Positions 1 through 64,000 of a stretch of 64,000 nucleotides of DNA are shown piece after piece. Position 1 is the stretch's first letter, and each line of letters begins with the position of its first letter. The DNA is from Anaerorhabdus furcosa (GTDB taxonomy: Bacteria; Bacillota_I; Bacilli_A; Erysipelotrichales; Erysipelotrichaceae). The notes beneath the pieces are model-generated. The model was not told the DNA's origin. It did not search any database and saw only the letters and a list, made by a program, of their open reading frames with translations. The stretch covers positions 62,001 to 126,000 of the forward strand of contig NZ_FUWY01000003.1 of NCBI RefSeq assembly GCF_900167375.1. The letters are read 5' to 3'. A program made the position numbers and the translations under genes.

Positions 1-1763
1 GAGAGTGATTCATTACTATATCGATTACCTTCACAAACTTCACAGGTTGTAATTACTGGATCCATAAAGACAAGTTCAGTAACGATAACCCCTTTACCCT
101 TACAATTAGGACATGCACCTTTACTATTAAATGAGAATAATGATGGCTCTACATGATTTGCATCAGCAATAAGTTTTCTTATTTCATCAAAGAATCCAAG
201 ATAAGTCACTGGCATTGATCGATTTGTCGCGGTGATGGATGATTGATCAACAATAATAACTCGTTCTTCGTACTCTTTTGCAAACACATCTCGAAATAAA
301 CTTGATTTCCCAGATCCAGCCACACCCGTTACAACGCACAATACATTTTCAGGGACATCTACTGATACATTCTTTAGGTTGTGTACTGAAGCATTTCTGA
401 TGGGTAAATAATGAGTTGCACATCGTGGATTATTTTTGACTTCAATCTTTTCACACATTGCCATTCCCGTTAATGTATCCGTCTTTAACAAATCAGAATA
501 ACTTCCTTGATACAGAACTTCTCCACCATATTTACCTGCACGAGGCCCAACATCAATAATCTCATCTGCTATTGATATGACATCTTTATCATGTTCAACA
601 ACAAGCACTGTATTCCCTTTATCTCTTAAACTTTTAAGCAATTGTGTCATACGATATACATCTCGTGGGTGCATCCCTGTACTTGGTTCATCAAAAATAT
701 AGATAAGCCCTGTTAATGAACTTCCCATATATCGTACTAGTTTTAATCGTTGGGCTTCTCCTCCAGAAAGTGTTACCGATTCTCTATTCATACTCAAATA
801 AGGTAATCCAATATCAATCATTCTAGTTAGTGATGAAACTAAAGTCTCAACAATACTCACCCCTCGAGGATCCTTTACTTCCTTTAGTACATCTCTAAGT
901 TGAGTAAACTCCATCTCACACATTTCATCAATACTATACCCATTAATCTTACATGACCGTACTTGCGTATTGAGTCTTTTTCCATGACAATCATCACACT
1001 CATGCTCAATAACCAGTTTCTTTAATCTTGCGATTGTTTGATCACTCGAATTTGATAAGTCTCTTTTTATTAGAAGTCGTTCCATATAGTTATAAATGCC
1101 TTCCATCTTTTTATGAACTTGGGAACCACCTTTTTCATAAGCACCATAAAGCATCAAATTCTTTTCTTCTTTTGTATAATTTTTCCATTTTTTATCTAAA
1201 TCAAATAATCCTGTCGATGTAATCTGTTTCCAATACCAGTTATCAACGTGATGAGCAGGAATATCCAACATATCTTCATTAAGACTTTTATCCTCATCAA
1301 TAACTTGTTTCATATCCACATCCACAACTTTTCCAATCCCAAAGCACGTTGGACACATTCCACTTGGGTCATTAAATGAAAAATAAGATGCCGTTCCAAC
1401 ATAAGGAGTTCCAATACGTGAATACAATAATCGCAGTGCAGAGTACATATCACTGATTGTCCCTACAGTTGAACGTGCATTACCACCTAGTCGTGATTGA
1501 TCAATGATGACAGAGGCTGTTAAGTTATCAATGTAGTCAACTCTTGGTTTTACATACTTAGGTAATCTTCCTCTTATAAAAGCGGAGTATGTTTCATTCA
1601 TCTGTCTTTGACTCTCTGCTGCAATGGTATCAAAGACAATACTTGATTTACCTGATCCAGATACTCCCGTAAATACGACTATTTTCTCTTTGGGAATCGC
1701 TAGTGATACATTCTTTAAATTGTTTTGTGTTAAGCCTTTGATGATAATCTTGTTATGTTCCAT
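1..1763 (-). CDS. UvrA-like ABC ATPase (excinuclease subunit A family), 3' end outside window
   Basis: The minus-strand frame is open from the ATG at 1763 to the window edge (587 codons), so the C-terminus is missing. A first Walker A (GVSGSGKSS) lies near residue 35, an ABC signature (LSGGEAQRLK) near 330, Walker B (DEPSTGMHP) near 357 and a second Walker A (GVAGSGKSS) near 480. CxxC zinc pairs are visible (CPTC, CDDC, CPNC, CEVC). The spacing between the modules is short compared with housekeeping UvrA (about 940 residues), which fits the compact UvrA-like proteins of about 750-850 residues often linked to drug tolerance. The start is supported by GGAGGA 7 bases upstream. DNA-damage or drug-adduct recognition is inferred from the family. 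A MerR-type promoter precedes it. Confidence 0.9.
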   Translation of the reverse strand, partial: MEHNKIIIKGLTQNNLKNVSLAIPKEKIVVFTGVSGSGKSSIVFDTIAAESQRQMNETYSAFIRGRLPKYVKPRVDYIDNLTASVIIDQSRLGGNARSTVGTISDMYSALRLLYSRIGTPYVGTASYFSFNDPSGMCPTCFGIGKVVDVDMKQVIDEDKSLNEDMLDIPAHHVDNWYWKQITSTGLFDLDKKWKNYTKEEKNLMLYGAYEKGGSQVHKKMEGIYNYMERLLIKRDLSNSSDQTIARLKKLVIEHECDDCHGKRLNTQVRSCKINGYSIDEMCEMEFTQLRDVLKEVKDPRGVSIVETLVSSLTRMIDIGLPYLSMNRESVTLSGGEAQRLKLVRYMGSSLTGLIYIFDEPSTGMHPRDVYRMTQLLKSLRDKGNTVLVVEHDKDVISIADEIIDVGPRAGKYGGEVLYQGSYSDLLKTDTLTGMAMCEKIEVKNNPRCATHYLPIRNASVHNLKNVSVDVPENVLCVVTGVAGSGKSSLFRDVFAKEYEERVIIVDQSSITATNRSMPVTYLGFFDEIRKLIADANHVEPSLFSFNSKGACPNCKGKGVIVTELVFMDPVITTCEVCEGNRYSNESL

Positions 1764-1791
1764 ACTTTTCTCCTCCATCATTTGTTCAATC

Positions 1792-1822
1792 ACTATACAC
1801 TCTACCACCGTGGAAGAGTCAA
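1792..1822 (-). promoter_or_regulatory. MerR-type promoter of the UvrA-like gene (19-bp spacer with dyad)
   Basis: On the minus strand a -35 TTGACT (1817-1822) and a -10 TATAGT (1792-1797) are separated by 19 bp. The spacer holds a dyad at 1799-1819 with arms ACTCTxCCAC and GTGGxAGAGT. An over-long spacer filled by a dyad is the classic architecture of MerR-family activated promoters, where the regulator untwists DNA to align the two elements. No merR gene is in the window. Confidence 0.75.
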
Positions 1823-1850
1823 CCACTATTTAATGACTTACCAGATAAAA

Positions 1851-1880
1851 ATAAGAAATGGATTTTCATCCATTTCTTAT
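1851..1880 (-). terminator. Intrinsic terminator of the PTS operon
   Basis: A perfect 13-bp stem (1851-1863 with 1868-1880) and a 4-base loop overlap the last codons of the ChbG-like gene. In the minus-strand reading it is followed by a T-rich run (TATTTTTAT). Confidence 0.8.
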
Positions 1881-2671
1881 AAATCTTCATATGTTATCAA
1901 TTCAACATTATTATTTGTAATAAATTCTTTGATTTTTCTTGATGTTGCTGCTGCTAAATCCTTCATGCGAATTGCAGTATATGTAGACAATGGAAATAAC
2001 TCTTCTTCCAAATATCCACAATGACAAATATAGGATACTTTGTCATAGCTCAAATATTTTTGCAATGCATTTATTAATTTTGATTCAACATCAGTAGCCA
2101 TTTGAGCTTCAAAGGAAAAAGGTTTTGGATTCCAATCAACCGCAACTCTTTGTGCACCTGATTCTTGAGTTACTTTATAAGATAATCTTAAATCATATTT
2201 TTTTGCTACTTCTTCCATTGCTCTTTTAGTATTTGGAGTAGAAAGCGAGTGCCCATGAAAATAACCTGGTTTTCTACCCATTAGTTCTATAAACTTTAAT
2301 ACTTGATTTTCAATTTCAATTAGTACTTCTTCATAAACATATGGATCAGATTCAAAATATAAAATATTTCCTTCTTTCTTAATCAACTTTCCTTCATTCA
2401 TTCTTCTTACAGAACTAATGAAATTACCCTCTTCATCGACTAATGATGGAATAATATTTGGATCACTTATGGGTTTTCCTGCAACAAGATTAATATCTTG
2501 TCCAACGCAAATTCCTTTTAACCCTTTTATTTCATTGGCAGCATTCTCACTTGAAGGCATATTTACAAATAACCCTGTATTTCTAACTACACCTTGATTA
2601 ATTGCCTTTAATATTCCATAAGTTATTGAATCTGTAAATCCATAGTCATCTGACTGAAATAATAATTTCAT
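1877..2671 (-). CDS. ChbG/YdjC-family carbohydrate deacetylase
   Basis: A 264-residue cytosolic protein of the YdjC/ChbG (HpnK) family, which removes acetyl groups from N-acetylated oligosaccharides such as chitobiose. The N-terminal DDYG (residues 8-11) and HGHS (139-142) are the family's catalytic and metal motifs. The family's GxHxNL motif reads GQDINL here: the usual metal-ligand His is Asp59, a CAT-to-GAT type change. Asp can bind metal, so loss of activity is not certain. It is the last gene of the PTS operon and overlaps the preceding stop by 4 bases. The operon context (PTS plus a NagA-like deacetylase) supports amino-sugar metabolism. Confidence 0.85.
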   Translation of the reverse strand: MKLLFQSDDYGFTDSITYGILKAINQGVVRNTGLFVNMPSSENAANEIKGLKGICVGQDINLVAGKPISDPNIIPSLVDEEGNFISSVRRMNEGKLIKKEGNILYFESDPYVYEEVLIEIENQVLKFIELMGRKPGYFHGHSLSTPNTKRAMEEVAKKYDLRLSYKVTQESGAQRVAVDWNPKPFSFEAQMATDVESKLINALQKYLSYDKVSYICHCGYLEEELFPLSTYTAIRMKDLAAATSRKIKEFITNNNVELITYEDL

Positions 2672-3582
2672 GCTTTATCCTCCAAGTAATTTACCAATAC
2701 ATCTTTGATCTTTTCCAAACGCTCAACATTCACATGATAATCTTCTTTTGTTCTTATGTTTTTAACCACAAACTGATTATCCCTTAAGCTTCCACTTCCT
2801 ACATATATTACATTTTTTGAACTATCTAGAATTGTATTGGTATCTGTATTTTCATAAATTCTTTCATAAATATCTAATTCTTTATTATTTTTGATTTTAT
2901 CCACATTTATTTTTTTCTTATGTACACATACCAGTTGCTCTCCATAAGCTAAACTATCAAGAATCATGACTTTTGCATCTTTCTTTATAAAATCATCAAT
3001 TTCTCTATAACCCTTAAACGAAGCTACTGCATTATCCACAAGTATAAACGCGGTGTTTGTTTCATATTTAAGTTTTGCTAATTCAATGAGCAAAGCTACA
3101 CTTGCACTATTCCGATTCATATTTATTTTATTTGCATTACCATACAAAATTTTCGCTGCCATCAATAACATTACTATTGTTATAAAACCTAAGTATAAAA
3201 TTTGTAATTGCGATAAATTCTTAAATATAAATGCATATACAAGAAATGGAATTGAAAGTAATAGAGATAATGACAATTGAGAAATCAGTATTTTTTTCTC
3301 ACTCTTAATATTTTTATTAATATGAAACGGATAATAATCAACATTAAAAAAATACGCTTTTGATGGTGTATCATATGCTGCAATTACAACTTTATCCGCA
3401 TTAGAAATATCACCTACAATACAATGAATCCCTTTACTTAAGATATCCTTTTTTTTCTTAATTTCTAAGGGTTTATCATATGCTTTTAATTCTTCTACTA
3501 CCTCACTTAAAAACACATTCTTTTGTCTTCTTGAGTATCGCTTCGATAGAATTACCCCGTATTTCATTAATGTATCTTTCAT
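2668..3582 (-). CDS. Membrane protein of unknown function, faintly M28-peptidase-like
   Basis: A 304-residue protein with a soluble N-terminal part, two hydrophobic membrane segments at about residues 98-118 and 124-146, and a soluble C-terminal part. Two stretches recall M28 aminopeptidases: VVIAAYDTPS and NRNSASVALLIELAKL (compare the family's GAHxDS and NASGVAALLELA). The His/Asp/Glu zinc ligands are not evident, so if related it may be inactive. It lies inside the PTS operon between the IIB gene and the ChbG-like gene and overlaps the latter by 4 bases, so it is probably co-translated with the sugar pathway. I do not recognise a specific function. Confidence 0.6.
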   Translation of the reverse strand: MKDTLMKYGVILSKRYSRRQKNVFLSEVVEELKAYDKPLEIKKKKDILSKGIHCIVGDISNADKVVIAAYDTPSKAYFFNVDYYPFHINKNIKSEKKILISQLSLSLLLSIPFLVYAFIFKNLSQLQILYLGFITIVMLLMAAKILYGNANKINMNRNSASVALLIELAKLKYETNTAFILVDNAVASFKGYREIDDFIKKDAKVMILDSLAYGEQLVCVHKKKINVDKIKNNKELDIYERIYENTDTNTILDSSKNVIYVGSGSLRDNQFVVKNIRTKEDYHVNVERLEKIKDVLVNYLEDKA

Positions 3583-3596
3583 CGATATAACCCCAA

Positions 3597-4088
3597 TTAT
3601 TTGAATAACCCACCAACATCTTCTGCTGGTTCTTCAGGAGTTGTTTGATATACACACTTCACTCCTTTTTCGATAATTTTTTTAAATTGCTCAACTTCTT
3701 CATCATCACAATAAATATTGTTTCCATATGCTTTGCGTTTCATTCCCGGTTTTTCAGGAGCAACTCTTCCATAATTACCTACATTGATGTAAGTAATTCC
3801 TGAAATATTCTCTAGCACTGTTACTGCATCCTTAGGATTATTAACCAACAATAATATCTTCATTGATTCACATCTTGGATCTCTCAAAAGTAAAATTGCA
3901 TCATTAACACTTTTTATTGCAGTTTTAATTCCTGCGGGTGCTGCCATTTTTAATGTTTTTTGAATTAATACATTTGTAGAAGCATTATCATTTGCAACAA
4001 CAATGTGATCTACCCCTGTATGTTTTGACCACTTTATCGCGATTTGTCCATGTATCAATCTTTCATCTATTCTAAATAATGTAATCAT
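3597..4088 (-). CDS. PTS mannose/sorbose-family EIIB
   Basis: A 163-residue IIB component. The RLIHGQ motif holds the phosphorylated His (residue 13), which receives phosphate from IIA and passes it to the incoming sugar. An AGGAGG site precedes the ATG. It is separate from IIA (domains are split here, unlike fused ManX). It lies in the operon with IIA, IIC, IID and two deacetylases, which points to an N-acetylated hexosamine substrate; the exact sugar cannot be read from the sequence. Confidence 0.93.
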   Translation of the reverse strand: MITLFRIDERLIHGQIAIKWSKHTGVDHIVVANDNASTNVLIQKTLKMAAPAGIKTAIKSVNDAILLLRDPRCESMKILLLVNNPKDAVTVLENISGITYINVGNYGRVAPEKPGMKRKAYGNNIYCDDEEVEQFKKIIEKGVKCVYQTTPEEPAEDVGGLFK

Positions 4089-4096
4089 AATTCCTC

Positions 4097-4498
4097 CTAA
4101 AAGAATTCTTCCTCTTCTATTTCTTTGTCTACTACTCGCATTGTATATTTGTTTGCTTCAGCAATAATCTCATCTATTCTTATTGGCGAAATTTCCTCTG
4201 AAGTCGCTATTTCCAATAATATAGCTAAGTTGATGCCTGATATAAGGAAAGTATTTTTCTTGTTTATATATTTATAAAGTATTTGATTTACACTTCCCCC
4301 ATAAATATCCGACATCATTATTACTTGATCATCTTCATCAACTCCCTTGAAGAATTCATCAACTAATTCTTCAACATTTGAATTATCTAGATATGCATCT
4401 ATTGTGTGAATTTGATCCGTATTTCCTAACAAAATATTAGCTGAACTTTTCATTCCACTTGCTAATTTACCATGTGATGCAATAAGTATTTTTTTCAT
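4097..4498 (-). CDS. PTS mannose-family EIIA
   Basis: A 133-residue IIA domain. It starts ILIASHGKLASGM; His9 is the phosphorylation site that accepts phosphate from HPr. The DIYGGSVNQ segment is the conserved DxxGGSP-like loop of the family. It ends in an acidic tail. It sits 8 bases upstream of the IIB gene in the same operon, after the AbrB-type gene. Confidence 0.92.
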   Translation of the reverse strand: MKKILIASHGKLASGMKSSANILLGNTDQIHTIDAYLDNSNVEELVDEFFKGVDEDDQVIMMSDIYGGSVNQILYKYINKKNTFLISGINLAILLEIATSEEISPIRIDEIIAEANKYTMRVVDKEIEEEEFF

Positions 4499-4506
4499 AA
4501 TTTCTC

Positions 4507-5577
4507 CTAAATATAAGTCATAAATAATTGTATTAAAATCGGCATAATACCAATTGCATAAACTAATCTTGCTACTTGAATAATTGAAGTTTTTTTCATA
4601 TCTGCACCTAAGTCACCTGCAATCAGTGCCATATCACTTACTCCAGCTGGGCTTGATGCAAATAATGCCGATTTAAAATCTAAGTATTTTATCCTATTGC
4701 AGATTTTTCCATATAGATAATTAACCACTAAATAACTAAGTAGCAAGAAAACCGCTGGTAATATTAATTCCTTTAAACCTAAAATTGTATCTCTTGTAAC
4801 TGAGCATCCTACCAATGAACCAGCACATATTTGCGCAGCTATTCTTACTTTATTTGGCATGTATGTTTGTGTTGTTGTTGAATTAAATATCGCAACTAAT
4901 GTCATTGAACATACTAAGACGCCTGATGGAAAATTTGTTAAGAATCCAATTATTCCAGCTAATAAAGTAATTAATAACGTAAATACTAATTTTTCATTTT
5001 TTGATTTTATAAATTTTGCTAGAAATTGATTTAATCTACCATTAAGATTTACTTCTGAATCAGTACAGTTAACTGTATTAATTTTTTCATCATCTTTTCT
5101 TGTTATCCATTGAATCCATGATGGAAAAAACAACAAGGTACCAACTAATCTTACTAGTTGAAGTAAGGCAACTATAGATGCATCAGCATTCATATCTAAA
5201 CTAATAAGTGCCATATCTGTTACTCCACCCGAAACACAAGAAAGTAGGGCTGTTACTAAATCTACCTTACTTATCATTGCAATTCCAATGCCTACTACAA
5301 ATGTATTTACAGTTAACATTAATACCAACAAGATTATCGGCTTTATTAGTTTTTTAATTTGCATCAAATCTTCTTTATATACTTGTACCCCTATAAATGC
5401 ACCCGATATTGCTTGTGTAATCAGTTTTATTTCCACTGGTAAGTAGGCATTACCAATACATACATTGAATATTCCTACAGCAATCATACTTCCAACCATT
5501 CCAGGAGCAGGTGTTTTTAATTTCTTTGCAACGACATATCCAAAGTATCCTACAAGAATTGTTAAAAGTATCTCCAT
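4507..5577 (-). CDS. AbrB-family integral membrane protein (duplicated)
   Basis: A 356-residue, strongly hydrophobic protein with about ten membrane segments. Two halves repeat the same pattern: a GxMVGSM / GVLVCSM segment, then an AQxxxGxxxG segment, then DMALIxxDxxAD followed by QxxRL. This is the AbrB duplication family (E. coli YbgN type; not the Bacillus AbrB DNA-binding protein). The biochemical role is poorly known and transport is suspected. It is embedded between the NagA-like and IIA genes, so a link to the sugar or to a by-product such as acetate is an inference. Confidence 0.8.
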   Translation of the reverse strand: MEILLTILVGYFGYVVAKKLKTPAPGMVGSMIAVGIFNVCIGNAYLPVEIKLITQAISGAFIGVQVYKEDLMQIKKLIKPIILLVLMLTVNTFVVGIGIAMISKVDLVTALLSCVSGGVTDMALISLDMNADASIVALLQLVRLVGTLLFFPSWIQWITRKDDEKINTVNCTDSEVNLNGRLNQFLAKFIKSKNEKLVFTLLITLLAGIIGFLTNFPSGVLVCSMTLVAIFNSTTTQTYMPNKVRIAAQICAGSLVGCSVTRDTILGLKELILPAVFLLLSYLVVNYLYGKICNRIKYLDFKSALFASSPAGVSDMALIAGDLGADMKKTSIIQVARLVYAIGIMPILIQLFMTYI

Positions 5578-5593
5578 CTTTTAATTACCTTAA

Positions 5594-6784
5594 TTACAAT
5601 TCAGCTATTTTTTTCTTCATTGCTTCATGATTATAGAAATCTTCTTTTTTATTGATTGCAGAATCAAATCCGATTTTTCCTTGAATATATGTCCTTAATA
5701 CCTCATAGTCATGATTAATAATCACAATATCAGCTTCTTTTCCGATTGTTAGCGAACCTGTGTTTTGATTTATTCCCAAAAATTTAGCTGGATTTAATGA
5801 TGCCATTTTGACAATTTCTTCAAATGGAACTTTTACTATTTTTTCTAATTTTTCCATATTAGATAACACCCATTTCCCACTTCCACAAATTCTTCCATCT
5901 GAGTTTAAAATCAATCCCTTTTCATCTGAAAACATCTCGCGATCATATCGGATATATCTTCCCGTAGGTAATCCTGCCATGAAATTTGAATCTGATATCA
6001 AACAAAACTTATCATATGGTTGACACTTAAACATCAATTGCATCATTTCACTACATACATGATTCAAGTCTGCTATGAGCTCATATTGAATATTATTTTC
6101 TAATAACAATGCTCCTAAAGCTCCTACATCTCTGTGATGTATACCCTGCATTCCATTTCCTAAGTGTGTAGCAATATCTAACTTAACTTTTCTTTCAGCA
6201 TCATGAATTTGTTGTGATTTAGCTTTCGTATGACAACACGCTACTTTTATATTTTCACTATGTAAATATTTAATGACATCATATGCATTTTCAAGTTCTG
6301 GTGCTATCGCCATCATTTTCAAAGATCCGTTGGCTAACTCAACTAGACGCTTTGTTTCTTCTAAGCTAGGGGTTGGCCAAGTCATCCCAATTGTATTTTC
6401 TCCACCTCTTGCCCAAAAGGGTCCCTCACTATGGATTCCATGGATTCGTGCTCCTTCATAATCGCTTTGCATCACATCATGTATTGCCACAAATGCTTCT
6501 TCTTTAGCAGTTGGTAATACGCCTGTAACACCCACTGTAGCTAATGATTTACAAAATCCAATAATGTCTTCTTTGTTTGCAGGATCAGTCATTGACCACC
6601 CACCAAAGCCATGATTATGAATATCGATTATTCCTGGAATAACACGATATTTTGAATAATCAATTATTTCTCCTACAGGTACTTCTTCAGTAATATCTAT
6701 AATTTTATTATCTTCAAATATGATATACCCGTTTAAAACTCCACCTTCTGTGTATATTTCATTTGATTTAATTATTGTCCTCAT
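5594..6784 (-). CDS. NagA-like N-acetylhexosamine-6-phosphate deacetylase
   Basis: A 396-residue amidohydrolase. The metal and catalytic set is complete: DIHNHG (His56, His58), GIHSEGPF (Glu120), His185, THLGNGM (His207) and LISDSN (Asp265). The order and spacing match NagA/AgaA, which hydrolyse GlcNAc-6-P or GalNAc-6-P to the amine and acetate after PTS import. It sits between the IID and AbrB-type genes in the operon. Whether the substrate is the gluco or galacto epimer is unknown; the separate AgaS-like gene at 18693-19856 would favour galacto. Confidence 0.85.
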   Translation of the reverse strand: MRTIIKSNEIYTEGGVLNGYIIFEDNKIIDITEEVPVGEIIDYSKYRVIPGIIDIHNHGFGGWSMTDPANKEDIIGFCKSLATVGVTGVLPTAKEEAFVAIHDVMQSDYEGARIHGIHSEGPFWARGGENTIGMTWPTPSLEETKRLVELANGSLKMMAIAPELENAYDVIKYLHSENIKVACCHTKAKSQQIHDAERKVKLDIATHLGNGMQGIHHRDVGALGALLLENNIQYELIADLNHVCSEMMQLMFKCQPYDKFCLISDSNFMAGLPTGRYIRYDREMFSDEKGLILNSDGRICGSGKWVLSNMEKLEKIVKVPFEEIVKMASLNPAKFLGINQNTGSLTIGKEADIVIINHDYEVLRTYIQGKIGFDSAINKKEDFYNHEAMKKKIAEL

Positions 6785-6838
6785 AACGTTCCTTTCTATT
6801 AAGGTTAAAGAGGTCTTTTCAAACCTCTTTATTTAAAT

Positions 6839-7654
6839 TTAGAAAATTCCAAAGAATGCTAATGCAATTGTAATAATAAGTATTCCAAATACTAATGTAA
6901 TTGGTTTTACTCCTTTTTTAATTAATTTAACAAGTACAAAGATAAGTCCAATTGATAATATACCTGGCATAATAGAATTTACTACATCTAAAACAACTAC
7001 AGATGTTTCACCCACATTAATTGTCCATGCTAAGTTAACATTAACCATTGTAGCAACCATTGCACCTACCATTGTTAATCCAACAATTCCTGCTGCTTTA
7101 GTTAATGGTTCCATTAATCCAGATTCAAAAACGGAATCAATGAATGTTGTTCCAAATGTATATCCTGCTCTTAACAAATACCATCTAGCGATAATTTGTG
7201 AGAATCCGTAAATAAGAATAAACATAACCACACCAAGTATATTCCCTTGAGAACAAAAGCCTATACCTATACCTGCTGCTATAATACGCAAACAGTTAAA
7301 GAAGAATGCATCCCCAATTCCTGCAGTTGGTCCCATTAAAGCTGCCTTAATGCTTTCGATTGTATCATCATCAACTGAATTTTTTGTTTTCTTTTCTTTT
7401 TCAAGAGCGTATGTGATTCCTGCAATTAGCGCAAACATAACAGCATGTGTGTTGAAGAAACCATTATGTCTTTTTAAAGCTGCTTTACGTTCATCCTCAT
7501 TTGTATAAAGTTCCTCCAAAACTGGAGCCATAGTTAGTGCAAAAGCATTACCTTCCATTTTAACCATATTAAATCCTGCAAATACATATCCTGAATTCCA
7601 AAACATTTTTCTTAAAGTTTTTTTCTCTTGATTTGAGTATTCTATTTTAGCCAT
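6839..7654 (-). CDS. PTS mannose-family EIID
   Basis: A 271-residue membrane component of the mannose/sorbose PTS channel. The N-terminal part (MFWNSGYVFAGFNMVKMEG) and the GPTAGIGDAFF segment are family hallmarks. The C-terminus has several hydrophobic segments. Its start overlaps the IIC stop by one base, indicating coupled translation. Together with IIC it forms the sugar translocator. Confidence 0.94.
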   Translation of the reverse strand: MAKIEYSNQEKKTLRKMFWNSGYVFAGFNMVKMEGNAFALTMAPVLEELYTNEDERKAALKRHNGFFNTHAVMFALIAGITYALEKEKKTKNSVDDDTIESIKAALMGPTAGIGDAFFFNCLRIIAAGIGIGFCSQGNILGVVMFILIYGFSQIIARWYLLRAGYTFGTTFIDSVFESGLMEPLTKAAGIVGLTMVGAMVATMVNVNLAWTINVGETSVVVLDVVNSIMPGILSIGLIFVLVKLIKKGVKPITLVFGILIITIALAFFGIF

Positions 7655-8448
7655 TAAAAGAAATCCTCCGTTTCATTATCTGTAGATGCTAGTTTAGTTC
7701 CATTCTTTTTTAATTCTACAATTTGTTTTTGTGTTAAGAAGTACATCACTGCTACAGTAAACGCTAATATTGCGATTGCTAATGTTGGTAGTGCCATGTA
7801 TTTTGCTAACACAAACCCAGCAAAGAAAAATACTCCAATTTCTTTATTCCAAATCATTGATGTTAAAATTGCAAACCCAATCCCTGTCATCATTGCACTT
7901 GCGGCACCTAAACCTGACATAATCCATGCAGGTAGAGACGCTATGAACGCTTGTAATCCTTCAACTCCAAATGCAATTGCTAGAAATAGAATTACTGCTT
8001 GTGCCATACGATCTACAAAAAGACCAAAGAAAGTAAGCTGTATCTTCAAACTTTTTGCATTTCCAGTAGCACAAAGTCTTTCCCAATATGGTGCAAAAGA
8101 TGCAAGAAATGGTTTCATAATTTCATTTACAGATGCCATAATTGTACCAATTGGTATTGCAAGTGCTAATCCAGTTTCTACATCAGCTCCCACTAGAACA
8201 GTGAAGGCAACCGCAACAATACTACTTGCACATGCATCCGCAGGAATTGACCCTCCAATTGCAGATATTCCCATAAAAATTGCTTCCAACGATGCCCCCA
8301 TGATTATTCCGGTTTGTAAATCACCTAATAAAAATCCTGTAACTGTTGCAGTAACAATTGGTCTTGTACATGTTTGCCACGATAATAAACGGTCAATACC
8401 ATTCACCAATAGCCATGCTAATGCACAAAGTAAACCACTTTGTATCAT
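7654..8448 (-). CDS. PTS mannose/sorbose-family EIIC
   Basis: A 264-residue multi-pass protein and the first gene of the operon. It has the family features: about eight hydrophobic segments, an N-terminal region with SWQTCTRPIVTATVTG and GDLQTGIIMGASLEAIFMG, and an IPIGTI segment. An AAAGGGG site precedes the ATG. A 250-codon open frame on the opposite strand (7796-8548) is a shadow of this gene. Confidence 0.94.
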   Translation of the reverse strand: MIQSGLLCALAWLLVNGIDRLLSWQTCTRPIVTATVTGFLLGDLQTGIIMGASLEAIFMGISAIGGSIPADACASSIVAVAFTVLVGADVETGLALAIPIGTIMASVNEIMKPFLASFAPYWERLCATGNAKSLKIQLTFFGLFVDRMAQAVILFLAIAFGVEGLQAFIASLPAWIMSGLGAASAMMTGIGFAILTSMIWNKEIGVFFFAGFVLAKYMALPTLAIAILAFTVAVMYFLTQKQIVELKKNGTKLASTDNETEDFF

Positions 8449-8493
8449 AAATATAATTCCCCTTTCTGCGTTGTCACGCTTATCTATAGTTCG

Positions 8494-8499
8494 ATTATA
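8494..8499 (-). promoter_or_regulatory. -10 element of the PTS operon promoter
   Basis: A perfect TATAAT on the minus strand lies 45 bases upstream of the IIC start. No good -35 exists at 16-18 bp (nearest TAGTAG), which fits a promoter needing the PRD-type activator encoded just upstream. Confidence 0.5.
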
Positions 8500-8556
8500 T
8501 TTGTTTTATAAAATACTACTATTCTTAAATTTTCATGTTATAAAGTGAACAAATTA

Positions 8557-8582
8557 AAAGTGCACTTTCATAAGTGCACTTT
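8557..8582 (-). terminator. Terminator after the PRD regulator gene
   Basis: A perfect 11-bp stem (8557-8567 with 8572-8582) and a 4-base loop start 5 bases beyond the regulator stop codon. The T tract is short on the minus-strand side. It separates the regulator from the PTS operon, which then needs its own promoter. Confidence 0.7.
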
Positions 8583-8587
8583 GCTAA

Positions 8588-10576
8588 CTACCCCGCCTTT
8601 ATATTGCGAATAAGCAATTCAAGAAAGTAATTCGATTCATTTCCTTCAGCTATTAGAGAATCAATATTTTTTGGGTTAATAGTTAATATCGATGTTGCTC
8701 TTTCAACAAAACGACAAAGTTCTAAACTATTTTGATAATCTATTGCTACAACCACAATATACTCCACTAGCCTTTCTTCCCAAATCGATTTTCTCTCTAA
8801 CTTATATACCTCAAATAAATTATCATCAAGAACATCTCGAGGAATAAATAATGTTAGCACTTCATTATGAATGTGGATATCTGTATATTTTGCAATAAAG
8901 GTTTCTAATCTTTTTATTTTCTCCATTTCACTGCAAAGCTTATAGCTCAAGAAATTAATGAAACTTTTCTTTGTCTCGTAAAAGAAGTCTTTATAATACT
9001 TTCCTTTATTAAGTGAGCTTTTGATATACAACTTCTCTAAATCAAATCCACTCAAGATTACTCGATTGTAAAATTCTGTCATTTGTTCTTCTGTTGGTAT
9101 TTGCGACATTTGAAAAAAAGGTAATGAATAATGATATGCATATTCATCATAATCCATAATTACATAATCATAATCTTCCATATTTAATTTTCTTACTTCG
9201 TAAAATTCATATATTTCAAGTTTTTCAAACCATTTCGGATTATATCTTCTTAATATCTTATCCCTTAATATTCTTGCACCTTCAAATCCATTGCGGCAGA
9301 ATATAATTAAACGTCGTTTGACATAACTATAATCAATTCGATCTAAAAATGAATAATACCGTACTGCAATTGTATTAATATCATGATCTGTAATTTTACA
9401 TGAAAATCTATCTTCAATCATTTTTGCAGATTCTTGTGCAAACCTTATCGCTAAGGGAGAACTTCTTATTCCATTATCATTTATATGTTTTCCAGTAATA
9501 CTGTAGTGACTGCAATTAAAGAATATTTGGCTAACAATTGGTATAAGTGCAGCAATCATTTCTTCTTCACTGTTTTCAACACCATAAAAGTTAATATTTT
9601 CTTTCTTTTCAATTAATTTGAACATAGAATATGTTAACTCTTTTGCATCTGTATAGAATGTAGGATATAAACTCTTTATATCAACACGATAATCGATATC
9701 TCCCCAATTGAGTAACAACAATTCCAATCCTATTATTTCTTCTTCAGTAATATTAAACCCTTCAAATTTACTGAGTGCCTTTAGAATATCACTTGCAAGT
9801 TTATATTCCCTAAAATTACGTAATAAATTAAGATACATACTACCAATTTCAATATTATGCTTCAATTGGATTCTATTTCTCGTCAGAAGTAAATAATTTA
9901 CCATTCTATTGCCAAGAATATCTAGCAAGCTATTCTCTGAATTTCTTAATACTGTAAGAAATTCTTTTCTTATTTGAGCTTTATCATCATTTTTATCTTC
10001 AAAGTACTTCGTAAACTCATCACAATCTATATTGCTGATTGCGTTGGGATAGTGTATTTCATAAAGTTCTATCATACATAACCTTTTACTTAATTCAGTC
10101 CCCACTGGATATACTCCACTTCCTGGTTTAGAGGATAACTCAATATGAAATGAGTTAAAAAAACTTCTTAACTCTTTTAACTCTGCCTTTATAGAACTTC
10201 TAGACAAATACAGTTGTTCAGCCAAATCATCCAATTTAATATAATCATTTTGAATTATAAGTAGTCTTGCTAATTGATTTAATCTAGCTTTTACTAGACT
10301 TTGTTTATAATCAACACTTGCAAACTGAATATCCAATGATTGCTTGGTATCTTCATACTTTTCAACGTCATTAATTTCTACAGAGATACCCTTTCCTTTT
10401 TTGACATGAATTGTGCAACCAACAGATTTAGCATAGTGTCTTAACTCTTCCATATCTTTTTTTATTGTTCTTGCACTTACATTACAAATCTCCGCCAATT
10501 CAGAAGTGGTCATGCTTTTTTCAGATTTAACAATTGCATAGAAGACAACGATTATTCTCTTCCTAACATTTTTCAC
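8588..10576 (-). CDS. PRD/BglG-type PTS-linked transcription activator
   Basis: About 662 residues. The N-terminus has an HTH_11-type helix-turn-helix (TTSELAEICNVSARTIKKDM, about residues 20-45) and a second Mga-like HTH around 100-150 (KLDDLAEQLYLSRSSIKAEL). The middle part fits PRD domains. A IIB(Gat)-like domain follows (LIIFCRNGFEGARILRDKI, candidate phospho-Cys), then a C-terminal IIA-like region with weak motifs. This LicR/MtlR-type layout senses PTS phosphorylation and activates a neighbouring PTS operon. AGGAGG directly abuts the ATG at 10582, so the GTG at 10576 (6-base spacing) is the better start. Confidence 0.82.
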   Translation of the reverse strand: MKNVRKRIIVVFYAIVKSEKSMTTSELAEICNVSARTIKKDMEELRHYAKSVGCTIHVKKGKGISVEINDVEKYEDTKQSLDIQFASVDYKQSLVKARLNQLARLLIIQNDYIKLDDLAEQLYLSRSSIKAELKELRSFFNSFHIELSSKPGSGVYPVGTELSKRLCMIELYEIHYPNAISNIDCDEFTKYFEDKNDDKAQIRKEFLTVLRNSENSLLDILGNRMVNYLLLTRNRIQLKHNIEIGSMYLNLLRNFREYKLASDILKALSKFEGFNITEEEIIGLELLLLNWGDIDYRVDIKSLYPTFYTDAKELTYSMFKLIEKKENINFYGVENSEEEMIAALIPIVSQIFFNCSHYSITGKHINDNGIRSSPLAIRFAQESAKMIEDRFSCKITDHDINTIAVRYYSFLDRIDYSYVKRRLIIFCRNGFEGARILRDKILRRYNPKWFEKLEIYEFYEVRKLNMEDYDYVIMDYDEYAYHYSLPFFQMSQIPTEEQMTEFYNRVILSGFDLEKLYIKSSLNKGKYYKDFFYETKKSFINFLSYKLCSEMEKIKRLETFIAKYTDIHIHNEVLTLFIPRDVLDDNLFEVYKLERKSIWEERLVEYIVVVAIDYQNSLELCRFVERATSILTINPKNIDSLIAEGNESNYFLELLIRNIKAG

Positions 10577-10685
10577 AAACATCCTCCTACAGTATATTTT
10601 ATAAACTTGTTTTCATTATACATGATAAACCTATTTGATTAATGAGGATTTTTATCAAACACATTAAATTCGCTTAAACAAAACA

Positions 10686-10707
10686 AAAACGAGTTTTCAC
10701 TCGTTTT
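10686..10707 (-). terminator. Terminator of the DarA gene
   Basis: A 9-bp perfect stem (AAAACGAGT with ACTCGTTTT), loop of 4, followed by a T-rich stretch in the minus-strand reading. It begins 12 bases beyond the stop codon. Confidence 0.85.
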
Positions 10708-10718
10708 CTTATTGATCA

Positions 10719-11042
10719 CTATAGTTTTACAAATTGTTCAACATCGACTACGAAGATTGTAGCTCCACCCACTTGAACTTCAACTGGGAATGAAGCATAA
10801 CGTCCGATATCATATGATGCTGTTGATGGAACGATTTCAGTACGACGTTTACTTTCGTTACCAATAATTTCAATGGCTTTTTCCACCTTATCGTTTTCAG
10901 TACCTACAATAATTGTAGTATTTCCTGCACGAAGGAATCCCCCTGTCGTTGCTAAACGAGTAACTGAATAATTTTCTTTTGTTAATGCTGAAGATACGCT
11001 AGAACTATCATCATTTGAAACAATCGCTAATATAAGTTTCAT
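10719..11042 (-). CDS. darA: Cyclic-di-AMP receptor, DarA/PstA family
   Basis: A 107-residue PII-like protein. It begins MKLILAIVSNDD, contains the TRLATTGGFLRAGNTT segment that forms the nucleotide pocket and T-loop, and ends with VQVGGATIFVVDVEQF. These are the diagnostic stretches of the DarA/YaaQ trimeric c-di-AMP receptors. It is monocistronic, with its own extended -10 promoter and terminator, and is not next to tmk as in Bacillus. An AGGAGGT site precedes the ATG. Confidence 0.95.
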   Translation of the reverse strand: MKLILAIVSNDDSSSVSSALTKENYSVTRLATTGGFLRAGNTTIIVGTENDKVEKAIEIIGNESKRRTEIVPSTASYDIGRYASFPVEVQVGGATIFVVDVEQFVKL

Positions 11043-11068
11043 AATTAACCTCCTGTTAAGTTACTTTC

Positions 11069-11077
11069 ATTCTAGCA
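11069..11077 (-). promoter_or_regulatory. Extended -10 promoter of darA
   Basis: The minus strand reads TGCTAGAAT, a TGn-extended -10, 27 bases upstream of the darA ATG. No clear -35 is present, as is usual for extended -10 promoters. Confidence 0.55.
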
Positions 11078-11289
11078 TATTTCCAACAAAAATTGGGCTT
11101 GTTTTTGTGAACAGATAATGAAAATTGCAATATTTATCAATAAATGACTGCTCTCTCTGTTATAATCATTTAACTTTAATGCCAATTTGAAGTTTTAAAT
11201 AGTTATTATCATCTGTTATTTACTAATCTATTTTCATAGTAAGTAAAACATCTATTTCAAATCAATATATGATAACATAATCATTTTCT

Positions 11290-11351
11290 TTATAACATTT
11301 GCAATTGCATTATAACATTAATGATGTTATAATAATTTTACAATGTTATAG
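11290..11351 (+). promoter_or_regulatory. Nested four-copy operator over the promoter of the toxin-antitoxin-like pair
   Basis: The 9-mer TTATAACAT occurs at 11290-11298 and 11310-11318. Its reverse complement occurs at 11324-11332 (perfect) and 11343-11351 (8 of 9). The inner pair forms a 9-bp inverted repeat with a 5-base spacer and the outer pair shares its centre (11320.5 against 11321). A promoter lies within it: -35 TTGCAT at 11305-11310, 17 bp, -10 TATAAT at 11328-11333. Binding here would block transcription, so autorepression by the winged-helix protein encoded 13 bases downstream is likely. The rest of the gap 11043-11289 holds only the darA promoter. Confidence 0.75.
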
Positions 11352-11363
11352 TGAGGTTGCATT

Positions 11364-12317
11364 ATGGAATTAGAACAATATTTATGTGAAGTATTCAAAG
11401 AGAAAATCAATATAAAAAAGATAGATAATTTAGATTGTTTTCCACAATATCTCTTGAATTTTTTTGATTTTTATCAATGTATATTACGAAATGAAAAGTA
11501 TCTTTTATTGTTTTTAAAAAGTAATAAAATAATTATTGATAGAATTAAAAAGCAATTTATTCAAATAGAGTCGATTACTAAGTGCAAAGCGGTTTTAGTT
11601 GTAAATAATGTCCGGAGAGAAACAAGGAATAATATGATAGCCCATAATATTCCATTTATTGATCTAAATAAGCAAATATATTTACCCACAGTTTATTTAT
11701 TATTGGATGATACAATTAAATTTAATAACTCTAGTGTTGATAAATTTACTCCATCGGCACAGTTGATATTCATATCACTTATGTATCAAGATCACACTGA
11801 AGTAAACAGTGCTGAATTACAGAAAAAATTACATTTAACTGCTATGACAATAAGTCGTGGACTTCGAGATTTACATAGTTTGAAGTTATTAAATGAAAAA
11901 GGATTCAATACAAAAAAAACCTACCAAATAATTAACAAGAAGGATTTTTGGCAAATTGGAAAAGTGTACTTGATTAATCCTGTATTCAAGAAATTTCACG
12001 TTGAACACATAAATAAATTTAACGATTTACTCTATTCAAACGAAAGTGCACTTGCCAATTTAACGATGATGAATCCACCAAGCAAAGAAATTTATGCTAT
12101 TGACAAAAAGAACAATTTTTTCTTGAGAAAAGAGCAAATATTTGACGCAGAAATTGCTGAAAATTTGAACTGCTATACAATTGAATTATGGAAATACAAT
12201 CCTTTACTTTTAAGTAAAGATGGCAAGAATGTGGATAAGTATTCTTTGTATGCACAGTTAAAAGATTGTCATGATGAAAGAATAGAAATTGAACTAGAAG
12301 AACTTATAGAGAGGTAG
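11364..12317 (+). CDS. Winged-helix DNA-binding protein, likely antitoxin/autorepressor
   Basis: A 317-residue protein. The N-terminal part (residues 1-120) is an alpha/beta region without a recognised motif (KCKAVLVVNNVRRETR). Around residues 128-190 lies a MarR-like winged helix (AELQKKLHLTAMTISRGLRD). The C-terminal 120 residues are a mixed domain. It is followed 3 bases later by a nucleotidyltransferase, the arrangement of AbiEi/AbiEii type toxin-antitoxin pairs. A symmetric operator overlaps its promoter. The antitoxin role is inferred from this layout; direct AbiEi homology is not established. The start has a GAGG site. Confidence 0.7.
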   Translation: MELEQYLCEVFKEKINIKKIDNLDCFPQYLLNFFDFYQCILRNEKYLLLFLKSNKIIIDRIKKQFIQIESITKCKAVLVVNNVRRETRNNMIAHNIPFIDLNKQIYLPTVYLLLDDTIKFNNSSVDKFTPSAQLIFISLMYQDHTEVNSAELQKKLHLTAMTISRGLRDLHSLKLLNEKGFNTKKTYQIINKKDFWQIGKVYLINPVFKKFHVEHINKFNDLLYSNESALANLTMMNPPSKEIYAIDKKNNFFLRKEQIFDAEIAENLNCYTIELWKYNPLLLSKDGKNVDKYSLYAQLKDCHDERIEIELEELIER

Positions 12318-12320
12318 AAA

Positions 12321-13067
12321 ATGATTGGATTAGAAAACTTTCGAGCACATTTTAAAGGATTTGAAGATCATTATGTAATTATTGGTGGAACAGCTTGTTC
12401 ATTGTTAGTTGAAAATGTTGGATTAAATTTTCGAGCTACCAAAGATATTGATGTTGTTTTACTTGTAGAAAATTTAAGTACTGCTTTTGCTAAACATTTT
12501 TGGGATTTCATTAACCTTGGTGAATATTCCAATATATCAAAAAGTACAGATCATCGTAACTTTTATCGATTTGAAAAACCTTTAAAACCTGATTTCCCAA
12601 TAATGATTGAATTATTTGCTCGCAAACCTGGAGAACTTCCATTATTCGAAGGTTCTCACTTATTGCCTTTACATATAGCCGATGATATATCAAGCTTATC
12701 TGCAATTTTGCTAGACGATGATTATTATAACTTCATGAAACAGGGAGTTCGAGTTATTTCTGGAATTTCTCTGCTTGATGAGTACCACCTTATCCCTTTT
12801 AAAGCAAAAGCATGGTGTGAACTAAGCAATCGAAATAAGTCTGGAGAAGTTGGGCTAACAAAACATATCAAAAAGCATAGGAAAGATATCATTGTTTTAT
12901 ACAGTCTTACAAAAGTATCAGATACAATTACTCTTTATGGACAAGTTTTGCATGATATGAGAACATTTCTAAATGAGATGATATTAGAATCCACTCAAGA
13001 TGAAGTTTCAGTAAACACCTGGAAAGGTTTAGCAAAACTTTACAGAATTGATAATCAAAATATATAA
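12321..13067 (+). CDS. Nucleotidyltransferase, AbiEii/MNT-like candidate toxin
   Basis: A 248-residue protein with the nucleotidyltransferase-fold signature: IIGGTACSLL at about residues 21-30, then KDIDVVL at about 41-47, supplying the GG and the DxD metal-binding pair. A third acidic position may be in MIELFA (about residue 94). The protein resembles the NTP-transferase toxins that act on tRNA or other targets, but substrate and toxicity cannot be read from the sequence. It is co-transcribed with the upstream winged-helix protein (3-base gap). Confidence 0.75.
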   Translation: MIGLENFRAHFKGFEDHYVIIGGTACSLLVENVGLNFRATKDIDVVLLVENLSTAFAKHFWDFINLGEYSNISKSTDHRNFYRFEKPLKPDFPIMIELFARKPGELPLFEGSHLLPLHIADDISSLSAILLDDDYYNFMKQGVRVISGISLLDEYHLIPFKAKAWCELSNRNKSGEVGLTKHIKKHRKDIIVLYSLTKVSDTITLYGQVLHDMRTFLNEMILESTQDEVSVNTWKGLAKLYRIDNQNI

Positions 13068-13094
13068 ATTAAAAAAATATACGGAGAAATAGTT

Positions 13095-13658
13095 ATGACT
13101 GAAAAAGAAAAGATGATCCTAGGTTTAACCTATGATGCAGGAGTAGATGAACTACTTCAAGACCGAGATACTGCCAAAGACTTATGTTTTAGGTTCAATC
13201 ATACACAGCCTTCAAAACGTAAAGAACAGCTACAAACACTTCAAGAACTTTTTCATACAAACAGTACCACACTATCAATTGAGGCACCTTTTTATTGTGA
13301 TTATGGTTATAATATCCATTTAGGTGAATCAGTTTTCATTAATCATCATTGCACAATCTTGGATTGTTGCCCTGTAACTATCGGCGATCACGTTTTTATT
13401 GGTCCCAATGTTGGTATCTATACTGCATTTCATCCAGTAACTGCAAAAGAGCGAAATGCTGGAGTTGAACAAGCCTCCCCAATAACGATTGAAGATGATT
13501 GCTGGATTGGTGGCAATGTTGCGATACTTCCTGGTATTACTATTGGTAAAGGTAGTGTTATTGGAACTGGTAGCATCGTTACAAAAAATATCCCACCCAA
13601 TTCTCTTGCGGTAGGAAATCCATGCAAAGTCATTAAACAAATAAATAACGAGGAGTAA
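13095..13658 (+). CDS. Maltose/galactoside O-acetyltransferase family (hexapeptide repeat)
   Basis: A 187-residue left-handed beta-helix acetyltransferase. It has the N-terminal Mac domain (EKEKMILGLTYDAGVDELLQDR), then hexapeptide repeats from about residue 70, the IGPNVGIYTAFHPV segment with the catalytic His, and the WIGGNVAILPGITIGKGSVIG block and C-terminal NPCKVIK. It transfers acetyl from acetyl-CoA to a sugar hydroxyl. It starts 28 bases after the preceding gene and may be read through from it. Confidence 0.92.
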   Translation: MTEKEKMILGLTYDAGVDELLQDRDTAKDLCFRFNHTQPSKRKEQLQTLQELFHTNSTTLSIEAPFYCDYGYNIHLGESVFINHHCTILDCCPVTIGDHVFIGPNVGIYTAFHPVTAKERNAGVEQASPITIEDDCWIGGNVAILPGITIGKGSVIGTGSIVTKNIPPNSLAVGNPCKVIKQINNEE

Positions 13659-14284
13659 TTTCACTCTTACAAGCTTTAAATTTATTTGATATTAAGAATT
13701 TGTACATATTCCATTCGCAATTAACAAAAACAAAAAACAAGATGATTTTTTGCATGAAAATACTCTAAATAAAAGTCTTAGTATTGAATCAAAAGTATTC
13801 TAAAAAAGAACAGATAGTTGCAAGAATTTGATAAGCTACTGTTTTTTTATCGCCTACAAATCTCACCATAGGTAATTTATATTCATTATTTTATCTTTGT
13901 CTTCGCATATTAAAAAAACTAGCTCGCATGATTTTGTTAACTTTCGTACCTAGTTCTCAATCTATTACCGTCGTTTCCATATTTGGATTATAAAATTATA
14001 GAATCACCTTCATTTCAAGAAAGGTTTTTTATGAAAATAATTTCCCATACATAAAACGTATTGTTTTTATTTCACCTATATGTTTTTTTCTCTCACCTGC
14101 ATATCATGTGTTTTCCAAAGAAATATATAAAAAGTAAAGCATTAATAGTCTCAACGCTTTACCCAAATATTGGACAAAATCTATCTCTAATACGCTATAC
14201 TAAATTAGATAGATTTTTAGGTAACAAAATTCAATACTGGCAATTCAACAATCCTATTATTTTCACTGATTCATTCGCAATTAA
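13659..14284 (+). other. 626-bp intergenic stretch, no convincing gene
   Basis: The stretch is AT-rich with no well-supported coding frame; a 75-codon frame at 14061-14288 lacks a ribosome site. It holds an imperfect long hairpin (14176-14217) and a 13-bp direct repeat, CATTCGCAATTAA, at 13712-13724 and 14272-14284. It might be remnant DNA. Confidence 0.4.
14176..14217. repeat. Inverted repeat/hairpin between convergent genes
   Basis: Perfect 11-base arms, AAAATCTATCT (14176-14186) and AGATAGATTTT (14207-14217), with a possible inner extension of five pairs (CTAAT/ATTAG). It could act as a terminator in either direction or belong to a small RNA. Confidence 0.5.
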
Positions 14285-14953
14285 TTAGGATAATTTTGTT
14301 ATATCAACGTTATATATCAATACATCATCGTCTACAGTTATATCCATATCAATTTCATTTGTATCTAATTGGATATGATTATCTTTTGATTGTATATTCT
14401 CATACTTTGACAGACTTTTTACAATTTTATCAAAACATGTTGATACTTCTTCATTAGAACCTTTTGCCATAATTTCTATATGAACATTATGTGTCATACT
14501 TTCATTTAATGAATAACTAAATTTAATTTCAGTATTTAGTTGATCAATCGAACTCAAAATCATTTCTTTCTCTGGAAAATCAGGAATCATAGCTTCGATT
14601 TTTTCTTTACTCATTGGTTGTATGCATGAAATCGAATTTTCATTATCATAGACAATATTTTGACAAGTAGAAGATTCTCCTAGATTAGCCAATAAACCCT
14701 TATCTTTATCCGAAACAGATAACTTATTCATGTCATTTTCATGACTATCATATTCATATGTATATTGATTTGAAACTAGATTTTCTTGAATTAATCCTCT
14801 TATATCTTCATTGTCATCAAGCAATTCAGAATAACGCACTATCAATTCATGATTATCATATTCATTAAACTCCATTTTTTTCTTTTCTTTTGAACATCCA
14901 GCTAACATTAAAACTGCTAAAGTAGCAACAATTAATTTCTTAGTATGTTTCAT
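14285..14953 (-). CDS. Lipoprotein of unknown function in the agrD transcript
   Basis: Read from the ATG at 14953, this is a 222-residue lipoprotein. The signal peptide MKHTKKLIVATLAVLMLAGC has a LAGC lipobox. The mature part is acidic with no motif I recognise; two Cys (TCQNIV and SCIQPM) could pair. An upstream in-frame ATG at 14986 would add 11 residues before the signal, which is less plausible. Neither ATG has a good ribosome site; the nearest strong one (GGAGG at 15019-15023) serves an ATT codon instead. It lies 117 bases downstream of the agrD-like gene on the same strand, so it may be quorum-regulated. Confidence 0.75.
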   Translation of the reverse strand: MKHTKKLIVATLAVLMLAGCSKEKKKMEFNEYDNHELIVRYSELLDDNEDIRGLIQENLVSNQYTYEYDSHENDMNKLSVSDKDKGLLANLGESSTCQNIVYDNENSISCIQPMSKEKIEAMIPDFPEKEMILSSIDQLNTEIKFSYSLNESMTHNVHIEIMAKGSNEEVSTCFDKIVKSLSKYENIQSKDNHIQLDTNEIDMDITVDDDVLIYNVDITKLS

Positions 14954-15070
14954 ATGTATACGTATAAAGAAATCTTCTATACTCATTTACTTTGTTTTGA
15001 GCAGTTGTAATTTCTCTTCCTCCTTTTTTTAAAAAATTTAAGTAAAGCAATTCAAATTTAATCATGAAAA

Positions 15071-15199
15071 TTATATTTTCATTGCTTTTTTCTTTAATTC
15101 CCGACAGTCACTTTGATAAATATTAGATCTTGAAGTTGACAATAAACTTGATTTTGCGATTCTAATAATCTGTGTTATCAACAAATCTAAAATTTTCAT
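15071..15199 (-). CDS. agrD: AgrD-like cyclic (thio)lactone autoinducer precursor, 42 aa
   Basis: A 42-codon gene with a strong ribosome site (GGGAGG, 9 bases before the ATG). The N-terminal 16 residues (MKILDLLITQIIRIAK) form an amphipathic helix. The middle reads SSLLSTSRSNIYQ and the C-terminus is charged (SDCRELKKKAMKI). This is the three-part layout of AgrD: membrane helix, autoinducer, and tail cleaved by AgrB. By analogy with precursors ending their signal before YQP or YEP, the ring would be S23-R-S-N-I27, a lactone via Ser. Cys32 is an alternative ring residue but lies in the tail. It is encoded divergently from agrB, which is unusual. Confidence 0.72.
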   Translation of the reverse strand: MKILDLLITQIIRIAKSSLLSTSRSNIYQSDCRELKKKAMKI

Positions 15200-15224
15200 T
15201 TTCTTGTACCTCCCTATTAATAAA

Positions 15225-15307
15225 ACTATATTTCATTTCCATCTTTACTTCAATGTGATTGTGATATTCATAGTTAAATCTGTGATATTTTAAATATCAC
15301 AGATTTA
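15225..15307 (-). promoter_or_regulatory. agrD promoter with LytTR-like direct repeats and a 14-bp dyad
   Basis: On the minus strand a -35 TTGAAG (15248-15253) and -10 TATAGT (15225-15230) are 17 bp apart. Directly upstream, AATATCACA occurs twice in the same orientation (15260-15268 and 15281-15289), 21 bp apart and ending 6 bp from the -35. This spacing is that of AgrA-type LytTR binding repeats. The distal copy is also one arm of a perfect 14-bp inverted repeat (15275-15288 with 15294-15307, 5-base spacer). The site can also serve the rightward agrB promoter (weak -35 at 15329, -10 TATTAT at 15352-15357). Confidence 0.7.
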
Positions 15308-15377
15308 CACAACTTTATCACGATGGACTATTCTCATCACTTAAAATATTCTATTATATTTCAAAGAGGTTTTTATT

Positions 15378-15926
15378 ATGAAAAAATTAATAGAAAAAAG
15401 ATTAAATTATGACGAAGACTTGATAGCTATTTTCCTTCACGGTATAAATATCATATTTTATGATGGTTTGGGATTTTTATCCGTTTTAATTCTAGCATTT
15501 CTTTTCAATAAACTTTTAATTGGAATACTGTATATTATAATTTTTAGCAACCTAAGAATTCATGCAGGTGGTTTTCATGCTTCAACAAAATTAGGTTGTT
15601 TTGCTTTATATAATTTGTTATTCATAAGTTTTATACTTACACTCAATTCACCGCTATTAAATCCAATTATCAACATACCTTTAACGATGATTGCTACTCT
15701 GATAATTTTCAAATACGCACCAGTGGAGCATATTTATGCTCCACTAACAATCATCGAAAAATATAGAAACAAAGATAAAATACGGTTTTCTTTGTTATTT
15801 CTATTGATTTTATATATAATTTCAGTAGGAATAAATTTTGAATATTTCAAAGTAATAAGCATCACACTTATTTATACTTCTATGCTAATGATTTTACATA
15901 TGAATTCAAAATATTACAAAGGATAA
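15378..15926 (+). CDS. agrB: AgrB-family membrane peptidase processing the autoinducer
   Basis: A 182-residue multi-pass membrane protein. The AgrB signature is present: RIHAGGFHASTKLGC, with catalytic His67 and Cys74 seven residues apart as in staphylococcal AgrB. The APVEHIYAPL segment (about residues 115-124) is also conserved. It cuts the AgrD tail and closes the ring. It is first in agrB-agrA-agrC, with a 6-base gap to the regulator gene. Confidence 0.93.
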   Translation: MKKLIEKRLNYDEDLIAIFLHGINIIFYDGLGFLSVLILAFLFNKLLIGILYIIIFSNLRIHAGGFHASTKLGCFALYNLLFISFILTLNSPLLNPIINIPLTMIATLIIFKYAPVEHIYAPLTIIEKYRNKDKIRFSLLFLLILYIISVGINFEYFKVISITLIYTSMLMILHMNSKYYKG

Positions 15927-15932
15927 TACAAA

Positions 15933-16640
15933 ATGAACATAAAAACAATCATTATTGATGATAACCTATCAGATATTAATTCTTTGACGATGAACTTAGA
16001 TGCCTATTCTAATGACTCATCAGTTAATTTTGATTATGTTTCTTTCTCTGATATACAATATGAAGAATTATTAGAGACAAATGGATTGCTATATATTTTA
16101 GATATTGACATGCCTTCAATAAATGGATTTGAATTAGCTGAAAAAATTAAAAGAAATAATCCTAGAGCTATTATTATTTTTTGTTCACAACATGCCAATC
16201 TTGTTTTTGAATCTTTGCGACTAGAAACAAGTTTCTTTATAAGAAAAAGTAATTTAATAGATGATTTTAATCACGCAATAGAAAAATGCATAACTATCTT
16301 AAATGACAAGTATACAGAATATTCATACAACAGTAATGGCCTACTCAAAACAATTTATTATTATGATATTGAATACTTTGAAGTTAATCTTAATGACTTA
16401 TATATACATCTTTCAAATGGCGAAAAACTTAAAGAAAGAAAAACAATGAAAAAAGTTATTTCTGATATTAATAATGATAATTTTATTCAAACTCACTATT
16501 CTTTCTATATAAATGCTTCTCATATTGAATCTATCAATGAAAATGCAGTTGTATTAAAATCCAAAGTGGAATTACCTATTACAAAATCAAGATATTCCTT
16601 AGCAAAAAAAGAATTTTTGCAATATCTTGCAAGAAGGTGA
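15933..16640 (+). CDS. agrA: AgrA-like response regulator with LytTR domain
   Basis: A 235-residue regulator. The receiver domain has the acidic pair DD (residues 9-10), the phospho-Asp57 in ILDIDMPSINGFE and a conserved Lys (FFIRKS). The C-terminal LytTR domain begins near residue 135 (YYYDIEYFEVNLNDLYIH) and includes FIQTHYSFYINASHIESI. It binds direct repeats near activated promoters; the 21-bp repeats upstream of the agrD-like gene are candidates. The gene order B-A-C differs from the staphylococcal B-D-C-A. Confidence 0.92.
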   Translation: MNIKTIIIDDNLSDINSLTMNLDAYSNDSSVNFDYVSFSDIQYEELLETNGLLYILDIDMPSINGFELAEKIKRNNPRAIIIFCSQHANLVFESLRLETSFFIRKSNLIDDFNHAIEKCITILNDKYTEYSYNSNGLLKTIYYYDIEYFEVNLNDLYIHLSNGEKLKERKTMKKVISDINNDNFIQTHYSFYINASHIESINENAVVLKSKVELPITKSRYSLAKKEFLQYLARR

Positions 16641-16644
16641 TTTT

Positions 16645-17901
16645 ATGTCTTATTTTGATATATTACTTAATTTTATTGAATCCTCTATATTACTTTTCCT
16701 TATAACCTCATTAGTTAATCGAAAAGATACAAATATATTCATACCAGCTTCTATCTATTTATTTTGTAGTACAACACTTATAACTGCGATTAATCAATAT
16801 CAGAGATTTGAAAGTTATCTGTTCATTTTCGATCTTGTCCTAATTGTTATATATCTTAAGATAATATCAAAAGATTCAATATTCAAAATATTAGCACTTG
16901 GTACCTATTCAACGCTACTTATCGCTAGCATTTATTCAACACTATTAATAACTGTTAGTATATTAACATTGGGTCGCTTTGATTATGTAGAGTTAATGCT
17001 AAACAACAAAATAGTGCTAAGTATTCTAGCCGAATCTTTATTTTTATTGTTTTCTTATCTATCTATCAAATTTTTTAACTCATTTAAAGATACTCTTTCA
17101 AATATTGAATATATTTATCTCTTTATTTTATTCATCTCAATACGCTTAATATTTGTAACTTTTGAAACCTTATTAGCTTCCAATCTCATCAATGATGTTA
17201 ATACAATATTGTCTATCTTTAGTTTAGTTCTATTTGTACTTCTTACATGTACATTGTTTTATCGCATTAGTATCTATCGTAGTAATCTTCTTAAGAGCGA
17301 ATTTGACAAGCAACTACTCAATAATCAGATAGCTTTATCAAAGAAGATTCAAAATTCACAGACTGAACTTTTATCTATACGACACGATTTAAAGCATATT
17401 CTCGCACTGATGTCTCGAAAAGATATTGATTCTATTAATGATCCACTCCTTACATCTCTTGTACAAAAATATACAGATCAGATTAATGATATTTTTATTC
17501 CTTTCGAAACTTCTAACTCTATTCTAAATAATGTTTTAAATATCAAATATTTTGAAGCATTCAGCAGAAACATTGATATTGTATGTAACATCAATGTTTC
17601 TAAAAAAATACATATCGGTGATGATGACTTGTTTCTTCTGCTTTCAAATCTTTTGGATAACGCTATCACTCATATTGGTAAAGATAAAAAAATATATGTA
17701 GATATCAACTATACTTCAGCATTAAAAATCAAAATATCAAATTCCATTGATAAAGAGGACATCATCAATCAACCTTCTATCCAGCAAAGCGAATACCATG
17801 GTTTTGGAATCCAAACAATTAAGAATATCACTAATAAATATAAAGGTGATTGTCTTTTTGAAGTTAGAAATAAGATGTTTAATGCTATCATTATCATTTG
17901 A
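16645..17901 (+). CDS. agrC: AgrC-like peptide-sensing histidine kinase
   Basis: A 418-residue kinase with about six N-terminal membrane segments (residues 1-205), a coiled-coil linker, and a GHKL-type HPK10 kinase core. The H box is SIRHDLKHIL, the N box LLSNLLDNAITHI and the G box HGFGIQTIKNI. It reads the cyclic peptide outside the cell and phosphorylates the AgrA-like regulator. The ATG at 16645 has an AGAAGG site; an in-frame TTG at 16627 overlapping the agrA end is less likely. Confidence 0.92.
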   Translation: MSYFDILLNFIESSILLFLITSLVNRKDTNIFIPASIYLFCSTTLITAINQYQRFESYLFIFDLVLIVIYLKIISKDSIFKILALGTYSTLLIASIYSTLLITVSILTLGRFDYVELMLNNKIVLSILAESLFLLFSYLSIKFFNSFKDTLSNIEYIYLFILFISIRLIFVTFETLLASNLINDVNTILSIFSLVLFVLLTCTLFYRISIYRSNLLKSEFDKQLLNNQIALSKKIQNSQTELLSIRHDLKHILALMSRKDIDSINDPLLTSLVQKYTDQINDIFIPFETSNSILNNVLNIKYFEAFSRNIDIVCNINVSKKIHIGDDDLFLLLSNLLDNAITHIGKDKKIYVDINYTSALKIKISNSIDKEDIINQPSIQQSEYHGFGIQTIKNITNKYKGDCLFEVRNKMFNAIIII

Positions 17902-17960
17902 TCCAATAGAGTTTTACTTTTTGCGTTATAATTTTGTTGATAATTAACAATAATTCATAT

Positions 17961-18671
17961 TCATAACTTTCTTTCAATTTTAGTTTCTATTCCAATTTTA
18001 CCTGGTTTAAGAATTGTTATTGTATATTCAATTGGTTTTTCTTCCGATAAGATTCGAGTAAACTGTAGAAGTAAACTTTGCTTGTCAATCTGAAGTTTAC
18101 TTGCTTCATGACTTGTAGGAAGATGAGGTGTTAACTTTTCACTTCCACTTAGATGACTTATTCCTAGTGATTTTAAGTAATCATATAAACTTTCAAATTC
18201 AAATTCTTTTGGAAGTCTACCTTTTACTATATTTCCTGGGATATAGGTTAGTTCCAATAATGTAGGTTCATTATCAATATAGCGTAAACGTTCTAGTTCG
18301 ATAACATCACTCGTACCAAAGAGTTCTGTTACTTTTTTAGGTGCATTCAGTGTTCTTTTAAATTTTAGTATCTTAGTGTAAACATCATTTGATACTTTTC
18401 TAGCTTCCTCACTAAAACTAAAGAACCCTTCCATTTGTATGCTCATCTTTTCTTCCGCAACAAATGTACCAATACCATGTTTCTTCTCAATAATCCCTGC
18501 ATTTTCTAATTCTTGCATGGCTTGTCTTACTGTAGCACGACTTACATGAAATTCTTCCATCCATTCTGGCTCTGCAGGTATTTTATCACCTACTGCTAAG
18601 TGATGTTTCATGATGTAATTTTGCACCGCTTCCATAACAACTACATATCGAGGACGTTTATCTATTTTCAT
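17961..18671 (-). CDS. GntR-family repressor, HutC/UTRA subfamily
   Basis: A 236-residue regulator. The N-terminal GntR winged helix is at residues 10-75 (AVGDKIPAEPEWMEEFHVSRATVRQAM is recognisable in parts). The C-terminal UTRA ligand domain is at about 90-235 and ends ETKIERKL. Family members sense phosphosugars such as GlcNAc-6-P or GlcN-6-P. It lies 21 bases downstream of the AgaS-like gene on the same strand, so it is probably autoregulated through the palindrome at 19872-19881. Confidence 0.92.
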   Translation of the reverse strand: MKIDKRPRYVVVMEAVQNYIMKHHLAVGDKIPAEPEWMEEFHVSRATVRQAMQELENAGIIEKKHGIGTFVAEEKMSIQMEGFFSFSEEARKVSNDVYTKILKFKRTLNAPKKVTELFGTSDVIELERLRYIDNEPTLLELTYIPGNIVKGRLPKEFEFESLYDYLKSLGISHLSGSEKLTPHLPTSHEASKLQIDKQSLLLQFTRILSEEKPIEYTITILKPGKIGIETKIERKL

Positions 18672-18692
18672 ATTCTTGCCTCCTATACAATT

Positions 18693-19856
18693 CTATTTAT
18701 AAATTTTAACACGATTCGCTACTTTTGGTACCTGATCATCAGTTGATGGCCAATCTGCCTTAACTCCATGTTTAAGAGATATATGAACGATTAATGATTG
18801 CATAATTAGTGCATACAATAAAGTACCTAAAGCTGGATTGTGTCCAATTACCTTGTTTTGTTTTAACTGGAAGTAATACTTTGTTTGTACATGACACTCT
18901 TCCGGTGTATGAAACCCAACTCCAACAACCGTTCCTTTTAAGTTATCTGTTGCTACTTCATTCATCATATCAATATCATAATTCGATATAAAGAAATCAG
19001 GATATAAATAATGCATACACAATACTGGCGAATTCATGATTAATTTAGGACCATGACGATATTCAATGGAAGAATTAAAATTACTTAAGAATTTCCCACC
19101 TGTTAATTCAACTGCTTTTAACGCTGATTCAGCTGCAAGATGCTCATACTCCAAACTACCAACTGATGTCATTGAAATCGTATCTAATCCTGCAATTTCT
19201 TTAATCATATCCATTTTATTTTCAAAGATATTCCTTGCCTCTATCTGTGCATATTCACAAAATATGGCATATTCATCAATATTCTTTATATCAAATATTG
19301 CTAACGCTTGTAGTATTAGGCAAGTAAATTCTGCAGTAGCTGCAAAGCTTTTTCCCTTGGTATTGTTTGGTAATGGAATAAATAGTGTATCACTTGTCAT
19401 ATATTCCTTAACAAGGATTCCTGTGTCCACACACAACACAAACATTTGTTTCAAATCTTTGCACATACTTTGTGCAAGTCGTACCGCTTCAACACTTTCA
19501 GGTGTACTACCACTACTTCCAAATGAAACCATTAAGATTGGTTTATCAATATCAAAATACACTTCTGGCTGAAGAATTAATTTTGTAGAGTATACAGTTT
19601 CTACATCTAATTTTAATTTTTTCTTCAATGTATTCTCTACAATACTTGCAGCTAATGCTGAACTACCTGCACCTACTAAGTATATTTTTGTATTCTTTAA
19701 ATCTAATTGATTAAAAAATGTTTCTATCTCGTTTTGTTTACTTTTAACAGTTTGAATTAATTCACTCCACAATAACGGTTGTCTTTCTATTTCAGATGCA
19801 GCAAAGAACCCACCTTTTTCTCTTAACTCATTTTCTTCTAATCCTAGATACTTCAT
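18693..19856 (-). CDS. AgaS-like SIS-domain aldose-ketose isomerase/deaminase
   Basis: A 387-residue protein with two SIS domains. The N-terminal AASEIERQPLLWSE, GAGSSALAASIVE and SFGSSGSTPESV segments match AgaS and GlmS-type isomerase domains. YRHGPK is in the second domain. AgaS converts galactosamine-6-P to tagatose-6-P with ammonia release. The neighbouring UTRA regulator supports a phosphosugar substrate. It could complete the pathway started by the PTS/NagA-like operon, but no tagatose kinase or aldolase is in the window. Confidence 0.88.
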   Translation of the reverse strand: MKYLGLEENELREKGGFFAASEIERQPLLWSELIQTVKSKQNEIETFFNQLDLKNTKIYLVGAGSSALAASIVENTLKKKLKLDVETVYSTKLILQPEVYFDIDKPILMVSFGSSGSTPESVEAVRLAQSMCKDLKQMFVLCVDTGILVKEYMTSDTLFIPLPNNTKGKSFAATAEFTCLILQALAIFDIKNIDEYAIFCEYAQIEARNIFENKMDMIKEIAGLDTISMTSVGSLEYEHLAAESALKAVELTGGKFLSNFNSSIEYRHGPKLIMNSPVLCMHYLYPDFFISNYDIDMMNEVATDNLKGTVVGVGFHTPEECHVQTKYYFQLKQNKVIGHNPALGTLLYALIMQSLIVHISLKHGVKADWPSTDDQVPKVANRVKIYK

Positions 19857-19871
19857 ATTTATTCCTCCGGT

Positions 19872-19914
19872 CGTACGTACGTCTAGTTTACCCTATAATC
19901 ATTTTTCATGTCAA
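19872..19914 (-). promoter_or_regulatory. Promoter and GntR operator of the AgaS-like gene
   Basis: The minus strand has -35 TTGACA (19909-19914) and a -10 candidate TAAACT (19885-19890, 18-bp spacer). The perfect palindrome CGTACGTACG (19872-19881) lies directly downstream, where a bound repressor would block elongation or open-complex formation. A GGAGG site and the start codon follow. Confidence 0.6.
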
Positions 19915-19938
19915 TTAAAAAGTGTGAGTCTCCCCACA

Positions 19939-21381
19939 CTATCTCATTGCATTATTTATCATTCGCTTTAATTTATGACATGATTTTTTAAATTCTGTGA
20001 AATCTTTTAGTTTCCATTCCCAGTTTGGTGACCCCACCGTTCCAGGTGCATTGATACGACAATCAGTCTTACAGTTCAATATATCAACCATAGAAATGAT
20101 CGCAATTCTTGCATTAGAACATAATGTATATTGAATCAAACTATCTACAATAACCGGTTGTCGATATCCATGTCTTTTTAAATATCGTTGTGACATTAAC
20201 TTTTCATCACGAGATAAGTTAGAATACCACGATCTCATAGGTTCATTATCATGTGTCCCAGTATAGATTAATAAATTTTCTCTATCCTTATCCATATGTC
20301 TTGGATTCCATGAATATTGAACAATACGCATTCCCATCAAATTATATGAATCTCTTAATGTATAGACTTCAGGACGCATTAATCCTAAATCTTCTGCAAT
20401 AATTTTCATATCTGGGTATTTTTTATACAAAGTATCAAAGAATTGATATCCTGGTGCTTCGATCCATTCTCCTTCAATTGCAGTAGGACAACTTGATGGT
20501 ATTTTCCAATAAGTATCAAACGCTCTAAAATGATCAATACGGACTACATCAAATAGTTTTGATGTATATTCCAAACGATCCATCCAAAATGCAAAGTCTT
20601 CTTCTTTCATCAAATCCCAATTATAGATTGGATTACCCCAACGCTGACCCACTTCACTAAAGTAATCAGGAGGTACTCCTGCAACAAAAGTAGGTTTACC
20701 CTCAGTATCTAATAAGAATTGATTTTGATTGCTCCAGACATCATCACTATCAAGCCCCACATAGAATGGAATGTCACCCATGATTTCTAATCCTTGAGAA
20801 TTCACGTACTCTCTTAACTTATTCCATTGTCTTAATAGAATATATTGAACAAAGCATTCATAATTAATTTCTTCTTTATATTTACTTATCACTATCTCTG
20901 ATACTAAATTCGGGTCAATCAACTCGTCATCCCATTCATTCCAACACTTCATTCCATTTTCTTTTTTTAGTGTTATAAATAGTCCAAATCGTTTTACCCA
21001 ATTATTATTAGCTAGAAATTCCTCATAATCTTTATTTCCTTTAAAACTATGATATGCTTCTTTCAAATACTTACTTTTAAATTTACGTACTTCTTCATAA
21101 TTAATCGATGTACTATCACTTTGAAATGATTCTACTTTCTTCAGCAATCCATCTTCAACCAATAGATCTAGACTAATATATAATTCATCCATTGCTTTTG
21201 ACGAGTAACATTGATAAGGTGAATTACCATACCCAAGCATATTTAATGGTAGGATTTGCCACAACTTTAATCCACTTTTTTTAGCGAGTGTTACAAACTC
21301 ATATGCAGTTGGCCCAAAATCTCCTATACCATAACTTGATGGTAGTGAAGCTATTGGCATTAATATTCCCGATTTTTTCAT
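19939..21381 (-). CDS. malQ: 4-alpha-glucanotransferase
   Basis: A 480-residue GH77 amylomaltase. The N-terminus (GILMPIASLPSSYGIGDFGP) is typical, the nucleophile Asp is in VVRIDHFRAFD, the acid Glu in IIAEDLG, and the third acid in YTGTHDNEPM. It rearranges maltodextrins in the cytoplasm. It is slightly shorter than most family members (about 500). It appears monocistronic, 82 bases downstream of the AgaS-like gene start and on the same strand. Confidence 0.96.
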   Translation of the reverse strand: MKKSGILMPIASLPSSYGIGDFGPTAYEFVTLAKKSGLKLWQILPLNMLGYGNSPYQCYSSKAMDELYISLDLLVEDGLLKKVESFQSDSTSINYEEVRKFKSKYLKEAYHSFKGNKDYEEFLANNNWVKRFGLFITLKKENGMKCWNEWDDELIDPNLVSEIVISKYKEEINYECFVQYILLRQWNKLREYVNSQGLEIMGDIPFYVGLDSDDVWSNQNQFLLDTEGKPTFVAGVPPDYFSEVGQRWGNPIYNWDLMKEEDFAFWMDRLEYTSKLFDVVRIDHFRAFDTYWKIPSSCPTAIEGEWIEAPGYQFFDTLYKKYPDMKIIAEDLGLMRPEVYTLRDSYNLMGMRIVQYSWNPRHMDKDRENLLIYTGTHDNEPMRSWYSNLSRDEKLMSQRYLKRHGYRQPVIVDSLIQYTLCSNARIAIISMVDILNCKTDCRINAPGTVGSPNWEWKLKDFTEFKKSCHKLKRMINNAMR

Positions 21382-21632
21382 TTTTTCTCCAAATTATTTA
21401 CTAGCTTGATTATACCAATTAATAAATAAAACTCAATCAATTATCGCTATTAAGTGATAATTAGTTAAATTCCCACTCCAATGTAACATTGTATTCATTT
21501 ACTAGGATATTTCATTTTAGTTCAGGTGTACATAAGTTAAGAAAAAATCCAAGATAAATAGGATTATAGCTATTGTTCATCTTGTTATTTTCATAGAATA
21601 ATGATCTAATATAAATAAGGATGGGTAACTAT

Positions 21633-23426
21633 ATGGAACAACTAAGAGCAGAACTGGAAAATATAAAAAGAAACTATAAAAGCATTAGAAACGTCACGTT
21701 AACAGATGATCAAGCATTCGAATACCTATGTGCATATTTCTTTCACTTCTCTGAAAAGGGAGCTTTTGAAGAGAATATTTTTGATATTGAGGAGATAATC
21801 ACAAATGGGTCTAATGATGGCGGTATAGATTTTGTATTTTTTGATGATGAAAACTTCAAAATAATTTGCGCACAATGCAAGTATAGCAATAATTTTACAC
21901 TAAATGACCTGATTTCTGAATTAAACAAAATGAGTACTACTTATTTAAATTTTAAAAAATTTAAAACTGGAATGTATAACAATAAACTAAAAAACGTTTT
22001 GCAAAATGCAATAGATAGACTTCCAGATGATAATGACGGAAACATACAGTATGTAATTTTTAGCATAACCAATTCAGATAAAGAAAATATTGAAAGGAAA
22101 ATTAAAACAGAAAATAATGTATATGATACAGAAAATGTAACCGTGATAGGTTTAGAAGAAATTATTTTAAGAATTGATGAAGTAACTAAAAAAACAAATA
22201 CTGTTAAGAATTTTAAAGTAAAGATAGATTTGCCTAATAATTATTTACAGTACAACAATATTGACGTTTCGGGTATAATGGTAAATTTATCATCTAATTC
22301 TTTAACACAAATGTATAATAAATTTAAAGACGATGGGTTGCTTGATCTAAATATAAGAAAATTCATTCCAAATAAAATAGTAGATGAGGGTATTGAAAAA
22401 ACACTAGATAGTGATAGAGAAAATTTTTGGTTTTTAAATAATGTTTTAATTATAGCTTGCGAATCTTACCGAATTGATGGGAATACTATAGACATAGAGA
22501 GTTTTTCGATAGTTAATGGTGGCCAAACAACATATAAGATAGGAAACTATAAAGGAAAGAATAATGATGAATTTTATATTCCATGTAAAATCATAGAAAT
22601 AAACCCCGCAAAGAAATATTTATATTCAAAAATTGCAGAATCTACCAATTCTCAAAAACCAATTACCCAAAGAGATCTAAAATCAAATGCCCCAGAAATG
22701 AAAAAATTACAAAATTGGTTGAAAACCGAAAAAATATTTTTGGATATTAAGCGTGGAGTTAAACCCGAGAAAAATAAATATAATTATAAAATTAAAAATG
22801 ACGAATTAGGTCAATGCATATTATCTTTTGTATATCAACAACCTGGGACGGCAAGATCAGGTAAAAAAATAATTTTTGACAATGATACTTATTATAAGAA
22901 GTTATTCAAATTAAATTACGAGAAAGATTTAAACAAAAAAGAGTTTATCATTGATCTGATATGTTTACACAAATATTATATAGAAATTGAACAAAAGCTT
23001 AAAGCAAATTCAATATTGACTATTGACCAAAAAATTATTCTAAGCAATGCAAAATTTATAATATTTGCTATATATGGATTCATGTACATGATTGAGAATA
23101 ATGATATTACCACATCAGAAATAACTTTGGATTCCAACAATTTAATTTTAAGTAGCTTTACTTACTCAAAATTCATTTCAAATTATCAAAATGATGATTT
23201 GCTTGATAAACTAGAAAATTTAACAATTCAAATTGTATATGCACTTGAAGGGGCTTACGAAAATGCAAAAATTCAGGAAGTAACTACTAGTGTTAGTAAC
23301 CTTTTTAAGACAGATAAAAAGTATAAAGAAATTATCATAAAACAATTAATTCAAATTATGAACATACAAGTTTATCAATCCACTTATAAAGAAGGTATGA
23401 AACTATTTAATAGAAATTTATTGTAA
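21633..23426 (+). CDS. AIPR-family abortive-infection protein
   Basis: About 597 residues. The N-terminal 120 residues carry a restriction-endonuclease-like pattern: GSNDGGIDFVFFDD followed by IICAQCKYS, i.e. D...(Q)xK. The AIPR core contains the diagnostic NGGQTTYKIG (about residue 290) and EIAESTNSQKPIT-like segments. AIPR proteins are linked to phage-exclusion loci. The ATG at 21633 has AAGG 12 bases upstream, whereas the in-frame ATG at 21621 abuts it; I prefer the former. It is convergent with the restriction-modification genes. Confidence 0.85.
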   Translation: MEQLRAELENIKRNYKSIRNVTLTDDQAFEYLCAYFFHFSEKGAFEENIFDIEEIITNGSNDGGIDFVFFDDENFKIICAQCKYSNNFTLNDLISELNKMSTTYLNFKKFKTGMYNNKLKNVLQNAIDRLPDDNDGNIQYVIFSITNSDKENIERKIKTENNVYDTENVTVIGLEEIILRIDEVTKKTNTVKNFKVKIDLPNNYLQYNNIDVSGIMVNLSSNSLTQMYNKFKDDGLLDLNIRKFIPNKIVDEGIEKTLDSDRENFWFLNNVLIIACESYRIDGNTIDIESFSIVNGGQTTYKIGNYKGKNNDEFYIPCKIIEINPAKKYLYSKIAESTNSQKPITQRDLKSNAPEMKKLQNWLKTEKIFLDIKRGVKPEKNKYNYKIKNDELGQCILSFVYQQPGTARSGKKIIFDNDTYYKKLFKLNYEKDLNKKEFIIDLICLHKYYIEIEQKLKANSILTIDQKIILSNAKFIIFAIYGFMYMIENNDITTSEITLDSNNLILSSFTYSKFISNYQNDDLLDKLENLTIQIVYALEGAYENAKIQEVTTSVSNLFKTDKKYKEIIIKQLIQIMNIQVYQSTYKEGMKLFNRNLL

Positions 23427-23763
23427 TGGTAGTAATATTATATTAAGCAAATTACCCATTGCAAATCTTATTAATTGTTCTAATGTTATTTCACAAAAAT
23501 AACCGAATTTACCTAAACTAATAGAAATTTAATTTATTGCGGATTTGAAAGTAATTTTTATTAATAAAAATTTTTGAAATTAAAGTTTATTTCTTATTTG
23601 ATAATCAAAATTATAAGATAAACTTTTCTTTCGCCAATTTTTCTTTACTTTATGATACCTTACCTTTACTTGGACGTTTCATTTAAGTTGATATTGAAAA
23701 AATTATTTAATCCTTCAATATTTCAGCTATATTCCCGTATGATTAAAGGTAGTATATTATTTA
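23427..23763. other. 337-bp AT-rich gap between convergent defence genes
   Basis: There is no gene here. It holds a hairpin at 23582-23626 (stems of 9 and 5 bp, AAAGTTTAT...ATAAACTTT, with a 2-base bulge), a plausible shared terminator, and a near-symmetric AATTTTTATTAATAAAAATT just before it. Confidence 0.5.
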
Positions 23764-24588
23764 TTAATCTCCATCTTTACTAAATCCCAGATAAGAGCTA
23801 AAAGCTAATAAATAAACTGTCTTAACAAGCATATCATTCGTGACTTCATTTTTACCTTCATTACCAGCGATTCTAATTAAGTCATCCAAAACTTTATCAT
23901 TAGGCTTTCTGTTTTCATTCATTTCGAATACCACTTCTTCAATTATTTCAGGCAAAACCAAACACATATCATAAAATGCATTTTCTTCACCAGTAACAAG
24001 CGAATAGAATTGATCAATACTGACTCTCCTAATTAGCTTATGTCCAACTTTATCTCCATCTACCGTTGTATTCCATTTAATATTCTGTGATTTTTGTGCT
24101 ATAGCTTCAACTAAAAAACAAGCACAATTATCATCTCTTAATAGCTGGCTTTGCATTTTTATAAAAGTTTTTGCTTGAGAAGCTGAATTCATGGTATTAT
24201 GCTTATTTTTCATTTCCACAAAAATCTTATCCACCACAATATCTTCAGGTAAGTTAATACCATTTGCATTTTTATAAATTACATCCCAACCACCATTAGT
24301 ACCATTCGCAGGTACCTCACAATTGTCAAAATACTGAAATATTCTCTGATGGAAATATCCAATATCATTATTATTTGATTTGTCACGTTGCCTTGATACC
24401 TCACTTGCAATTATTTCATCCCAACTCAATCCATACACTGTTTTGTCAAATATTAGTTTTATCGGATCTATTATATTTTTATTGAACTTATCTAAATCAT
24501 AAGAATTCAACTTTTCCCCATACTTTTCGATCGTATTTTTTACATGAATTTTAAAATTCTCTTCACTTATAAAATTCAAATTATACAT
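23764..24588 (-). CDS. Type II restriction endonuclease, Eco47II family
   Basis: A 274-residue protein with the Eco47II-family core: NGTNGGWDVIY, then IFVEMKNKHNTMNSASQ. The D...ExK arrangement (Asp in GGWD, Glu and Lys in EMKNK) fits a PD-(D/E)xK nuclease. Family members cut GGWCC or the related GGNCC; the exact site here is not provable from sequence. Its start overlaps the methyltransferase stop by 8 bases, so the two are coupled with methylase first. Confidence 0.9.
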   Translation of the reverse strand: MYNLNFISEENFKIHVKNTIEKYGEKLNSYDLDKFNKNIIDPIKLIFDKTVYGLSWDEIIASEVSRQRDKSNNNDIGYFHQRIFQYFDNCEVPANGTNGGWDVIYKNANGINLPEDIVVDKIFVEMKNKHNTMNSASQAKTFIKMQSQLLRDDNCACFLVEAIAQKSQNIKWNTTVDGDKVGHKLIRRVSIDQFYSLVTGEENAFYDMCLVLPEIIEEVVFEMNENRKPNDKVLDDLIRIAGNEGKNEVTNDMLVKTVYLLAFSSYLGFSKDGD

Positions 24589-25621
24589 ATTTCATATTCT
24601 CCAATCCATTTCTTATCTCTTTACCAATTTCATACGCAAGATTCACTGGCACTGCGTTTCCAACCTGTTTATAGCAACTTCCACATCCACCAATAAACTC
24701 CCATGAATCTGGAAATGTCTGACATCTTGCATTTTCTCTAATCGTGAATGGTCGAGCTTCAATTGGATGACATCTATCCGTTTGTTTTTGACTTGGGCTT
24801 GTCAAAACTGTTAGCGAAGGCTCTTCTAAACTCAATCTACGAAGAATTCCAGTTCTTCCACCACCCATATACCAACAGCTCTTCATATATTCCTTAGCTA
24901 TTTCTTCAGGTATATCTTTCCAATATCCACCTGGAGGAACCAATTCAAATATCTTTTTTTTATACTCAGAATACTCTGTCCCTTTACTACTTGGGCAATC
25001 TAATAATATATCTTTCAAAACTGGCTTATACTTGTGTGGTTTAGGAAACTCAAAATTAAAACTATCTTCTAAATCTTTGCGAATTCCTATTGTAATTAGT
25101 CTTTCTCTTTTTTGTGGTACTCCAAAATCCCAAGCATTCAATACTTTAATATTTGAACTTTTTACAATATATCCTGATTCCTCAAAGATTTTTATCATCG
25201 TCTTATACGTTCTTCCTTTATCATGTGACAATAAACCCTTAACATTTTCAAAGAGAAATACTTTTGGTTGAAGCTTTCTCAAAAAAATTGCATAGTGATA
25301 AAATAATGTTCCTCTACTATCTTCTAGTCCTAATCTCTTACCAGCATAGGAAAATGCTTGGCAAGGAGCACCTCCCGATAGCAAATCTAGTTCACCTTTC
25401 TTAAGTGAAAAATAATTCAAAAGATTTTTGCTTGAAATATTAGCAATATCTTCGCAAATCACATTCCAGTTAGGTCTATTTTTCTTCAATGTTTTTACTG
25501 CATCACTATTTATTTCTATGAGTGCAAGTGCATCAAATCCTGCCATTTCGAGCCCCAGAGCTAATCCTCCTGCACCAGCAAATAGCTCGATTGTTTTATA
25601 CTGCTTGTCTTTTTTTTTCAT
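24581..25621 (-). CDS. DNA (cytosine-5) methyltransferase of the R-M pair
   Basis: About 346 residues. Motif I is ELFAGAGGLALGLE, motif IV GGAPCQAFSYAGKR (catalytic Cys), motif VI VFLFENVKG, motif VIII FGVPQKRERL, and motifs IX-X are at the C-terminus (GNAVPVNLAYEIG). It protects host DNA from the Eco47II-type enzyme. The target-recognition region (about residues 200-270) is short. The ATG at 25621 is preferred to the in-frame GTG at 25633, which has no ribosome site. Confidence 0.95.
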   Translation of the reverse strand: MKKKDKQYKTIELFAGAGGLALGLEMAGFDALALIEINSDAVKTLKKNRPNWNVICEDIANISSKNLLNYFSLKKGELDLLSGGAPCQAFSYAGKRLGLEDSRGTLFYHYAIFLRKLQPKVFLFENVKGLLSHDKGRTYKTMIKIFEESGYIVKSSNIKVLNAWDFGVPQKRERLITIGIRKDLEDSFNFEFPKPHKYKPVLKDILLDCPSSKGTEYSEYKKKIFELVPPGGYWKDIPEEIAKEYMKSCWYMGGGRTGILRRLSLEEPSLTVLTSPSQKQTDRCHPIEARPFTIRENARCQTFPDSWEFIGGCGSCYKQVGNAVPVNLAYEIGKEIRNGLENMKYV

Positions 25622-25672
25622 ATTACTTCTCACTTATCCATCTACTATATATGCTATTATTTACTTTTATAC

Positions 25673-25681
25673 ATTATATCA
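25673..25681 (-). promoter_or_regulatory. Extended -10 promoter of the methyltransferase gene
   Basis: The minus strand reads TGATATAAT, an extended consensus -10, about 52 bases upstream of the preferred methyltransferase ATG. It lets the R-M genes be transcribed independently of the HicB-like gene upstream. Confidence 0.55.
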
Positions 25682-25706
25682 TAGAAAAAAAGTGAAAAAT
25701 GAGGCA

Positions 25707-26093
25707 TTAATACTTATCGCTAAAATATGACGAAAGAAATTCCTCAATCATTTTTGCACAGTCTATTTTTTCACTTTTAATCATGCCAACTAACCATTTT
25801 GGAAGTTCTATACTAACCTTAACCATTTCATGCCTAATTTTGTAATTGTAAAGCTCTGGATATATAGTTACTAAAATATATAGCTTGTCATTCATGAATG
25901 ATATATTTTCATAATTATTTCTCATGAATTTATCACCATTTTTAAATAATTGGCGATTTAGATATTCTTTTGATTTCTCTATTAACTCTTCAATTGTTCT
26001 TCCAGTAACTACACATTTCCCAAAATCTTGAATACTTGCATAGTACTCATTTTCTTCTTTGCAGACTTCAATCCAGAAATTTATTTTTTTCAT
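25707..26093 (-). CDS. HicB-like protein without HicA partner
   Basis: A 128-residue protein. Residues 1-50 have the HicB pattern (YYASIQDFGKCVVTGRTIEELIEKSKEYL), the partly degraded RNase-H-like fold of HicB antitoxins. The C-terminal part (VKVSIELPKWLVGMIKSEKIDCAKMIEEFLSSYF, seen in pieces) resembles a ribbon-helix-helix DNA-binding segment. No hicA-like small toxin frame flanks it. It lies 85 bases upstream of the methyltransferase start on the same strand and might regulate the R-M genes; that is inference. Confidence 0.6.
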   Translation of the reverse strand: MKKINFWIEVCKEENEYYASIQDFGKCVVTGRTIEELIEKSKEYLNRQLFKNGDKFMRNNYENISFMNDKLYILVTIYPELYNYKIRHEMVKVSIELPKWLVGMIKSEKIDCAKMIEEFLSSYFSDKY

Positions 26094-26158
26094 AAGTAAG
26101 TTCTCCTTACTTATTTATTTTCAATGATGCAAAAAATTCCTAAATCAATATATAATAG

Positions 26159-27259
26159 CTATACATTAAACCTAAAGTGTAAGATATCTCCATCTTTTAC
26201 AATGTATTCTTTACCCTCTAAACGAAGCTTACCAGCTTCTTTTAATTTTGCTTCTGATCTATATTCCATATAGTCATCATAGCTGAAACATTCTGCTCTA
26301 ATGAATCCTTTTTGGAAATCAGTATGAATGACTCCAGCACATTCTGGTGCAGTCATACCATCTTGGAAAGTCCAAGCACGACATTCTTGTACACCTACGG
26401 TAAAGAATGTTTTTAGACCTAACATATGGTATGCAGCTCTAATTACTTGATCCAATCCACTTTCTTTGATTCCTAAATCTTGTAGGAATACTGCTTTTTC
26501 TTCTTTATCTAATGAAGATAGCTCTTCTTCAATCTTTGCACAAATTGCGATAACATCATTATTTTCATTTGTTGCATATTCTTTTACTATATTGTAATGA
26601 CGATTTGTTGATGGATCTGCGATTTCTTCCTCAGACATGTTTGCGATATAGATCATTGGTTTACTTGTAAGTAGTTGGTATCCTTTAGCTACTTCTAGCT
26701 CTTCTTTATCCAAATCAACACTTCTTGCTGGTTTACCTTCTTTTAAAGCATCCACTATTTTTTTAACAACACCATATTCTGCAGCTGCATCTTTGTCTTT
26801 GGCTTGTGCTTTTCGTTCGATTTTTGTCAAACGATTTTCCATACTTTGAAGATCTGCTAATGCTAATTCTAAATTAATGATTTCGATATCACGAATCGGA
26901 TCTACTGACCCCTCTACGTGAGTTATATCTGCATCATCAAAACAACGTACTACGTGACATATCGCATCTACTTGACGAATATGAGATAAGAATTGATTTC
27001 CTAACCCTTCCCCTTTTGATGCTCCTTTTACAAGGCCCGCAATATCTGTAAACTCAAATGTTGTATAAATAATTTTCTTTGGTATAGCGATTTTTATAAT
27101 CTCGTCCATACGAGTATCTGGCACTTCTACAACCCCCACATTAGGTTGAATTGTCGCAAATGGATAGTTTGCTGCTTCTACCTGACTTTGTGTAATTGCA
27201 TTAAATAATGTTGATTTACCTACGTTTGGTAACCCAACGATTCCTGCTGTTAATGACAT
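26159..27259 (-). CDS. ychF: Redox-regulated ATPase/GTPase YchF (OLA1 family)
   Basis: A 366-residue protein, full length for the family. The G1 motif is GLPNVGKST, switch regions include DIAGLVKGASKGEGLGN, and NMSE replaces NKxD, the reason YchF prefers ATP. The C-terminal TGS domain ends with GDILHFRFNV. It binds ribosomes. It is monocistronic and divergent from the TraX gene. Confidence 0.97.
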   Translation of the reverse strand: MSLTAGIVGLPNVGKSTLFNAITQSQVEAANYPFATIQPNVGVVEVPDTRMDEIIKIAIPKKIIYTTFEFTDIAGLVKGASKGEGLGNQFLSHIRQVDAICHVVRCFDDADITHVEGSVDPIRDIEIINLELALADLQSMENRLTKIERKAQAKDKDAAAEYGVVKKIVDALKEGKPARSVDLDKEELEVAKGYQLLTSKPMIYIANMSEEEIADPSTNRHYNIVKEYATNENNDVIAICAKIEEELSSLDKEEKAVFLQDLGIKESGLDQVIRAAYHMLGLKTFFTVGVQECRAWTFQDGMTAPECAGVIHTDFQKGFIRAECFSYDDYMEYRSEAKLKEAGKLRLEGKEYIVKDGDILHFRFNV

Positions 27260-27360
27260 AGTATCAATTCCTTTCGAACACTCTATAGTTTACCTTTTTT
27301 TGTCGTTTTTCTCAATCTTTTATGTTATTCTATTAATTATATTTAAATAAGGGGAGAAAT

Positions 27361-28095
27361 ATGAAATTCAATTCATTTCAAATTAAGCTGTTTATGATGC
27401 TTTTAATGGTGTTAGATCACCTATCAATAATACCAGGATTATTACCATTTGAACTTGTAGCTATATTCCATTTTATTACTAGACCTGTAGCTATTTGGTT
27501 TGCATTTACTCTTGTTGAAGGATTTATGCATACTCATGATCGTTACAATTACTGCAAACGCCTTTTTATCTTTGCAGGCATTATGGCTTTAGGTAATCTA
27601 ATTATTATGCTTACAATAAACCCTGATTTGCTTCCAAACTTTCCAAATATTATCTTCGCCTTGGCTATGTGCTGTTTAGCGTTAATCTTATTCTTCCATG
27701 ATAAAGGTAAAATTACAGAAATTCCACCAATCTTTCGCATCAGTGCTGGTATTGCCGTATTAATTCTATGTACACTTATTGGTGAGGGAAGTTTCCTTAT
27801 CCCAATGTTTGTATTTATCTTTTATTATAACTACAACAAACCTAAACAACGAGATTTATGGTTAATTGGTGTAAGCATCTTTATGATGTTATCTACTATT
27901 GGTTATGTCATGTCTGTTAATGGAACAATTTATGAAATGCTTTATAGTGAGGGTTGTGCTCTCCTAGTTATTCCTTTCTTGCATATGTATAATGGCAAGC
28001 CAGGTAAAAAGACAACGTTTACCCAATACTTATTCTATGTATTCTACCCATTTCACATATGGGTAATCTATACAATTGCTGCTTTTATTAAATAG
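27361..28095 (+). CDS. TraX-family membrane protein
   Basis: A 244-residue protein with about eight membrane segments. It starts FNSFQIKLFMMLLMVLDHLS and includes FHFITRPVAIWFAFTLVEGF, both characteristic of TraX (the family of the F-plasmid pilin acetylase). It ends FYVFYPFHIWVIYTIA. In Firmicutes the role is unknown; acyl transfer to surface structures is a possibility. A GGGAGA site precedes the start. Confidence 0.88.
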   Translation: MKFNSFQIKLFMMLLMVLDHLSIIPGLLPFELVAIFHFITRPVAIWFAFTLVEGFMHTHDRYNYCKRLFIFAGIMALGNLIIMLTINPDLLPNFPNIIFALAMCCLALILFFHDKGKITEIPPIFRISAGIAVLILCTLIGEGSFLIPMFVFIFYYNYNKPKQRDLWLIGVSIFMMLSTIGYVMSVNGTIYEMLYSEGCALLVIPFLHMYNGKPGKKTTFTQYLFYVFYPFHIWVIYTIAAFIK

Positions 28096-28142
28096 CAATG
28101 AAATCTTCTTTGAATATGAGATAATATTAAAAAGGAGTTTTT

Positions 28143-28310
28143 ATGAATAGAATTGATATTTATTTACTTGACGAATCCCTAGACCAAGCTATTAAAGATG
28201 CTGAAGAAGAATTTGCAAGAAGTGGCATAACACATGATGCAAGAGAATCTTTTGAAAAACTGAAAGAAAAATATTTCGGTCAGCTTCCCAAAAATTATAA
28301 TAAAAATTAG
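28143..28310 (+). CDS. Small acidic protein, 55 aa, antitoxin-like
   Basis: A 55-codon gene with a strong AAGGAG site 7 bases before the ATG. The product is NRIDIYLLDESLDQAIKDAE onward, helical and acidic, ending KYFGQLPKNYNKN. The short beta strand followed by helices recalls RelB/ParD-type antitoxins, but no toxin frame is adjacent. It follows the TraX gene by 47 bases and is followed by a terminator at 28320-28355. Confidence 0.6.
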   Translation: MNRIDIYLLDESLDQAIKDAEEEFARSGITHDARESFEKLKEKYFGQLPKNYNKN

Positions 28311-28319
28311 TTTCATAAA

Positions 28320-28355
28320 GAAAAGAAGATGTCTTGGTTTAATCATCTTCTTTTC
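28320..28355 (+). terminator. Terminator of the small acidic protein gene
   Basis: A 12-bp perfect stem (28320-28331 with 28344-28355) and a 12-base loop start 9 bases beyond the stop. The T tract is inside the stem and modest after it. Confidence 0.65.
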
Positions 28356-28703
28356 ATATTAATCTCTAGCATTAGTTCATTGTAATGACAAATATCCCTA
28401 AACAATCCCTAGATTCCACTGCTCTTTCAATATAATAATTTTATCCTTTTCACTTATTCTCTTAGCTAATAACTTAATAGTTTCTGTTGTTATGTTATTC
28501 TTTCTCTTTTTATGTCACGTTTATTACATAATTTTCACGACATAATATGAATTATATGGGTTAAGTTATGTTTTATATTGCTTATCTTCAATATCTAATT
28601 TTTCAAGAAAATATGCTTAAATTCCTCACTTTATTTCAATTTAAGTTATGAATTTGAAATAAGGAACCAAAATCGAAGTTCTTATTTCAAATTTGTGTTA
28701 AAA
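28356..28703. other. Intergenic region with competing hairpins
   Basis: No gene is visible. The 9-mer TTATTTCAA occurs at 28631-28639 and 28682-28690, and its complement TTGAAATAA at 28654-28662 can pair with either. The downstream pairing extends to about 16 bp (28651-28667 with 28678-28693, one bulge). TTAAGTTATG is repeated directly at 28560-28569 and 28641-28650. A small RNA is possible but unproven. Confidence 0.4.
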
Positions 28704-28730
28704 AAGAAGAAATTTTCACAATTTCTTCTT
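28704..28730 (-). terminator. Terminator downstream of the dtd-folD-DUF951 operon
   Basis: A perfect 11-bp stem (AAGAAGAAATT with AATTTCTTCTT), loop TTCAC, flanked by A/T runs. It could act in both directions. Confidence 0.65.
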
Positions 28731-28767
28731 CAATTTATTTATATGTAATTATTTTATACAATCCTAA

Positions 28768-28965
28768 TTATTCGCTTTCAGCTCTTTCGACTACTTTCTT
28801 TAGCTTTCTTTCAAACTCAGCTCGATCAAACATAATTGAAGCCCCACAACCTTGGCATTTAATTTTAATATCTGCACCCATGCGGATAATCTTCCATAAT
28901 TTTGATTTATGGCAAGGATGTTCCTTCTTCATTTCAACAATATCATTTAAACCATATTCTATCAT
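28768..28965 (-). CDS. DUF951-family small protein
   Basis: About 65 residues when started at the ATG at 28965 (AGAGG site inside the folD end). It reads YGLNDIVEMKKEHPC, then WKIIRMGADIKIKCQGCG, the family's conserved core. The three Cys (CH and CxxC) could bind zinc. The function is unknown; the protein is common in Firmicutes. It overlaps the folD stop, so it is translationally coupled. A longer start at 28995 would lie within folD. Confidence 0.88.
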   Translation of the reverse strand: MIEYGLNDIVEMKKEHPCHKSKLWKIIRMGADIKIKCQGCGASIMFDRAEFERKLKKVVERAESE

Positions 28966-28966
28966 C

Positions 28967-30058
28967 TTATACCTCTGAATTTTCGCAAGCTTCAATTGTA
29001 TTCTTTAATAACATGGTGATCGTCATTGGACCAACTCCTTTTGGAACTGGAGTAATTGCGGTTACATGATCCACTACATCATCAAAGTCTACATCACCGA
29101 CTAACTTTCCTTCATCATTTCTATTGACACCTACATCAATTACATAAGCGCCTTCTTTTACAAAGTCCTTTGTTACATATTTTGCTTTTCCTATTGCGAC
29201 TACAAGAATATCTGCTTCTTTACAAATTGTTTGTATGTTTTCTGTTTTGGAATGACATATCGTTACTGTTGCGTTTTCATTCATCAATAAACGTGCGACA
29301 GGATTACCTACAAGATTACTTCTACCAATCACAACAGCACGTTTTCCGCTTAGTTCAACATTCATTCTTTTTAGTAATTCAATAATTCCTTGAGGAGTAC
29401 AGGGTACAAATCCTTTCTCACCTAAATGTAGTTTTCCAACATTGATTGGATGTAAACCATCTACATCTTTATTTGGATCAATTGCCCACACAACTTCTTT
29501 TTCATTTAGATGTTTTGGCAATGGTAATTGAACTAGGATGCCATCAATTGATTTATCTTCGTTGCATTCTTTAATGACACTTAATAGTTTCTCTTGTGTT
29601 GTTTCTTCATCTAAGTGAATCATTTTTGAACCAAGCCCAACTTCTTTACATGCTTTTTCTTTTCCTGTTACATAAGAAACGCTTGCTGGATTATTACCTA
29701 CTAAGATAACACAAAGAGTTGGAATTCTTTTTCCTTCATCTTCTCTTTTTGCAATCTTCATTTTCATTTCATCTTTTAATTCTTTAGCAACTTCACTACC
29801 ATATACAATTTGTGCCATTTTCTTTTCCTCTACTTGTTCTTGTTCATCTTTTTGCATTGCTATCGCAAATGCACTTACCCCAAATATCGCAATACCAATT
29901 GCGAAGGTGACTACTACTCCCACTAATACCACCACAAATACAGTTTGTGGACTTAAATAATCTTTAATTGAGAAATAAGTATAAGCTGTTAATCCCAATA
30001 TAATTAATGCTACTGCTACAAAACAAAGGGTTGCTGTTCTTACAATCTTCTTTTTCAT
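28967..30058 (-). CDS. folD: FolD methylenetetrahydrofolate dehydrogenase/cyclohydrolase with N-terminal membrane extension
   Basis: The 363-residue frame has two parts. Residues 81-363 are normal FolD: YVTGKEKACKEVG with catalytic Lys, DGILVQLPLP, PCTPQGIIELL, GRSNLVGNPVA nucleotide site and TPVPKGVGPMT. It interconverts methylene-, methenyl- and formyl-tetrahydrofolate. Residues 1-80 add two hydrophobic helices (about 8-28 and 38-70) and a charged linker. The ATG at 30058 overlaps the dtd stop and has AAGGA; an internal ATG at 29818 has GAGG 8 bases upstream and would give cytosolic FolD alone. Both products may be made. Confidence 0.9.
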   Translation of the reverse strand: MKKKIVRTATLCFVAVALIILGLTAYTYFSIKDYLSPQTVFVVVLVGVVVTFAIGIAIFGVSAFAIAMQKDEQEQVEEKKMAQIVYGSEVAKELKDEMKMKIAKREDEGKRIPTLCVILVGNNPASVSYVTGKEKACKEVGLGSKMIHLDEETTQEKLLSVIKECNEDKSIDGILVQLPLPKHLNEKEVVWAIDPNKDVDGLHPINVGKLHLGEKGFVPCTPQGIIELLKRMNVELSGKRAVVIGRSNLVGNPVARLLMNENATVTICHSKTENIQTICKEADILVVAIGKAKYVTKDFVKEGAYVIDVGVNRNDEGKLVGDVDFDDVVDHVTAITPVPKGVGPMTITMLLKNTIEACENSEV

Positions 30059-30501
30059 AGAATATCCTTAGAATCAATCACAATTGTGATGGGTCCATCA
30101 TTGCATAAATCAATCAACATCTCTGCACCAAAAATACCCGGCTTCGTTTCAACTCTTCTTGCACAAACTTCATTAAACTTCTCATAAAGAGGTTTTGATA
30201 TTTCAGGTCTTGCAGCTGTGATAAAACTAGGACGTCTACCTTTCTTGCAATCACCATACAATGTAAATTGTGATATTGATAAAATGGTACCCCCAACTTC
30301 TTCAATACCCAGATTCATTTTTCCTTCTGCATCATCAAATATTCTAAGATCAACGACTTTGTTCGCAACCTTTTCAACTATTTCCTCTGTATCGCCATCC
30401 GTTATTCCAACCAACAAAAGAAAGCCTTTATCAATTTTATTGTACACTTCATTGTCTATTGTGACAGATGCATGTCTTACTCTTTGTATTACAACTTTCA
30501 T
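30055..30501 (-). CDS. dtd: D-aminoacyl-tRNA deacylase
   Basis: A 148-residue Dtd protein starting MKVVIQRVRHASVTID, with the active-site motif GGTILSISQFTLYGD and the C-terminal GPITIVIDS (Gly-cisPro type motif GP). It removes D-amino acids from mischarged tRNA. The ATG at 30501 with AAGGAG 9 bases upstream is preferred to a TTG at 30507. It is the first gene of the dtd-folD-DUF951 operon. Confidence 0.96.
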   Translation of the reverse strand: MKVVIQRVRHASVTIDNEVYNKIDKGFLLLVGITDGDTEEIVEKVANKVVDLRIFDDAEGKMNLGIEEVGGTILSISQFTLYGDCKKGRRPSFITAARPEISKPLYEKFNEVCARRVETKPGIFGAEMLIDLCNDGPITIVIDSKDIL

Positions 30502-30626
30502 ATCCAAATTCTCCTTGTACCTATTTTACTATGAAAGTTGTACTAAATGAAGTTAACTTTTACTTAAGTTTTATCATTTATGTCTTGTTTCTATGATAAA
30601 ATTATAGGATAGCTTGGAGGGCAACT

Positions 30627-33600
30627 ATGTATATAACATCCATATCAACCTATTCTGATTTAATGAAAAATCAGAGAAATAGTGCCATTGCTGAAAAGAT
30701 TGCAGGCAGTAATAAGAATTATGCACTCCATATTGAACAAGAAGATGATAACTATACTATAAATGGTTTATTCTATTACCATTCTGAGTACACTCACTCT
30801 GAACTAATTATTGAATCTGAGTCTCAACGAGTGATTGGGTTTGAATGTTCATGCAATTGGTGTACCGAAGATAGTCCTTGTGGTCATGTCGGCGCTTTAT
30901 TTTTAAAATGCACAAAGATTTCAAATGATTCTCTTCCTTATGATGTAAATTATATTGTTGAAGAACAAAAAGAGTTGAGTGTTCCCACAATACCTTATAA
31001 ATCAGTTGTTGAAGAAGATTTTGATTACTATAAAAAAATGCAGTTAGCTAAGAATTCTAAAGAACTCATTCAACGAGTTAAACAATCCATTACCCCACTT
31101 ACCATCATCCCATCGGAGAAAATAAGACTTGTTCCTGCCTTTACTAGTTTAAATAATTCTTCATCCATTTCTTTTAAAATAGGGCTTCAAAAGCTTTATG
31201 TAATTAAAAATTTAGAACAATTCATTTATCATGTTAAACACAACGAATTCTTTGAATTTGGTAGAGATTTCTCCTCTTACCTTAATTATGATTATTTTGA
31301 TGATGATTCTAAACGTATCTTGGATTTTCTTTTTCAACACATCCAATACATCAGAAATTTACCCTCATCTTCAAGTCGTAGTTTAGTCATATCCGATCGT
31401 ATTTTACCAAGTTTGTATGATTTGTTTACTGATTTGAAAGATGACTATATTCTTACAACGAGTGAAATTCATGAAAAGTGTACTCTCTCTTTCCGTAAAT
31501 TTGCAGAAGGTTGTGAAATGAAGTTTACTCCTACCCCTTTTACCCTTATTGATGGATATCGTTATGAACTTAATTCCAACACAATACTTCGAACTAAATA
31601 TCATAAGCCAGATCAATTACTAACCTTATTCAATCTAATAAGACAAGGATTTAATCTGCTTGCTACATCTGATTTAAATTCTTTTTATCACTTATTCTTA
31701 AAAGACTTAGTTGATGATGTTGAGTTCATTGACTTTCCTTATGACCTTATCAACAACAATGAGATTAGTCGAATAGAACTTTATGGTGATTTAAACAAAC
31801 AAAATGATTTAGAAATATCCGTACATTACATAAAGAATGATGGCTCTAAGCTTTATGCCTTTACAAACAATGCAAATATCAATGATAAGCGCAGCATACT
31901 CATTGAAAACTTTATTCGCCAATATGCCTATTCAATTGATACAGATGAGCACAAAGCATACCTTGATATGAATCAAGATAAAACATATGACTTTATCAAA
32001 TCTGGTTTAGATGCCCTCAAAGAATATTGTGATATCTATGTTTCGGAAGCTTTGAAATCCATCGGTAGTCCAAAACACTACGCCATCAATCTAGGGGTTC
32101 GTGTTAATGCTGGCTTACTTGAATTGGATGTAACATCACAAGATATTCCACTCAGTGAATTAGCTGATGTATTAAGAAATTACAAGAAAAGAAAAAAATT
32201 CCACCGTTTGAAATCTGGTGAACTTATTTATCTTGAATCCAATGAACTTCAAGAGTTAGAAAATATCTTTGATAAGAATCATATCGCACTTGATTCTATG
32301 AAAGATGGTCTTGTGCAATTACCTTTATATCGTAGTTTTCAAACAGATGAGGTAGTAAATGATTTAAAAAACATTCATGTTCATCGTGCTGAAACATTTA
32401 AAGATTGTATTGATAACTTTAAACTTCAACACCACCAATTCAATATTGATTCAAGCTATTCAACAATCTTACGTGATTATCAAAAAGTCGGTGTACATTG
32501 GATGGCACTTTTACATAGTTATGGATTCAATGGTATTTTAGCGGATGATATGGGACTTGGAAAAACACTACAAGTTATTTCTCTTATTGATTCCTTGAAA
32601 TTGAAGAAACCAACTCTTGTTATTTGTCCTGCATCCTTAATCCTTAACTGGCAAGATGAAGTCGCTAAATTTAGTAAAGATTTAAAATATCTTGCGATTC
32701 ATGGTACATCTGATGAAAGAATAGAATATATTAAACAAATAAACGATTACAATTTATGCATAACAAGTTATGATTATATTAGAAGAGATATTGAGTTACT
32801 TAAACAAATTGAATTTGATTATGTCATTCTAGATGAAGCTCAATATATTAAGAATCATAACACCAAGAATGCTCAATCTGTGAAGCAACTCAAAGCCACA
32901 TCTCGTCTTGCGTTAACTGGTACACCAATAGAAAACTCACTTGCTGAATTATGGAGTATCTTTGACTTCTTAATGCCTAATTATTTATACAATTATCATC
33001 ACTTTAGAAGTACTTATGAAGTTCCTATCGTAAAGGATCAAGACATTGAGGTCCAAGATAAACTAAAGAAGTTAGTTGAACCCTTTATCTTGAGAAGAAT
33101 AAAAACAGAAGTACTCAAAGAATTACCAGAAAAGATTGAACAAACTATTCATATTGAATTAAATGAAGATGAAACTAAGTTATACTTAGCACACGCAGTA
33201 CAAGTTGCATCCTCTATTGAAGCACAAATGAATAACACAAAGTTTGATCACATCCAAATCTTAGCCATGATTACAAAATTACGTCAATTGTGTTGTGAAC
33301 CTAGAATTCTTTTTGAAAACATCCATGAGCCTTCTAGTAAAATGAATGCCTGTATGAATATCATTGAAACCTTCAAAGAAAATAAAAAGAAACTTCTTGT
33401 TTTCTCCTCATTTACTTCAATCTTTCCTTTATTAAGTACTGAGTTAAAGAAAAGTAATATTAAGTATCACACATTAACTGGAGATACTGATAAAGTATTA
33501 AGAAGAGAATTAGTAAAACAGTTTCAATCGGATGACTCTACCGTTTTCCTTATTTCATTAAAAGCTGGAGGAACAGGATTAAACCTTACTGCAGCAGAGG

Positions 33601-33842
33601 GTGTCATTCACTTTGACCCATGGTGGAATATCTCCGCTCAAAATCAAGCAACTGATCGTTCTCATCGTATTGGGCAAAAGAATATTGTCCAAGTATATAA
33701 ATTGATTACACAAAATACAATTGAAGAGAAAATACTCAAACTTCAAGAAACAAAGAAAAATTTAGCAGATACTTTTGTTGAAAACAATGAAGGTACTATA
33801 TCAAAATTAACACCAGAGCAATTATTAGATTTATTCAAATAA
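30627..33842 (+). CDS. SNF2-family helicase with SWIM zinc finger
   Basis: A 1071-residue protein. The SWIM finger is at residues 74-87 (CSC...CGH). A bacterial SNF2-associated region follows (about 150-600). The helicase core starts near 620: Walker A ADDMGLGKTLQ, box II VILDEAQYIKN, box III LTGTPIENS, and C-terminal motifs SLKAGGTGLNLT and QATDRSHRIGQ. It is likely a DNA translocase remodelling protein-DNA complexes. It is followed by rarA after 12 bases. Confidence 0.94.
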   Translation: MYITSISTYSDLMKNQRNSAIAEKIAGSNKNYALHIEQEDDNYTINGLFYYHSEYTHSELIIESESQRVIGFECSCNWCTEDSPCGHVGALFLKCTKISNDSLPYDVNYIVEEQKELSVPTIPYKSVVEEDFDYYKKMQLAKNSKELIQRVKQSITPLTIIPSEKIRLVPAFTSLNNSSSISFKIGLQKLYVIKNLEQFIYHVKHNEFFEFGRDFSSYLNYDYFDDDSKRILDFLFQHIQYIRNLPSSSSRSLVISDRILPSLYDLFTDLKDDYILTTSEIHEKCTLSFRKFAEGCEMKFTPTPFTLIDGYRYELNSNTILRTKYHKPDQLLTLFNLIRQGFNLLATSDLNSFYHLFLKDLVDDVEFIDFPYDLINNNEISRIELYGDLNKQNDLEISVHYIKNDGSKLYAFTNNANINDKRSILIENFIRQYAYSIDTDEHKAYLDMNQDKTYDFIKSGLDALKEYCDIYVSEALKSIGSPKHYAINLGVRVNAGLLELDVTSQDIPLSELADVLRNYKKRKKFHRLKSGELIYLESNELQELENIFDKNHIALDSMKDGLVQLPLYRSFQTDEVVNDLKNIHVHRAETFKDCIDNFKLQHHQFNIDSSYSTILRDYQKVGVHWMALLHSYGFNGILADDMGLGKTLQVISLIDSLKLKKPTLVICPASLILNWQDEVAKFSKDLKYLAIHGTSDERIEYIKQINDYNLCITSYDYIRRDIELLKQIEFDYVILDEAQYIKNHNTKNAQSVKQLKATSRLALTGTPIENSLAELWSIFDFLMPNYLYNYHHFRSTYEVPIVKDQDIEVQDKLKKLVEPFILRRIKTEVLKELPEKIEQTIHIELNEDETKLYLAHAVQVASSIEAQMNNTKFDHIQILAMITKLRQLCCEPRILFENIHEPSSKMNACMNIIETFKENKKKLLVFSSFTSIFPLLSTELKKSNIKYHTLTGDTDKVLRRELVKQFQSDDSTVFLISLKAGGTGLNLTAAEGVIHFDPWWNISAQNQATDRSHRIGQKNIVQVYKLITQNTIEEKILKLQETKKNLADTFVENNEGTISKLTPEQLLDLFK

Positions 33843-33854
33843 GGAGGTCCTTTA

Positions 33855-35114
33855 ATGAAAGAACCATTAGCATTTAGACTTCGACCACAAACTTTAGATG
33901 ATGTAATTGGTCAAGAACATCTTGTAGGAAAAGATAAAATACTTCGTCGTTTAATTGAAGAAAAACGCCTATTTTCGCTTATTTTCTTTGGCCCTCCAGG
34001 AACCGGAAAAACAACACTCGCTAAATGTTTAGCGAATGAGCTGCAAATTCCTTATCGTATGTTTAATGCAGTAACTGGTAACAAGAAAGAATTGGATGGT
34101 ATCTTCCTTGAAGCTAAACTAGCACCTGGTCTTGTGGTTATTGTTGATGAAGTACATCGTTTAAACAAAGATAAACAAGACTTACTCTTACCACACATTG
34201 AAGATGGTTCTATTATTTTATTAGGTGCAACAACATCGAATCCATACTTTGCGATTAATCCCGCAATAAGAAGTCGTTGTCAATTACTTGAAGTAAAACA
34301 ATTAACTAACGAAGATATTGCCAAGGCAATAACACGTGCATGTACACATCCACAGGGCTTAAAAGACATCACAATAGAAGATGAAGCTGTTGGTATTATT
34401 GCTCGACATTCCAATGGTGATGTACGTTATGCCTTAAATATATTAGAAATTTGTGCTCTTGCATCCAATGGTACAATCACAAAAGATACTGTACTTCAAT
34501 ATTCACAATTTCCAAATACGAACATGGATAATGGCGATGATGGACATTATGATGCAGTGAGTGCATTCCAGAAATCAATTCGTGGTAGTGATGTTGATGC
34601 AGCACTTTACTACCTTGCTCGATTAATACAAGCAGGTGATATGGATTCCATTGAACGAAGATTACTTGTGATTGCTTATGAAGATATTGGCTTAGGAAAT
34701 CCTGCTGCAGTTGCAAGAGTCATCAATGCAATTGATGCCGCTAAACGTGTTGGATTCCCTGAAGGGATGATTCCTTTAGGTGTCGCCATTGTAGATTTAT
34801 GTTTATCTCCTAAGAGTAAATCAGGTGCTCTTGCAATTGGTGAAGCAATGCGTGAAGTACAAAATCAAGCATTACCAGTTCCTGAATATTTAAGATTAAC
34901 TCCTGTAAATTTAAAGGAAGAAGATAAGTACGATTATGACCATCCTGAAGTATGGCCGCAAATTCAATATCTTCCAAATGCCATCAAAAACAAGCATTTT
35001 TATCAACCTTGGATGTCAAGTTCCTATGAAACACAATTAGCAAAAAATCTAACTGAACTCAGAAAAATCACAAAATTTAACAAAATTTCTCAAATTTCTA
35101 GAAAAACACGATAA
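33855..35114 (+). CDS. rarA: Replication-associated recombination ATPase RarA/MgsA
   Basis: A 419-residue AAA+ clamp-loader-like ATPase. It reads FRLRPQTLDDVIGQEHLVG at the N-terminus, Walker A FFGPPGTGKTTLA, Walker B VVIVDEVHRLNK, sensor ATTSNPYFAINPAI with RSRCQ, and the C-terminal tetramerisation domain (YHPEVW-type YDHPEVWPQIQYLP). It acts at stalled replication forks. GGAGG lies 8 bases upstream. It is co-transcribed with the SNF2 helicase. Confidence 0.96.
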   Translation: MKEPLAFRLRPQTLDDVIGQEHLVGKDKILRRLIEEKRLFSLIFFGPPGTGKTTLAKCLANELQIPYRMFNAVTGNKKELDGIFLEAKLAPGLVVIVDEVHRLNKDKQDLLLPHIEDGSIILLGATTSNPYFAINPAIRSRCQLLEVKQLTNEDIAKAITRACTHPQGLKDITIEDEAVGIIARHSNGDVRYALNILEICALASNGTITKDTVLQYSQFPNTNMDNGDDGHYDAVSAFQKSIRGSDVDAALYYLARLIQAGDMDSIERRLLVIAYEDIGLGNPAAVARVINAIDAAKRVGFPEGMIPLGVAIVDLCLSPKSKSGALAIGEAMREVQNQALPVPEYLRLTPVNLKEEDKYDYDHPEVWPQIQYLPNAIKNKHFYQPWMSSSYETQLAKNLTELRKITKFNKISQISRKTR

Positions 35115-35145
35115 ATAAAGGCTTTTTTAAACTATACTCTCAATC

Positions 35146-35184
35146 AAAAAGACGATTTTTACAGAAAACATCGTCTTTTTTTTT
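35146..35184 (+). terminator. Terminator after rarA
   Basis: Stem AAAAAGACGAT (35146-35156) with ATCGTCTTTTT (35170-35180), then a run of T. The T run merges with the -35 of the following promoter. Confidence 0.9.
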
Positions 35185-35211
35185 GACAAATTTGAATTTT
35201 GTGCATAAAAT
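35183..35211 (+). promoter_or_regulatory. Strong promoter of the CAP-domain gene
   Basis: TTGACA (35183-35188) and TAAAAT (35206-35211) with a 17-bp spacer, immediately after the rarA terminator. A GGAGG site and ATG (35241) follow. Confidence 0.8.
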
Positions 35212-35240
35212 GCTTGGGTGACTGAAAAAATGGAGGATTT

Positions 35241-36272
35241 ATGAAAGCTAAGAAGTTAGTACTCACAGCTGCTTGTATTTTAGTAGTACTGTGTGGAAGT
35301 CTTTCTGAAAACATTCAGGAAGTCCAGGCTGAAGAAACAACCACTACACAAACACAAACTGAAACAGTTAGAACCGTGAGTGTGGAAGTTAATTCGACTG
35401 ATGCATTCGATCAGATAAAAACAGCAGTGATTCAAAATGCAGTATTTGAAGAATCTGGTGTTGATCCAAGTCTTGTCGCAATTGAAAAATGCGAAATGAC
35501 AATTGGAGCAATTGATACAACAAAAGTTGGTATTCAAGATATTAATGTCATGATCAATGTAAAACCGATCAATGAGTCAACACTTTTAATCAAACAAACG
35601 ATTACTACAAAAGTCTCATTACACATTGTCGATACACAAGCTCCAACATTAGGTTTAACAAAAGACTCAGTACGAGTTCAATTAAACCAAGAGGAATTTA
35701 ATCCTTGGGATTATATTGAGTATGTAATCGACAATTCAAAAGAAAACTTATACGATACACTTCAACTTGAAAGCAATGTTGATACATATACTGAAGGCGA
35801 TTATTTTGTACGTTACACTGCAACAGATAGTTCAGGTAATAAAACAGAAATTGAATTACCAGTAAAAGTATCAAAGAAAATTGTTGTTCAAGGTGGTGGC
35901 GTAGGATCTGGTGATGAGATTACTTATATGCTTCAACTCATCAACAATGTACGCTCTGAAAATGGATTATCAGCACTATCACTTGCGGATGAGGCTGGTC
36001 AAACTGCAATTGCAATTCGTGCATCAGAATCTGTAGGTGATGTTTCTCACCGTAGACCTGATGGATCTCACTATAAAACAGCTTTATCTGATCAAGGTGT
36101 AAGTTGGGATCATTCACCACTTGAAATTTTGACATGTTCAGGTTCAACTGTTGAAGCAAAACTAAATTGGTGGTTAAATTCACCAGGACATCGCTCAATT
36201 CTATTACAACCAAATTACGATACAATCGCTATTGGTTATAGTGGAAATATGTGGGCAGCTATTGTCTACTAG
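35241..36272 (+). CDS. Secreted CAP/SCP-domain protein with Ig-like domain
   Basis: A 343-residue protein. The signal peptide is at residues 1-31 (VLTAACILVVLCGSLSE..VQA). A middle Ig-like/DUF5011 domain (about 130-215) reads YTEGDYFVRYTATDSSGN. The C-terminal CAP domain (about 225-343) has NNVRSENGLSALSL, SHRRPDGSHY and WWLNSPGHRSILLQP. CAP proteins are common extracellular factors in Firmicutes. It is monocistronic, with a strong promoter and its own terminator. Confidence 0.92.
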   Translation: MKAKKLVLTAACILVVLCGSLSENIQEVQAEETTTTQTQTETVRTVSVEVNSTDAFDQIKTAVIQNAVFEESGVDPSLVAIEKCEMTIGAIDTTKVGIQDINVMINVKPINESTLLIKQTITTKVSLHIVDTQAPTLGLTKDSVRVQLNQEEFNPWDYIEYVIDNSKENLYDTLQLESNVDTYTEGDYFVRYTATDSSGNKTEIELPVKVSKKIVVQGGGVGSGDEITYMLQLINNVRSENGLSALSLADEAGQTAIAIRASESVGDVSHRRPDGSHYKTALSDQGVSWDHSPLEILTCSGSTVEAKLNWWLNSPGHRSILLQPNYDTIAIGYSGNMWAAIVY

Positions 36273-36296
36273 AAGGTACAATTCAATTTGTACCTT
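36273..36296 (+). terminator. Terminator of the CAP-domain gene
   Basis: A 9-bp perfect stem (AAGGTACAA with TTGTACCTT), loop TTCAAT, then a T run. Confidence 0.9.
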
Positions 36297-36328
36297 TTTT
36301 CTTTTTTTTCATTAAAAAAGGTGAAATC

Positions 36329-36760
36329 CTATGAATTTCCACCCAATTCTTGAAGTGCTTTAATTGTAAACCGTCTAAGAGCCACTAAATCCTTCTCATT
36401 TGGCCGTTTTCTTTTTAAGAATAAGAAGGAGCCTGTTGTAACAAAACGTCTAGGATACACCTCTATGCCCTTCGCACGCAAATTGTTGATTAAGAGCTCA
36501 GTTTGATCTTTTTTCGTAAAATTCGAAGAAAATATCACTGCATGCTTAATTTGATTCACTGGCAAATCATCAATGTACCTAAATAATTCAGCCGAAGGTT
36601 TCCCCCCATAGATACCCGTACCAATAAATAAACAATCCACATCAAACAAACGATGTTGTTCTGTGATATTAATAGCTTCAACTCCACAAACATCCGCAAC
36701 AACCCGAGCCATCTTTTCAGTATGCTTGGTTCTTGTAAAATACACAACTTCAGTTTTCAT
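36329..36760 (-). CDS. Flavodoxin-family protein
   Basis: A 143-residue flavodoxin-like protein. The FMN phosphate-binding loop is YFTRTKHTEKMA (a T/S-rich variant), and the IGTGIYGGKPS segment contributes to the ring-binding loop. The C-terminus is basic. It is a candidate electron carrier or menaquinone-dependent protoporphyrinogen oxidase relative. The downstream end is convergent with the CAP gene. It follows the YvlD-like gene by one base, so the two form an operon. Confidence 0.82.
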   Translation of the reverse strand: MKTEVVYFTRTKHTEKMARVVADVCGVEAINITEQHRLFDVDCLFIGTGIYGGKPSAELFRYIDDLPVNQIKHAVIFSSNFTKKDQTELLINNLRAKGIEVYPRRFVTTGSFLFLKRKRPNEKDLVALRRFTIKALQELGGNS

Positions 36761-36761
36761 A

Positions 36762-37106
36762 TTATTTCTTACCTACCAATGCGTTTAAAAAACTATTCGC
36801 AATACTCAATACTATTGCAGCTAACACCGTTGTAGTAAATGAATCTATTGATGCACCACTTACAAACGAAAATGCAAGTTGTAATACAAACCCGTTTATT
36901 ATTAATGAAAATAATCCAAATGTTAGTAATGTTACTGGGAATGTAAATATATTGAGTATAGGTTTAATTGTAACGTTTAATAACGATAAAATAATCGCAA
37001 GAATCATCAATGTTTCACCAGAGCTAATCTCTACTCCAGTAAACAAGTAATTAACAATCCACAATGATATCGTATTAACCGCAAGTGTTAAAATTATTCT
37101 TTTCAT
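36762..37106 (-). CDS. YvlD/phage-holin-4 family membrane protein
   Basis: A 114-residue protein with four membrane segments and the family's NVTIKPILNIFTFPVTLLTFGLFSLIINGFVL core (seen in pieces). Despite the Pfam name, this is a housekeeping-type membrane protein in Firmicutes and not evidence for a prophage. It is linked to envelope stress in Bacillus. It starts the operon with the flavodoxin. Confidence 0.88.
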   Translation of the reverse strand: MKRIILTLAVNTISLWIVNYLFTGVEISSGETLMILAIILSLLNVTIKPILNIFTFPVTLLTFGLFSLIINGFVLQLAFSFVSGASIDSFTTTVLAAIVLSIANSFLNALVGKK

Positions 37107-37210
37107 AACCTACTCCTTTACTACACGTAGTTTAGCATATTTCCCTATTAATAGGAAGATTCTCACCTCAAAGTTCATCTAATATTCATCTAAAGTGAAG
37201 ACATATAAAA

Positions 37211-37238
37211 ACGATGGAAAACTAACTACTTCCATCGT
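37211..37238 (-). terminator. Terminator of the pilB-pilT-pilin operon
   Basis: Stem ACGATGGAA with TTCCATCGT (9 bp), 10-base loop, followed by TTTTTATAT in the minus-strand reading. Confidence 0.85.
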
Positions 37239-37260
37239 CTCTTGGCAATTAAATCAATAA

Positions 37261-37584
37261 CTATTGTGGTAGTACAACTTCCCCACCCTTGTAAGTATAA
37301 ACTTTATTGTCCTTGTCAGTCCAAGTAACACTACCATCTGCAGCTATATCACTGCATTTTGGGTCAACTGTAACAGTCATATTGAGACCTGCATCAGTAT
37401 TTGCTTTTTCAAGTGATCTTTGCGAAAAACAAGATTTAGCATTTGCTGTTCCAACTGCATCTTTTGACGCTTTGATATACCCACTAATTTGTGGCACTAA
37501 TAATAGACCTAATACTGCAAGAATTGCGATTACTACGATAAGTTCAATTAATGTGAACCCTTTTTTGTTTTTAATTTTTTTCAT
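37261..37584 (-). CDS. Type IV pilin / ComGC-like pseudopilin (likely major pilin)
   Basis: A 107-residue pilin started at the ATG at 37584 (AAGGGAGAG upstream). The basic leader MKKIKNKKG ends with the cleavage site G|FTLIE, then the hydrophobic spine. The mature globular part is small (about 70 residues) with two Cys (KSCFSQ and PKCSD) that could form a disulphide. PilD would cleave and methylate it. It is the last gene after pilT. A lone pilin next to the motors is a good candidate for the major subunit. Confidence 0.9.
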   Translation of the reverse strand: MKKIKNKKGFTLIELIVVIAILAVLGLLLVPQISGYIKASKDAVGTANAKSCFSQRSLEKANTDAGLNMTVTVDPKCSDIAADGSVTWTDKDNKVYTYKGGEVVLPQ

Positions 37585-37666
37585 GATTTTCTCTCCCTTT
37601 TCACTTTTATTATATAACATTGTCAAAATAATACAATATACCGTTAATTTATAGGTTATCAATGGG

Positions 37667-38725
37667 TTATATGATGGAATTAACTAACCTTCTTAGTAAT
37701 TGTGGATCAGAGCAATGCTCCATAGCCACATCCATGGATATTTTGTTTTCTCTTACAAGTTTTGCTAGAGCCATCTCTATTGTTTGCATACCCTCTGCTG
37801 GATGAGTTTGCATAACACTTGGAATATGGTAAGTTTTTCCTTCACGTATCATGTTGCCTACAGCTTCATTCATTACTACAAGTTCTAACGCTGCAACCCT
37901 TGAGCGGTTATCAATTCTTGGCAATAAATGTTGAGCACATACCGCCTTTAAACATACAGATAATTGCAGTCTTATTTGATTTTGTTGATTTGGTGGGAAA
38001 ACATCGATGATCCGGTCAATGGTTTGAGCAACATTGGTTGTATGTAATGTCGATAGAACCAAGTGTCCTGTTTCTGCTGCAGTTAACGCAAGTGATATCG
38101 TTTCAAAGTCACGCATTTCCCCAACAAGAATAACATCTGGATCTTCACGTAGTGCAGATCGAAGTGCATGGGCAAAACTATACGAGTCGCTACCTATTTC
38201 ACGTTGATTAATCATTGATGATTTATGATTGTGTACATATTCTATTGGCTCTTCAAGTGTTAGAATATGACATCTTCTATTTCTATTGATTACATCAATC
38301 ATTGCAGCAAGTGTTGTTGATTTTCCAGAACCCGTTGGACCTGTTACTAGGATTAATCCTCTTTGTAACATTGCTAATTTACCTAAAACCTCAGGTAACT
38401 CAAGTTGTTCAAGTGTTGGTATTGTACTATTCAACAAGCGTAGTGCTACTGCAAAATTTCCTTTTTGGCGATAAATGTTAACACGATTTCTAAATCCATC
38501 TTGTGATACATAGGTAAAGTCCAAATCATCTCCAGACATTAATTTATTAAGTTGCGCATCGCTTATCATTGATTTAACTAATAGATTTACCTCATCCTCA
38601 GATAGAGGTACATCATTAATGGGTCTTATATTGCCTGTAACACGTAACATCGCAGGTAAGCCTACTGTGATATGAACATCGGATGCATTATTTTGTCTTG
38701 CGAATCTTAAATATTGTTCAATCAT
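37667..38725 (-). CDS. pilT: PilT pilus-retraction ATPase
   Basis: A 352-residue PilT. Walker A is VTGPTGSGKSTTLAAM, the Asp box and Walker B GEMRDFETISLALTAAETGH, and the His box STLHTTNVAQTIDRIID. The conserved C-terminal retraction segment reads AEGMQTIEMALAKL. It powers pilus disassembly, so twitching or DNA uptake is possible. It lies 11 bases after pilB. Confidence 0.96.
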   Translation of the reverse strand: MIEQYLRFARQNNASDVHITVGLPAMLRVTGNIRPINDVPLSEDEVNLLVKSMISDAQLNKLMSGDDLDFTYVSQDGFRNRVNIYRQKGNFAVALRLLNSTIPTLEQLELPEVLGKLAMLQRGLILVTGPTGSGKSTTLAAMIDVINRNRRCHILTLEEPIEYVHNHKSSMINQREIGSDSYSFAHALRSALREDPDVILVGEMRDFETISLALTAAETGHLVLSTLHTTNVAQTIDRIIDVFPPNQQNQIRLQLSVCLKAVCAQHLLPRIDNRSRVAALELVVMNEAVGNMIREGKTYHIPSVMQTHPAEGMQTIEMALAKLVRENKISMDVAMEHCSDPQLLRRLVNSII

Positions 38726-38736
38726 ATGTTTTTCTC

Positions 38737-40422
38737 CTAATCAATTGAGTATAGAATCTTAAGTGCTTCTTCAACACTTGTCGTTCCTTCTCTTACAAGA
38801 TCTGCAAGTTCTTCTCTCATTGTAATAATATTTGTATTTCTAGCATAATCTCTTATTGCTTTTACATCATTTCCTTTTTCTACAATAATACGTTTAATAT
38901 CTGGTGTTACTTTAAAGATTTCATTAACTGCAATACGTCCACGATATCCGGTATTGCCGCACAATTGACATCCTTCACCTTTGTATACTGTAGTGATGGA
39001 AGAATCATTTAATAACTTTTGTACTCTTTCATCTGCAACATATGCTTTTCTACAATGTGGACAAACACGTTTTACAAGTCGTTGTGCAATTACTCCACGA
39101 ATTGAATCTGCTAGTAAATAAGGTTCAACCCCCATATCAACTAAACGTGCTATTGAAGAAAATGAGTCATTTGTATGAAGTGTTGAAATAACCAAGTGAC
39201 CTGTAATAGATGCACGTACTGCAATTTCAGCAGTTTCCGCATCACGTATCTCCCCAATCATGATAATATCTGGGTCTTGTCGCAAGATTGAACGCAATCC
39301 AGAAGCAAAGGTTAATCCTGCTTTGTTATTTACTTGAACTTGGTTTACACCTTCGATACGTTTTTCTACCGGATCTTCTACTGTAACAATGTTCAATTTT
39401 GGATGGATAATTTCTTTTAACATTGTATACAACGTTGTTGTTTTACCAGATCCAGTTGGACCTGTTGCAAGTATAATTCCATTTGAATATTTTAATAAGT
39501 CATGAATAATTTTAATACTTCTATCACTAAATCCCATGTCTTCAAAATTGTAACTAACATCTTGGTTTGTTCCTAACAAACGCATAACAATCTTCTCGCC
39601 ATAGATAGTAGGTAGTGAAGATACACGCATATCAATTTCTGATATACCATGTTGGAATTTGAAACGTCCATCTTGTGGAACTCTTTTTTCAGCTATATTC
39701 ATACCAGACATAATTTTTAAACGGGTTACTAATAATGGATGTAGATTTGTTTGTAACTCCATATTCACACGTAAATCACCGTCAATTCTGAATCGTACTA
39801 ACACTTTGTTTTCTTCAGGTTCAATATGAATATCACTTGCATTACTTTGAATTGCATCACTAACAATGTTGTTCAATAATTTAACAACTGGTGCAGCATC
39901 AATTCTTTCAAGCATTTCTGCATTTCCTGCATCAACTTGTATCTCTGTATTTTCTTGATGAAGTACATTGATAGCATCACTCGTTTTCAAACGAGTAAAT
40001 ATTTTATCTTGAGCAACCTCAATTTCTTTTTTACTTGAGATAATACATTCAACATGCATCCCCGTTGCAACACGAATATCTTCAATACTATAAAAATCTA
40101 GTGGATCTGCAGTGGCTACAAACAAGACACCTTCACGAACGTACAAAGGCAAAACTTTTGATTTCATCAACAATTCTTCAGGAATTAAATTGATTGCATC
40201 TGTCTCTACACTAAATACTGGATTTTCTATATAAGGCAAGTTTAACTTCTTACTCAAAAGTTTTAGAACATCTTTTTCCTTAACATAGCCCAAGTCAACA
40301 AGTACATCTCCTAAACGTTTTCCTGGTTGCATCTTTTGTTTTGAAAGAGCATCGTTTAATTGGTCCATTGTAATGTAGTTATTACTTAATAATAATTGAC
40401 CTATAGGTACATTCTTTTCCAT
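38737..40422 (-). CDS. pilB: PilB/GspE-type pilus assembly ATPase
   Basis: About 561 residues. The N-terminal GspE-N domain has IGQLLLSNNYITMDQLNDAL; Walker A is ATGPTGSGKTTTLY, Walker B MIGEIRDAETAEIAVRASITGH, and a tetra-Cys zinc motif (CPHC...CQLCG) sits near residue 450. It drives pilus extension. The ATG at 40422 has AAGGAG 7 bases upstream; an ATG two codons earlier is too close. It starts the pilB-pilT-pilin unit, divergent from pilD. Confidence 0.96.
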   Translation of the reverse strand: MEKNVPIGQLLLSNNYITMDQLNDALSKQKMQPGKRLGDVLVDLGYVKEKDVLKLLSKKLNLPYIENPVFSVETDAINLIPEELLMKSKVLPLYVREGVLFVATADPLDFYSIEDIRVATGMHVECIISSKKEIEVAQDKIFTRLKTSDAINVLHQENTEIQVDAGNAEMLERIDAAPVVKLLNNIVSDAIQSNASDIHIEPEENKVLVRFRIDGDLRVNMELQTNLHPLLVTRLKIMSGMNIAEKRVPQDGRFKFQHGISEIDMRVSSLPTIYGEKIVMRLLGTNQDVSYNFEDMGFSDRSIKIIHDLLKYSNGIILATGPTGSGKTTTLYTMLKEIIHPKLNIVTVEDPVEKRIEGVNQVQVNNKAGLTFASGLRSILRQDPDIIMIGEIRDAETAEIAVRASITGHLVISTLHTNDSFSSIARLVDMGVEPYLLADSIRGVIAQRLVKRVCPHCRKAYVADERVQKLLNDSSITTVYKGEGCQLCGNTGYRGRIAVNEIFKVTPDIKRIIVEKGNDVKAIRDYARNTNIITMREELADLVREGTTSVEEALKILYSID

Positions 40423-40489
40423 ACACATTCTCCTTTATCATCGTTTTGTGTTATGCTTATTAGTAGCAAATATTAGAAGTGAGGTCACT

Positions 40490-41239
40490 ATGCAATTACT
40501 ACTAGCAATTTATTCTATATTACTTGGTCTAGTAATTGGTTCGTTTCTTAATGTTTGTATCTTACGATATCAAACACAGGAACCAATTTCAAAAGGTCGC
40601 TCTCATTGCCCTAAGTGCAATCATACCCTATCATGGTATGAACTTATTCCACTATTTAGTTGGATTGGTCTTAGAGGCAAGTGCAAACATTGTCACAAAC
40701 CAATTTCTATCCAATATCCAATTGTGGAAGCATTAACCGCAATTACTTATTTAATACTCTATTTAACATTTGGAATAACACTTGATACACTTATTTATTT
40801 TATATTCGCATCCGTATTAATTTACGCTGCTGTCATCGATTTACAAACAATGATCATTCCTGATCGAACTCATCTTATTTGTATTCTATGTGGTATATTA
40901 CTTCTAATTTTACACCCTTCTTCATTAAATGATAAACTAATTGGAGCCATTATCATTAGCATCCCCTTATTTATCATTGCCTATCTTACAAAAGGCATGG
41001 GTTATGGTGACGTAAAACTCATGGGGGCTGCTGGATTTGTTTTGGGTTGGCAAAATATCCTTCTTGCGATGATGATTGGTTCTATTACCGCAAGTATCTT
41101 TGGAATCATTTCAACTCGAGTAAAGAAAACATCACTTAAATCCGAAATGCCTCTTGGTCCACATTTAATCTTCGCAATTCTATTCTGTTTGATTTATGGT
41201 CAAACATTGATTTCTTGGTATTTTACGAATTTCTTTTAA
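40490..41239 (+). CDS. pilD: PilD prepilin peptidase/N-methyltransferase
   Basis: A 249-residue A24 aspartic peptidase. The N-terminal methyltransferase region has the zinc quartet CPKC and CKHC; catalytic Asp residues are in AAVIDLQTMIIPD and KGMGYGDVKLMGA. Multi-pass membrane protein. The ATG at 40490 has a GAGG site; upstream in-frame codons from 40448 are unlikely. It is the only pil gene on the plus strand, and its stop abuts the stop of the convergent pseudopilin gene with no gap. Confidence 0.95.
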   Translation: MQLLLAIYSILLGLVIGSFLNVCILRYQTQEPISKGRSHCPKCNHTLSWYELIPLFSWIGLRGKCKHCHKPISIQYPIVEALTAITYLILYLTFGITLDTLIYFIFASVLIYAAVIDLQTMIIPDRTHLICILCGILLLILHPSSLNDKLIGAIIISIPLFIIAYLTKGMGYGDVKLMGAAGFVLGWQNILLAMMIGSITASIFGIISTRVKKTSLKSEMPLGPHLIFAILFCLIYGQTLISWYFTNFF

Positions 41240-41725
41240 TTAAGGAGTGTCTTCTGCAGACGCTTCTTTTACTATACACAATGTATTCCCAGTACCATCT
41301 TTTGTAATATTTGTTTGTTTATAAGGAGCAAATGTACCCGATGTTTTATATCCATTTACACTTAAATTGACAACAACTTTTCCATCCGCAATTGAAAAAC
41401 TTAAACTTATATTATTCTCATTTCCAAAATAACTATAAGGTAATGTTTTCTCAGTATTGGAAAATATAATTGATTTACCGTTTGAATATATTGTAGCATC
41501 ACATGTACCATCAGTTCCAACTGCAATTGAACCTTTTGCATTTCTTATCTCATTTTTAATAATTGCGAGTGAATTATTCGCTATATCTTTACTTAAATTA
41601 AGTTTGCGTTGTACACCATAACTTTGAAGAACAGGTTGCATTCCAGTCGCTACAAAAACCATGATAATCCCTAAAACTGCGATTGCCATAATAAGTTCAA
41701 CTAATGTCATCCCTTTTTTCTTCAT
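41240..41725 (-). CDS. Minor pseudopilin (type IV pilin-like)
   Basis: 161 residues from the ATG at 41725 (GGAG 6 bases upstream). Leader MKKKG, cleavage G|MTLVELIMAIAVLGII, i.e. the +1 residue is Met and Glu5 is kept. The mature part has two Cys (GTCDAT and NTLCIVK). It is the last gene of the pilC operon and is preceded by another minor pseudopilin with a one-base gap. Confidence 0.88.
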   Translation of the reverse strand: MKKKGMTLVELIMAIAVLGIIMVFVATGMQPVLQSYGVQRKLNLSKDIANNSLAIIKNEIRNAKGSIAVGTDGTCDATIYSNGKSIIFSNTEKTLPYSYFGNENNISLSFSIADGKVVVNLSVNGYKTSGTFAPYKQTNITKDGTGNTLCIVKEASAEDTP

Positions 41726-41726
41726 T

Positions 41727-42038
41727 CTATTCTCCAACTACTCTAAATAATTTATATTTCTTTTGACTTGATACATCACACATTTGGGCACTAACAGTAA
41801 ATGTATTGCCATTAAATGATAATGGCGCAATATAACTTCCGCTTGTACAATCAAAATTCCCTTGTGTGATTTCTGAAGCACCTTTTAAACTAGCATCATT
41901 TATTTTTTTATTTGCCATATTAATTTCTACCATTCTTGAGAATACAGTAATAAATAAGACAGAAATAATCGCAAGTATTCCTACTGATACAATAACCTCA
42001 ATCAATGTAAATCCTCTATTTGTCGTATGTTTTTGCAA
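41727..42038 (-). CDS. Minor pseudopilin (type IV pilin-like)
   Basis: A 103-residue protein with leader MQKHTTNRG and cleavage G|FTLIEVIVSVGILAII. It starts at a TTG (42038) with GGAGG 11 bases upstream; the intervening ATG is in the preceding gene's frame. It has two Cys (FDCTSG, QMCDVS). It overlaps the end of the PilX-like gene by 23 bases, so it is coupled to it. Confidence 0.87.
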   Translation of the reverse strand: MQKHTTNRGFTLIEVIVSVGILAIISVLFITVFSRMVEINMANKKINDASLKGASEITQGNFDCTSGSYIAPLSFNGNTFTVSAQMCDVSSQKKYKLFRVVGE

Positions 42039-43260
42039 AGGTCATTGCACCTCCTCCGCTCATCTCTAAATCAAGATCAGCAAACAATCCTAGCATTTTA
42101 TCTGAAGGCTTAACCCCATAAATATTAGCTGCATTTACTTGTGAAACAATACTTGCATATGCACCACCATATAAATTGGCCGTCTTATTATTTTGACCTC
42201 TTAAAGAAACTTGGCCTTTTTTTGTATCTAGTGCACCCCAAGGATCCTCATCTTGAAATGGACTTATAATCCATCCATACCCATTTACATTCTTATCCAT
42301 CCCTTGAAATAGAAAGTTTGTATTCTTGCTGCCAATAATTACGAAATTATCTGCATCTTTTATATCGTTACCAAATGATGTGTCAAAAAACACTATAGGT
42401 TTATTTGATATAAAAATTACAAGATATTCTGAATCTGGATCTGTCAAAGTGAAATTACTTGACATAACACCTACAATATTTTTAAAATCGATAACTACAT
42501 CTGATTTAGAATTATCAATGACAACATTCTTTCCAGTCACTGTATTACCACTTCCCTCAACAACACAACTACTATCGATTGTTGCCTCAAAATTACATTT
42601 TTGTCCTTTTGCCATTAATTGAAATTCATCTAATTTCTTATTGTATTTTTCAAGATTGGGTTCTTTTTCATATTGTGAAAATTTATCTTCGTATGTACTC
42701 GCTTTTTCCTTGAAACATTCAGTACCTACTTGAGTTGGTGATGTACCAAACAAGCAATATTCTTTGTCGCCTGGCTGTTGTACTTTTCTATAGCGATCAT
42801 CAATATCATCATCACCTTGTTTTACTGTAACAGGGAATTCGAGTCCACCTTCAATTACATTCAAATAACCAGTCACTGTTCTTGATAGACCATTTAATGT
42901 TGCTGTTGAATCCACTTTCAGCTTTTTACAACTACTTACTTCTTCACCACTAGCACAGGTTATTGCAATGTTAATTTTCCCCATTTTATCAATGTTAAGT
43001 TCTGTGGATGTTGTACCTCCACCACTACGAATGAATTCAGTGATTTTGGCTCCTGTTTCTGGATCTTTTTCAAATGAAACTAATGTTGTCTCTAAACCAC
43101 TCAATGCACTTTGATAAACTTGTTCACTATCCATCTCAATTTTTGTCATTTTTGTATTGTGATTTGTTAGCGTTATTAATCCCAAGCCTAAAATAGTCAT
43201 TAAGCAAAAAATCATAATGACATAAAGCAAAACCGATCCTTTTTTGCTTCTACTACTCAT
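42016..43260 (-). CDS. Large PilX-like minor pilin/tip candidate
   Basis: 414 residues from the ATG at 43260. The N-terminus, SSRSKKGSVLLYVIMIFCLM, is a PilX/GspK-like leader plus spine (cleavage after Gly, G|SVLLY, without Glu5). The large extracellular part (about 370 residues) has several Cys (ASGEEVSSCKK, EYCLFG, KCNFEATIDSSCVV). The C-terminal half has repeated short beta-strand motifs, as in bactofilin or parallel-beta proteins. Lack of Glu5 is typical of tip-complex pilins. A role as tip adhesin is inference. Confidence 0.75.
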   Translation of the reverse strand: MSSRSKKGSVLLYVIMIFCLMTILGLGLITLTNHNTKMTKIEMDSEQVYQSALSGLETTLVSFEKDPETGAKITEFIRSGGGTTSTELNIDKMGKINIAITCASGEEVSSCKKLKVDSTATLNGLSRTVTGYLNVIEGGLEFPVTVKQGDDDIDDRYRKVQQPGDKEYCLFGTSPTQVGTECFKEKASTYEDKFSQYEKEPNLEKYNKKLDEFQLMAKGQKCNFEATIDSSCVVEGSGNTVTGKNVVIDNSKSDVVIDFKNIVGVMSSNFTLTDPDSEYLVIFISNKPIVFFDTSFGNDIKDADNFVIIGSKNTNFLFQGMDKNVNGYGWIISPFQDEDPWGALDTKKGQVSLRGQNNKTANLYGGAYASIVSQVNAANIYGVKPSDKMLGLFADLDLEMSGGGAMTFAKTYDK

Positions 43261-43264
43261 GGAT

Positions 43265-43924
43265 TCACTCCATTCCTTCAGTACTATAAACACTTACAGT
43301 AATTGTATACGTATTGTTTTTTGCATCTCTTGAAAACCCAATCGTTTTCATTGTTTTATTTTGTGCAATAATTGATTCTAAAAAAGCAGATACTTGTTGA
43401 TTGTCTCCTGATACCTCGATACTCATGATATTTTTCTCCATATAAACATCATAAATCATAGGGAATGTAGCAACTGGCAATTCAATACCATTTACTGCAA
43501 ATAGCGCATCTTTTAGTGTATAGGTTGTAGGTATTTCTGGATCAACCTCTACTTCTTCAGGATATTCTGGATACACCATTTGAATAGTTGTATCAATTAA
43601 GGTCGTTGTTCTAACTTTAAGTCCTGACTCTTCTGCAAGTGTTACTAAATAATCATGCAATTTGTCATTTGCTTGTGTTGGTAACATTTTATTTAACTTT
43701 TCTTCTGCTGCCTTTTTTGCATCCGCTAGGGCTTTATCATTTGTACCATAACGTGCAGCTGTTATTTCCATTGTTTCATGCAATTCTTTTTGTGATTTTA
43801 ATTCAGCTTGATTTGCAGTGAACTGACGATATAAAGGTAGTAGTAAGAAGACCGCATAAACTGTAATAACGATGACGATTCCCAATACACTTAATAATAG
43901 TTTTTCTCGCTTTGTTAAATTCAT
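43265..43924 (-). CDS. pilO: PilO-like inner-membrane pilus protein
   Basis: A 219-residue bitopic protein: short cytoplasmic N-terminus, one membrane helix at about residues 10-30, a coiled coil (32-80), and a C-terminal ferredoxin-like domain with SVYST end. It matches PilO by position after PilM/PilN and by architecture; sequence motifs in this family are weak. It is 2 bases downstream of the PilM-PilN gene. Confidence 0.8.
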   Translation of the reverse strand: MNLTKREKLLLSVLGIVIVITVYAVFLLLPLYRQFTANQAELKSQKELHETMEITAARYGTNDKALADAKKAAEEKLNKMLPTQANDKLHDYLVTLAEESGLKVRTTTLIDTTIQMVYPEYPEEVEVDPEIPTTYTLKDALFAVNGIELPVATFPMIYDVYMEKNIMSIEVSGDNQQVSAFLESIIAQNKTMKTIGFSRDAKNNTYTITVSVYSTEGME

Positions 43925-43926
43925 TC

Positions 43927-45336
43927 TTACTCACTCCTTTCCATTGTTGCAATCACATTGAATGTATAATTATTATCTTTATCACTGTATTGCATACCAT
44001 AGAAATCTACTGATTCGAAGATCCCTGAGTTTCTCAAATGATCCGCAAAATATGTTGGAATATGAGAATCTGTTGTTTGAACAACAATACTGAAGATTCC
44101 TTGTTCCAAACTAAAATCTTGGACACTTGCACCCTCATATCCATAAATTACATCCATAACATATTGATTAACATATGGAATCAAATCTAAATTAGCTTGT
44201 GCCCCATCAATTTCAGTTCCAATTGTTGCATAAGCATTTATCATTGATTCTTCTTCCAATACTTTTGCTACTTTAGTTAATAACTCTTCATTTGTTGTAA
44301 ATGTCTTTTCTGCTTCGATGTCTTTCTTAAGTGTTTCATTTAAGTAAAATAAACCACCATATACACCAACTAACACTACTCCTGCAACAATAGATGTAAT
44401 AAGTAACTTTTTCTTATTTGGATCCATTGCTTTTGCATCTTTTTGGAATTCATCATATAACTTATCAAAATTTAAATTCTTCGGATTTCCTACAAGTGAT
44501 CCTAAAACATGAATATAAGATAAATAGTTAAAATCTTCAGGTGCTTCTAAATTACTTAATGCTGGCAATACCGCAATTTGCATCGGAACAGTTAATGATA
44601 AATCACTAATTAATTTATTAATCCCATTGTAATCTCCAAATAAATATACTGCTTCAATCTTAGATTGATAATGACGCGTTAATTGGAATTGTTGCATTAG
44701 TGAAATTTCTTCTTTGATTGTGCTTACAAGTCCTTCATAATCATCAAATGATATACGTGCACTTCTTAACAAAACGAATTTTTGTTCATCAAATAAAAAT
44801 ACTTTTAATAATCCATTAATAATTTCTAAAGTGATATATGGCTGTGTATTATCTTTAATTGAAGTGTTCGATAGATAATTGAATAAAGCACGATTCCCTA
44901 CTTCAATTGTTCTTGCTTTTTTACACTTAACATCTTTTAAAAGTTTCTCATAAGATCCAACAAGTGATACAGGTAATCCACATACTAATATTTTTCTTAA
45001 ATTCTCTTCTTTCGATAATCCAATATCCACAAAGTCAATTAACATATCTTGGTTAATCGTTTGTGATGCTTGTAGTTCATTACGTATAATTTGAACTGTT
45101 TTATTATCATCCAATACAGGTACTTTTAATTCACGATAAAAGGCACTTGTATTATTCGCAATAACAGTTGCTTTCTTTACTTTCTTATCTTGTAATTCCG
45201 TAACAATTTGATGTAGATTGTCTTGATCCATTAAAGAATAAACAGTTTTAAAACTATCTATTTTAATTTGATTCTTTTTAAATGTTGCATCTACAATTTT
45301 ATATTGCGTATTACCTATTTCAATATAATATGCCAT
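43927..45336 (-). CDS. PilM-PilN fusion protein
   Basis: A 469-residue protein. Residues 1-about 300 are an actin-like PilM domain (AYYIEIGNTQYKIVDATF, then the nucleotide-fold segments such as AVYLFGDYNGINKLI). A single membrane helix follows near residue 330 (LITSIVAGVVLVGVYGGLFYL in part), then a PilN-like coiled coil and periplasm-type domain ending FNVIATMERSE. In most bacteria PilM and PilN are separate proteins bound through a PilN N-terminal peptide; here one chain joins them. Confidence 0.82.
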   Translation of the reverse strand: MAYYIEIGNTQYKIVDATFKKNQIKIDSFKTVYSLMDQDNLHQIVTELQDKKVKKATVIANNTSAFYRELKVPVLDDNKTVQIIRNELQASQTINQDMLIDFVDIGLSKEENLRKILVCGLPVSLVGSYEKLLKDVKCKKARTIEVGNRALFNYLSNTSIKDNTQPYITLEIINGLLKVFLFDEQKFVLLRSARISFDDYEGLVSTIKEEISLMQQFQLTRHYQSKIEAVYLFGDYNGINKLISDLSLTVPMQIAVLPALSNLEAPEDFNYLSYIHVLGSLVGNPKNLNFDKLYDEFQKDAKAMDPNKKKLLITSIVAGVVLVGVYGGLFYLNETLKKDIEAEKTFTTNEELLTKVAKVLEEESMINAYATIGTEIDGAQANLDLIPYVNQYVMDVIYGYEGASVQDFSLEQGIFSIVVQTTDSHIPTYFADHLRNSGIFESVDFYGMQYSDKDNNYTFNVIATMERSE

Positions 45337-45365
45337 AAAATTCCCTCCCTAGTTTCTGTTTATTC

Positions 45366-46550
45366 TTAACTGATGTATTGCATCATGCCATACATTGGTA
45401 ACATAACTGCTGCTACGATAAATCCAATGATAAGTGCCATAACGATAATCATCAATGGTTCAATTAGTGATACAATTCTTGTTGATGCTGCATCTGCTTC
45501 TTCATCAAAATAATTTGCTGCGGATTCAAGAATGGTGTCAATTGATCCTGATTCTTCACCTATGAATACCATCGATGTAAACATTGGATCAAACACTTTT
45601 GCATCTTCTAAAGCTGTCGAAATATATTCTCCACGACTTACTTTTTGTATAACCGTTTGAAATTTATCCTGAATCACAACGTTTCCTATAATTAGTGACA
45701 CCATTCTAAGTAATTCAATCATATCCAATCCACTTGCATAAAGAGTAGCGAAACCACGAGCACATCGCGCAGAGTAGATAGTACGATTTAGTTTCCCAAT
45801 AACTGGTGCCTTTAATTTGAATGTATCAATCTTTGTCCGAATTGGTTTAAGTTTACAAATAATTGGGATAACCATAATAACGATGGCAACTCCCGCAAGA
45901 GCAAATGGCCAATAATCAGTAAGGAAATTACTAAAAGCAACCAAGATTTGGGTAATCAGTGGTAGATCCTGTCCTTCATATAATGAGAAGAATGTTGGTA
46001 ATACCATTGTCACTAAAAAGATAACAACAACAATTGCTACAATACTTAAAATGATTGGATACATCATTGCACCCTTAATTTTATTATTTAATTTGTTTTC
46101 CTTCTCAAAGTGCTCTCCCATTTTAGCTAAGTTCTTTTCTAGGATACCACCTGTTTCTCCAGCTTCTACCATGTTGATTAAAATATTAGGAAAAACCTGT
46201 TGAGCACGCATCGACACAGAAAGACTATTTCCTTTTTGCATTGATTCGTAAATTCTTTCATAGATTACTCTTGTCTTTGGGTTACTACTCTTTGATTCAA
46301 GGATATGGATTGCTCTAATTATTGTTATCCCTGCATCAAGCATAACTGAAATTTGGCGACAGAAAATAATCAAATCTTTCGCTTTCATTTTTCTAATGGA
46401 TTTTACTTCTTGTTTAACTTCTTCTTTGCTCACAAGAAAATATTCCATTTGTTTTATTTTAAGCAATAAAGTTTGCTCATTTTCAGCTTCAATTATTCGA
46501 GTTACTTTGTTTTTGTTTTTATCGATAAGTACGCATTTAAAAACCTTCAT
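45366..46550 (-). CDS. pilC: PilC/GspF-type platform protein
   Basis: A 394-residue protein with two GspF repeats (about residues 55-180 and 260-390), each with FCRQISVMLDAGI/FATLYASGLDMIELL and GNSLSVSMRA/GEYISTALED segments, and about three membrane helices. It connects the ATPases with pilin insertion. It is first in the operon pilC-pilMN-pilO-pilX-pilins. Its promoter has an extended -10 (TGCTAAAAT) about 45 bases upstream. Confidence 0.95.
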   Translation of the reverse strand: MKVFKCVLIDKNKNKVTRIIEAENEQTLLLKIKQMEYFLVSKEEVKQEVKSIRKMKAKDLIIFCRQISVMLDAGITIIRAIHILESKSSNPKTRVIYERIYESMQKGNSLSVSMRAQQVFPNILINMVEAGETGGILEKNLAKMGEHFEKENKLNNKIKGAMMYPIILSIVAIVVVIFLVTMVLPTFFSLYEGQDLPLITQILVAFSNFLTDYWPFALAGVAIVIMVIPIICKLKPIRTKIDTFKLKAPVIGKLNRTIYSARCARGFATLYASGLDMIELLRMVSLIIGNVVIQDKFQTVIQKVSRGEYISTALEDAKVFDPMFTSMVFIGEESGSIDTILESAANYFDEEADAASTRIVSLIEPLMIIVMALIIGFIVAAVMLPMYGMMQYIS

Positions 46551-46615
46551 TTACATCTCTCCCTATGTATATCTATTTTAGCACACACTATATAAAAGAG
46601 GTAAAGAAAATAAAA

Positions 46616-46641
46616 AAGCAAAGGTTTGATTACCTTTGCTT
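46616..46641 (-). terminator. Terminator of the repeat lipoprotein gene
   Basis: A perfect 10-bp stem (AAGCAAAGGT with ACCTTTGCTT), loop TTGATT, with A/T runs on both sides. It insulates the pil operon from the strongly expressed lipoprotein. Confidence 0.88.
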
Positions 46642-46658
46642 TATAAGTTAATTTAAAC

Positions 46659-47732
46659 TTATTTAATTTCTACAGCGTTAGTAGCAGCGCTTTCTAATGC
46701 CTTTAAGTAGTCACCAACTGTCATAGTAACAGATGTTTTTAATTCTTCTACTTCAGGAACATCAGTGTGGTTTCCATCACCTTTGTCATATGTTGGCATT
46801 GCAACAACTTCTTCTACTGTTTTTCCAACTGTGTAAGCTTCGAATGCTGCGATTTGTTCGAACCATTCTTTTTTGATTTCAGAAGCAGCTAACATACCGT
46901 AAGCTTCTTTCTTTTCTTTCTTAGTTGGTGTTAATGTTGGATCTTCAGGAGCAGTGATTACACCAGCTGTGCTGAATTTTCCAGTATTTTGAGCAGTATC
47001 GATGCTTGAGTAAACGATTTTACCATCAGCATCTAAAGCAACTACAGCAAATGTAGTGTTAGCTTGGATTTGACCATCTTTGTCAGCTGTAGCATCAGCG
47101 ATGCTTAAGCTTGTGAATGAACCAGAACCTACTTTAGCAACGTTTTCAACTTCAACTGCATTGTCAGCAGCAACTTGAATTGCTTTTAAGTAATCTCCTA
47201 CAGACATTGTTACAGAAGTTTTTAATTCTTCAACTTCAGGAACAGCTGGATGAGCATCATCTTTTGCATATGTTTTCATTCCAACTACTTCAGCAACAGT
47301 TTTACCAATTGCATATTCTTCAAGAGCAGCAATTTGTTCGAACCATTCTTTACCGATTTCAGATGCTCCCTTCATTCCGTAAGCATCTTTCTTTTCTTTC
47401 TTAGTTGGTGTAGCTGTTGGATCTTCAGGACCTGTAATTACACCTTTAGTATCAAATTTTCCAGTGTTTTGTGCAGTATCGATAGAAACGTATTTAATTA
47501 CGTCACCTTCTAATACTACAGTAGCAAATGTTGTGTTAGCTTGAACTTGTCCGTCTTTATCAGCAGTAGCATCAGCAACGCTTAAAGATGTAACAGAACC
47601 AACTCCCACTTTTAATCCTGTTGAAGCAACAGGTGCATCAGTTGGAGCAGGTGTTTCACTTGGTTTTGCAGGTGCAGTTGAGCATCCAGCTAAAACCATT
47701 GCAGCAACTAATAATGTTAATAGTTTTTTCAT
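46659..47732 (-). CDS. Lipoprotein with two tandem ~155-residue repeats
   Basis: A 357-residue lipoprotein: signal MKKLLTLLVAAMVLAGC, then a Pro/Thr-rich linker. Two repeats follow (about 43-195 and 200-357), sharing TSLSxADATADKDGQ, QANTTFA, SIDTAQNTGKF, PTPTKKEKKxAYGM, KEWFEQIAA and VPEVEELKTSVTMxVGDYLKA. The identity is high also at DNA level, so duplication is recent or under gene conversion. It resembles FMN-binding-like secreted domains only vaguely. A perfect consensus promoter suggests an abundant surface protein. Its partner and ligand are unknown. Confidence 0.85.
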   Translation of the reverse strand: MKKLLTLLVAAMVLAGCSTAPAKPSETPAPTDAPVASTGLKVGVGSVTSLSVADATADKDGQVQANTTFATVVLEGDVIKYVSIDTAQNTGKFDTKGVITGPEDPTATPTKKEKKDAYGMKGASEIGKEWFEQIAALEEYAIGKTVAEVVGMKTYAKDDAHPAVPEVEELKTSVTMSVGDYLKAIQVAADNAVEVENVAKVGSGSFTSLSIADATADKDGQIQANTTFAVVALDADGKIVYSSIDTAQNTGKFSTAGVITAPEDPTLTPTKKEKKEAYGMLAASEIKKEWFEQIAAFEAYTVGKTVEEVVAMPTYDKGDGNHTDVPEVEELKTSVTMTVGDYLKALESAATNAVEIK

Positions 47733-47756
47733 TTTATTTCTTCCTCCGTATGTTTC

Positions 47757-47801
47757 ATTATAAATGGTAACAAAAGTACTGTCAATTTAATCGTGACGAT
47801 T
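47757..47801 (-). promoter_or_regulatory. Perfect consensus promoter and upstream palindrome of the repeat lipoprotein
   Basis: TTGACA (47780-47785), 17 bp, TATAAT (47757-47762) on the minus strand: both hexamers and spacing are exact consensus. A 13-base palindrome, AATCGTGACGATT (47789-47801), lies 3 bp upstream of the -35 and is a candidate regulator site. Confidence 0.85.
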
Positions 47802-47848
47802 TTCACATTCAAATAAAACGCTTGTGAAATTAAGACTGTTCTTAACAT

Positions 47849-49135
47849 CTATTCTGGAAGTTTTGTATTCTTTTTTAAGAAGACTAAAACCTTTAAAACG
47901 AGGAATAAACCTAGGATTCCAATACTTATCCAATTAATAACTTGAACGATTTTAGGAAGTACATATGCTCCAAAACTTAAATCATATAAAATAATATTTT
48001 TTTCTAGTTGTACCTCACCTATACGATTTTCTCCTATTTTAATTATCGCATACCCTTGTATTGCTTCACCTTCATCTTCATTTCGAAGTTCGACTTCAAT
48101 CGCTAATGTGCTTTCGTCGGTTGACATCGGCAACAAAACATTCAAGGAATTTGATAGTGTGAAGTCTACTTCTCCAATGACTTTACTTCCATCTTTTACT
48201 TCACTGTGAACATCTCCAATATCATTTGATATTGTAACTGTTTTGTAATTATCAAAACCATAGTTAAATAATTTTGTCATATCTTCATAGCGACTATCCG
48301 CATTATCGCAACCCATAACAACTCCGATTAAATCCATATTGTCTTTTGTTGCACTATTAACCATCGTATAGCCCGCAACCTCAGTCCAACCGGTTTTACC
48401 TCCTGTTGCATAGTCATATTTAAATTTAGAGTTTTTTATCATTTCATTTGCAGAAGAAAAAACACGAGTATCTTTCTGTTTGTTAGTTGGAGCCATGTCA
48501 TAGCGTACTTGCCCAAAAACCTCTTTAAAATTTTCATTCCTTAGAGCTGCACGCGTAATCATTGCCATATCATAGGCAGTTGTTACGTGGGCATCATCTG
48601 GTAACCCATGAGCATTGGTAAAATTACTATTCTTAGCTCCAGCATTTTTCGCAACTTCATTCATCAGTTTTGCGAAATCCTCTTGCGTTCCACCCACAGC
48701 TTCCGCAAGAACATTTGATGCATCATTGGCACTTTGCATAATCGAGGCATAGACCAAATCAATTACAGGAGCTTGTTCTCCATAATCTAACCAAATGTGA
48801 CTGCTAGAGCGATCAATGTTATCAATCGCGGTGGCACTTGCTGTCAATAAGTCATCTTTCCCCAATTTTTCTAATGCGATGTAGTTTGTTAATATTTTTG
48901 TGATGCTCGCTGGAAACATTTGTTGATCCATGTTTTTTTGATAAAGTACCATTCCTGTTTTCGCATCAATTAAAACTGCTGACTTTGCATTCAAACCAAG
49001 TGTGTCAACAGATTGCGAAGGTGTTGGCTCAGGTGTTGGTGTTGCATTATCCTCTGCATAGCCAGGCAGAAGACTACCTACAATTAACAAGCCACATATT
49101 AAATAAGAAAATATTCTTCTTTTCATTTTAATCAT
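47849..49135 (-). CDS. D-alanyl-D-alanine carboxypeptidase (DacF/PBP5-type)
   Basis: About 428 residues. Signal peptide near the start (IFSYLICGLLIVGSLLPGYAE). Peptidase S11 motifs: SxxK in FPASITKIL, SxN in MQSANDASN, KTG in ATGGKTGWTEVAG. A C-terminal beta-rich domain ends in a membrane helix (ISIGILGLFLVLKVLVFL). It trims pentapeptides in peptidoglycan. The ATG at 49135 fits best with the GGGGG ribosome site; in-frame ATGs at 49144 and 49126 are alternatives. Confidence 0.94.
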   Translation of the reverse strand: MIKMKRRIFSYLICGLLIVGSLLPGYAEDNATPTPEPTPSQSVDTLGLNAKSAVLIDAKTGMVLYQKNMDQQMFPASITKILTNYIALEKLGKDDLLTASATAIDNIDRSSSHIWLDYGEQAPVIDLVYASIMQSANDASNVLAEAVGGTQEDFAKLMNEVAKNAGAKNSNFTNAHGLPDDAHVTTAYDMAMITRAALRNENFKEVFGQVRYDMAPTNKQKDTRVFSSANEMIKNSKFKYDYATGGKTGWTEVAGYTMVNSATKDNMDLIGVVMGCDNADSRYEDMTKLFNYGFDNYKTVTISNDIGDVHSEVKDGSKVIGEVDFTLSNSLNVLLPMSTDESTLAIEVELRNEDEGEAIQGYAIIKIGENRIGEVQLEKNIILYDLSFGAYVLPKIVQVINWISIGILGLFLVLKVLVFLKKNTKLPE

Positions 49136-49175
49136 CCATTCCATACCCCCATATTATACATGAAGTTTTATCTTG

Positions 49176-49577
49176 TTAACACATCTTCTCGTTTTTTTGA
49201 TGCATGAAAATTAACAATTCAAATAAACCAAAAAGTGTTCCCCCAATGATATAACAAACAAGATCATTCAAATCAAATGTCGACCCCAACACAATGCCAA
49301 GCAAAGTACCTCTTACTTGTAAATATTGATCTAAATGGAGGAACTGTGACCCCTCTGCAATGACGCCAATAAGAATTGCATATTGAAATATAAAAGACGG
49401 TTTACTTGGAAAAATAGTTCGTATTAAACAACATAACAAGATAATAACTAAGACATCACCTACATAAGGGCGAATAAAATTATCCTTTACAAACATCCCT
49501 ATAAATATTTCAATGAAAAGTAGTGTAATAAATGCAATTGCGTACATCACTCTTTTCTTTTTATTTGAATATCTCAT
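49176..49577 (-). CDS. DUF2809-family membrane protein
   Basis: A 133-residue protein with four membrane segments and the DUF2809 pattern FIRPYVGDVLVIILLCCLIR (residues about 34-53), then EGSQFLHLDQYLQVRGTLLG and LGSTFDLNDLVCYIIGG. The function is unknown. It lies 40 bases upstream of the DacF-type gene on the same strand. Confidence 0.88.
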   Translation of the reverse strand: MRYSNKKKRVMYAIAFITLLFIEIFIGMFVKDNFIRPYVGDVLVIILLCCLIRTIFPSKPSFIFQYAILIGVIAEGSQFLHLDQYLQVRGTLLGIVLGSTFDLNDLVCYIIGGTLFGLFELLIFMHQKNEKMC

Positions 49578-49620
49578 ATTGACCTCTTTTATTAATTTTC
49601 CATTTCTAGTTTAACATAAA

Positions 49621-49648
49621 AATAACATCGTATTTTTACGATGTTATT
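49621..49648 (-). terminator. Terminator of the metal ATPase gene
   Basis: An 11-bp perfect stem (49621-49631 with 49638-49648), loop of 6, then TTTTATG in the minus-strand reading; 6 bases after the stop codon. Confidence 0.9.
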
Positions 49649-49654
49649 CTCTGT

Positions 49655-51934
49655 TTATTTTTTAAGTAACCGAATTGAATTTAAAATCGCAATAATCGAT
49701 ACACCTACATCGGCGAAGATTGCCAACCACATATTCACAAATCCAAATGCAGCTAAAGCAAGCACTAACAATTTAATACCTAAAGCTCCAACAATGTTTT
49801 GTTTTACAATACCCATTGTTTTCTTTGAGCGATTAATTGCTAGAGGAATTTTGTTTAAGTTATCATCCATGATAACAACATCTGCAGCTTCAATTGCAGC
49901 ATCACTTCCTACTCCACCCATCGCAAATCCTAAATCCGCTAAAGCAAGTACCGGTGCATCATTGATACCATCTCCTGCAAAACCTAAATTACCTTGTGGT
50001 AATAAACTTTCCACAACATTCACTTTATCATTAGGTAGGCATTCACTATAAACTGAATCAATTCCAACTTGTGATGCAATGTGATCTGCAACAGCTTTTC
50101 TATCACCAGTAAGCATTACACAATTTTTGATACCTGCTTTTTTAAGTGATTGAATCGCTTGTTTAGAATCTTGTTTCAATTGATCTTCAATTACTAAGGT
50201 TCCAATATATTCATTATTCTTTGAAACATAAACTAAGGTACCAAGCTCATCAATTACTGGATACTTGATATTAAATTGATCCATTAACTTTGTATTACCT
50301 ACAAGAATTGTTTCTCCATCAAGGACAATACGAATACCATGCCCTGCAATTTCCTCAACCTCTTGAATTCGTTTGGTATCAACTTCTTCCTTGTATGCAT
50401 CTAAAATAGATTTTGCAATTGGGTGTGTTGAGTTGCTTTCTGCATAAGCTGCATATTCAATTGCTTTTTGCTCACCCAGAATCTTACTTACACCAAATTT
50501 ACCTTGTGTAATTGTTCCTGTTTTATCAAACACCATTTGTTGAAGTGTTGATAGACTTTCAATGACTGTACTACCTTTTACTAAGATACCATTCTTACTT
50601 AATCCACCAATGCCTGCAAAGAATCCAAGAGGAATGCTGATGACTAATGCACATGGACATGAGATAACTAAGAATGCACATGCACGTTCAATGGATTCAA
50701 CATAACTAATTCCTGGAACAATGATTGGTAAAGTAATTGCGATAATAACAGCTAAGATAACAACAATTGGTGTATATATTTTTGAAAACTTTGTTATGAA
50801 ATTTTCTGATTTAGTTTTTCTACTACTTGTATTTTCAACAAGTTCTAATATTTTAGAAACTGTACTTTCACTATAGGCTTTTGTGACTACAACTTCGATT
50901 AATCCTCTTAAATTGACACAACCACTTAATACCTCGTCACCTACTTCAACATCGCGTTCTAAACTTTCTCCCGTTAAACTTGAAGTATCTAAGCTACTCA
51001 CACCGTTTTGTACTATCCCATCCAAAGGAATTCTTTCCCCTGGCTTAACTACGACAACATCACTAATTTGTACAAGTTCTGGAGATAGATCTACTGTTTC
51101 ACCATTTTTAATGACATGGGCAATATCAGGACGAATATCCATTAAGTCCGCAATGGATTTACGACTTGAATAGACCGCTCTTTCTTGGAAGTATTCACCA
51201 ACTTGGTAAAACAACATAACTGCTACAGCTTCGCGATAATCTTGAAGAAGAATTGCTACAATGGTTGCAAGTGCCATTAAGAAGTTCTCATCAAACCATT
51301 GTCCTTTTAAGATATTTCGAACAGCTCTAAAAACAACATCATATCCAAGTAGTACATAAGCACCTAAAACAAAGACTATTCCTAACAAACTTGTTTCTGG
51401 TTGTAAGAATCCAATCACAAACAATCCTGCTCCTATAAAGATTCGAATCAAATCTTTTTTGAAATTTCGGTCTTCTTCTTTATCAGTACTAACTGTTTCC
51501 ACAATTACATCAGGTTCATGGGTATTTACAATCGTTCTAATTTCTTGTTCAATTCGTGCTTTATCACTCTTTTGACATCTATATGTACAGGTTGTACTCA
51601 TAAAATCTACACTGACACTCTCAACACCTACTACTTTTCGAATTTCATCTTCAATCTCTGCTGCGCAATGGGCACAATCTAAACCTTTAAAGAATAAGGA
51701 ATAGGATTCACCCGCTTCACCAACAACGACATCTGGTTCCATATCAGTAATGATTTTAATCAGTTGAGTTTTAAGAGATTCCCAGCTCTTTTCATTTTTT
51801 GGGATAACCGTTAATTTTTTAGACATAAAATCTACATGGGCTTCTTGAATTGAATCAAGCTTTTGGATTTTTTCTTCGATTTCAGCTGCACAATGAGCAC
51901 AATCTAATCCATTTAGTATAAGTTCTCGTTTCAT
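49655..51934 (-). CDS. Zinc/cadmium-type P1B ATPase with two HMA domains
   Basis: About 759 residues. Two N-terminal heavy-metal domains each carry LDCAHCAAEIE (near residues 9 and 81). The membrane metal site is SCPCALVIS; the phosphorylation site is VFDKTGTITQGKF; the hinge is GDGINDAPVLALADLG. Duplicated DCAHC sites and CPC fit ZntA/CadA-type Zn, Cd or Pb export. The ATG at 51934 with GAGG is preferred to 51952, which lies inside the operator. A CzrA/CadC-like operator overlaps the leader. Confidence 0.92.
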   Translation of the reverse strand: MKRELILNGLDCAHCAAEIEEKIQKLDSIQEAHVDFMSKKLTVIPKNEKSWESLKTQLIKIITDMEPDVVVGEAGESYSLFFKGLDCAHCAAEIEDEIRKVVGVESVSVDFMSTTCTYRCQKSDKARIEQEIRTIVNTHEPDVIVETVSTDKEEDRNFKKDLIRIFIGAGLFVIGFLQPETSLLGIVFVLGAYVLLGYDVVFRAVRNILKGQWFDENFLMALATIVAILLQDYREAVAVMLFYQVGEYFQERAVYSSRKSIADLMDIRPDIAHVIKNGETVDLSPELVQISDVVVVKPGERIPLDGIVQNGVSSLDTSSLTGESLERDVEVGDEVLSGCVNLRGLIEVVVTKAYSESTVSKILELVENTSSRKTKSENFITKFSKIYTPIVVILAVIIAITLPIIVPGISYVESIERACAFLVISCPCALVISIPLGFFAGIGGLSKNGILVKGSTVIESLSTLQQMVFDKTGTITQGKFGVSKILGEQKAIEYAAYAESNSTHPIAKSILDAYKEEVDTKRIQEVEEIAGHGIRIVLDGETILVGNTKLMDQFNIKYPVIDELGTLVYVSKNNEYIGTLVIEDQLKQDSKQAIQSLKKAGIKNCVMLTGDRKAVADHIASQVGIDSVYSECLPNDKVNVVESLLPQGNLGFAGDGINDAPVLALADLGFAMGGVGSDAAIEAADVVIMDDNLNKIPLAINRSKKTMGIVKQNIVGALGIKLLVLALAAFGFVNMWLAIFADVGVSIIAILNSIRLLKK

Positions 51935-51948
51935 CTTGCTTACCTCAC

Positions 51949-52001
51949 ACATATGAACATATGCTCATATGTAGTATATATTCTACTGTACTACTTGTCA
52001 A
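51949..52001 (-). promoter_or_regulatory. ArsR/SmtB-type operator and promoter of the metal ATPase
   Basis: Minus strand: -35 TTGACA (51996-52001), 17 bp, -10 TATACT (51973-51978). Abutting it is a 24-bp inverted repeat (51949-51972): arms ACATATGA and TCATATGT around a CATATG core. The ATATGAACATATG-type repeat is the classic site of zinc-sensing CzrA/SmtB repressors. No arsR-type gene is in the window, so the regulator is encoded elsewhere. Confidence 0.8.
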
Positions 52002-52090
52002 TATAGTTAAACCCATAAATTTATAAAAATTTGCCTTTTTTCTCTAAATCCTATAAAATGACAACGTTATTTGTTTTAAAGGAGATTTAT

Positions 52091-52783
52091 ATGATAAAGA
52101 AAAGCATAGGAAGTACTTTGTTAATTCTAGGATTAATCTTTGGACATCTTCCATTTATAACTGTTGTAGAAGCCGAGCAACCTTCAGCTTGTACACCACA
52201 ACCTACTGAACCAATTACACCTGGTGCAACTGATTCACAAGATACAGCCATTGGCTTACTACCTTGTGATCAATCTATTTCTACTACTGATAAATTCAAT
52301 CAAGAATTGATTAATCTACTAGATGAACAAGCCATCAAGGTTGAAGAAGCTAAAAGAGAAGCAATTGACGGAAGCCTTAAAGGTGCCATGTCAGGTCAAA
52401 TCGAATTATTTTACGACTATGCGATTGAATCAGGTATTGATCCTGTTTACGCAGTAGCATTAGCTGCATGGGAAACAGGAGATGGTTCAAGTAACATCTG
52501 CATTAATAAGCATAACTTTGGTGGGATGCGCTCTGGTGGAGAATGGACTCGATTTGAAAGTAAAGAAGCTGGAATTAAAGCTTTCATAGACTTATTAGTT
52601 AGCTATAAAGAAAAAGGTTCAGATACACCTGAAAAAATGGCAGCACGTTATGCCCCTGGTAGTGACACATGGGCACCTAATGTAAGAAAAATTATGAAAC
52701 GCATTAATAACGCCATTGAGAAAAAACAAAGTGAAGTTCGTGAGTCTTATCAAATCTTAATTGATGAATTATCAAAAAAATAA
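52091..52783 (+). CDS. Secreted glucosaminidase (peptidoglycan hydrolase)
   Basis: About 230 residues from the ATG at 52091 (GGAG site). Signal peptide (IGSTLLILGLIFGHLPFITVVEA), a Pro/Thr-rich linker, then a glucosaminidase-fold domain: YDYAIESGIDPVYAVALAAWETG (catalytic Glu in WETG), NKHNFGGMRSGG, FESKEAGIKAFIDLL and YAPGSDTWAPNV. It cuts glycan strands between GlcNAc and MurNAc. The frame extends 20 codons further upstream without a ribosome site. Confidence 0.88.
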   Translation: MIKKSIGSTLLILGLIFGHLPFITVVEAEQPSACTPQPTEPITPGATDSQDTAIGLLPCDQSISTTDKFNQELINLLDEQAIKVEEAKREAIDGSLKGAMSGQIELFYDYAIESGIDPVYAVALAAWETGDGSSNICINKHNFGGMRSGGEWTRFESKEAGIKAFIDLLVSYKEKGSDTPEKMAARYAPGSDTWAPNVRKIMKRINNAIEKKQSEVRESYQILIDELSKK

Positions 52784-52804
52784 CCATTACGCAATGTAAT
52801 GGTT
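52782..52804 (+). terminator. Terminator between the glucosaminidase and YitT genes
   Basis: A 9-bp perfect stem (AACCATTAC with GTAATGGTT), loop GCAAT, then T run; in the minus-strand reading A-run/T-run symmetry allows use by the convergent yitT gene. Confidence 0.88.
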
Positions 52805-52807
52805 TTT

Positions 52808-53650
52808 CTATACCTTGAATTCGTATGAGAATCCAAGTCCTTTAACTTCATTTGTATCACTCATCACAATAAATGCATTGGGATCAATTTCATTTACTAA
52901 ACGCGTTAGCTCACGATATTGGTTTTTACTAACCACTGTTAGCACTACTTTTCTTTCATCATGAGAATATCCACCTTCTGCATGAAGCAGTGTTGTACCA
53001 CGTACCATTTTCTCATGTATCGCATCTGAAATTGCTTGGTATTGTGGTGAAATGATTTGAACCGCTTTTGCATCTTGTAGTCCCATCATGAGTACTTTAT
53101 CAACTGCTTGAGATCCAGCCCATACCGCAATAAACCCAATAAGCACTGCTTCAATTCCCATAGAGAATAATCCTAATCCTACCGCAATTGCATCTAAGAT
53201 TAAAACAAGTGTAGCTAAACTAAGACTGGTATATTTATGTAAAATCATTGTTACAACATTGATACCACCTGTACTAGCGCCAGTTCTCATTGCGATTCCT
53301 GCCCCTATACCACTGAGTAATCCCCCATATAATGCCGCAAGCAATGGATCAACTTCGATTTGAAATTTACCCTTAAACAAAATTAGTGCAACTGGGTAAA
53401 CAATTGAACTAATCATTGTTTTCAGTGCAAATCCTTTACCTAAGAAAACAACGCCTAGAATAAATAAGACAATTGTAAAGAAATTTACGAATAAAGTCGG
53501 TTCTACATGAATAAAAGGATATAACGCAATCCCAATACCCGCTAGTCCTCCCGATAAGATATTATAAGGCAAGATAAAAGCCGAAACACCAAATGCGATA
53601 AAGATGTTTCCTACAACTACCATTAAAATATCCACTATTTTTTTATTCAT
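52808..53650 (-). CDS. YitT-family membrane protein (DUF161-DUF2179)
   Basis: About 280 residues: five or six membrane segments (LSGGLAGIGIALYPF, GAGIAMRTGASTGGINVV are hallmarks) and a C-terminal DUF2179 domain (GTTLLHAEGGYSHDERKVVLTVV). Transport role suspected, substrate unknown. ATG at 53650 with AAGGAG 9 bases upstream preferred to one six codons earlier. Confidence 0.93.
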   Translation of the reverse strand: MNKKIVDILMVVVGNIFIAFGVSAFILPYNILSGGLAGIGIALYPFIHVEPTLFVNFFTIVLFILGVVFLGKGFALKTMISSIVYPVALILFKGKFQIEVDPLLAALYGGLLSGIGAGIAMRTGASTGGINVVTMILHKYTSLSLATLVLILDAIAVGLGLFSMGIEAVLIGFIAVWAGSQAVDKVLMMGLQDAKAVQIISPQYQAISDAIHEKMVRGTTLLHAEGGYSHDERKVVLTVVSKNQYRELTRLVNEIDPNAFIVMSDTNEVKGLGFSYEFKV

Positions 53651-53706
53651 AACTTTGTTCTCCTTCAAGAATATTAAAGGTTTATCGACTGATAAACCTC
53701 ATTTTT

Positions 53707-53847
53707 CTAATCTGTTGTTTGTTGGTCATTACGTGCAGTTTCTTGTAAATTAAATTCTTTCATTTTAGATGTAAATTCTTTTTCAGCTTCATCTAATTTT
53801 CTAAGAATTTCATCTAGTTCATTTTTAATATCATCATTTGGCTTCAT
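53707..53847 (-). CDS. Small coiled-coil protein, 46 aa
   Basis: A 46-codon gene with GAGGTG 6 bases before the ATG. The product is highly charged with a predicted helix and coiled coil (KNELDEILRKLDEAEKEFTS) and no Cys or membrane segment. It lies 11 bases downstream of the MATE gene and 56 bases upstream of the yitT start, all on the same strand, so it is probably in that operon. Function unknown; a small regulatory or assembly partner is possible. Confidence 0.65.
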   Translation of the reverse strand: MKPNDDIKNELDEILRKLDEAEKEFTSKMKEFNLQETARNDQQTTD

Positions 53848-53858
53848 AATTTCACCTC

Positions 53859-55211
53859 TTAACCTATATTAAATGCCTTCTTAAATGTTTTATAACAAAT
53901 TGGAATATAAATCAAGACTACAATTATTTCAGCAACTGGGTATGAAGCCCATACACCGACTAATCCCCATAATTCACCAAAAATATAAGCAAATGGCACT
54001 AAGAAGATTAATTGACGAAGTAGGGTCATAATCATACTTGACATTCCCTTACCCAAAGATTGGAATACAGTGTTCATTGATATAGATGCTCCTGCAAACA
54101 CAAAGGAAATTGAAATGACAACTAAAGCAACTCGTGCTACCTCTAACAAGGCAGGTGAAGGATTAAATAATCCAAGTAATAAATCCGTACCAAAGATAAA
54201 GAGTAATGATCCTGCTGCCATTAAACTAATTGCCGTGATTAAATAAAGTTTAACCGTTTTCTTATAACGCCCTACATCTTGTGATCCAAAGTTATAAGAA
54301 AGTATTGGTAATGCCCCTTGATTCAATCCAAATACAGGCATAAATACAAATGAGTTTAATTTGAAATAAATACTCAAAGCCGTAACAGCCGCATCTGAAT
54401 AATTAACCAATACGAAATTCATACATGTTGTAGTAACTGATCCAACAGCGTTCATAATCGCTACCGGTAATCCTACTGAATAAATTGTTTTAATTCTTTC
54501 CCAGCGAAGATGTAACCCTTTGAACTGGAATTTAACTTCATGCTTACCAAAAGCCATGCAGCTACAAATGAAGAGCATCCCAAAGATTTGCCCAATCACT
54601 GTTGCGATTGCTGCCCCTTTAACCCCCATAGCTGGAATTCCAAAATATCCAAAGATAAAAACAGGATCCAAAATAATATTGGTAATTGCACCAATTAGTA
54701 ATGAAATCATCGGTAATATCATATTACCTTGTGCTTGGAAAATTCTTTCAAAATACATTCCCACAAACACACCCACACTACAAACCATAACAATACTTAG
54801 ATAATCATAACCCATCGCAATAATCGTTGGATCTTGTGTAAATAAAGATAAGAATGGTTTTGATAGGAAGATACCCACAACTGCACAGATTGCAGTATGA
54901 AATAGTGCCAAGATAAGACCAGTCGATGCTGTTTTATTCGCCTCAGCATGATTTTGTTGACCAAGACGTCTTGCTACTAAAGTTGATGTCCCAATCGCCC
55001 CTCCTAAAGATAGTGATGTAACAATCATTTGCATTGGAAATACTAACCCAAGAGCAAACATCGCTTGTTCCGATATTTGCGAAATATAAACTGTATCTAC
55101 AATATTATAAAGTGCTTGTATAAGCATAGAAAACATTGCCGGGATACTCATGGAGAATAGTAATTTAGGTATTGACCAAGTGGCCATTTTATTCGGTTTT
55201 ATTGTTGTCAT
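53859..55211 (-). CDS. MATE-family multidrug efflux pump
   Basis: A 450-residue protein with 12 membrane segments. The DinF/NorM/MATE features are present: SIPAMFSMLIQALYNIVDT at the start, LGGAIGTSTLVARRLGQ, and the second-half copy GLNQGALPILSYNFGSQ. It exports drugs or cations against Na+ or H+. The start has a G-rich site. It is the first gene of the run toward the small protein and YitT. Confidence 0.93.
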   Translation of the reverse strand: MTTIKPNKMATWSIPKLLFSMSIPAMFSMLIQALYNIVDTVYISQISEQAMFALGLVFPMQMIVTSLSLGGAIGTSTLVARRLGQQNHAEANKTASTGLILALFHTAICAVVGIFLSKPFLSLFTQDPTIIAMGYDYLSIVMVCSVGVFVGMYFERIFQAQGNMILPMISLLIGAITNIILDPVFIFGYFGIPAMGVKGAAIATVIGQIFGMLFICSCMAFGKHEVKFQFKGLHLRWERIKTIYSVGLPVAIMNAVGSVTTTCMNFVLVNYSDAAVTALSIYFKLNSFVFMPVFGLNQGALPILSYNFGSQDVGRYKKTVKLYLITAISLMAAGSLLFIFGTDLLLGLFNPSPALLEVARVALVVISISFVFAGASISMNTVFQSLGKGMSSMIMTLLRQLIFLVPFAYIFGELWGLVGVWASYPVAEIIVVLIYIPICYKTFKKAFNIG

Positions 55212-55300
55212 ATTCTCGCCCCCAATACGGGCTATTATATCAAAGATTACAAAGATAAACCAGTAGAAGTTTACTTAAGCAAAGGCGTAACCGCTTTTAT

Positions 55301-55900
55301 TTACTTGCTTTTGTGTGTTAATAACTTCACAAGATAAACCCCTAAACCAGCTAGTGCAAGATAATAAAGAATTCGAATCAAAATATAAACTGGACCCGCT
55401 ATTGGTTTTGGATAAAAGCCCAGAAAGAAGTCACTCATTATCATGGTTGTATAAGGTAAAATCAAAACTACAAATATTGAATAAAATTTAAAATCATCTT
55501 TTTTTGATTTTTTGCATAATTCATATACAAGTACTCCAACTAGTTGAAGAATTATTCCAGCACTAATTGATATAATCGTTTGATATTGACGCCAGCCTAC
55601 AGCAGAAACTAATAAACCAAGTACACAGAGAAAAACACCAATCAAGAATCCAACCCTTTTCTTTCGGGTTTTATCTTGTGAACTTATTGTATTGATTTCT
55701 TCTAATTCGTCTTTTAATAAATAATCTGTTGATACATCAAATAATTTACATATTTCTAAAATATTCTCCACTTCTGGATAAGAATCACTGACTTCCCACT
55801 TTGATATCGCTTGCCTCGATACACCTAGTTTTTGAGCAAGCTCCTCTTGTGAATAACCTTTCTCTTTACGTAGTTGCAATAGTTTTTCATTGAATTTCAT
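55301..55900 (-). CDS. XRE-family regulator with C-terminal membrane anchor
   Basis: About 199 residues. Residues 1-60 form a Cro/CI-type HTH (LRKEKGYSQEELAQKLGVSR, then QAISKWEVSDSYPEV). After a short linker (RKKRVG) come four hydrophobic segments. Membrane-tethered XRE regulators are frequent in Firmicutes and may sense envelope stress. The ATG at 55900 with GGTGG is preferred to 55912. Convergence or operon partners are not obvious; the MATE gene is divergent in promoter terms (89-base gap, same strand). Confidence 0.88.
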   Translation of the reverse strand: MKFNEKLLQLRKEKGYSQEELAQKLGVSRQAISKWEVSDSYPEVENILEICKLFDVSTDYLLKDELEEINTISSQDKTRKKRVGFLIGVFLCVLGLLVSAVGWRQYQTIISISAGIILQLVGVLVYELCKKSKKDDFKFYSIFVVLILPYTTMIMSDFFLGFYPKPIAGPVYILIRILYYLALAGLGVYLVKLLTHKSK

Positions 55901-56007
55901 AAACATTTCCACCTTCCATAGAAATTGTATCTAAAACTACGATATCATACTACCGTCTTTACCTTGCAATTACGCCACGATTCGTTGCTTTATGATATTT
56001 AGAGCTA

Positions 56008-56253
56008 TTATAGCCCCTTTACCACTATTTTAATCATCTCTAAGCAGGTTGTCACATCCTTTTTACTTTTAATACTTTCATTGACTAAAATCCTCATAAA
56101 TTGATTTTGACAAATCGCAACTACTTCCTCATGATTTTCTAAATCAGAAACTTCAAGAAAGAAATTTTCATCTGCTCCTTCAATTTGATTAAGAATCATT
56201 TTATTTGAAACTAAAGGATTAATTCCCATGTATTCTTTTTCATCTACTGTCAT
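56008..56253 (-). CDS. Small protein coupled to the EAL-domain gene, function unknown
   Basis: An 81-residue acidic protein with AAGGG upstream of its ATG and a 14-base overlap with the end of the EAL gene, so it is translationally coupled. It has no signal or membrane segment; two Cys (AICQNQ, TTCLEM). I do not recognise a family. Its position suggests it acts with or modulates the EAL-domain protein. Confidence 0.6.
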   Translation of the reverse strand: MTVDEKEYMGINPLVSNKMILNQIEGADENFFLEVSDLENHEEVVAICQNQFMRILVNESIKSKKDVTTCLEMIKIVVKGL

Positions 56254-58420
56254 TATTTTCCCTTTCTTTTGCTATTACATTTGTAAAAGTCGACACATCC
56301 ATTGGAGAGTAATAATAATATCCTTGTATTAGATCACAAGCTGCTTCTTTTAACATTTCTATTTGTTCAACGTTTTCTATTCCCTCCGCAACAACATGTG
56401 ATCCTAATTTTTTCGCCATCTCAATAGTACTCATAATCACAATTTCACAACGTTCATTCTCTAAACATTCCGAGAAAAATTCTTTGTCTATTTTTAATTC
56501 ATCAAAATGCAAGTCTTTTAATAGCGATAAACTTGAATAGCCTATTCCAAAATCATCCACCGCAATCTTAAAACCTTTCATTCTTAAACTATTGATCCAT
56601 TGTTTAAATTTCTCTATATCGCCATTCATCATGCTTTCTGTTACTTCTATTGTTAGATATTTATTTTCAACTTGATAATGGGATGTAATTTTATCCAATT
56701 GCTCTGCTATGTCATTGTTTTTTAAATGCATACGTGAAAAGTTAACTGAGATGGGAATACAAATATTCTTCTCTTTTTTAAGTGTACTTAGTAGTTTTAC
56801 AGTTTCTTCAAACATGTAAAAATCAATTTTAGTAACAAATCCATTCTTTTCAAATATTGGAATAAAATCATTTGGATTTCGATATACAGTACCATTTCTT
56901 ACCCATCGAACCAGTGCCTCTGCTCCATATATTTTCTCGTTTTCTAATAAGACTTTAGGTTGCAGATACAAGGTAAATTCTTTATTCTTTAGTGCTTGTA
57001 TCATCTCATTTTCAACATTCTGTTTCTTAATTAACTCTTTTTCAAGTGATTCTTCATAATCAATAAATAAATCTTCACCTGTTTCATATTTTGCAAGTCC
57101 ATGCGCAAGATTTACTTTTTCAATTGCTTCACTTATATTCAAGCGATTTAAACTATCTTTTCTTACAATGTAATGTCCGGTAGGAAATGTTATTTGGTAA
57201 TTAAATGATTCATTCATACTTCTATAAAATTCTTCTAAGAAATCTTTTCTTTTTGCAAGTAATGCTTCTTTACTTATAAAAGGTAAAACGAAAATGAATG
57301 TATCTTTTTGTTCCCTACAATAAATTGAATGCTTATTATCCAATATTTTCCTTAATGCATTTGATATTGAAACAAGTACTCTATCTCCATATTCTTTGGA
57401 GTAAATACGATTTATTAACTTAAAGTTTTTAACATCGAGTTTCACAAAGGCAAAATCCATCTTGTTGTGCTTAAGCAAATGTTTTGCTTTAATCATAAAC
57501 GGACGTAAACGATATGCTTTTGTAAGAGCATCCATTCTAATTCTAGTCTTATACCACCAAGCCAAATATAAAATCATATAACATAGTAAAACTAAGTAAA
57601 TTGCAGTGATCATATCCTTTTCTAAATCAAAGATTCTTTGAAATGCTAACTTCGCTGTTTTTTCAGGAACAGCTGAAACCAAATACCAATTGTTAACACC
57701 TAACTTATATGTGCCAATCAATATTTTTTCATCTAACATTTTAGATGTGATCATAAAACTACTACCTATGTTTGCGAAATCTACATTACTCAAATCTTCA
57801 CTGGAATCACTTCTTATAAAGTCAAAAAGGTTATCATAATTTGTAAACAATGTAATTTCACCCGTTACTTTATCACCTTGACTATCCACTATCGCAAACT
57901 GTCCATTCGAGTTAAAAAAATCAATTCCCATCGCTTCCTTTAGCTCATTGTATTTGTACTCATATTCAACCCATCCAAAGTATTGGTTGTTTGTTAAAAT
58001 TGGTGCAGATATTAAAAGTGTTTCATCATTCATTTTAAGTATTGATGGTTGATGTGTCTTATTTAAAATAAGATTCGAATTTCCAAACACACTTCCATCT
58101 TCAAGATAAATAGCACAACTTTCAATCATTTCATCTTTTTCGATATTATTTATTATTCGATTATAATCTTGATTACTTAAGCTTGAACTACTATACGAAA
58201 TAATCTCTGTTAAATCTGTAATGTATTTTATTTGTGAGACCAAGATATTGTTGATATTAATCACACTTGGTTTAATGATTTCATCATGATGTTCTTGAAG
58301 ATGATTGTCTAATGATTTTTCAATTTTTACATCATAGACAAACATAACGCCAAAAAGACTTACTACAACAAGTATTGTCATCAAAATATGTATTGGTATT
58401 GTCTTAAGATTTTTTTTCAT
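56240..58420 (-). CDS. Membrane c-di-GMP phosphodiesterase: sensor + degenerate GGDEF + EAL
   Basis: A 726-residue protein. Two membrane helices (about 10-30 and 275-297) flank a dCache-like extracellular sensor. The GGDEF domain (about 310-450) has lost its motif: the signature position reads REQKDTFIF. The EAL domain (about 465-720) keeps GAEALVRW, NFSRMHL, IEVTESMM, VDDFGIGYSSL, ELKIDKEF, VVAEGIE and QGYYYYSPM. It should hydrolyse c-di-GMP, with the GGDEF acting at most as a GTP sensor. The pilus locus is a plausible target. Confidence 0.92.
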   Translation of the reverse strand: MKKNLKTIPIHILMTILVVVSLFGVMFVYDVKIEKSLDNHLQEHHDEIIKPSVININNILVSQIKYITDLTEIISYSSSSLSNQDYNRIINNIEKDEMIESCAIYLEDGSVFGNSNLILNKTHQPSILKMNDETLLISAPILTNNQYFGWVEYEYKYNELKEAMGIDFFNSNGQFAIVDSQGDKVTGEITLFTNYDNLFDFIRSDSSEDLSNVDFANIGSSFMITSKMLDEKILIGTYKLGVNNWYLVSAVPEKTAKLAFQRIFDLEKDMITAIYLVLLCYMILYLAWWYKTRIRMDALTKAYRLRPFMIKAKHLLKHNKMDFAFVKLDVKNFKLINRIYSKEYGDRVLVSISNALRKILDNKHSIYCREQKDTFIFVLPFISKEALLAKRKDFLEEFYRSMNESFNYQITFPTGHYIVRKDSLNRLNISEAIEKVNLAHGLAKYETGEDLFIDYEESLEKELIKKQNVENEMIQALKNKEFTLYLQPKVLLENEKIYGAEALVRWVRNGTVYRNPNDFIPIFEKNGFVTKIDFYMFEETVKLLSTLKKEKNICIPISVNFSRMHLKNNDIAEQLDKITSHYQVENKYLTIEVTESMMNGDIEKFKQWINSLRMKGFKIAVDDFGIGYSSLSLLKDLHFDELKIDKEFFSECLENERCEIVIMSTIEMAKKLGSHVVAEGIENVEQIEMLKEAACDLIQGYYYYSPMDVSTFTNVIAKERENNDSR

Positions 58421-58457
58421 TTATTTTTCCTCGTTGATGCATTTACTTGAGCAAAAT

Positions 58458-58484
58458 GTCGCGAAACAGGTTAAGTTTCACGAC
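58458..58484 (-). terminator. Terminator of the BspA-type gene
   Basis: A 10-bp stem with one G-T pair (58458-58467 with 58475-58484), loop of 7, 21 bases after the stop codon; T tract is weak (ATTTTG). Confidence 0.65.
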
Positions 58485-58504
58485 AAATTACTCTTGCTAA
58501 TTCA

Positions 58505-61078
58505 TTATTCTTTTTCTCTTTTTCTGACATAAATTAATAAAACCAAAACTCCTGCTGCTGCAATTACTGGAATTAACCAAAGCCAATTAAATCCTTGTTT
58601 TTTAATCTCTATACCCGTAATCGCAATTCCTTCAGTTGATTCTGAAGTAAATTGTATTGCTGTTGGTGTATTTCCATCATAGATAATTTCATAATCTAAT
58701 TCTTTGTATTCCCCACCATTATTTTGTAATACTTTTAACTCTGTATAGTTTTTGTATTGTTCATAATCAATTGTGATTACAATTGATTCATTTAAGACTG
58801 TTTCATTTTTCTTAACACCATTTTCTTCAACAATGATATCGAAAGAATTCAGTAAATTAGGGATTTTCTTTTCAATTTCTTTTTTCGCTTCATCATTTGA
58901 TTTCTCAATATAAATATTTAGCGTGGTATCAAATATTTTATTACCACTTCGAGTTTTAACTTCAACTTTTTCAACTTCATTTACAATTATATCGGTTTTA
59001 CTATTTCCACCCTTTGGAGAATTAGGTGTTACTGAGGGAGACTCAGTTGGAATAGCTGAAGGTGAAAAAGTTGGCTTTGTTGCGGGTTTAGGCGTTGCCG
59101 TTGGAGTCGGCACAGGGAAAGGTGTTGGGATACTTGTCGGTTCAGGCTCCGGTTTATTATCTGGTGCTGGTGTTGACTGATTCTCATAATATTCGATTTC
59201 TATTGTTCCCTCTAATTTATCCGTAGTAAAATTCTTTGCTGTCTTCGTTTTATCCGAAACATTTTTACCATCTAAATTATCAGGTATATAAGTATATGTA
59301 TAAGAGTGCTTTCCCAACAAAGGAGACTGCCCCACATCCCAACTAATTGTTCCATCTAAATCCGTATCGCTATATTTTATTTCAGGTAGAGTTTGTTGAT
59401 TACTCCATAAAATTCTTGTTTCAGTTTTTGGATTAACATTTATTACAGCCGGTGTTATTTTTATGTTATATTCTTTTCCTAAATTATCATTTACAGCTGG
59501 CAAATCAGTTTGCCAAGTATAAAACAATGGAGTTATGTTTGTGTTGTAATACAAAATTCCTACACGATACTTTCCAGTATCCGCTACATTATATATGCCT
59601 GGATTAAGAACATTTGATTTAAAAGACCATGACAATCGTTTAGGTGCAGCATCATCAACAATCCACACTTGAACTTTTCTAGTTCCATCTTTAAAATAGT
59701 CACCAACATTACGATTAAATGACATTCCTATTCCTGTTTCGCCATTATAAGGTCGATCCAATGCTGGAGTAATATTTATTTTAAACTTATCTTCAACTGC
59801 AACCATGTAAGGGGAATCAACAATATCTGAGTATTCGAAGTATTTATTTGATCCTATATAAGCTTCTGGAGCACTAAAATTCCCACTTCCGTCTATTACC
59901 GATAATCCGAGTGGAGTAATCCCCCAATAATTAGCTTCATACCCTAAATTTGTCGGTATACTAGGAACAGGTATATTAACAGTATTTCTGTCATAATAGT
60001 ACGCACCATTAGATTGTTTCAAATATTTTATGCTTTTTAAAAACAAAGTATGCATTTCACCATTTACATTGATTGGATTGAGATTTTTATCTACAAATAT
60101 CATTTTCATTTCATAGGTAAGACAAATTTTAAATGTATTATATTTAGATCCTTCTTTATCTGCACGCAATTTCCATTTTTCATACATCTCTTGACTCGGT
60201 AGAATAACTGTAGCTTCTTGCGTTAAACCATAAAACGGAATATTACCTGATTCAGTAATATTAACTAGAGTTACAGTATCTGGATTAGCATTAAGATAAA
60301 TCGTTTTAATATTTGAAGCTGAGCTAAATAAAGCACCGTGCAGTTTTTCTACAGTTGAAGGAATTGTGAGTACTTCAATAGCAGAACCGATAAATGCTTT
60401 CTCGTAGATTTCTTTAAGTCCTTCTGCAAAATACAACTCTTTTATACTACTTGATGAAAATGCTTGATAACCTACTCTTGCAATCCCAGAAGGAACTGTT
60501 AAGTGCGAAATCGGTGCATTTTGAAATGCACTTGAACCTATTTGGTTAACTGTATATGTATAACCTTTATTAGTAATTGTATCTGGAATAATCAGTGAAT
60601 CTCTTGTTGAACAATTAACTAGAGCATTGCAACTTACTGCCCCAGCCTCTAACGATCCTATCCCTACTTGTACAGTTCCAGTCATCGTACTAGCATCTTC
60701 GGTTAATACTTTGTAATTAATTCCATCAATCGCAAATACTTGCCCCACTGATCTTGGAGATATTGTGTTCGTTTCTAACATGAGATTATTTTGTGAATTA
60801 GATTCTAATAATAAATCTTCTTCAGTTGTTGTTATTTCTTCATTCTTTGTATCATCAACTATAGTTTCATCATTATCTAAATTCTCTTCAGAATTAGCAC
60901 CTTGTGTAGGTTCAACACTCGGCTCTGTCGTCTGCTCAGATGGTTCGGTTGTGTTGGTAACTACATTAGCACCTTCTTGCCCCTCTTCTGCTATTACAAA
61001 GTTGCTTAACCCTAAATTTGCTTGAAATGACAAAAAAAGTAGAGCTACCGTCAGTAGTTTTATTATCCCTCTGTACAT
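58505..61078 (-). CDS. BspA-type leucine-rich repeat surface protein
   Basis: An 857-residue protein. Signal peptide (1-30) and a Glu/Thr-rich spacer. LRR_5 repeats at about 160-275: ITHLTVPSGIARVGYQAF-like units such as AFIGSAIEVLTIPSTVEKL. Then a long beta-rich region, a Pro-rich stalk (PTPFPVPTPTATPKPATKP; about 665-720) and a C-terminal membrane helix with basic tail (VLVLLIYVRKREKE); no LPxTG. It is an adhesin candidate. GGAGG precedes the ATG. An 18-bp dyad sits 47-64 bases upstream of the start, and the MalT-like regulator is next door. Confidence 0.88.
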   Translation of the reverse strand: MYRGIIKLLTVALLFLSFQANLGLSNFVIAEEGQEGANVVTNTTEPSEQTTEPSVEPTQGANSEENLDNDETIVDDTKNEEITTTEEDLLLESNSQNNLMLETNTISPRSVGQVFAIDGINYKVLTEDASTMTGTVQVGIGSLEAGAVSCNALVNCSTRDSLIIPDTITNKGYTYTVNQIGSSAFQNAPISHLTVPSGIARVGYQAFSSSSIKELYFAEGLKEIYEKAFIGSAIEVLTIPSTVEKLHGALFSSASNIKTIYLNANPDTVTLVNITESGNIPFYGLTQEATVILPSQEMYEKWKLRADKEGSKYNTFKICLTYEMKMIFVDKNLNPINVNGEMHTLFLKSIKYLKQSNGAYYYDRNTVNIPVPSIPTNLGYEANYWGITPLGLSVIDGSGNFSAPEAYIGSNKYFEYSDIVDSPYMVAVEDKFKINITPALDRPYNGETGIGMSFNRNVGDYFKDGTRKVQVWIVDDAAPKRLSWSFKSNVLNPGIYNVADTGKYRVGILYYNTNITPLFYTWQTDLPAVNDNLGKEYNIKITPAVINVNPKTETRILWSNQQTLPEIKYSDTDLDGTISWDVGQSPLLGKHSYTYTYIPDNLDGKNVSDKTKTAKNFTTDKLEGTIEIEYYENQSTPAPDNKPEPEPTSIPTPFPVPTPTATPKPATKPTFSPSAIPTESPSVTPNSPKGGNSKTDIIVNEVEKVEVKTRSGNKIFDTTLNIYIEKSNDEAKKEIEKKIPNLLNSFDIIVEENGVKKNETVLNESIVITIDYEQYKNYTELKVLQNNGGEYKELDYEIIYDGNTPTAIQFTSESTEGIAITGIEIKKQGFNWLWLIPVIAAAGVLVLLIYVRKREKE

Positions 61079-61124
61079 TTTTACTCCTCCTTTTTATCCA
61101 AACAGTACCTTTGTCTAAATTGAT

Positions 61125-61142
61125 ACATAATGTAAATTATGT
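61125..61142 (-). promoter_or_regulatory. 18-bp dyad, proximal copy (candidate LuxR-type activator site)
   Basis: The site is ACATAAT-NNNN-ATTATGT with perfect 7-base arms. A candidate -10 TACTGT (minus strand, 61102-61107) lies 17 bp downstream of its edge, so the dyad covers the -35 position of the BspA-type gene, as in LuxR-type class II activation. A second copy is at 61339-61356. Confidence 0.6.
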
Positions 61143-61250
61143 TATCTTTTCATTTTTTGTTTTCTTAAGAGGAGTTTTATACCTTTTTTTCTCTTATTTT
61201 CCATTATTTTATGTATATTTGCTTTATTCACCCTCAAAAATAAAAAAATA

Positions 61251-61264
61251 CACCCCCATGGGTG
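61251..61264 (-). terminator. Terminator of the LuxR-type regulator gene
   Basis: A short GC stem (CACCC with GGGTG, loop of 4) is followed on the minus strand by TATTTTTTTATTTTT. It lies 87 bases after the regulator stop, upstream of the BspA promoter. Confidence 0.65.
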
Positions 61265-61338
61265 ATATATTATTTAACCTTGTTTTTATATACTATTCAT
61301 GAAATAGTGCTTTATTATCGCATTTTTTAGTATTTGCA

Positions 61339-61356
61339 ACATAATTTACATTATGT
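61339..61356. promoter_or_regulatory. 18-bp dyad, distal copy overlapping the regulator's end
   Basis: The core is the reverse complement of the proximal copy, and because both are near-palindromic it also aligns directly: the following TATCTTxTC is shared in the same orientation (27 bases, 3 mismatches). It covers the last two codons of the LuxR-type gene. It could be an auxiliary site for looping. Confidence 0.5.
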
Positions 61357-63768
61357 TATCTTCTCGTTTGAATTTGTTTCACAGGTTTTTATTAATTCTA
61401 ATAATTGTTCTCGAGAGTTTATTTGTAGTTTCAAGTAAACTTTTTTCATGTGACTCTTAACAGTATTAATACTGATATATAGTTTATTTGATGCCTCTTT
61501 ATATGAACCATAGTCAATAAAAGCAACCATAACTTTATATTCTTTCTTTGTTAAAGAGTTCAATCCTTTAAAATCATCTTCTTTCCTTGCTTTGATCAAT
61601 TGGGTCTTTATGTATCTACTATAATCATCTTTAATCTCATACTCATTCAGTAGTAATAAGATTTCATCTTTAAACTCATAGAATATTGATACAAAATTAT
61701 CTCTTTCAGTAATTTCAAATAGCGAGATTAAATTCTCTTTTGAAATTGATTTTTGATCTAATTTAAGATAAGCGATTGCTTTTCCTAATTTTACATAAAT
61801 CAAGCCAATAACATGCATTTGTTCTTTGAAGTAATTGTCCAAAATATTACAGTAGTTTAATAACTTCCTGTAGTCTTTCTTTTTAATGCAATATAGAATC
61901 TTCAATACATAACTCAATGTCCACGCTTCATGTAACAAGTGATTTTCAGAAACATTATCATACTTTATCCAATCAGAAACTTGATCTAACTGATCATCTA
62001 AAATATTAAGCCAACTGATTGCACAATCAAGTTCACTCTCTACTATCGGCACATCCGCAATAGCATACATACTTTTTAATTCTTCCATAATTTCGAAATA
62101 TAAATTCTTATCTTGATTTTGCAATGCCCATCTACCTTGAGTGAATAAAGAATTTATACAAATACTTATTTGTTGAAACTGCTTCGCTTCTTGATACGCA
62201 GTTTTTGCAAGTGAAATTACATTTTGATAATCCCCTATTTCATAGTTTCGTTCAGCTTGAACCATAAATTCACTTCCAGCATTAACTCCATAGGCTATTT
62301 GAATAAAATATTTTACTTCACTTTCAATTGTTTCTACTAAATCTTTCAAGCGGCCACTTTCGAAATGATACAAATAAAGTAAACTACAGGAACCGAATGT
62401 TGCTACCATTTTAGGATATGCAATTTTAGATTTTTCACCTTTAAAATAATAGAATGCCATTTTGAACTCTTCCATCATCTTCGATATATCATTGAAATGA
62501 CTGAATGCTTTTATAAAATGATATTCTCCTTCTAATTTATCTTTATCCCCCTTGAATCGATTTTCATCTAGATCTCGTTTAAATTCATTTAGTAACTTAA
62601 GTCCTGTATAGACATCAATGTTTGTCATGCAATCACAAACATAACTAAGATAAACGTATGGGAATTGGTAACGTGTCGATGTAGGTAAACATTCAAATAC
62701 TTTCTGTATAAGACAAGGATCAATGTCCATATAACTCATTGTGCCCTCTTCTAATATACGAATAATTTCATTGAAACACTTACCTTGAAAGAAATATTCA
62801 ATTGCTACTAAAGGTTCTTTATTAACCAAATACCATTCACCTGCTTGTTTGAATATATTTTTTATTTGAAGTTCATTCTTATCAAGATAATTTCTAAAAG
62901 CTTCCTTAACTATCTTTTGATATTTATAGTCTTTATAATTAACTTCACGCGTTATTAGACCTTTTTCTTGTAATTCTAATATTTCTTTAGGAATTCCTTT
63001 TACCTTACAAACAGAACGTACAAAATCCATTGTAAAATTCTCAAACAAAGATAATTTTGCAAGTTCATCAATTAACTCATGCGATTTATTTTTTAAAACC
63101 TGATCGAACAAGTATTCATTGATGTAGGTTAGATCATAAATATGTTCAGTTTTTTTGTATGAGTTGAACATTGCATATACTCCAGGTGGCCATCCTTGTG
63201 AAAGTTCAAATATTGTTTTCGCTAACTCGTAATAATTATGATATTTTTCATTTTTAAATAAATAGCCAATATCTTGTTCATTAAACCAAAAATCTTTATC
63301 AATCACTCTTTGTTTTCTATCCACTACAAGTGACAAAGATGAATCTTTCAATGATTCCTCACTAATAACTACAAACCGAATTTTATTTATTTTCTTGTTG
63401 ACTAGTATCTCTAGCATTCTCATCATTTCCTGAATTAAGTTTACACACAAATTATCAACAACAACATAAATATCTTCTGTAACGGAATCATTCTTCTTTA
63501 TCACTATCTCTAAACACTCTTCAGGAGTAGCTATTGCAGATAGCCTTTGTTCTGTCTTTTTATTTACATTGAATAGATGATTTACTATTTCTCTCCAAAG
63601 TAAATCAATTTCATTAATTGTAGTAGCATCTATCCATATAGATTTTAAATGATATGATTTTATGAACTCTAAAACATTTGTTGTCTTTCCATATCCAATT
63701 GGAGATGAAACAAGAAAGAAATTGGAGTTTTTCAGGGCTTGTAATTTTTGCTTAATTGATTTTTTCAC
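61351..63768 (-). CDS. MalT-like LuxR-family regulator (LAL type)
   Basis: An 805-residue regulator. It has an N-terminal STAND ATPase (Walker A SSPIGYGKTTNVLE at about 21-31, Asp box VVVDNLC), a helical tetratricopeptide-like middle, and a C-terminal LuxR HTH (LTKKEYKVMVAFIDYGSYKE, then ISINTVKSHMKKVYLKL). It is a signal-responsive activator. The start is GTG (63768) with GGGAG. It lies next to the BspA-type gene, its likely target. Confidence 0.93.
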   Translation of the reverse strand: MKKSIKQKLQALKNSNFFLVSSPIGYGKTTNVLEFIKSYHLKSIWIDATTINEIDLLWREIVNHLFNVNKKTEQRLSAIATPEECLEIVIKKNDSVTEDIYVVVDNLCVNLIQEMMRMLEILVNKKINKIRFVVISEESLKDSSLSLVVDRKQRVIDKDFWFNEQDIGYLFKNEKYHNYYELAKTIFELSQGWPPGVYAMFNSYKKTEHIYDLTYINEYLFDQVLKNKSHELIDELAKLSLFENFTMDFVRSVCKVKGIPKEILELQEKGLITREVNYKDYKYQKIVKEAFRNYLDKNELQIKNIFKQAGEWYLVNKEPLVAIEYFFQGKCFNEIIRILEEGTMSYMDIDPCLIQKVFECLPTSTRYQFPYVYLSYVCDCMTNIDVYTGLKLLNEFKRDLDENRFKGDKDKLEGEYHFIKAFSHFNDISKMMEEFKMAFYYFKGEKSKIAYPKMVATFGSCSLLYLYHFESGRLKDLVETIESEVKYFIQIAYGVNAGSEFMVQAERNYEIGDYQNVISLAKTAYQEAKQFQQISICINSLFTQGRWALQNQDKNLYFEIMEELKSMYAIADVPIVESELDCAISWLNILDDQLDQVSDWIKYDNVSENHLLHEAWTLSYVLKILYCIKKKDYRKLLNYCNILDNYFKEQMHVIGLIYVKLGKAIAYLKLDQKSISKENLISLFEITERDNFVSIFYEFKDEILLLLNEYEIKDDYSRYIKTQLIKARKEDDFKGLNSLTKKEYKVMVAFIDYGSYKEASNKLYISINTVKSHMKKVYLKLQINSREQLLELIKTCETNSNEKIT

Positions 63769-63834
63769 ATTTGCTCCCTTCTTTAATTACGGATACTTTT
63801 TAGAAACCTACTTATACACTATTTATCATATTCT

Positions 63835-64000
63835 TTATCTTAAATCAACATCTACCAAACCCATTTTGATAAATATATCTTCATAGTCATGTTTACTTGT
63901 TGTTGTATAAATGCGAGTTGTTTCAATGTTACTATGACCTAGAATATCCGCTAAATGTACTAAATCTTTCTCTATTAAATAATAGGTCAACGCAAACAAA
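63835..64000 (-). CDS. Tyrosine recombinase, C-terminal end only
   Basis: The minus-strand frame enters from the right edge and stops at 63835. The last 54 residues carry the catalytic C-terminal box: LADILGHSNIETTRIYTTTS, with the box-II His and the nucleophile Tyr in RIYT. The N-terminus and Arg of box I lie outside the window. It could be an integrase of a neighbouring element or a site-specific invertase. It is 66 bases upstream of the LuxR-type gene on the same strand. Confidence 0.85.
   Translation of the reverse strand, partial: LFALTYYLIEKDLVHLADILGHSNIETTRIYTTTSKHDYEDIFIKMGLVDVDLR

Follow-up and report, generated by a model that had tools for sequence, protein, structure and literature searches.

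A predicted agrD divergent from agrB in an apparently complete agr quorum-sensing locus of Anaerorhabdus furcosa

Which gene supplies the signal for the agr-like gene set in the window, by which we mean the whole 64,000-nucleotide stretch of DNA analysed here? The set comprises three genes on the forward strand. agrB (15378..15926, +) encodes an AgrB peptidase (PF04647, E=2.3e-26) with an intact His67/Cys74 dyad in an H-x6-C motif. It is followed by genes encoding an AgrA-like LytTR response regulator (15933..16640, +; PF04397, E=2.9e-11; PF00072, E=5.4e-9), with Asp59 in a DIDMP motif, and an AgrC-like GHKL histidine kinase (16645..17901, +; PF14501, E=6.6e-12), with an RHDLKH motif and N and G boxes. 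Adjoining agrB, 178 nt away and divergent from it, is an ORF of 42 codons with an ATG start (15071-15199, −), the product of which is MKILDLLITQIIRIAKSSLLSTSRSNIYQSDCRELKKKAMKI. agrD usually, if not strictly, shares the strand of agrB; this ORF lies on the opposite strand, as the preliminary description had stated, and the arrangement recurs in related genomes. We propose that it is very probably agrD, the 42-residue signal precursor of a complete agr quorum-sensing locus in which the signal gene is divergent from agrB-agrA-agrC.

Curated models do not recognise this ORF. Pfam and NCBIfam scans, TIGR04223 included, gave no family match, and the TIGR04223 alignment suggested in the preliminary description returned nothing for the ORF at E<=10 (the curated cut-off is 19 bits). 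Profile A5 was built from divergent agrB-adjacent precursors with the window left out; the window ORF is its top match in its own genome (E=2.6e-11). A profile made from the genome's four other AgrDs gave a weak, suggestive match only (E=0.14). Homology of 15071-15199 (−) to AgrD precursors is well supported by these comparisons and by the alignment of its relatives (alignment A4). The Shine-Dalgarno sequence AGGGAGGT (15208..15215, −) lies 8 nt 5' of the ATG, bearing out the strong ribosome site reported earlier. The helix of the product seems at most weakly amphipathic, its Eisenberg moment being 0.46 against 0.24 in shuffled sequences, with 93 of 2000 shuffles equally high.

To find relatives, about 60 AgrB loci were fetched, most of them belonging to the same taxonomic family and a few to the order. 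The surroundings of agrB were scanned for small ORFs preceded by a ribosome site, and further members were collected with a looser motif. Divergent ORFs are found upstream of agrB in these relatives, for example that of locus L105, ending in IRIAVNSLPGPSRSGFYQNDMRELKKKLSQAKR, compared with IRIAKSSLLSTSRSNIYQSDCRELKKKAMKI in the window. The subfamily consensus is SLxxTSxxGNYQxDVRxLKK, and Ser23, Gln29, Asp31, Arg33, Leu35 and Lys36 are invariant in alignment A4. Of 273 genomes in the taxonomic family, profile A4 detected the subfamily in 22, spread over five genera, with one weak further match in the order. In a phylum-wide sample it matched 2 of 392 genomes, both from the same family, and no member outside the family was found in that sample. 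A related-locus search of genome contigs returned only two distant Lachnospiraceae AgrBs. pN/pS pooled over nine close pairs of the subfamily, the window copy not among them, is 0.17; the subfamily coding sequence is under purifying selection. When TIGR04223 was run against seven divergent members, only the L135 peptide came near (E=0.0035, below the cut-off).

All core members with agrB within 300 nt lie upstream of it on the opposite strand, at 19 distinct loci including the window. At L098 and L103, a large gene separates agrD from agrB, agrD being 2.1 kb upstream. The matches that lie downstream on the same strand (L096, L197 and some weaker) are members of another subfamily, characterised by MYQEKMPEAVKxLKK. 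One clade of 20 rows (95/92) in the AgrB tree contains 11 rows, the window's among them, from the 12 first labelled divergent, and four of its rows labelled 'other' (L089, L101, L129 and L113) proved divergent on re-inspection. L114, whose sole divergent ORF is truncated, was labelled divergent for this tree. The divergent rows are not cleanly monophyletic: the tree requires seven changes.

Downstream of agrD is a lipoprotein gene (14285..14953, −; LPAM_1 lipobox, E=0.00079), which is probably on the agrD transcript, given that many relatives share the gene order. A Pfam scan revealed no domain beyond the lipobox, no homologue was present in the fetched loci, and the fold model is poor (pLDDT 51). 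A 41-residue ORF (14940-15065, −) starts 5 nt past the agrD stop and overlaps the start of the lipoprotein gene, whose ATG has no ribosome site of its own; an unused GGAGG occurs at about 15018. Translational coupling is a possibility here. In many relatives, agrD is likewise followed by a gene for a secreted protein, a lipoprotein or both. The secreted protein 3' of the divergent agrD in L101 (749-1738, −) matches PF16425 (DUF5022, E=1.5e-24), and that in L126 (5776-6438, +) has weak metallopeptidase matches (Peptidase_M10, E=0.00026, under the cut-off).

Five loci encode an in-frame fusion of an AgrD segment to a protein with a signal peptide or lipobox: L113 (898-1713, −), L129 (1535-1918, +), L185 (6765-7532, +), L184 (4479-5228, −) and L191 (4365-5051, −). 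A Pfam scan of the L113, L185 and L184 fusions gave no convincing domain. A tentative reading, which we consider rather less than an even chance, is that the divergent arm is a signal and effector unit, with AgrD co-translated with, and sometimes fused to, a secreted protein or lipoprotein, and AgrB releasing both from one polyprotein. If true, polyprotein release would couple output to signal one-to-one.

The same gene order admits a different interpretation, in which the divergent peptide would chiefly serve the adjacent secreted proteins and lipoproteins, as a secretion leader or an antimicrobial, signalling being secondary. Such genes lie 3' of agrD in many loci and are fused to it in several relatives, and a copy on contig C3 of the same genome (described below) keeps agrD, secreted protein and lipoprotein genes with no agrB nearby. 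However, a complete AgrB/AgrA/AgrC set adjoins the window agrD and the ring and cleavage motif is conserved, which makes this interpretation unlikely. Still less probable is a chance open frame, with the agrB-regulator-kinase set using a peptide encoded elsewhere. The ORF is indeed short and A+T-rich, and no curated model detects it, but its first rank in the genome in the leave-window-out search, the strong Shine-Dalgarno sequence at 8 nt, the placement conserved across genera and the low pN/pS of the subfamily all speak against chance. We regard a chance ORF as ruled out by the leave-window-out search and the conserved position, and the 42-codon agrD-like gene of the preliminary description as real.

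A peptide encoded elsewhere was also sought directly. The genome, 2.4 Mb in size, has five AgrB matches, and its contig C7 is the one that carries the window. In the other AgrD-like ORFs of this genome, a Ser stands five residues before [YHF]-[QEK]-P: SSRGL-YQP on C2, SASNM-HQP on C5, SKYRA-YEP at the end of C5 and SAFGW-YQP on C10. The corresponding window stretch is SRSNI-YQS. The C10 ORF is the sole TIGR04223 match above the cut-off, on another contig and near another agrB. A conventional agrD serving the window agrB, the possibility raised against the gene at the outset, was searched for in the genome with profiles and TIGR04223 and was not found; the other AgrDs all sit in other agr loci. 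Contig C3 holds a second agrD of the divergent subfamily (profile A5, E=5.3e-8). There (L176, G000:C3:215000-228000; 5438-7472), agrD is followed by genes for a secreted protein and a lipoprotein and is divergent from a kinase fragment, and no agrB was found within the 13-kb stretch fetched.

A frameshift or stops divide the C2-locus agrB (L040, 9426-10045) into two frames; the regulator, kinase and agrD-like ORF there remain open. The C10 locus (L039, 4095-8030) has, opposite in strand to agrB and about 6 kb off, the canonical TIGR04223 agrD, an ABC transporter, a probable radical SAM protein and a small peptide with the ending AVCCCG. At two contig ends (G000:C5:175690-176160 and G000:C1:24845-24961) the sequence lies inside an agr cassette; the agrD ORFs of the two are similar, and this is probably a repeated cassette broken by assembly.

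The predicted signal core of the window AgrD is a five-residue lactone, S23-R-S-N-I27, followed by Y28-Q29 (15119..15133, −). Ser23 lies five residues before the predicted cut site, with Tyr28 at the cut. Ser occupies the ring position in 34 of 34 distinct sequences, a count based on a motif that itself requires Ser, and no member with Cys at this position occurs in alignment A4 or the hit list. The earlier proposal of Ser instead of Cys at this position thus holds, the lactone itself being a prediction. The window peptide does carry a Cys, Cys32, at a column where most subfamily members have Val; ring closure by this residue was ruled out, as the column lies in the tail. Position 28 is Tyr or Phe in 33 of the 34 sequences, and the residue before it is Asn in 14. 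Ring size is unsure because this frequent Asn would be unusual as a ring C-terminus. Together with the nearly fixed aromatic residue, it gives some room to a six-residue ring, SRSNIY, with cleavage before Gln29, and rings of that size do exist, as in C. acetobutylicum (PMC12312760). Against this, the majority of known AIPs have five-residue rings (PMC4916163), and the C. thermocellum AIP was established by LC-MS/MS as a Ser pentapeptide lactone that closes at Phe29, just before Tyr30 at the cut site (PMC5322536). We put the six-residue ring at about one chance in four. On the C. thermocellum precedent the SRSNI lactone is preferred, and by this analogy it is probably the product of AgrB. A Ser-lactone signal as such is not new, precedents being those of C. 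thermocellum and S. pseudintermedius and GBAP (PMC5322536, PMC12312760).

The 178-nt gap between agrD and agrB contains four 9-bp boxes arranged as two mirrored 21-bp tandem pairs. Putative regulator boxes 1 (15260..15268, +) and 2 (15281..15289, +; 21 nt after box 1) both read TGTGATATT, as does the mirrored box 3 (15293..15301, −); box 4, CGTGATAAA (15314..15322, −), is mirrored and lies 21 nt from box 3. The score of the four-box pattern is 24/27, a value seen in none of 2000 shuffles and in one of 718 window tiles, the site itself; this count is no independent test of the boxes because the window had been inspected before the pattern was defined. Recurrence in relatives is independent: L106 and L110 have the same four-box layout with different box sequences, and L109, L126 and L128 have tandem pairs. 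Clear four-box symmetry is present in only 3 of the 11 intergenic regions examined. The boxes resemble LytTR sites and are putatively recognised at both promoters; P2 and P3 of S. aureus are each preceded by tandem repeats to which AgrA binds (PMC4227749).

A hexamer scan pointed to two candidate promoters, whose putative −35 hexamers are 6 and 8 nt away from the proximal boxes. The candidate agrD promoter, TTGAAG-N17-TATAGT (15253-15225, −), adjoins the boxes and matches the sigma-70 consensus at 9 of 12 positions, and the candidate agrB-operon promoter is TTCTCA-18-TATATT (15331..15360, +), with a score no better than chance. The scan of the region gave 11 matches against 11.3 in shuffles, no excess over chance. 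Since the sigma-70 match count equals that of shuffles, the agrD promoter call rests on position and not on score: the promoter announced in the preliminary description is suitably placed, and its score does not set it apart. That description also placed the signal precursor and the processing and sensing genes on separate transcripts. This is part of the picture only: the mirrored putative boxes probably control both promoters jointly.

A circuit can be proposed on this basis (in outline, as predicted from sequence). AgrB would cut AgrD before Tyr28 and join Ser23 to Ile27, yielding the SRSNI lactone (alternatively SRSNIY). The exported cyclic peptide would bind the GHKL kinase, and the phosphorylated LytTR regulator would occupy the mirrored boxes and fire both promoters. 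One arm would raise AgrB, AgrA and AgrC, and the other AgrD and the lipoprotein. Such a circuit would resemble S. aureus P2/P3, save that the signal gene would travel on the P3-like arm with the output gene.

The S. aureus system shares AgrB, AgrD, AgrC and AgrA with the window locus, as well as divergent promoters that each have upstream regulator tandem repeats (PMC4227749). There, however, the P2 operon comprises agrD as well as agrB, agrC and agrA, and the ring is closed by Cys, whereas in the window the opposite arm carries agrD, the predicted ring closes with Ser, and the place of RNAIII is taken by the lipoprotein gene. The C. thermocellum AgrD Clo1313_2818 (PMC5322536) resembles the predicted window peptide in its Ser-closed pentapeptide lactone, the Tyr directly after the ring and a conserved tail. 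The tail contains Pro in Clo1313_2818 and is QxDxRxLK in the window type, and no agr operon adjoins Clo1313_2818, whereas the window has a full divergent locus. TIGR04223 AgrDs resemble the predicted window precursor in small size, ring, charged tail and an adjacent AgrB; their leader is hydrophobic or amphipathic, to which the window helix may correspond. The same-strand AgrDs of the same family (NSPSxxGMYQEKMPEAVKxLKK) share Ser at the ring position and YQ at the predicted cut site; they lie directly downstream of agrB and have a Met-Pro-Glu tail, in contrast to the divergent window type.

No description of a divergent agrD or of AgrD-secreted-protein fusions was found in the open-access papers searched, a limited library. 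The divergent placement, missed by Pfam and NCBIfam, and the agrD fusions to secreted proteins and lipoproteins look new. Because this precursor and most relatives tested escape the curated models, agr loci of the divergent type can look signal-less in annotation. With the motif TSxxGxYQxDVRxLKK, divergent from agrB, their signals become predictable and synthesisable. A signal gene on the output arm would make a circuit unlike the textbook one of S. aureus, and the AgrD fusions raise the testable idea that signal and effector are linked.
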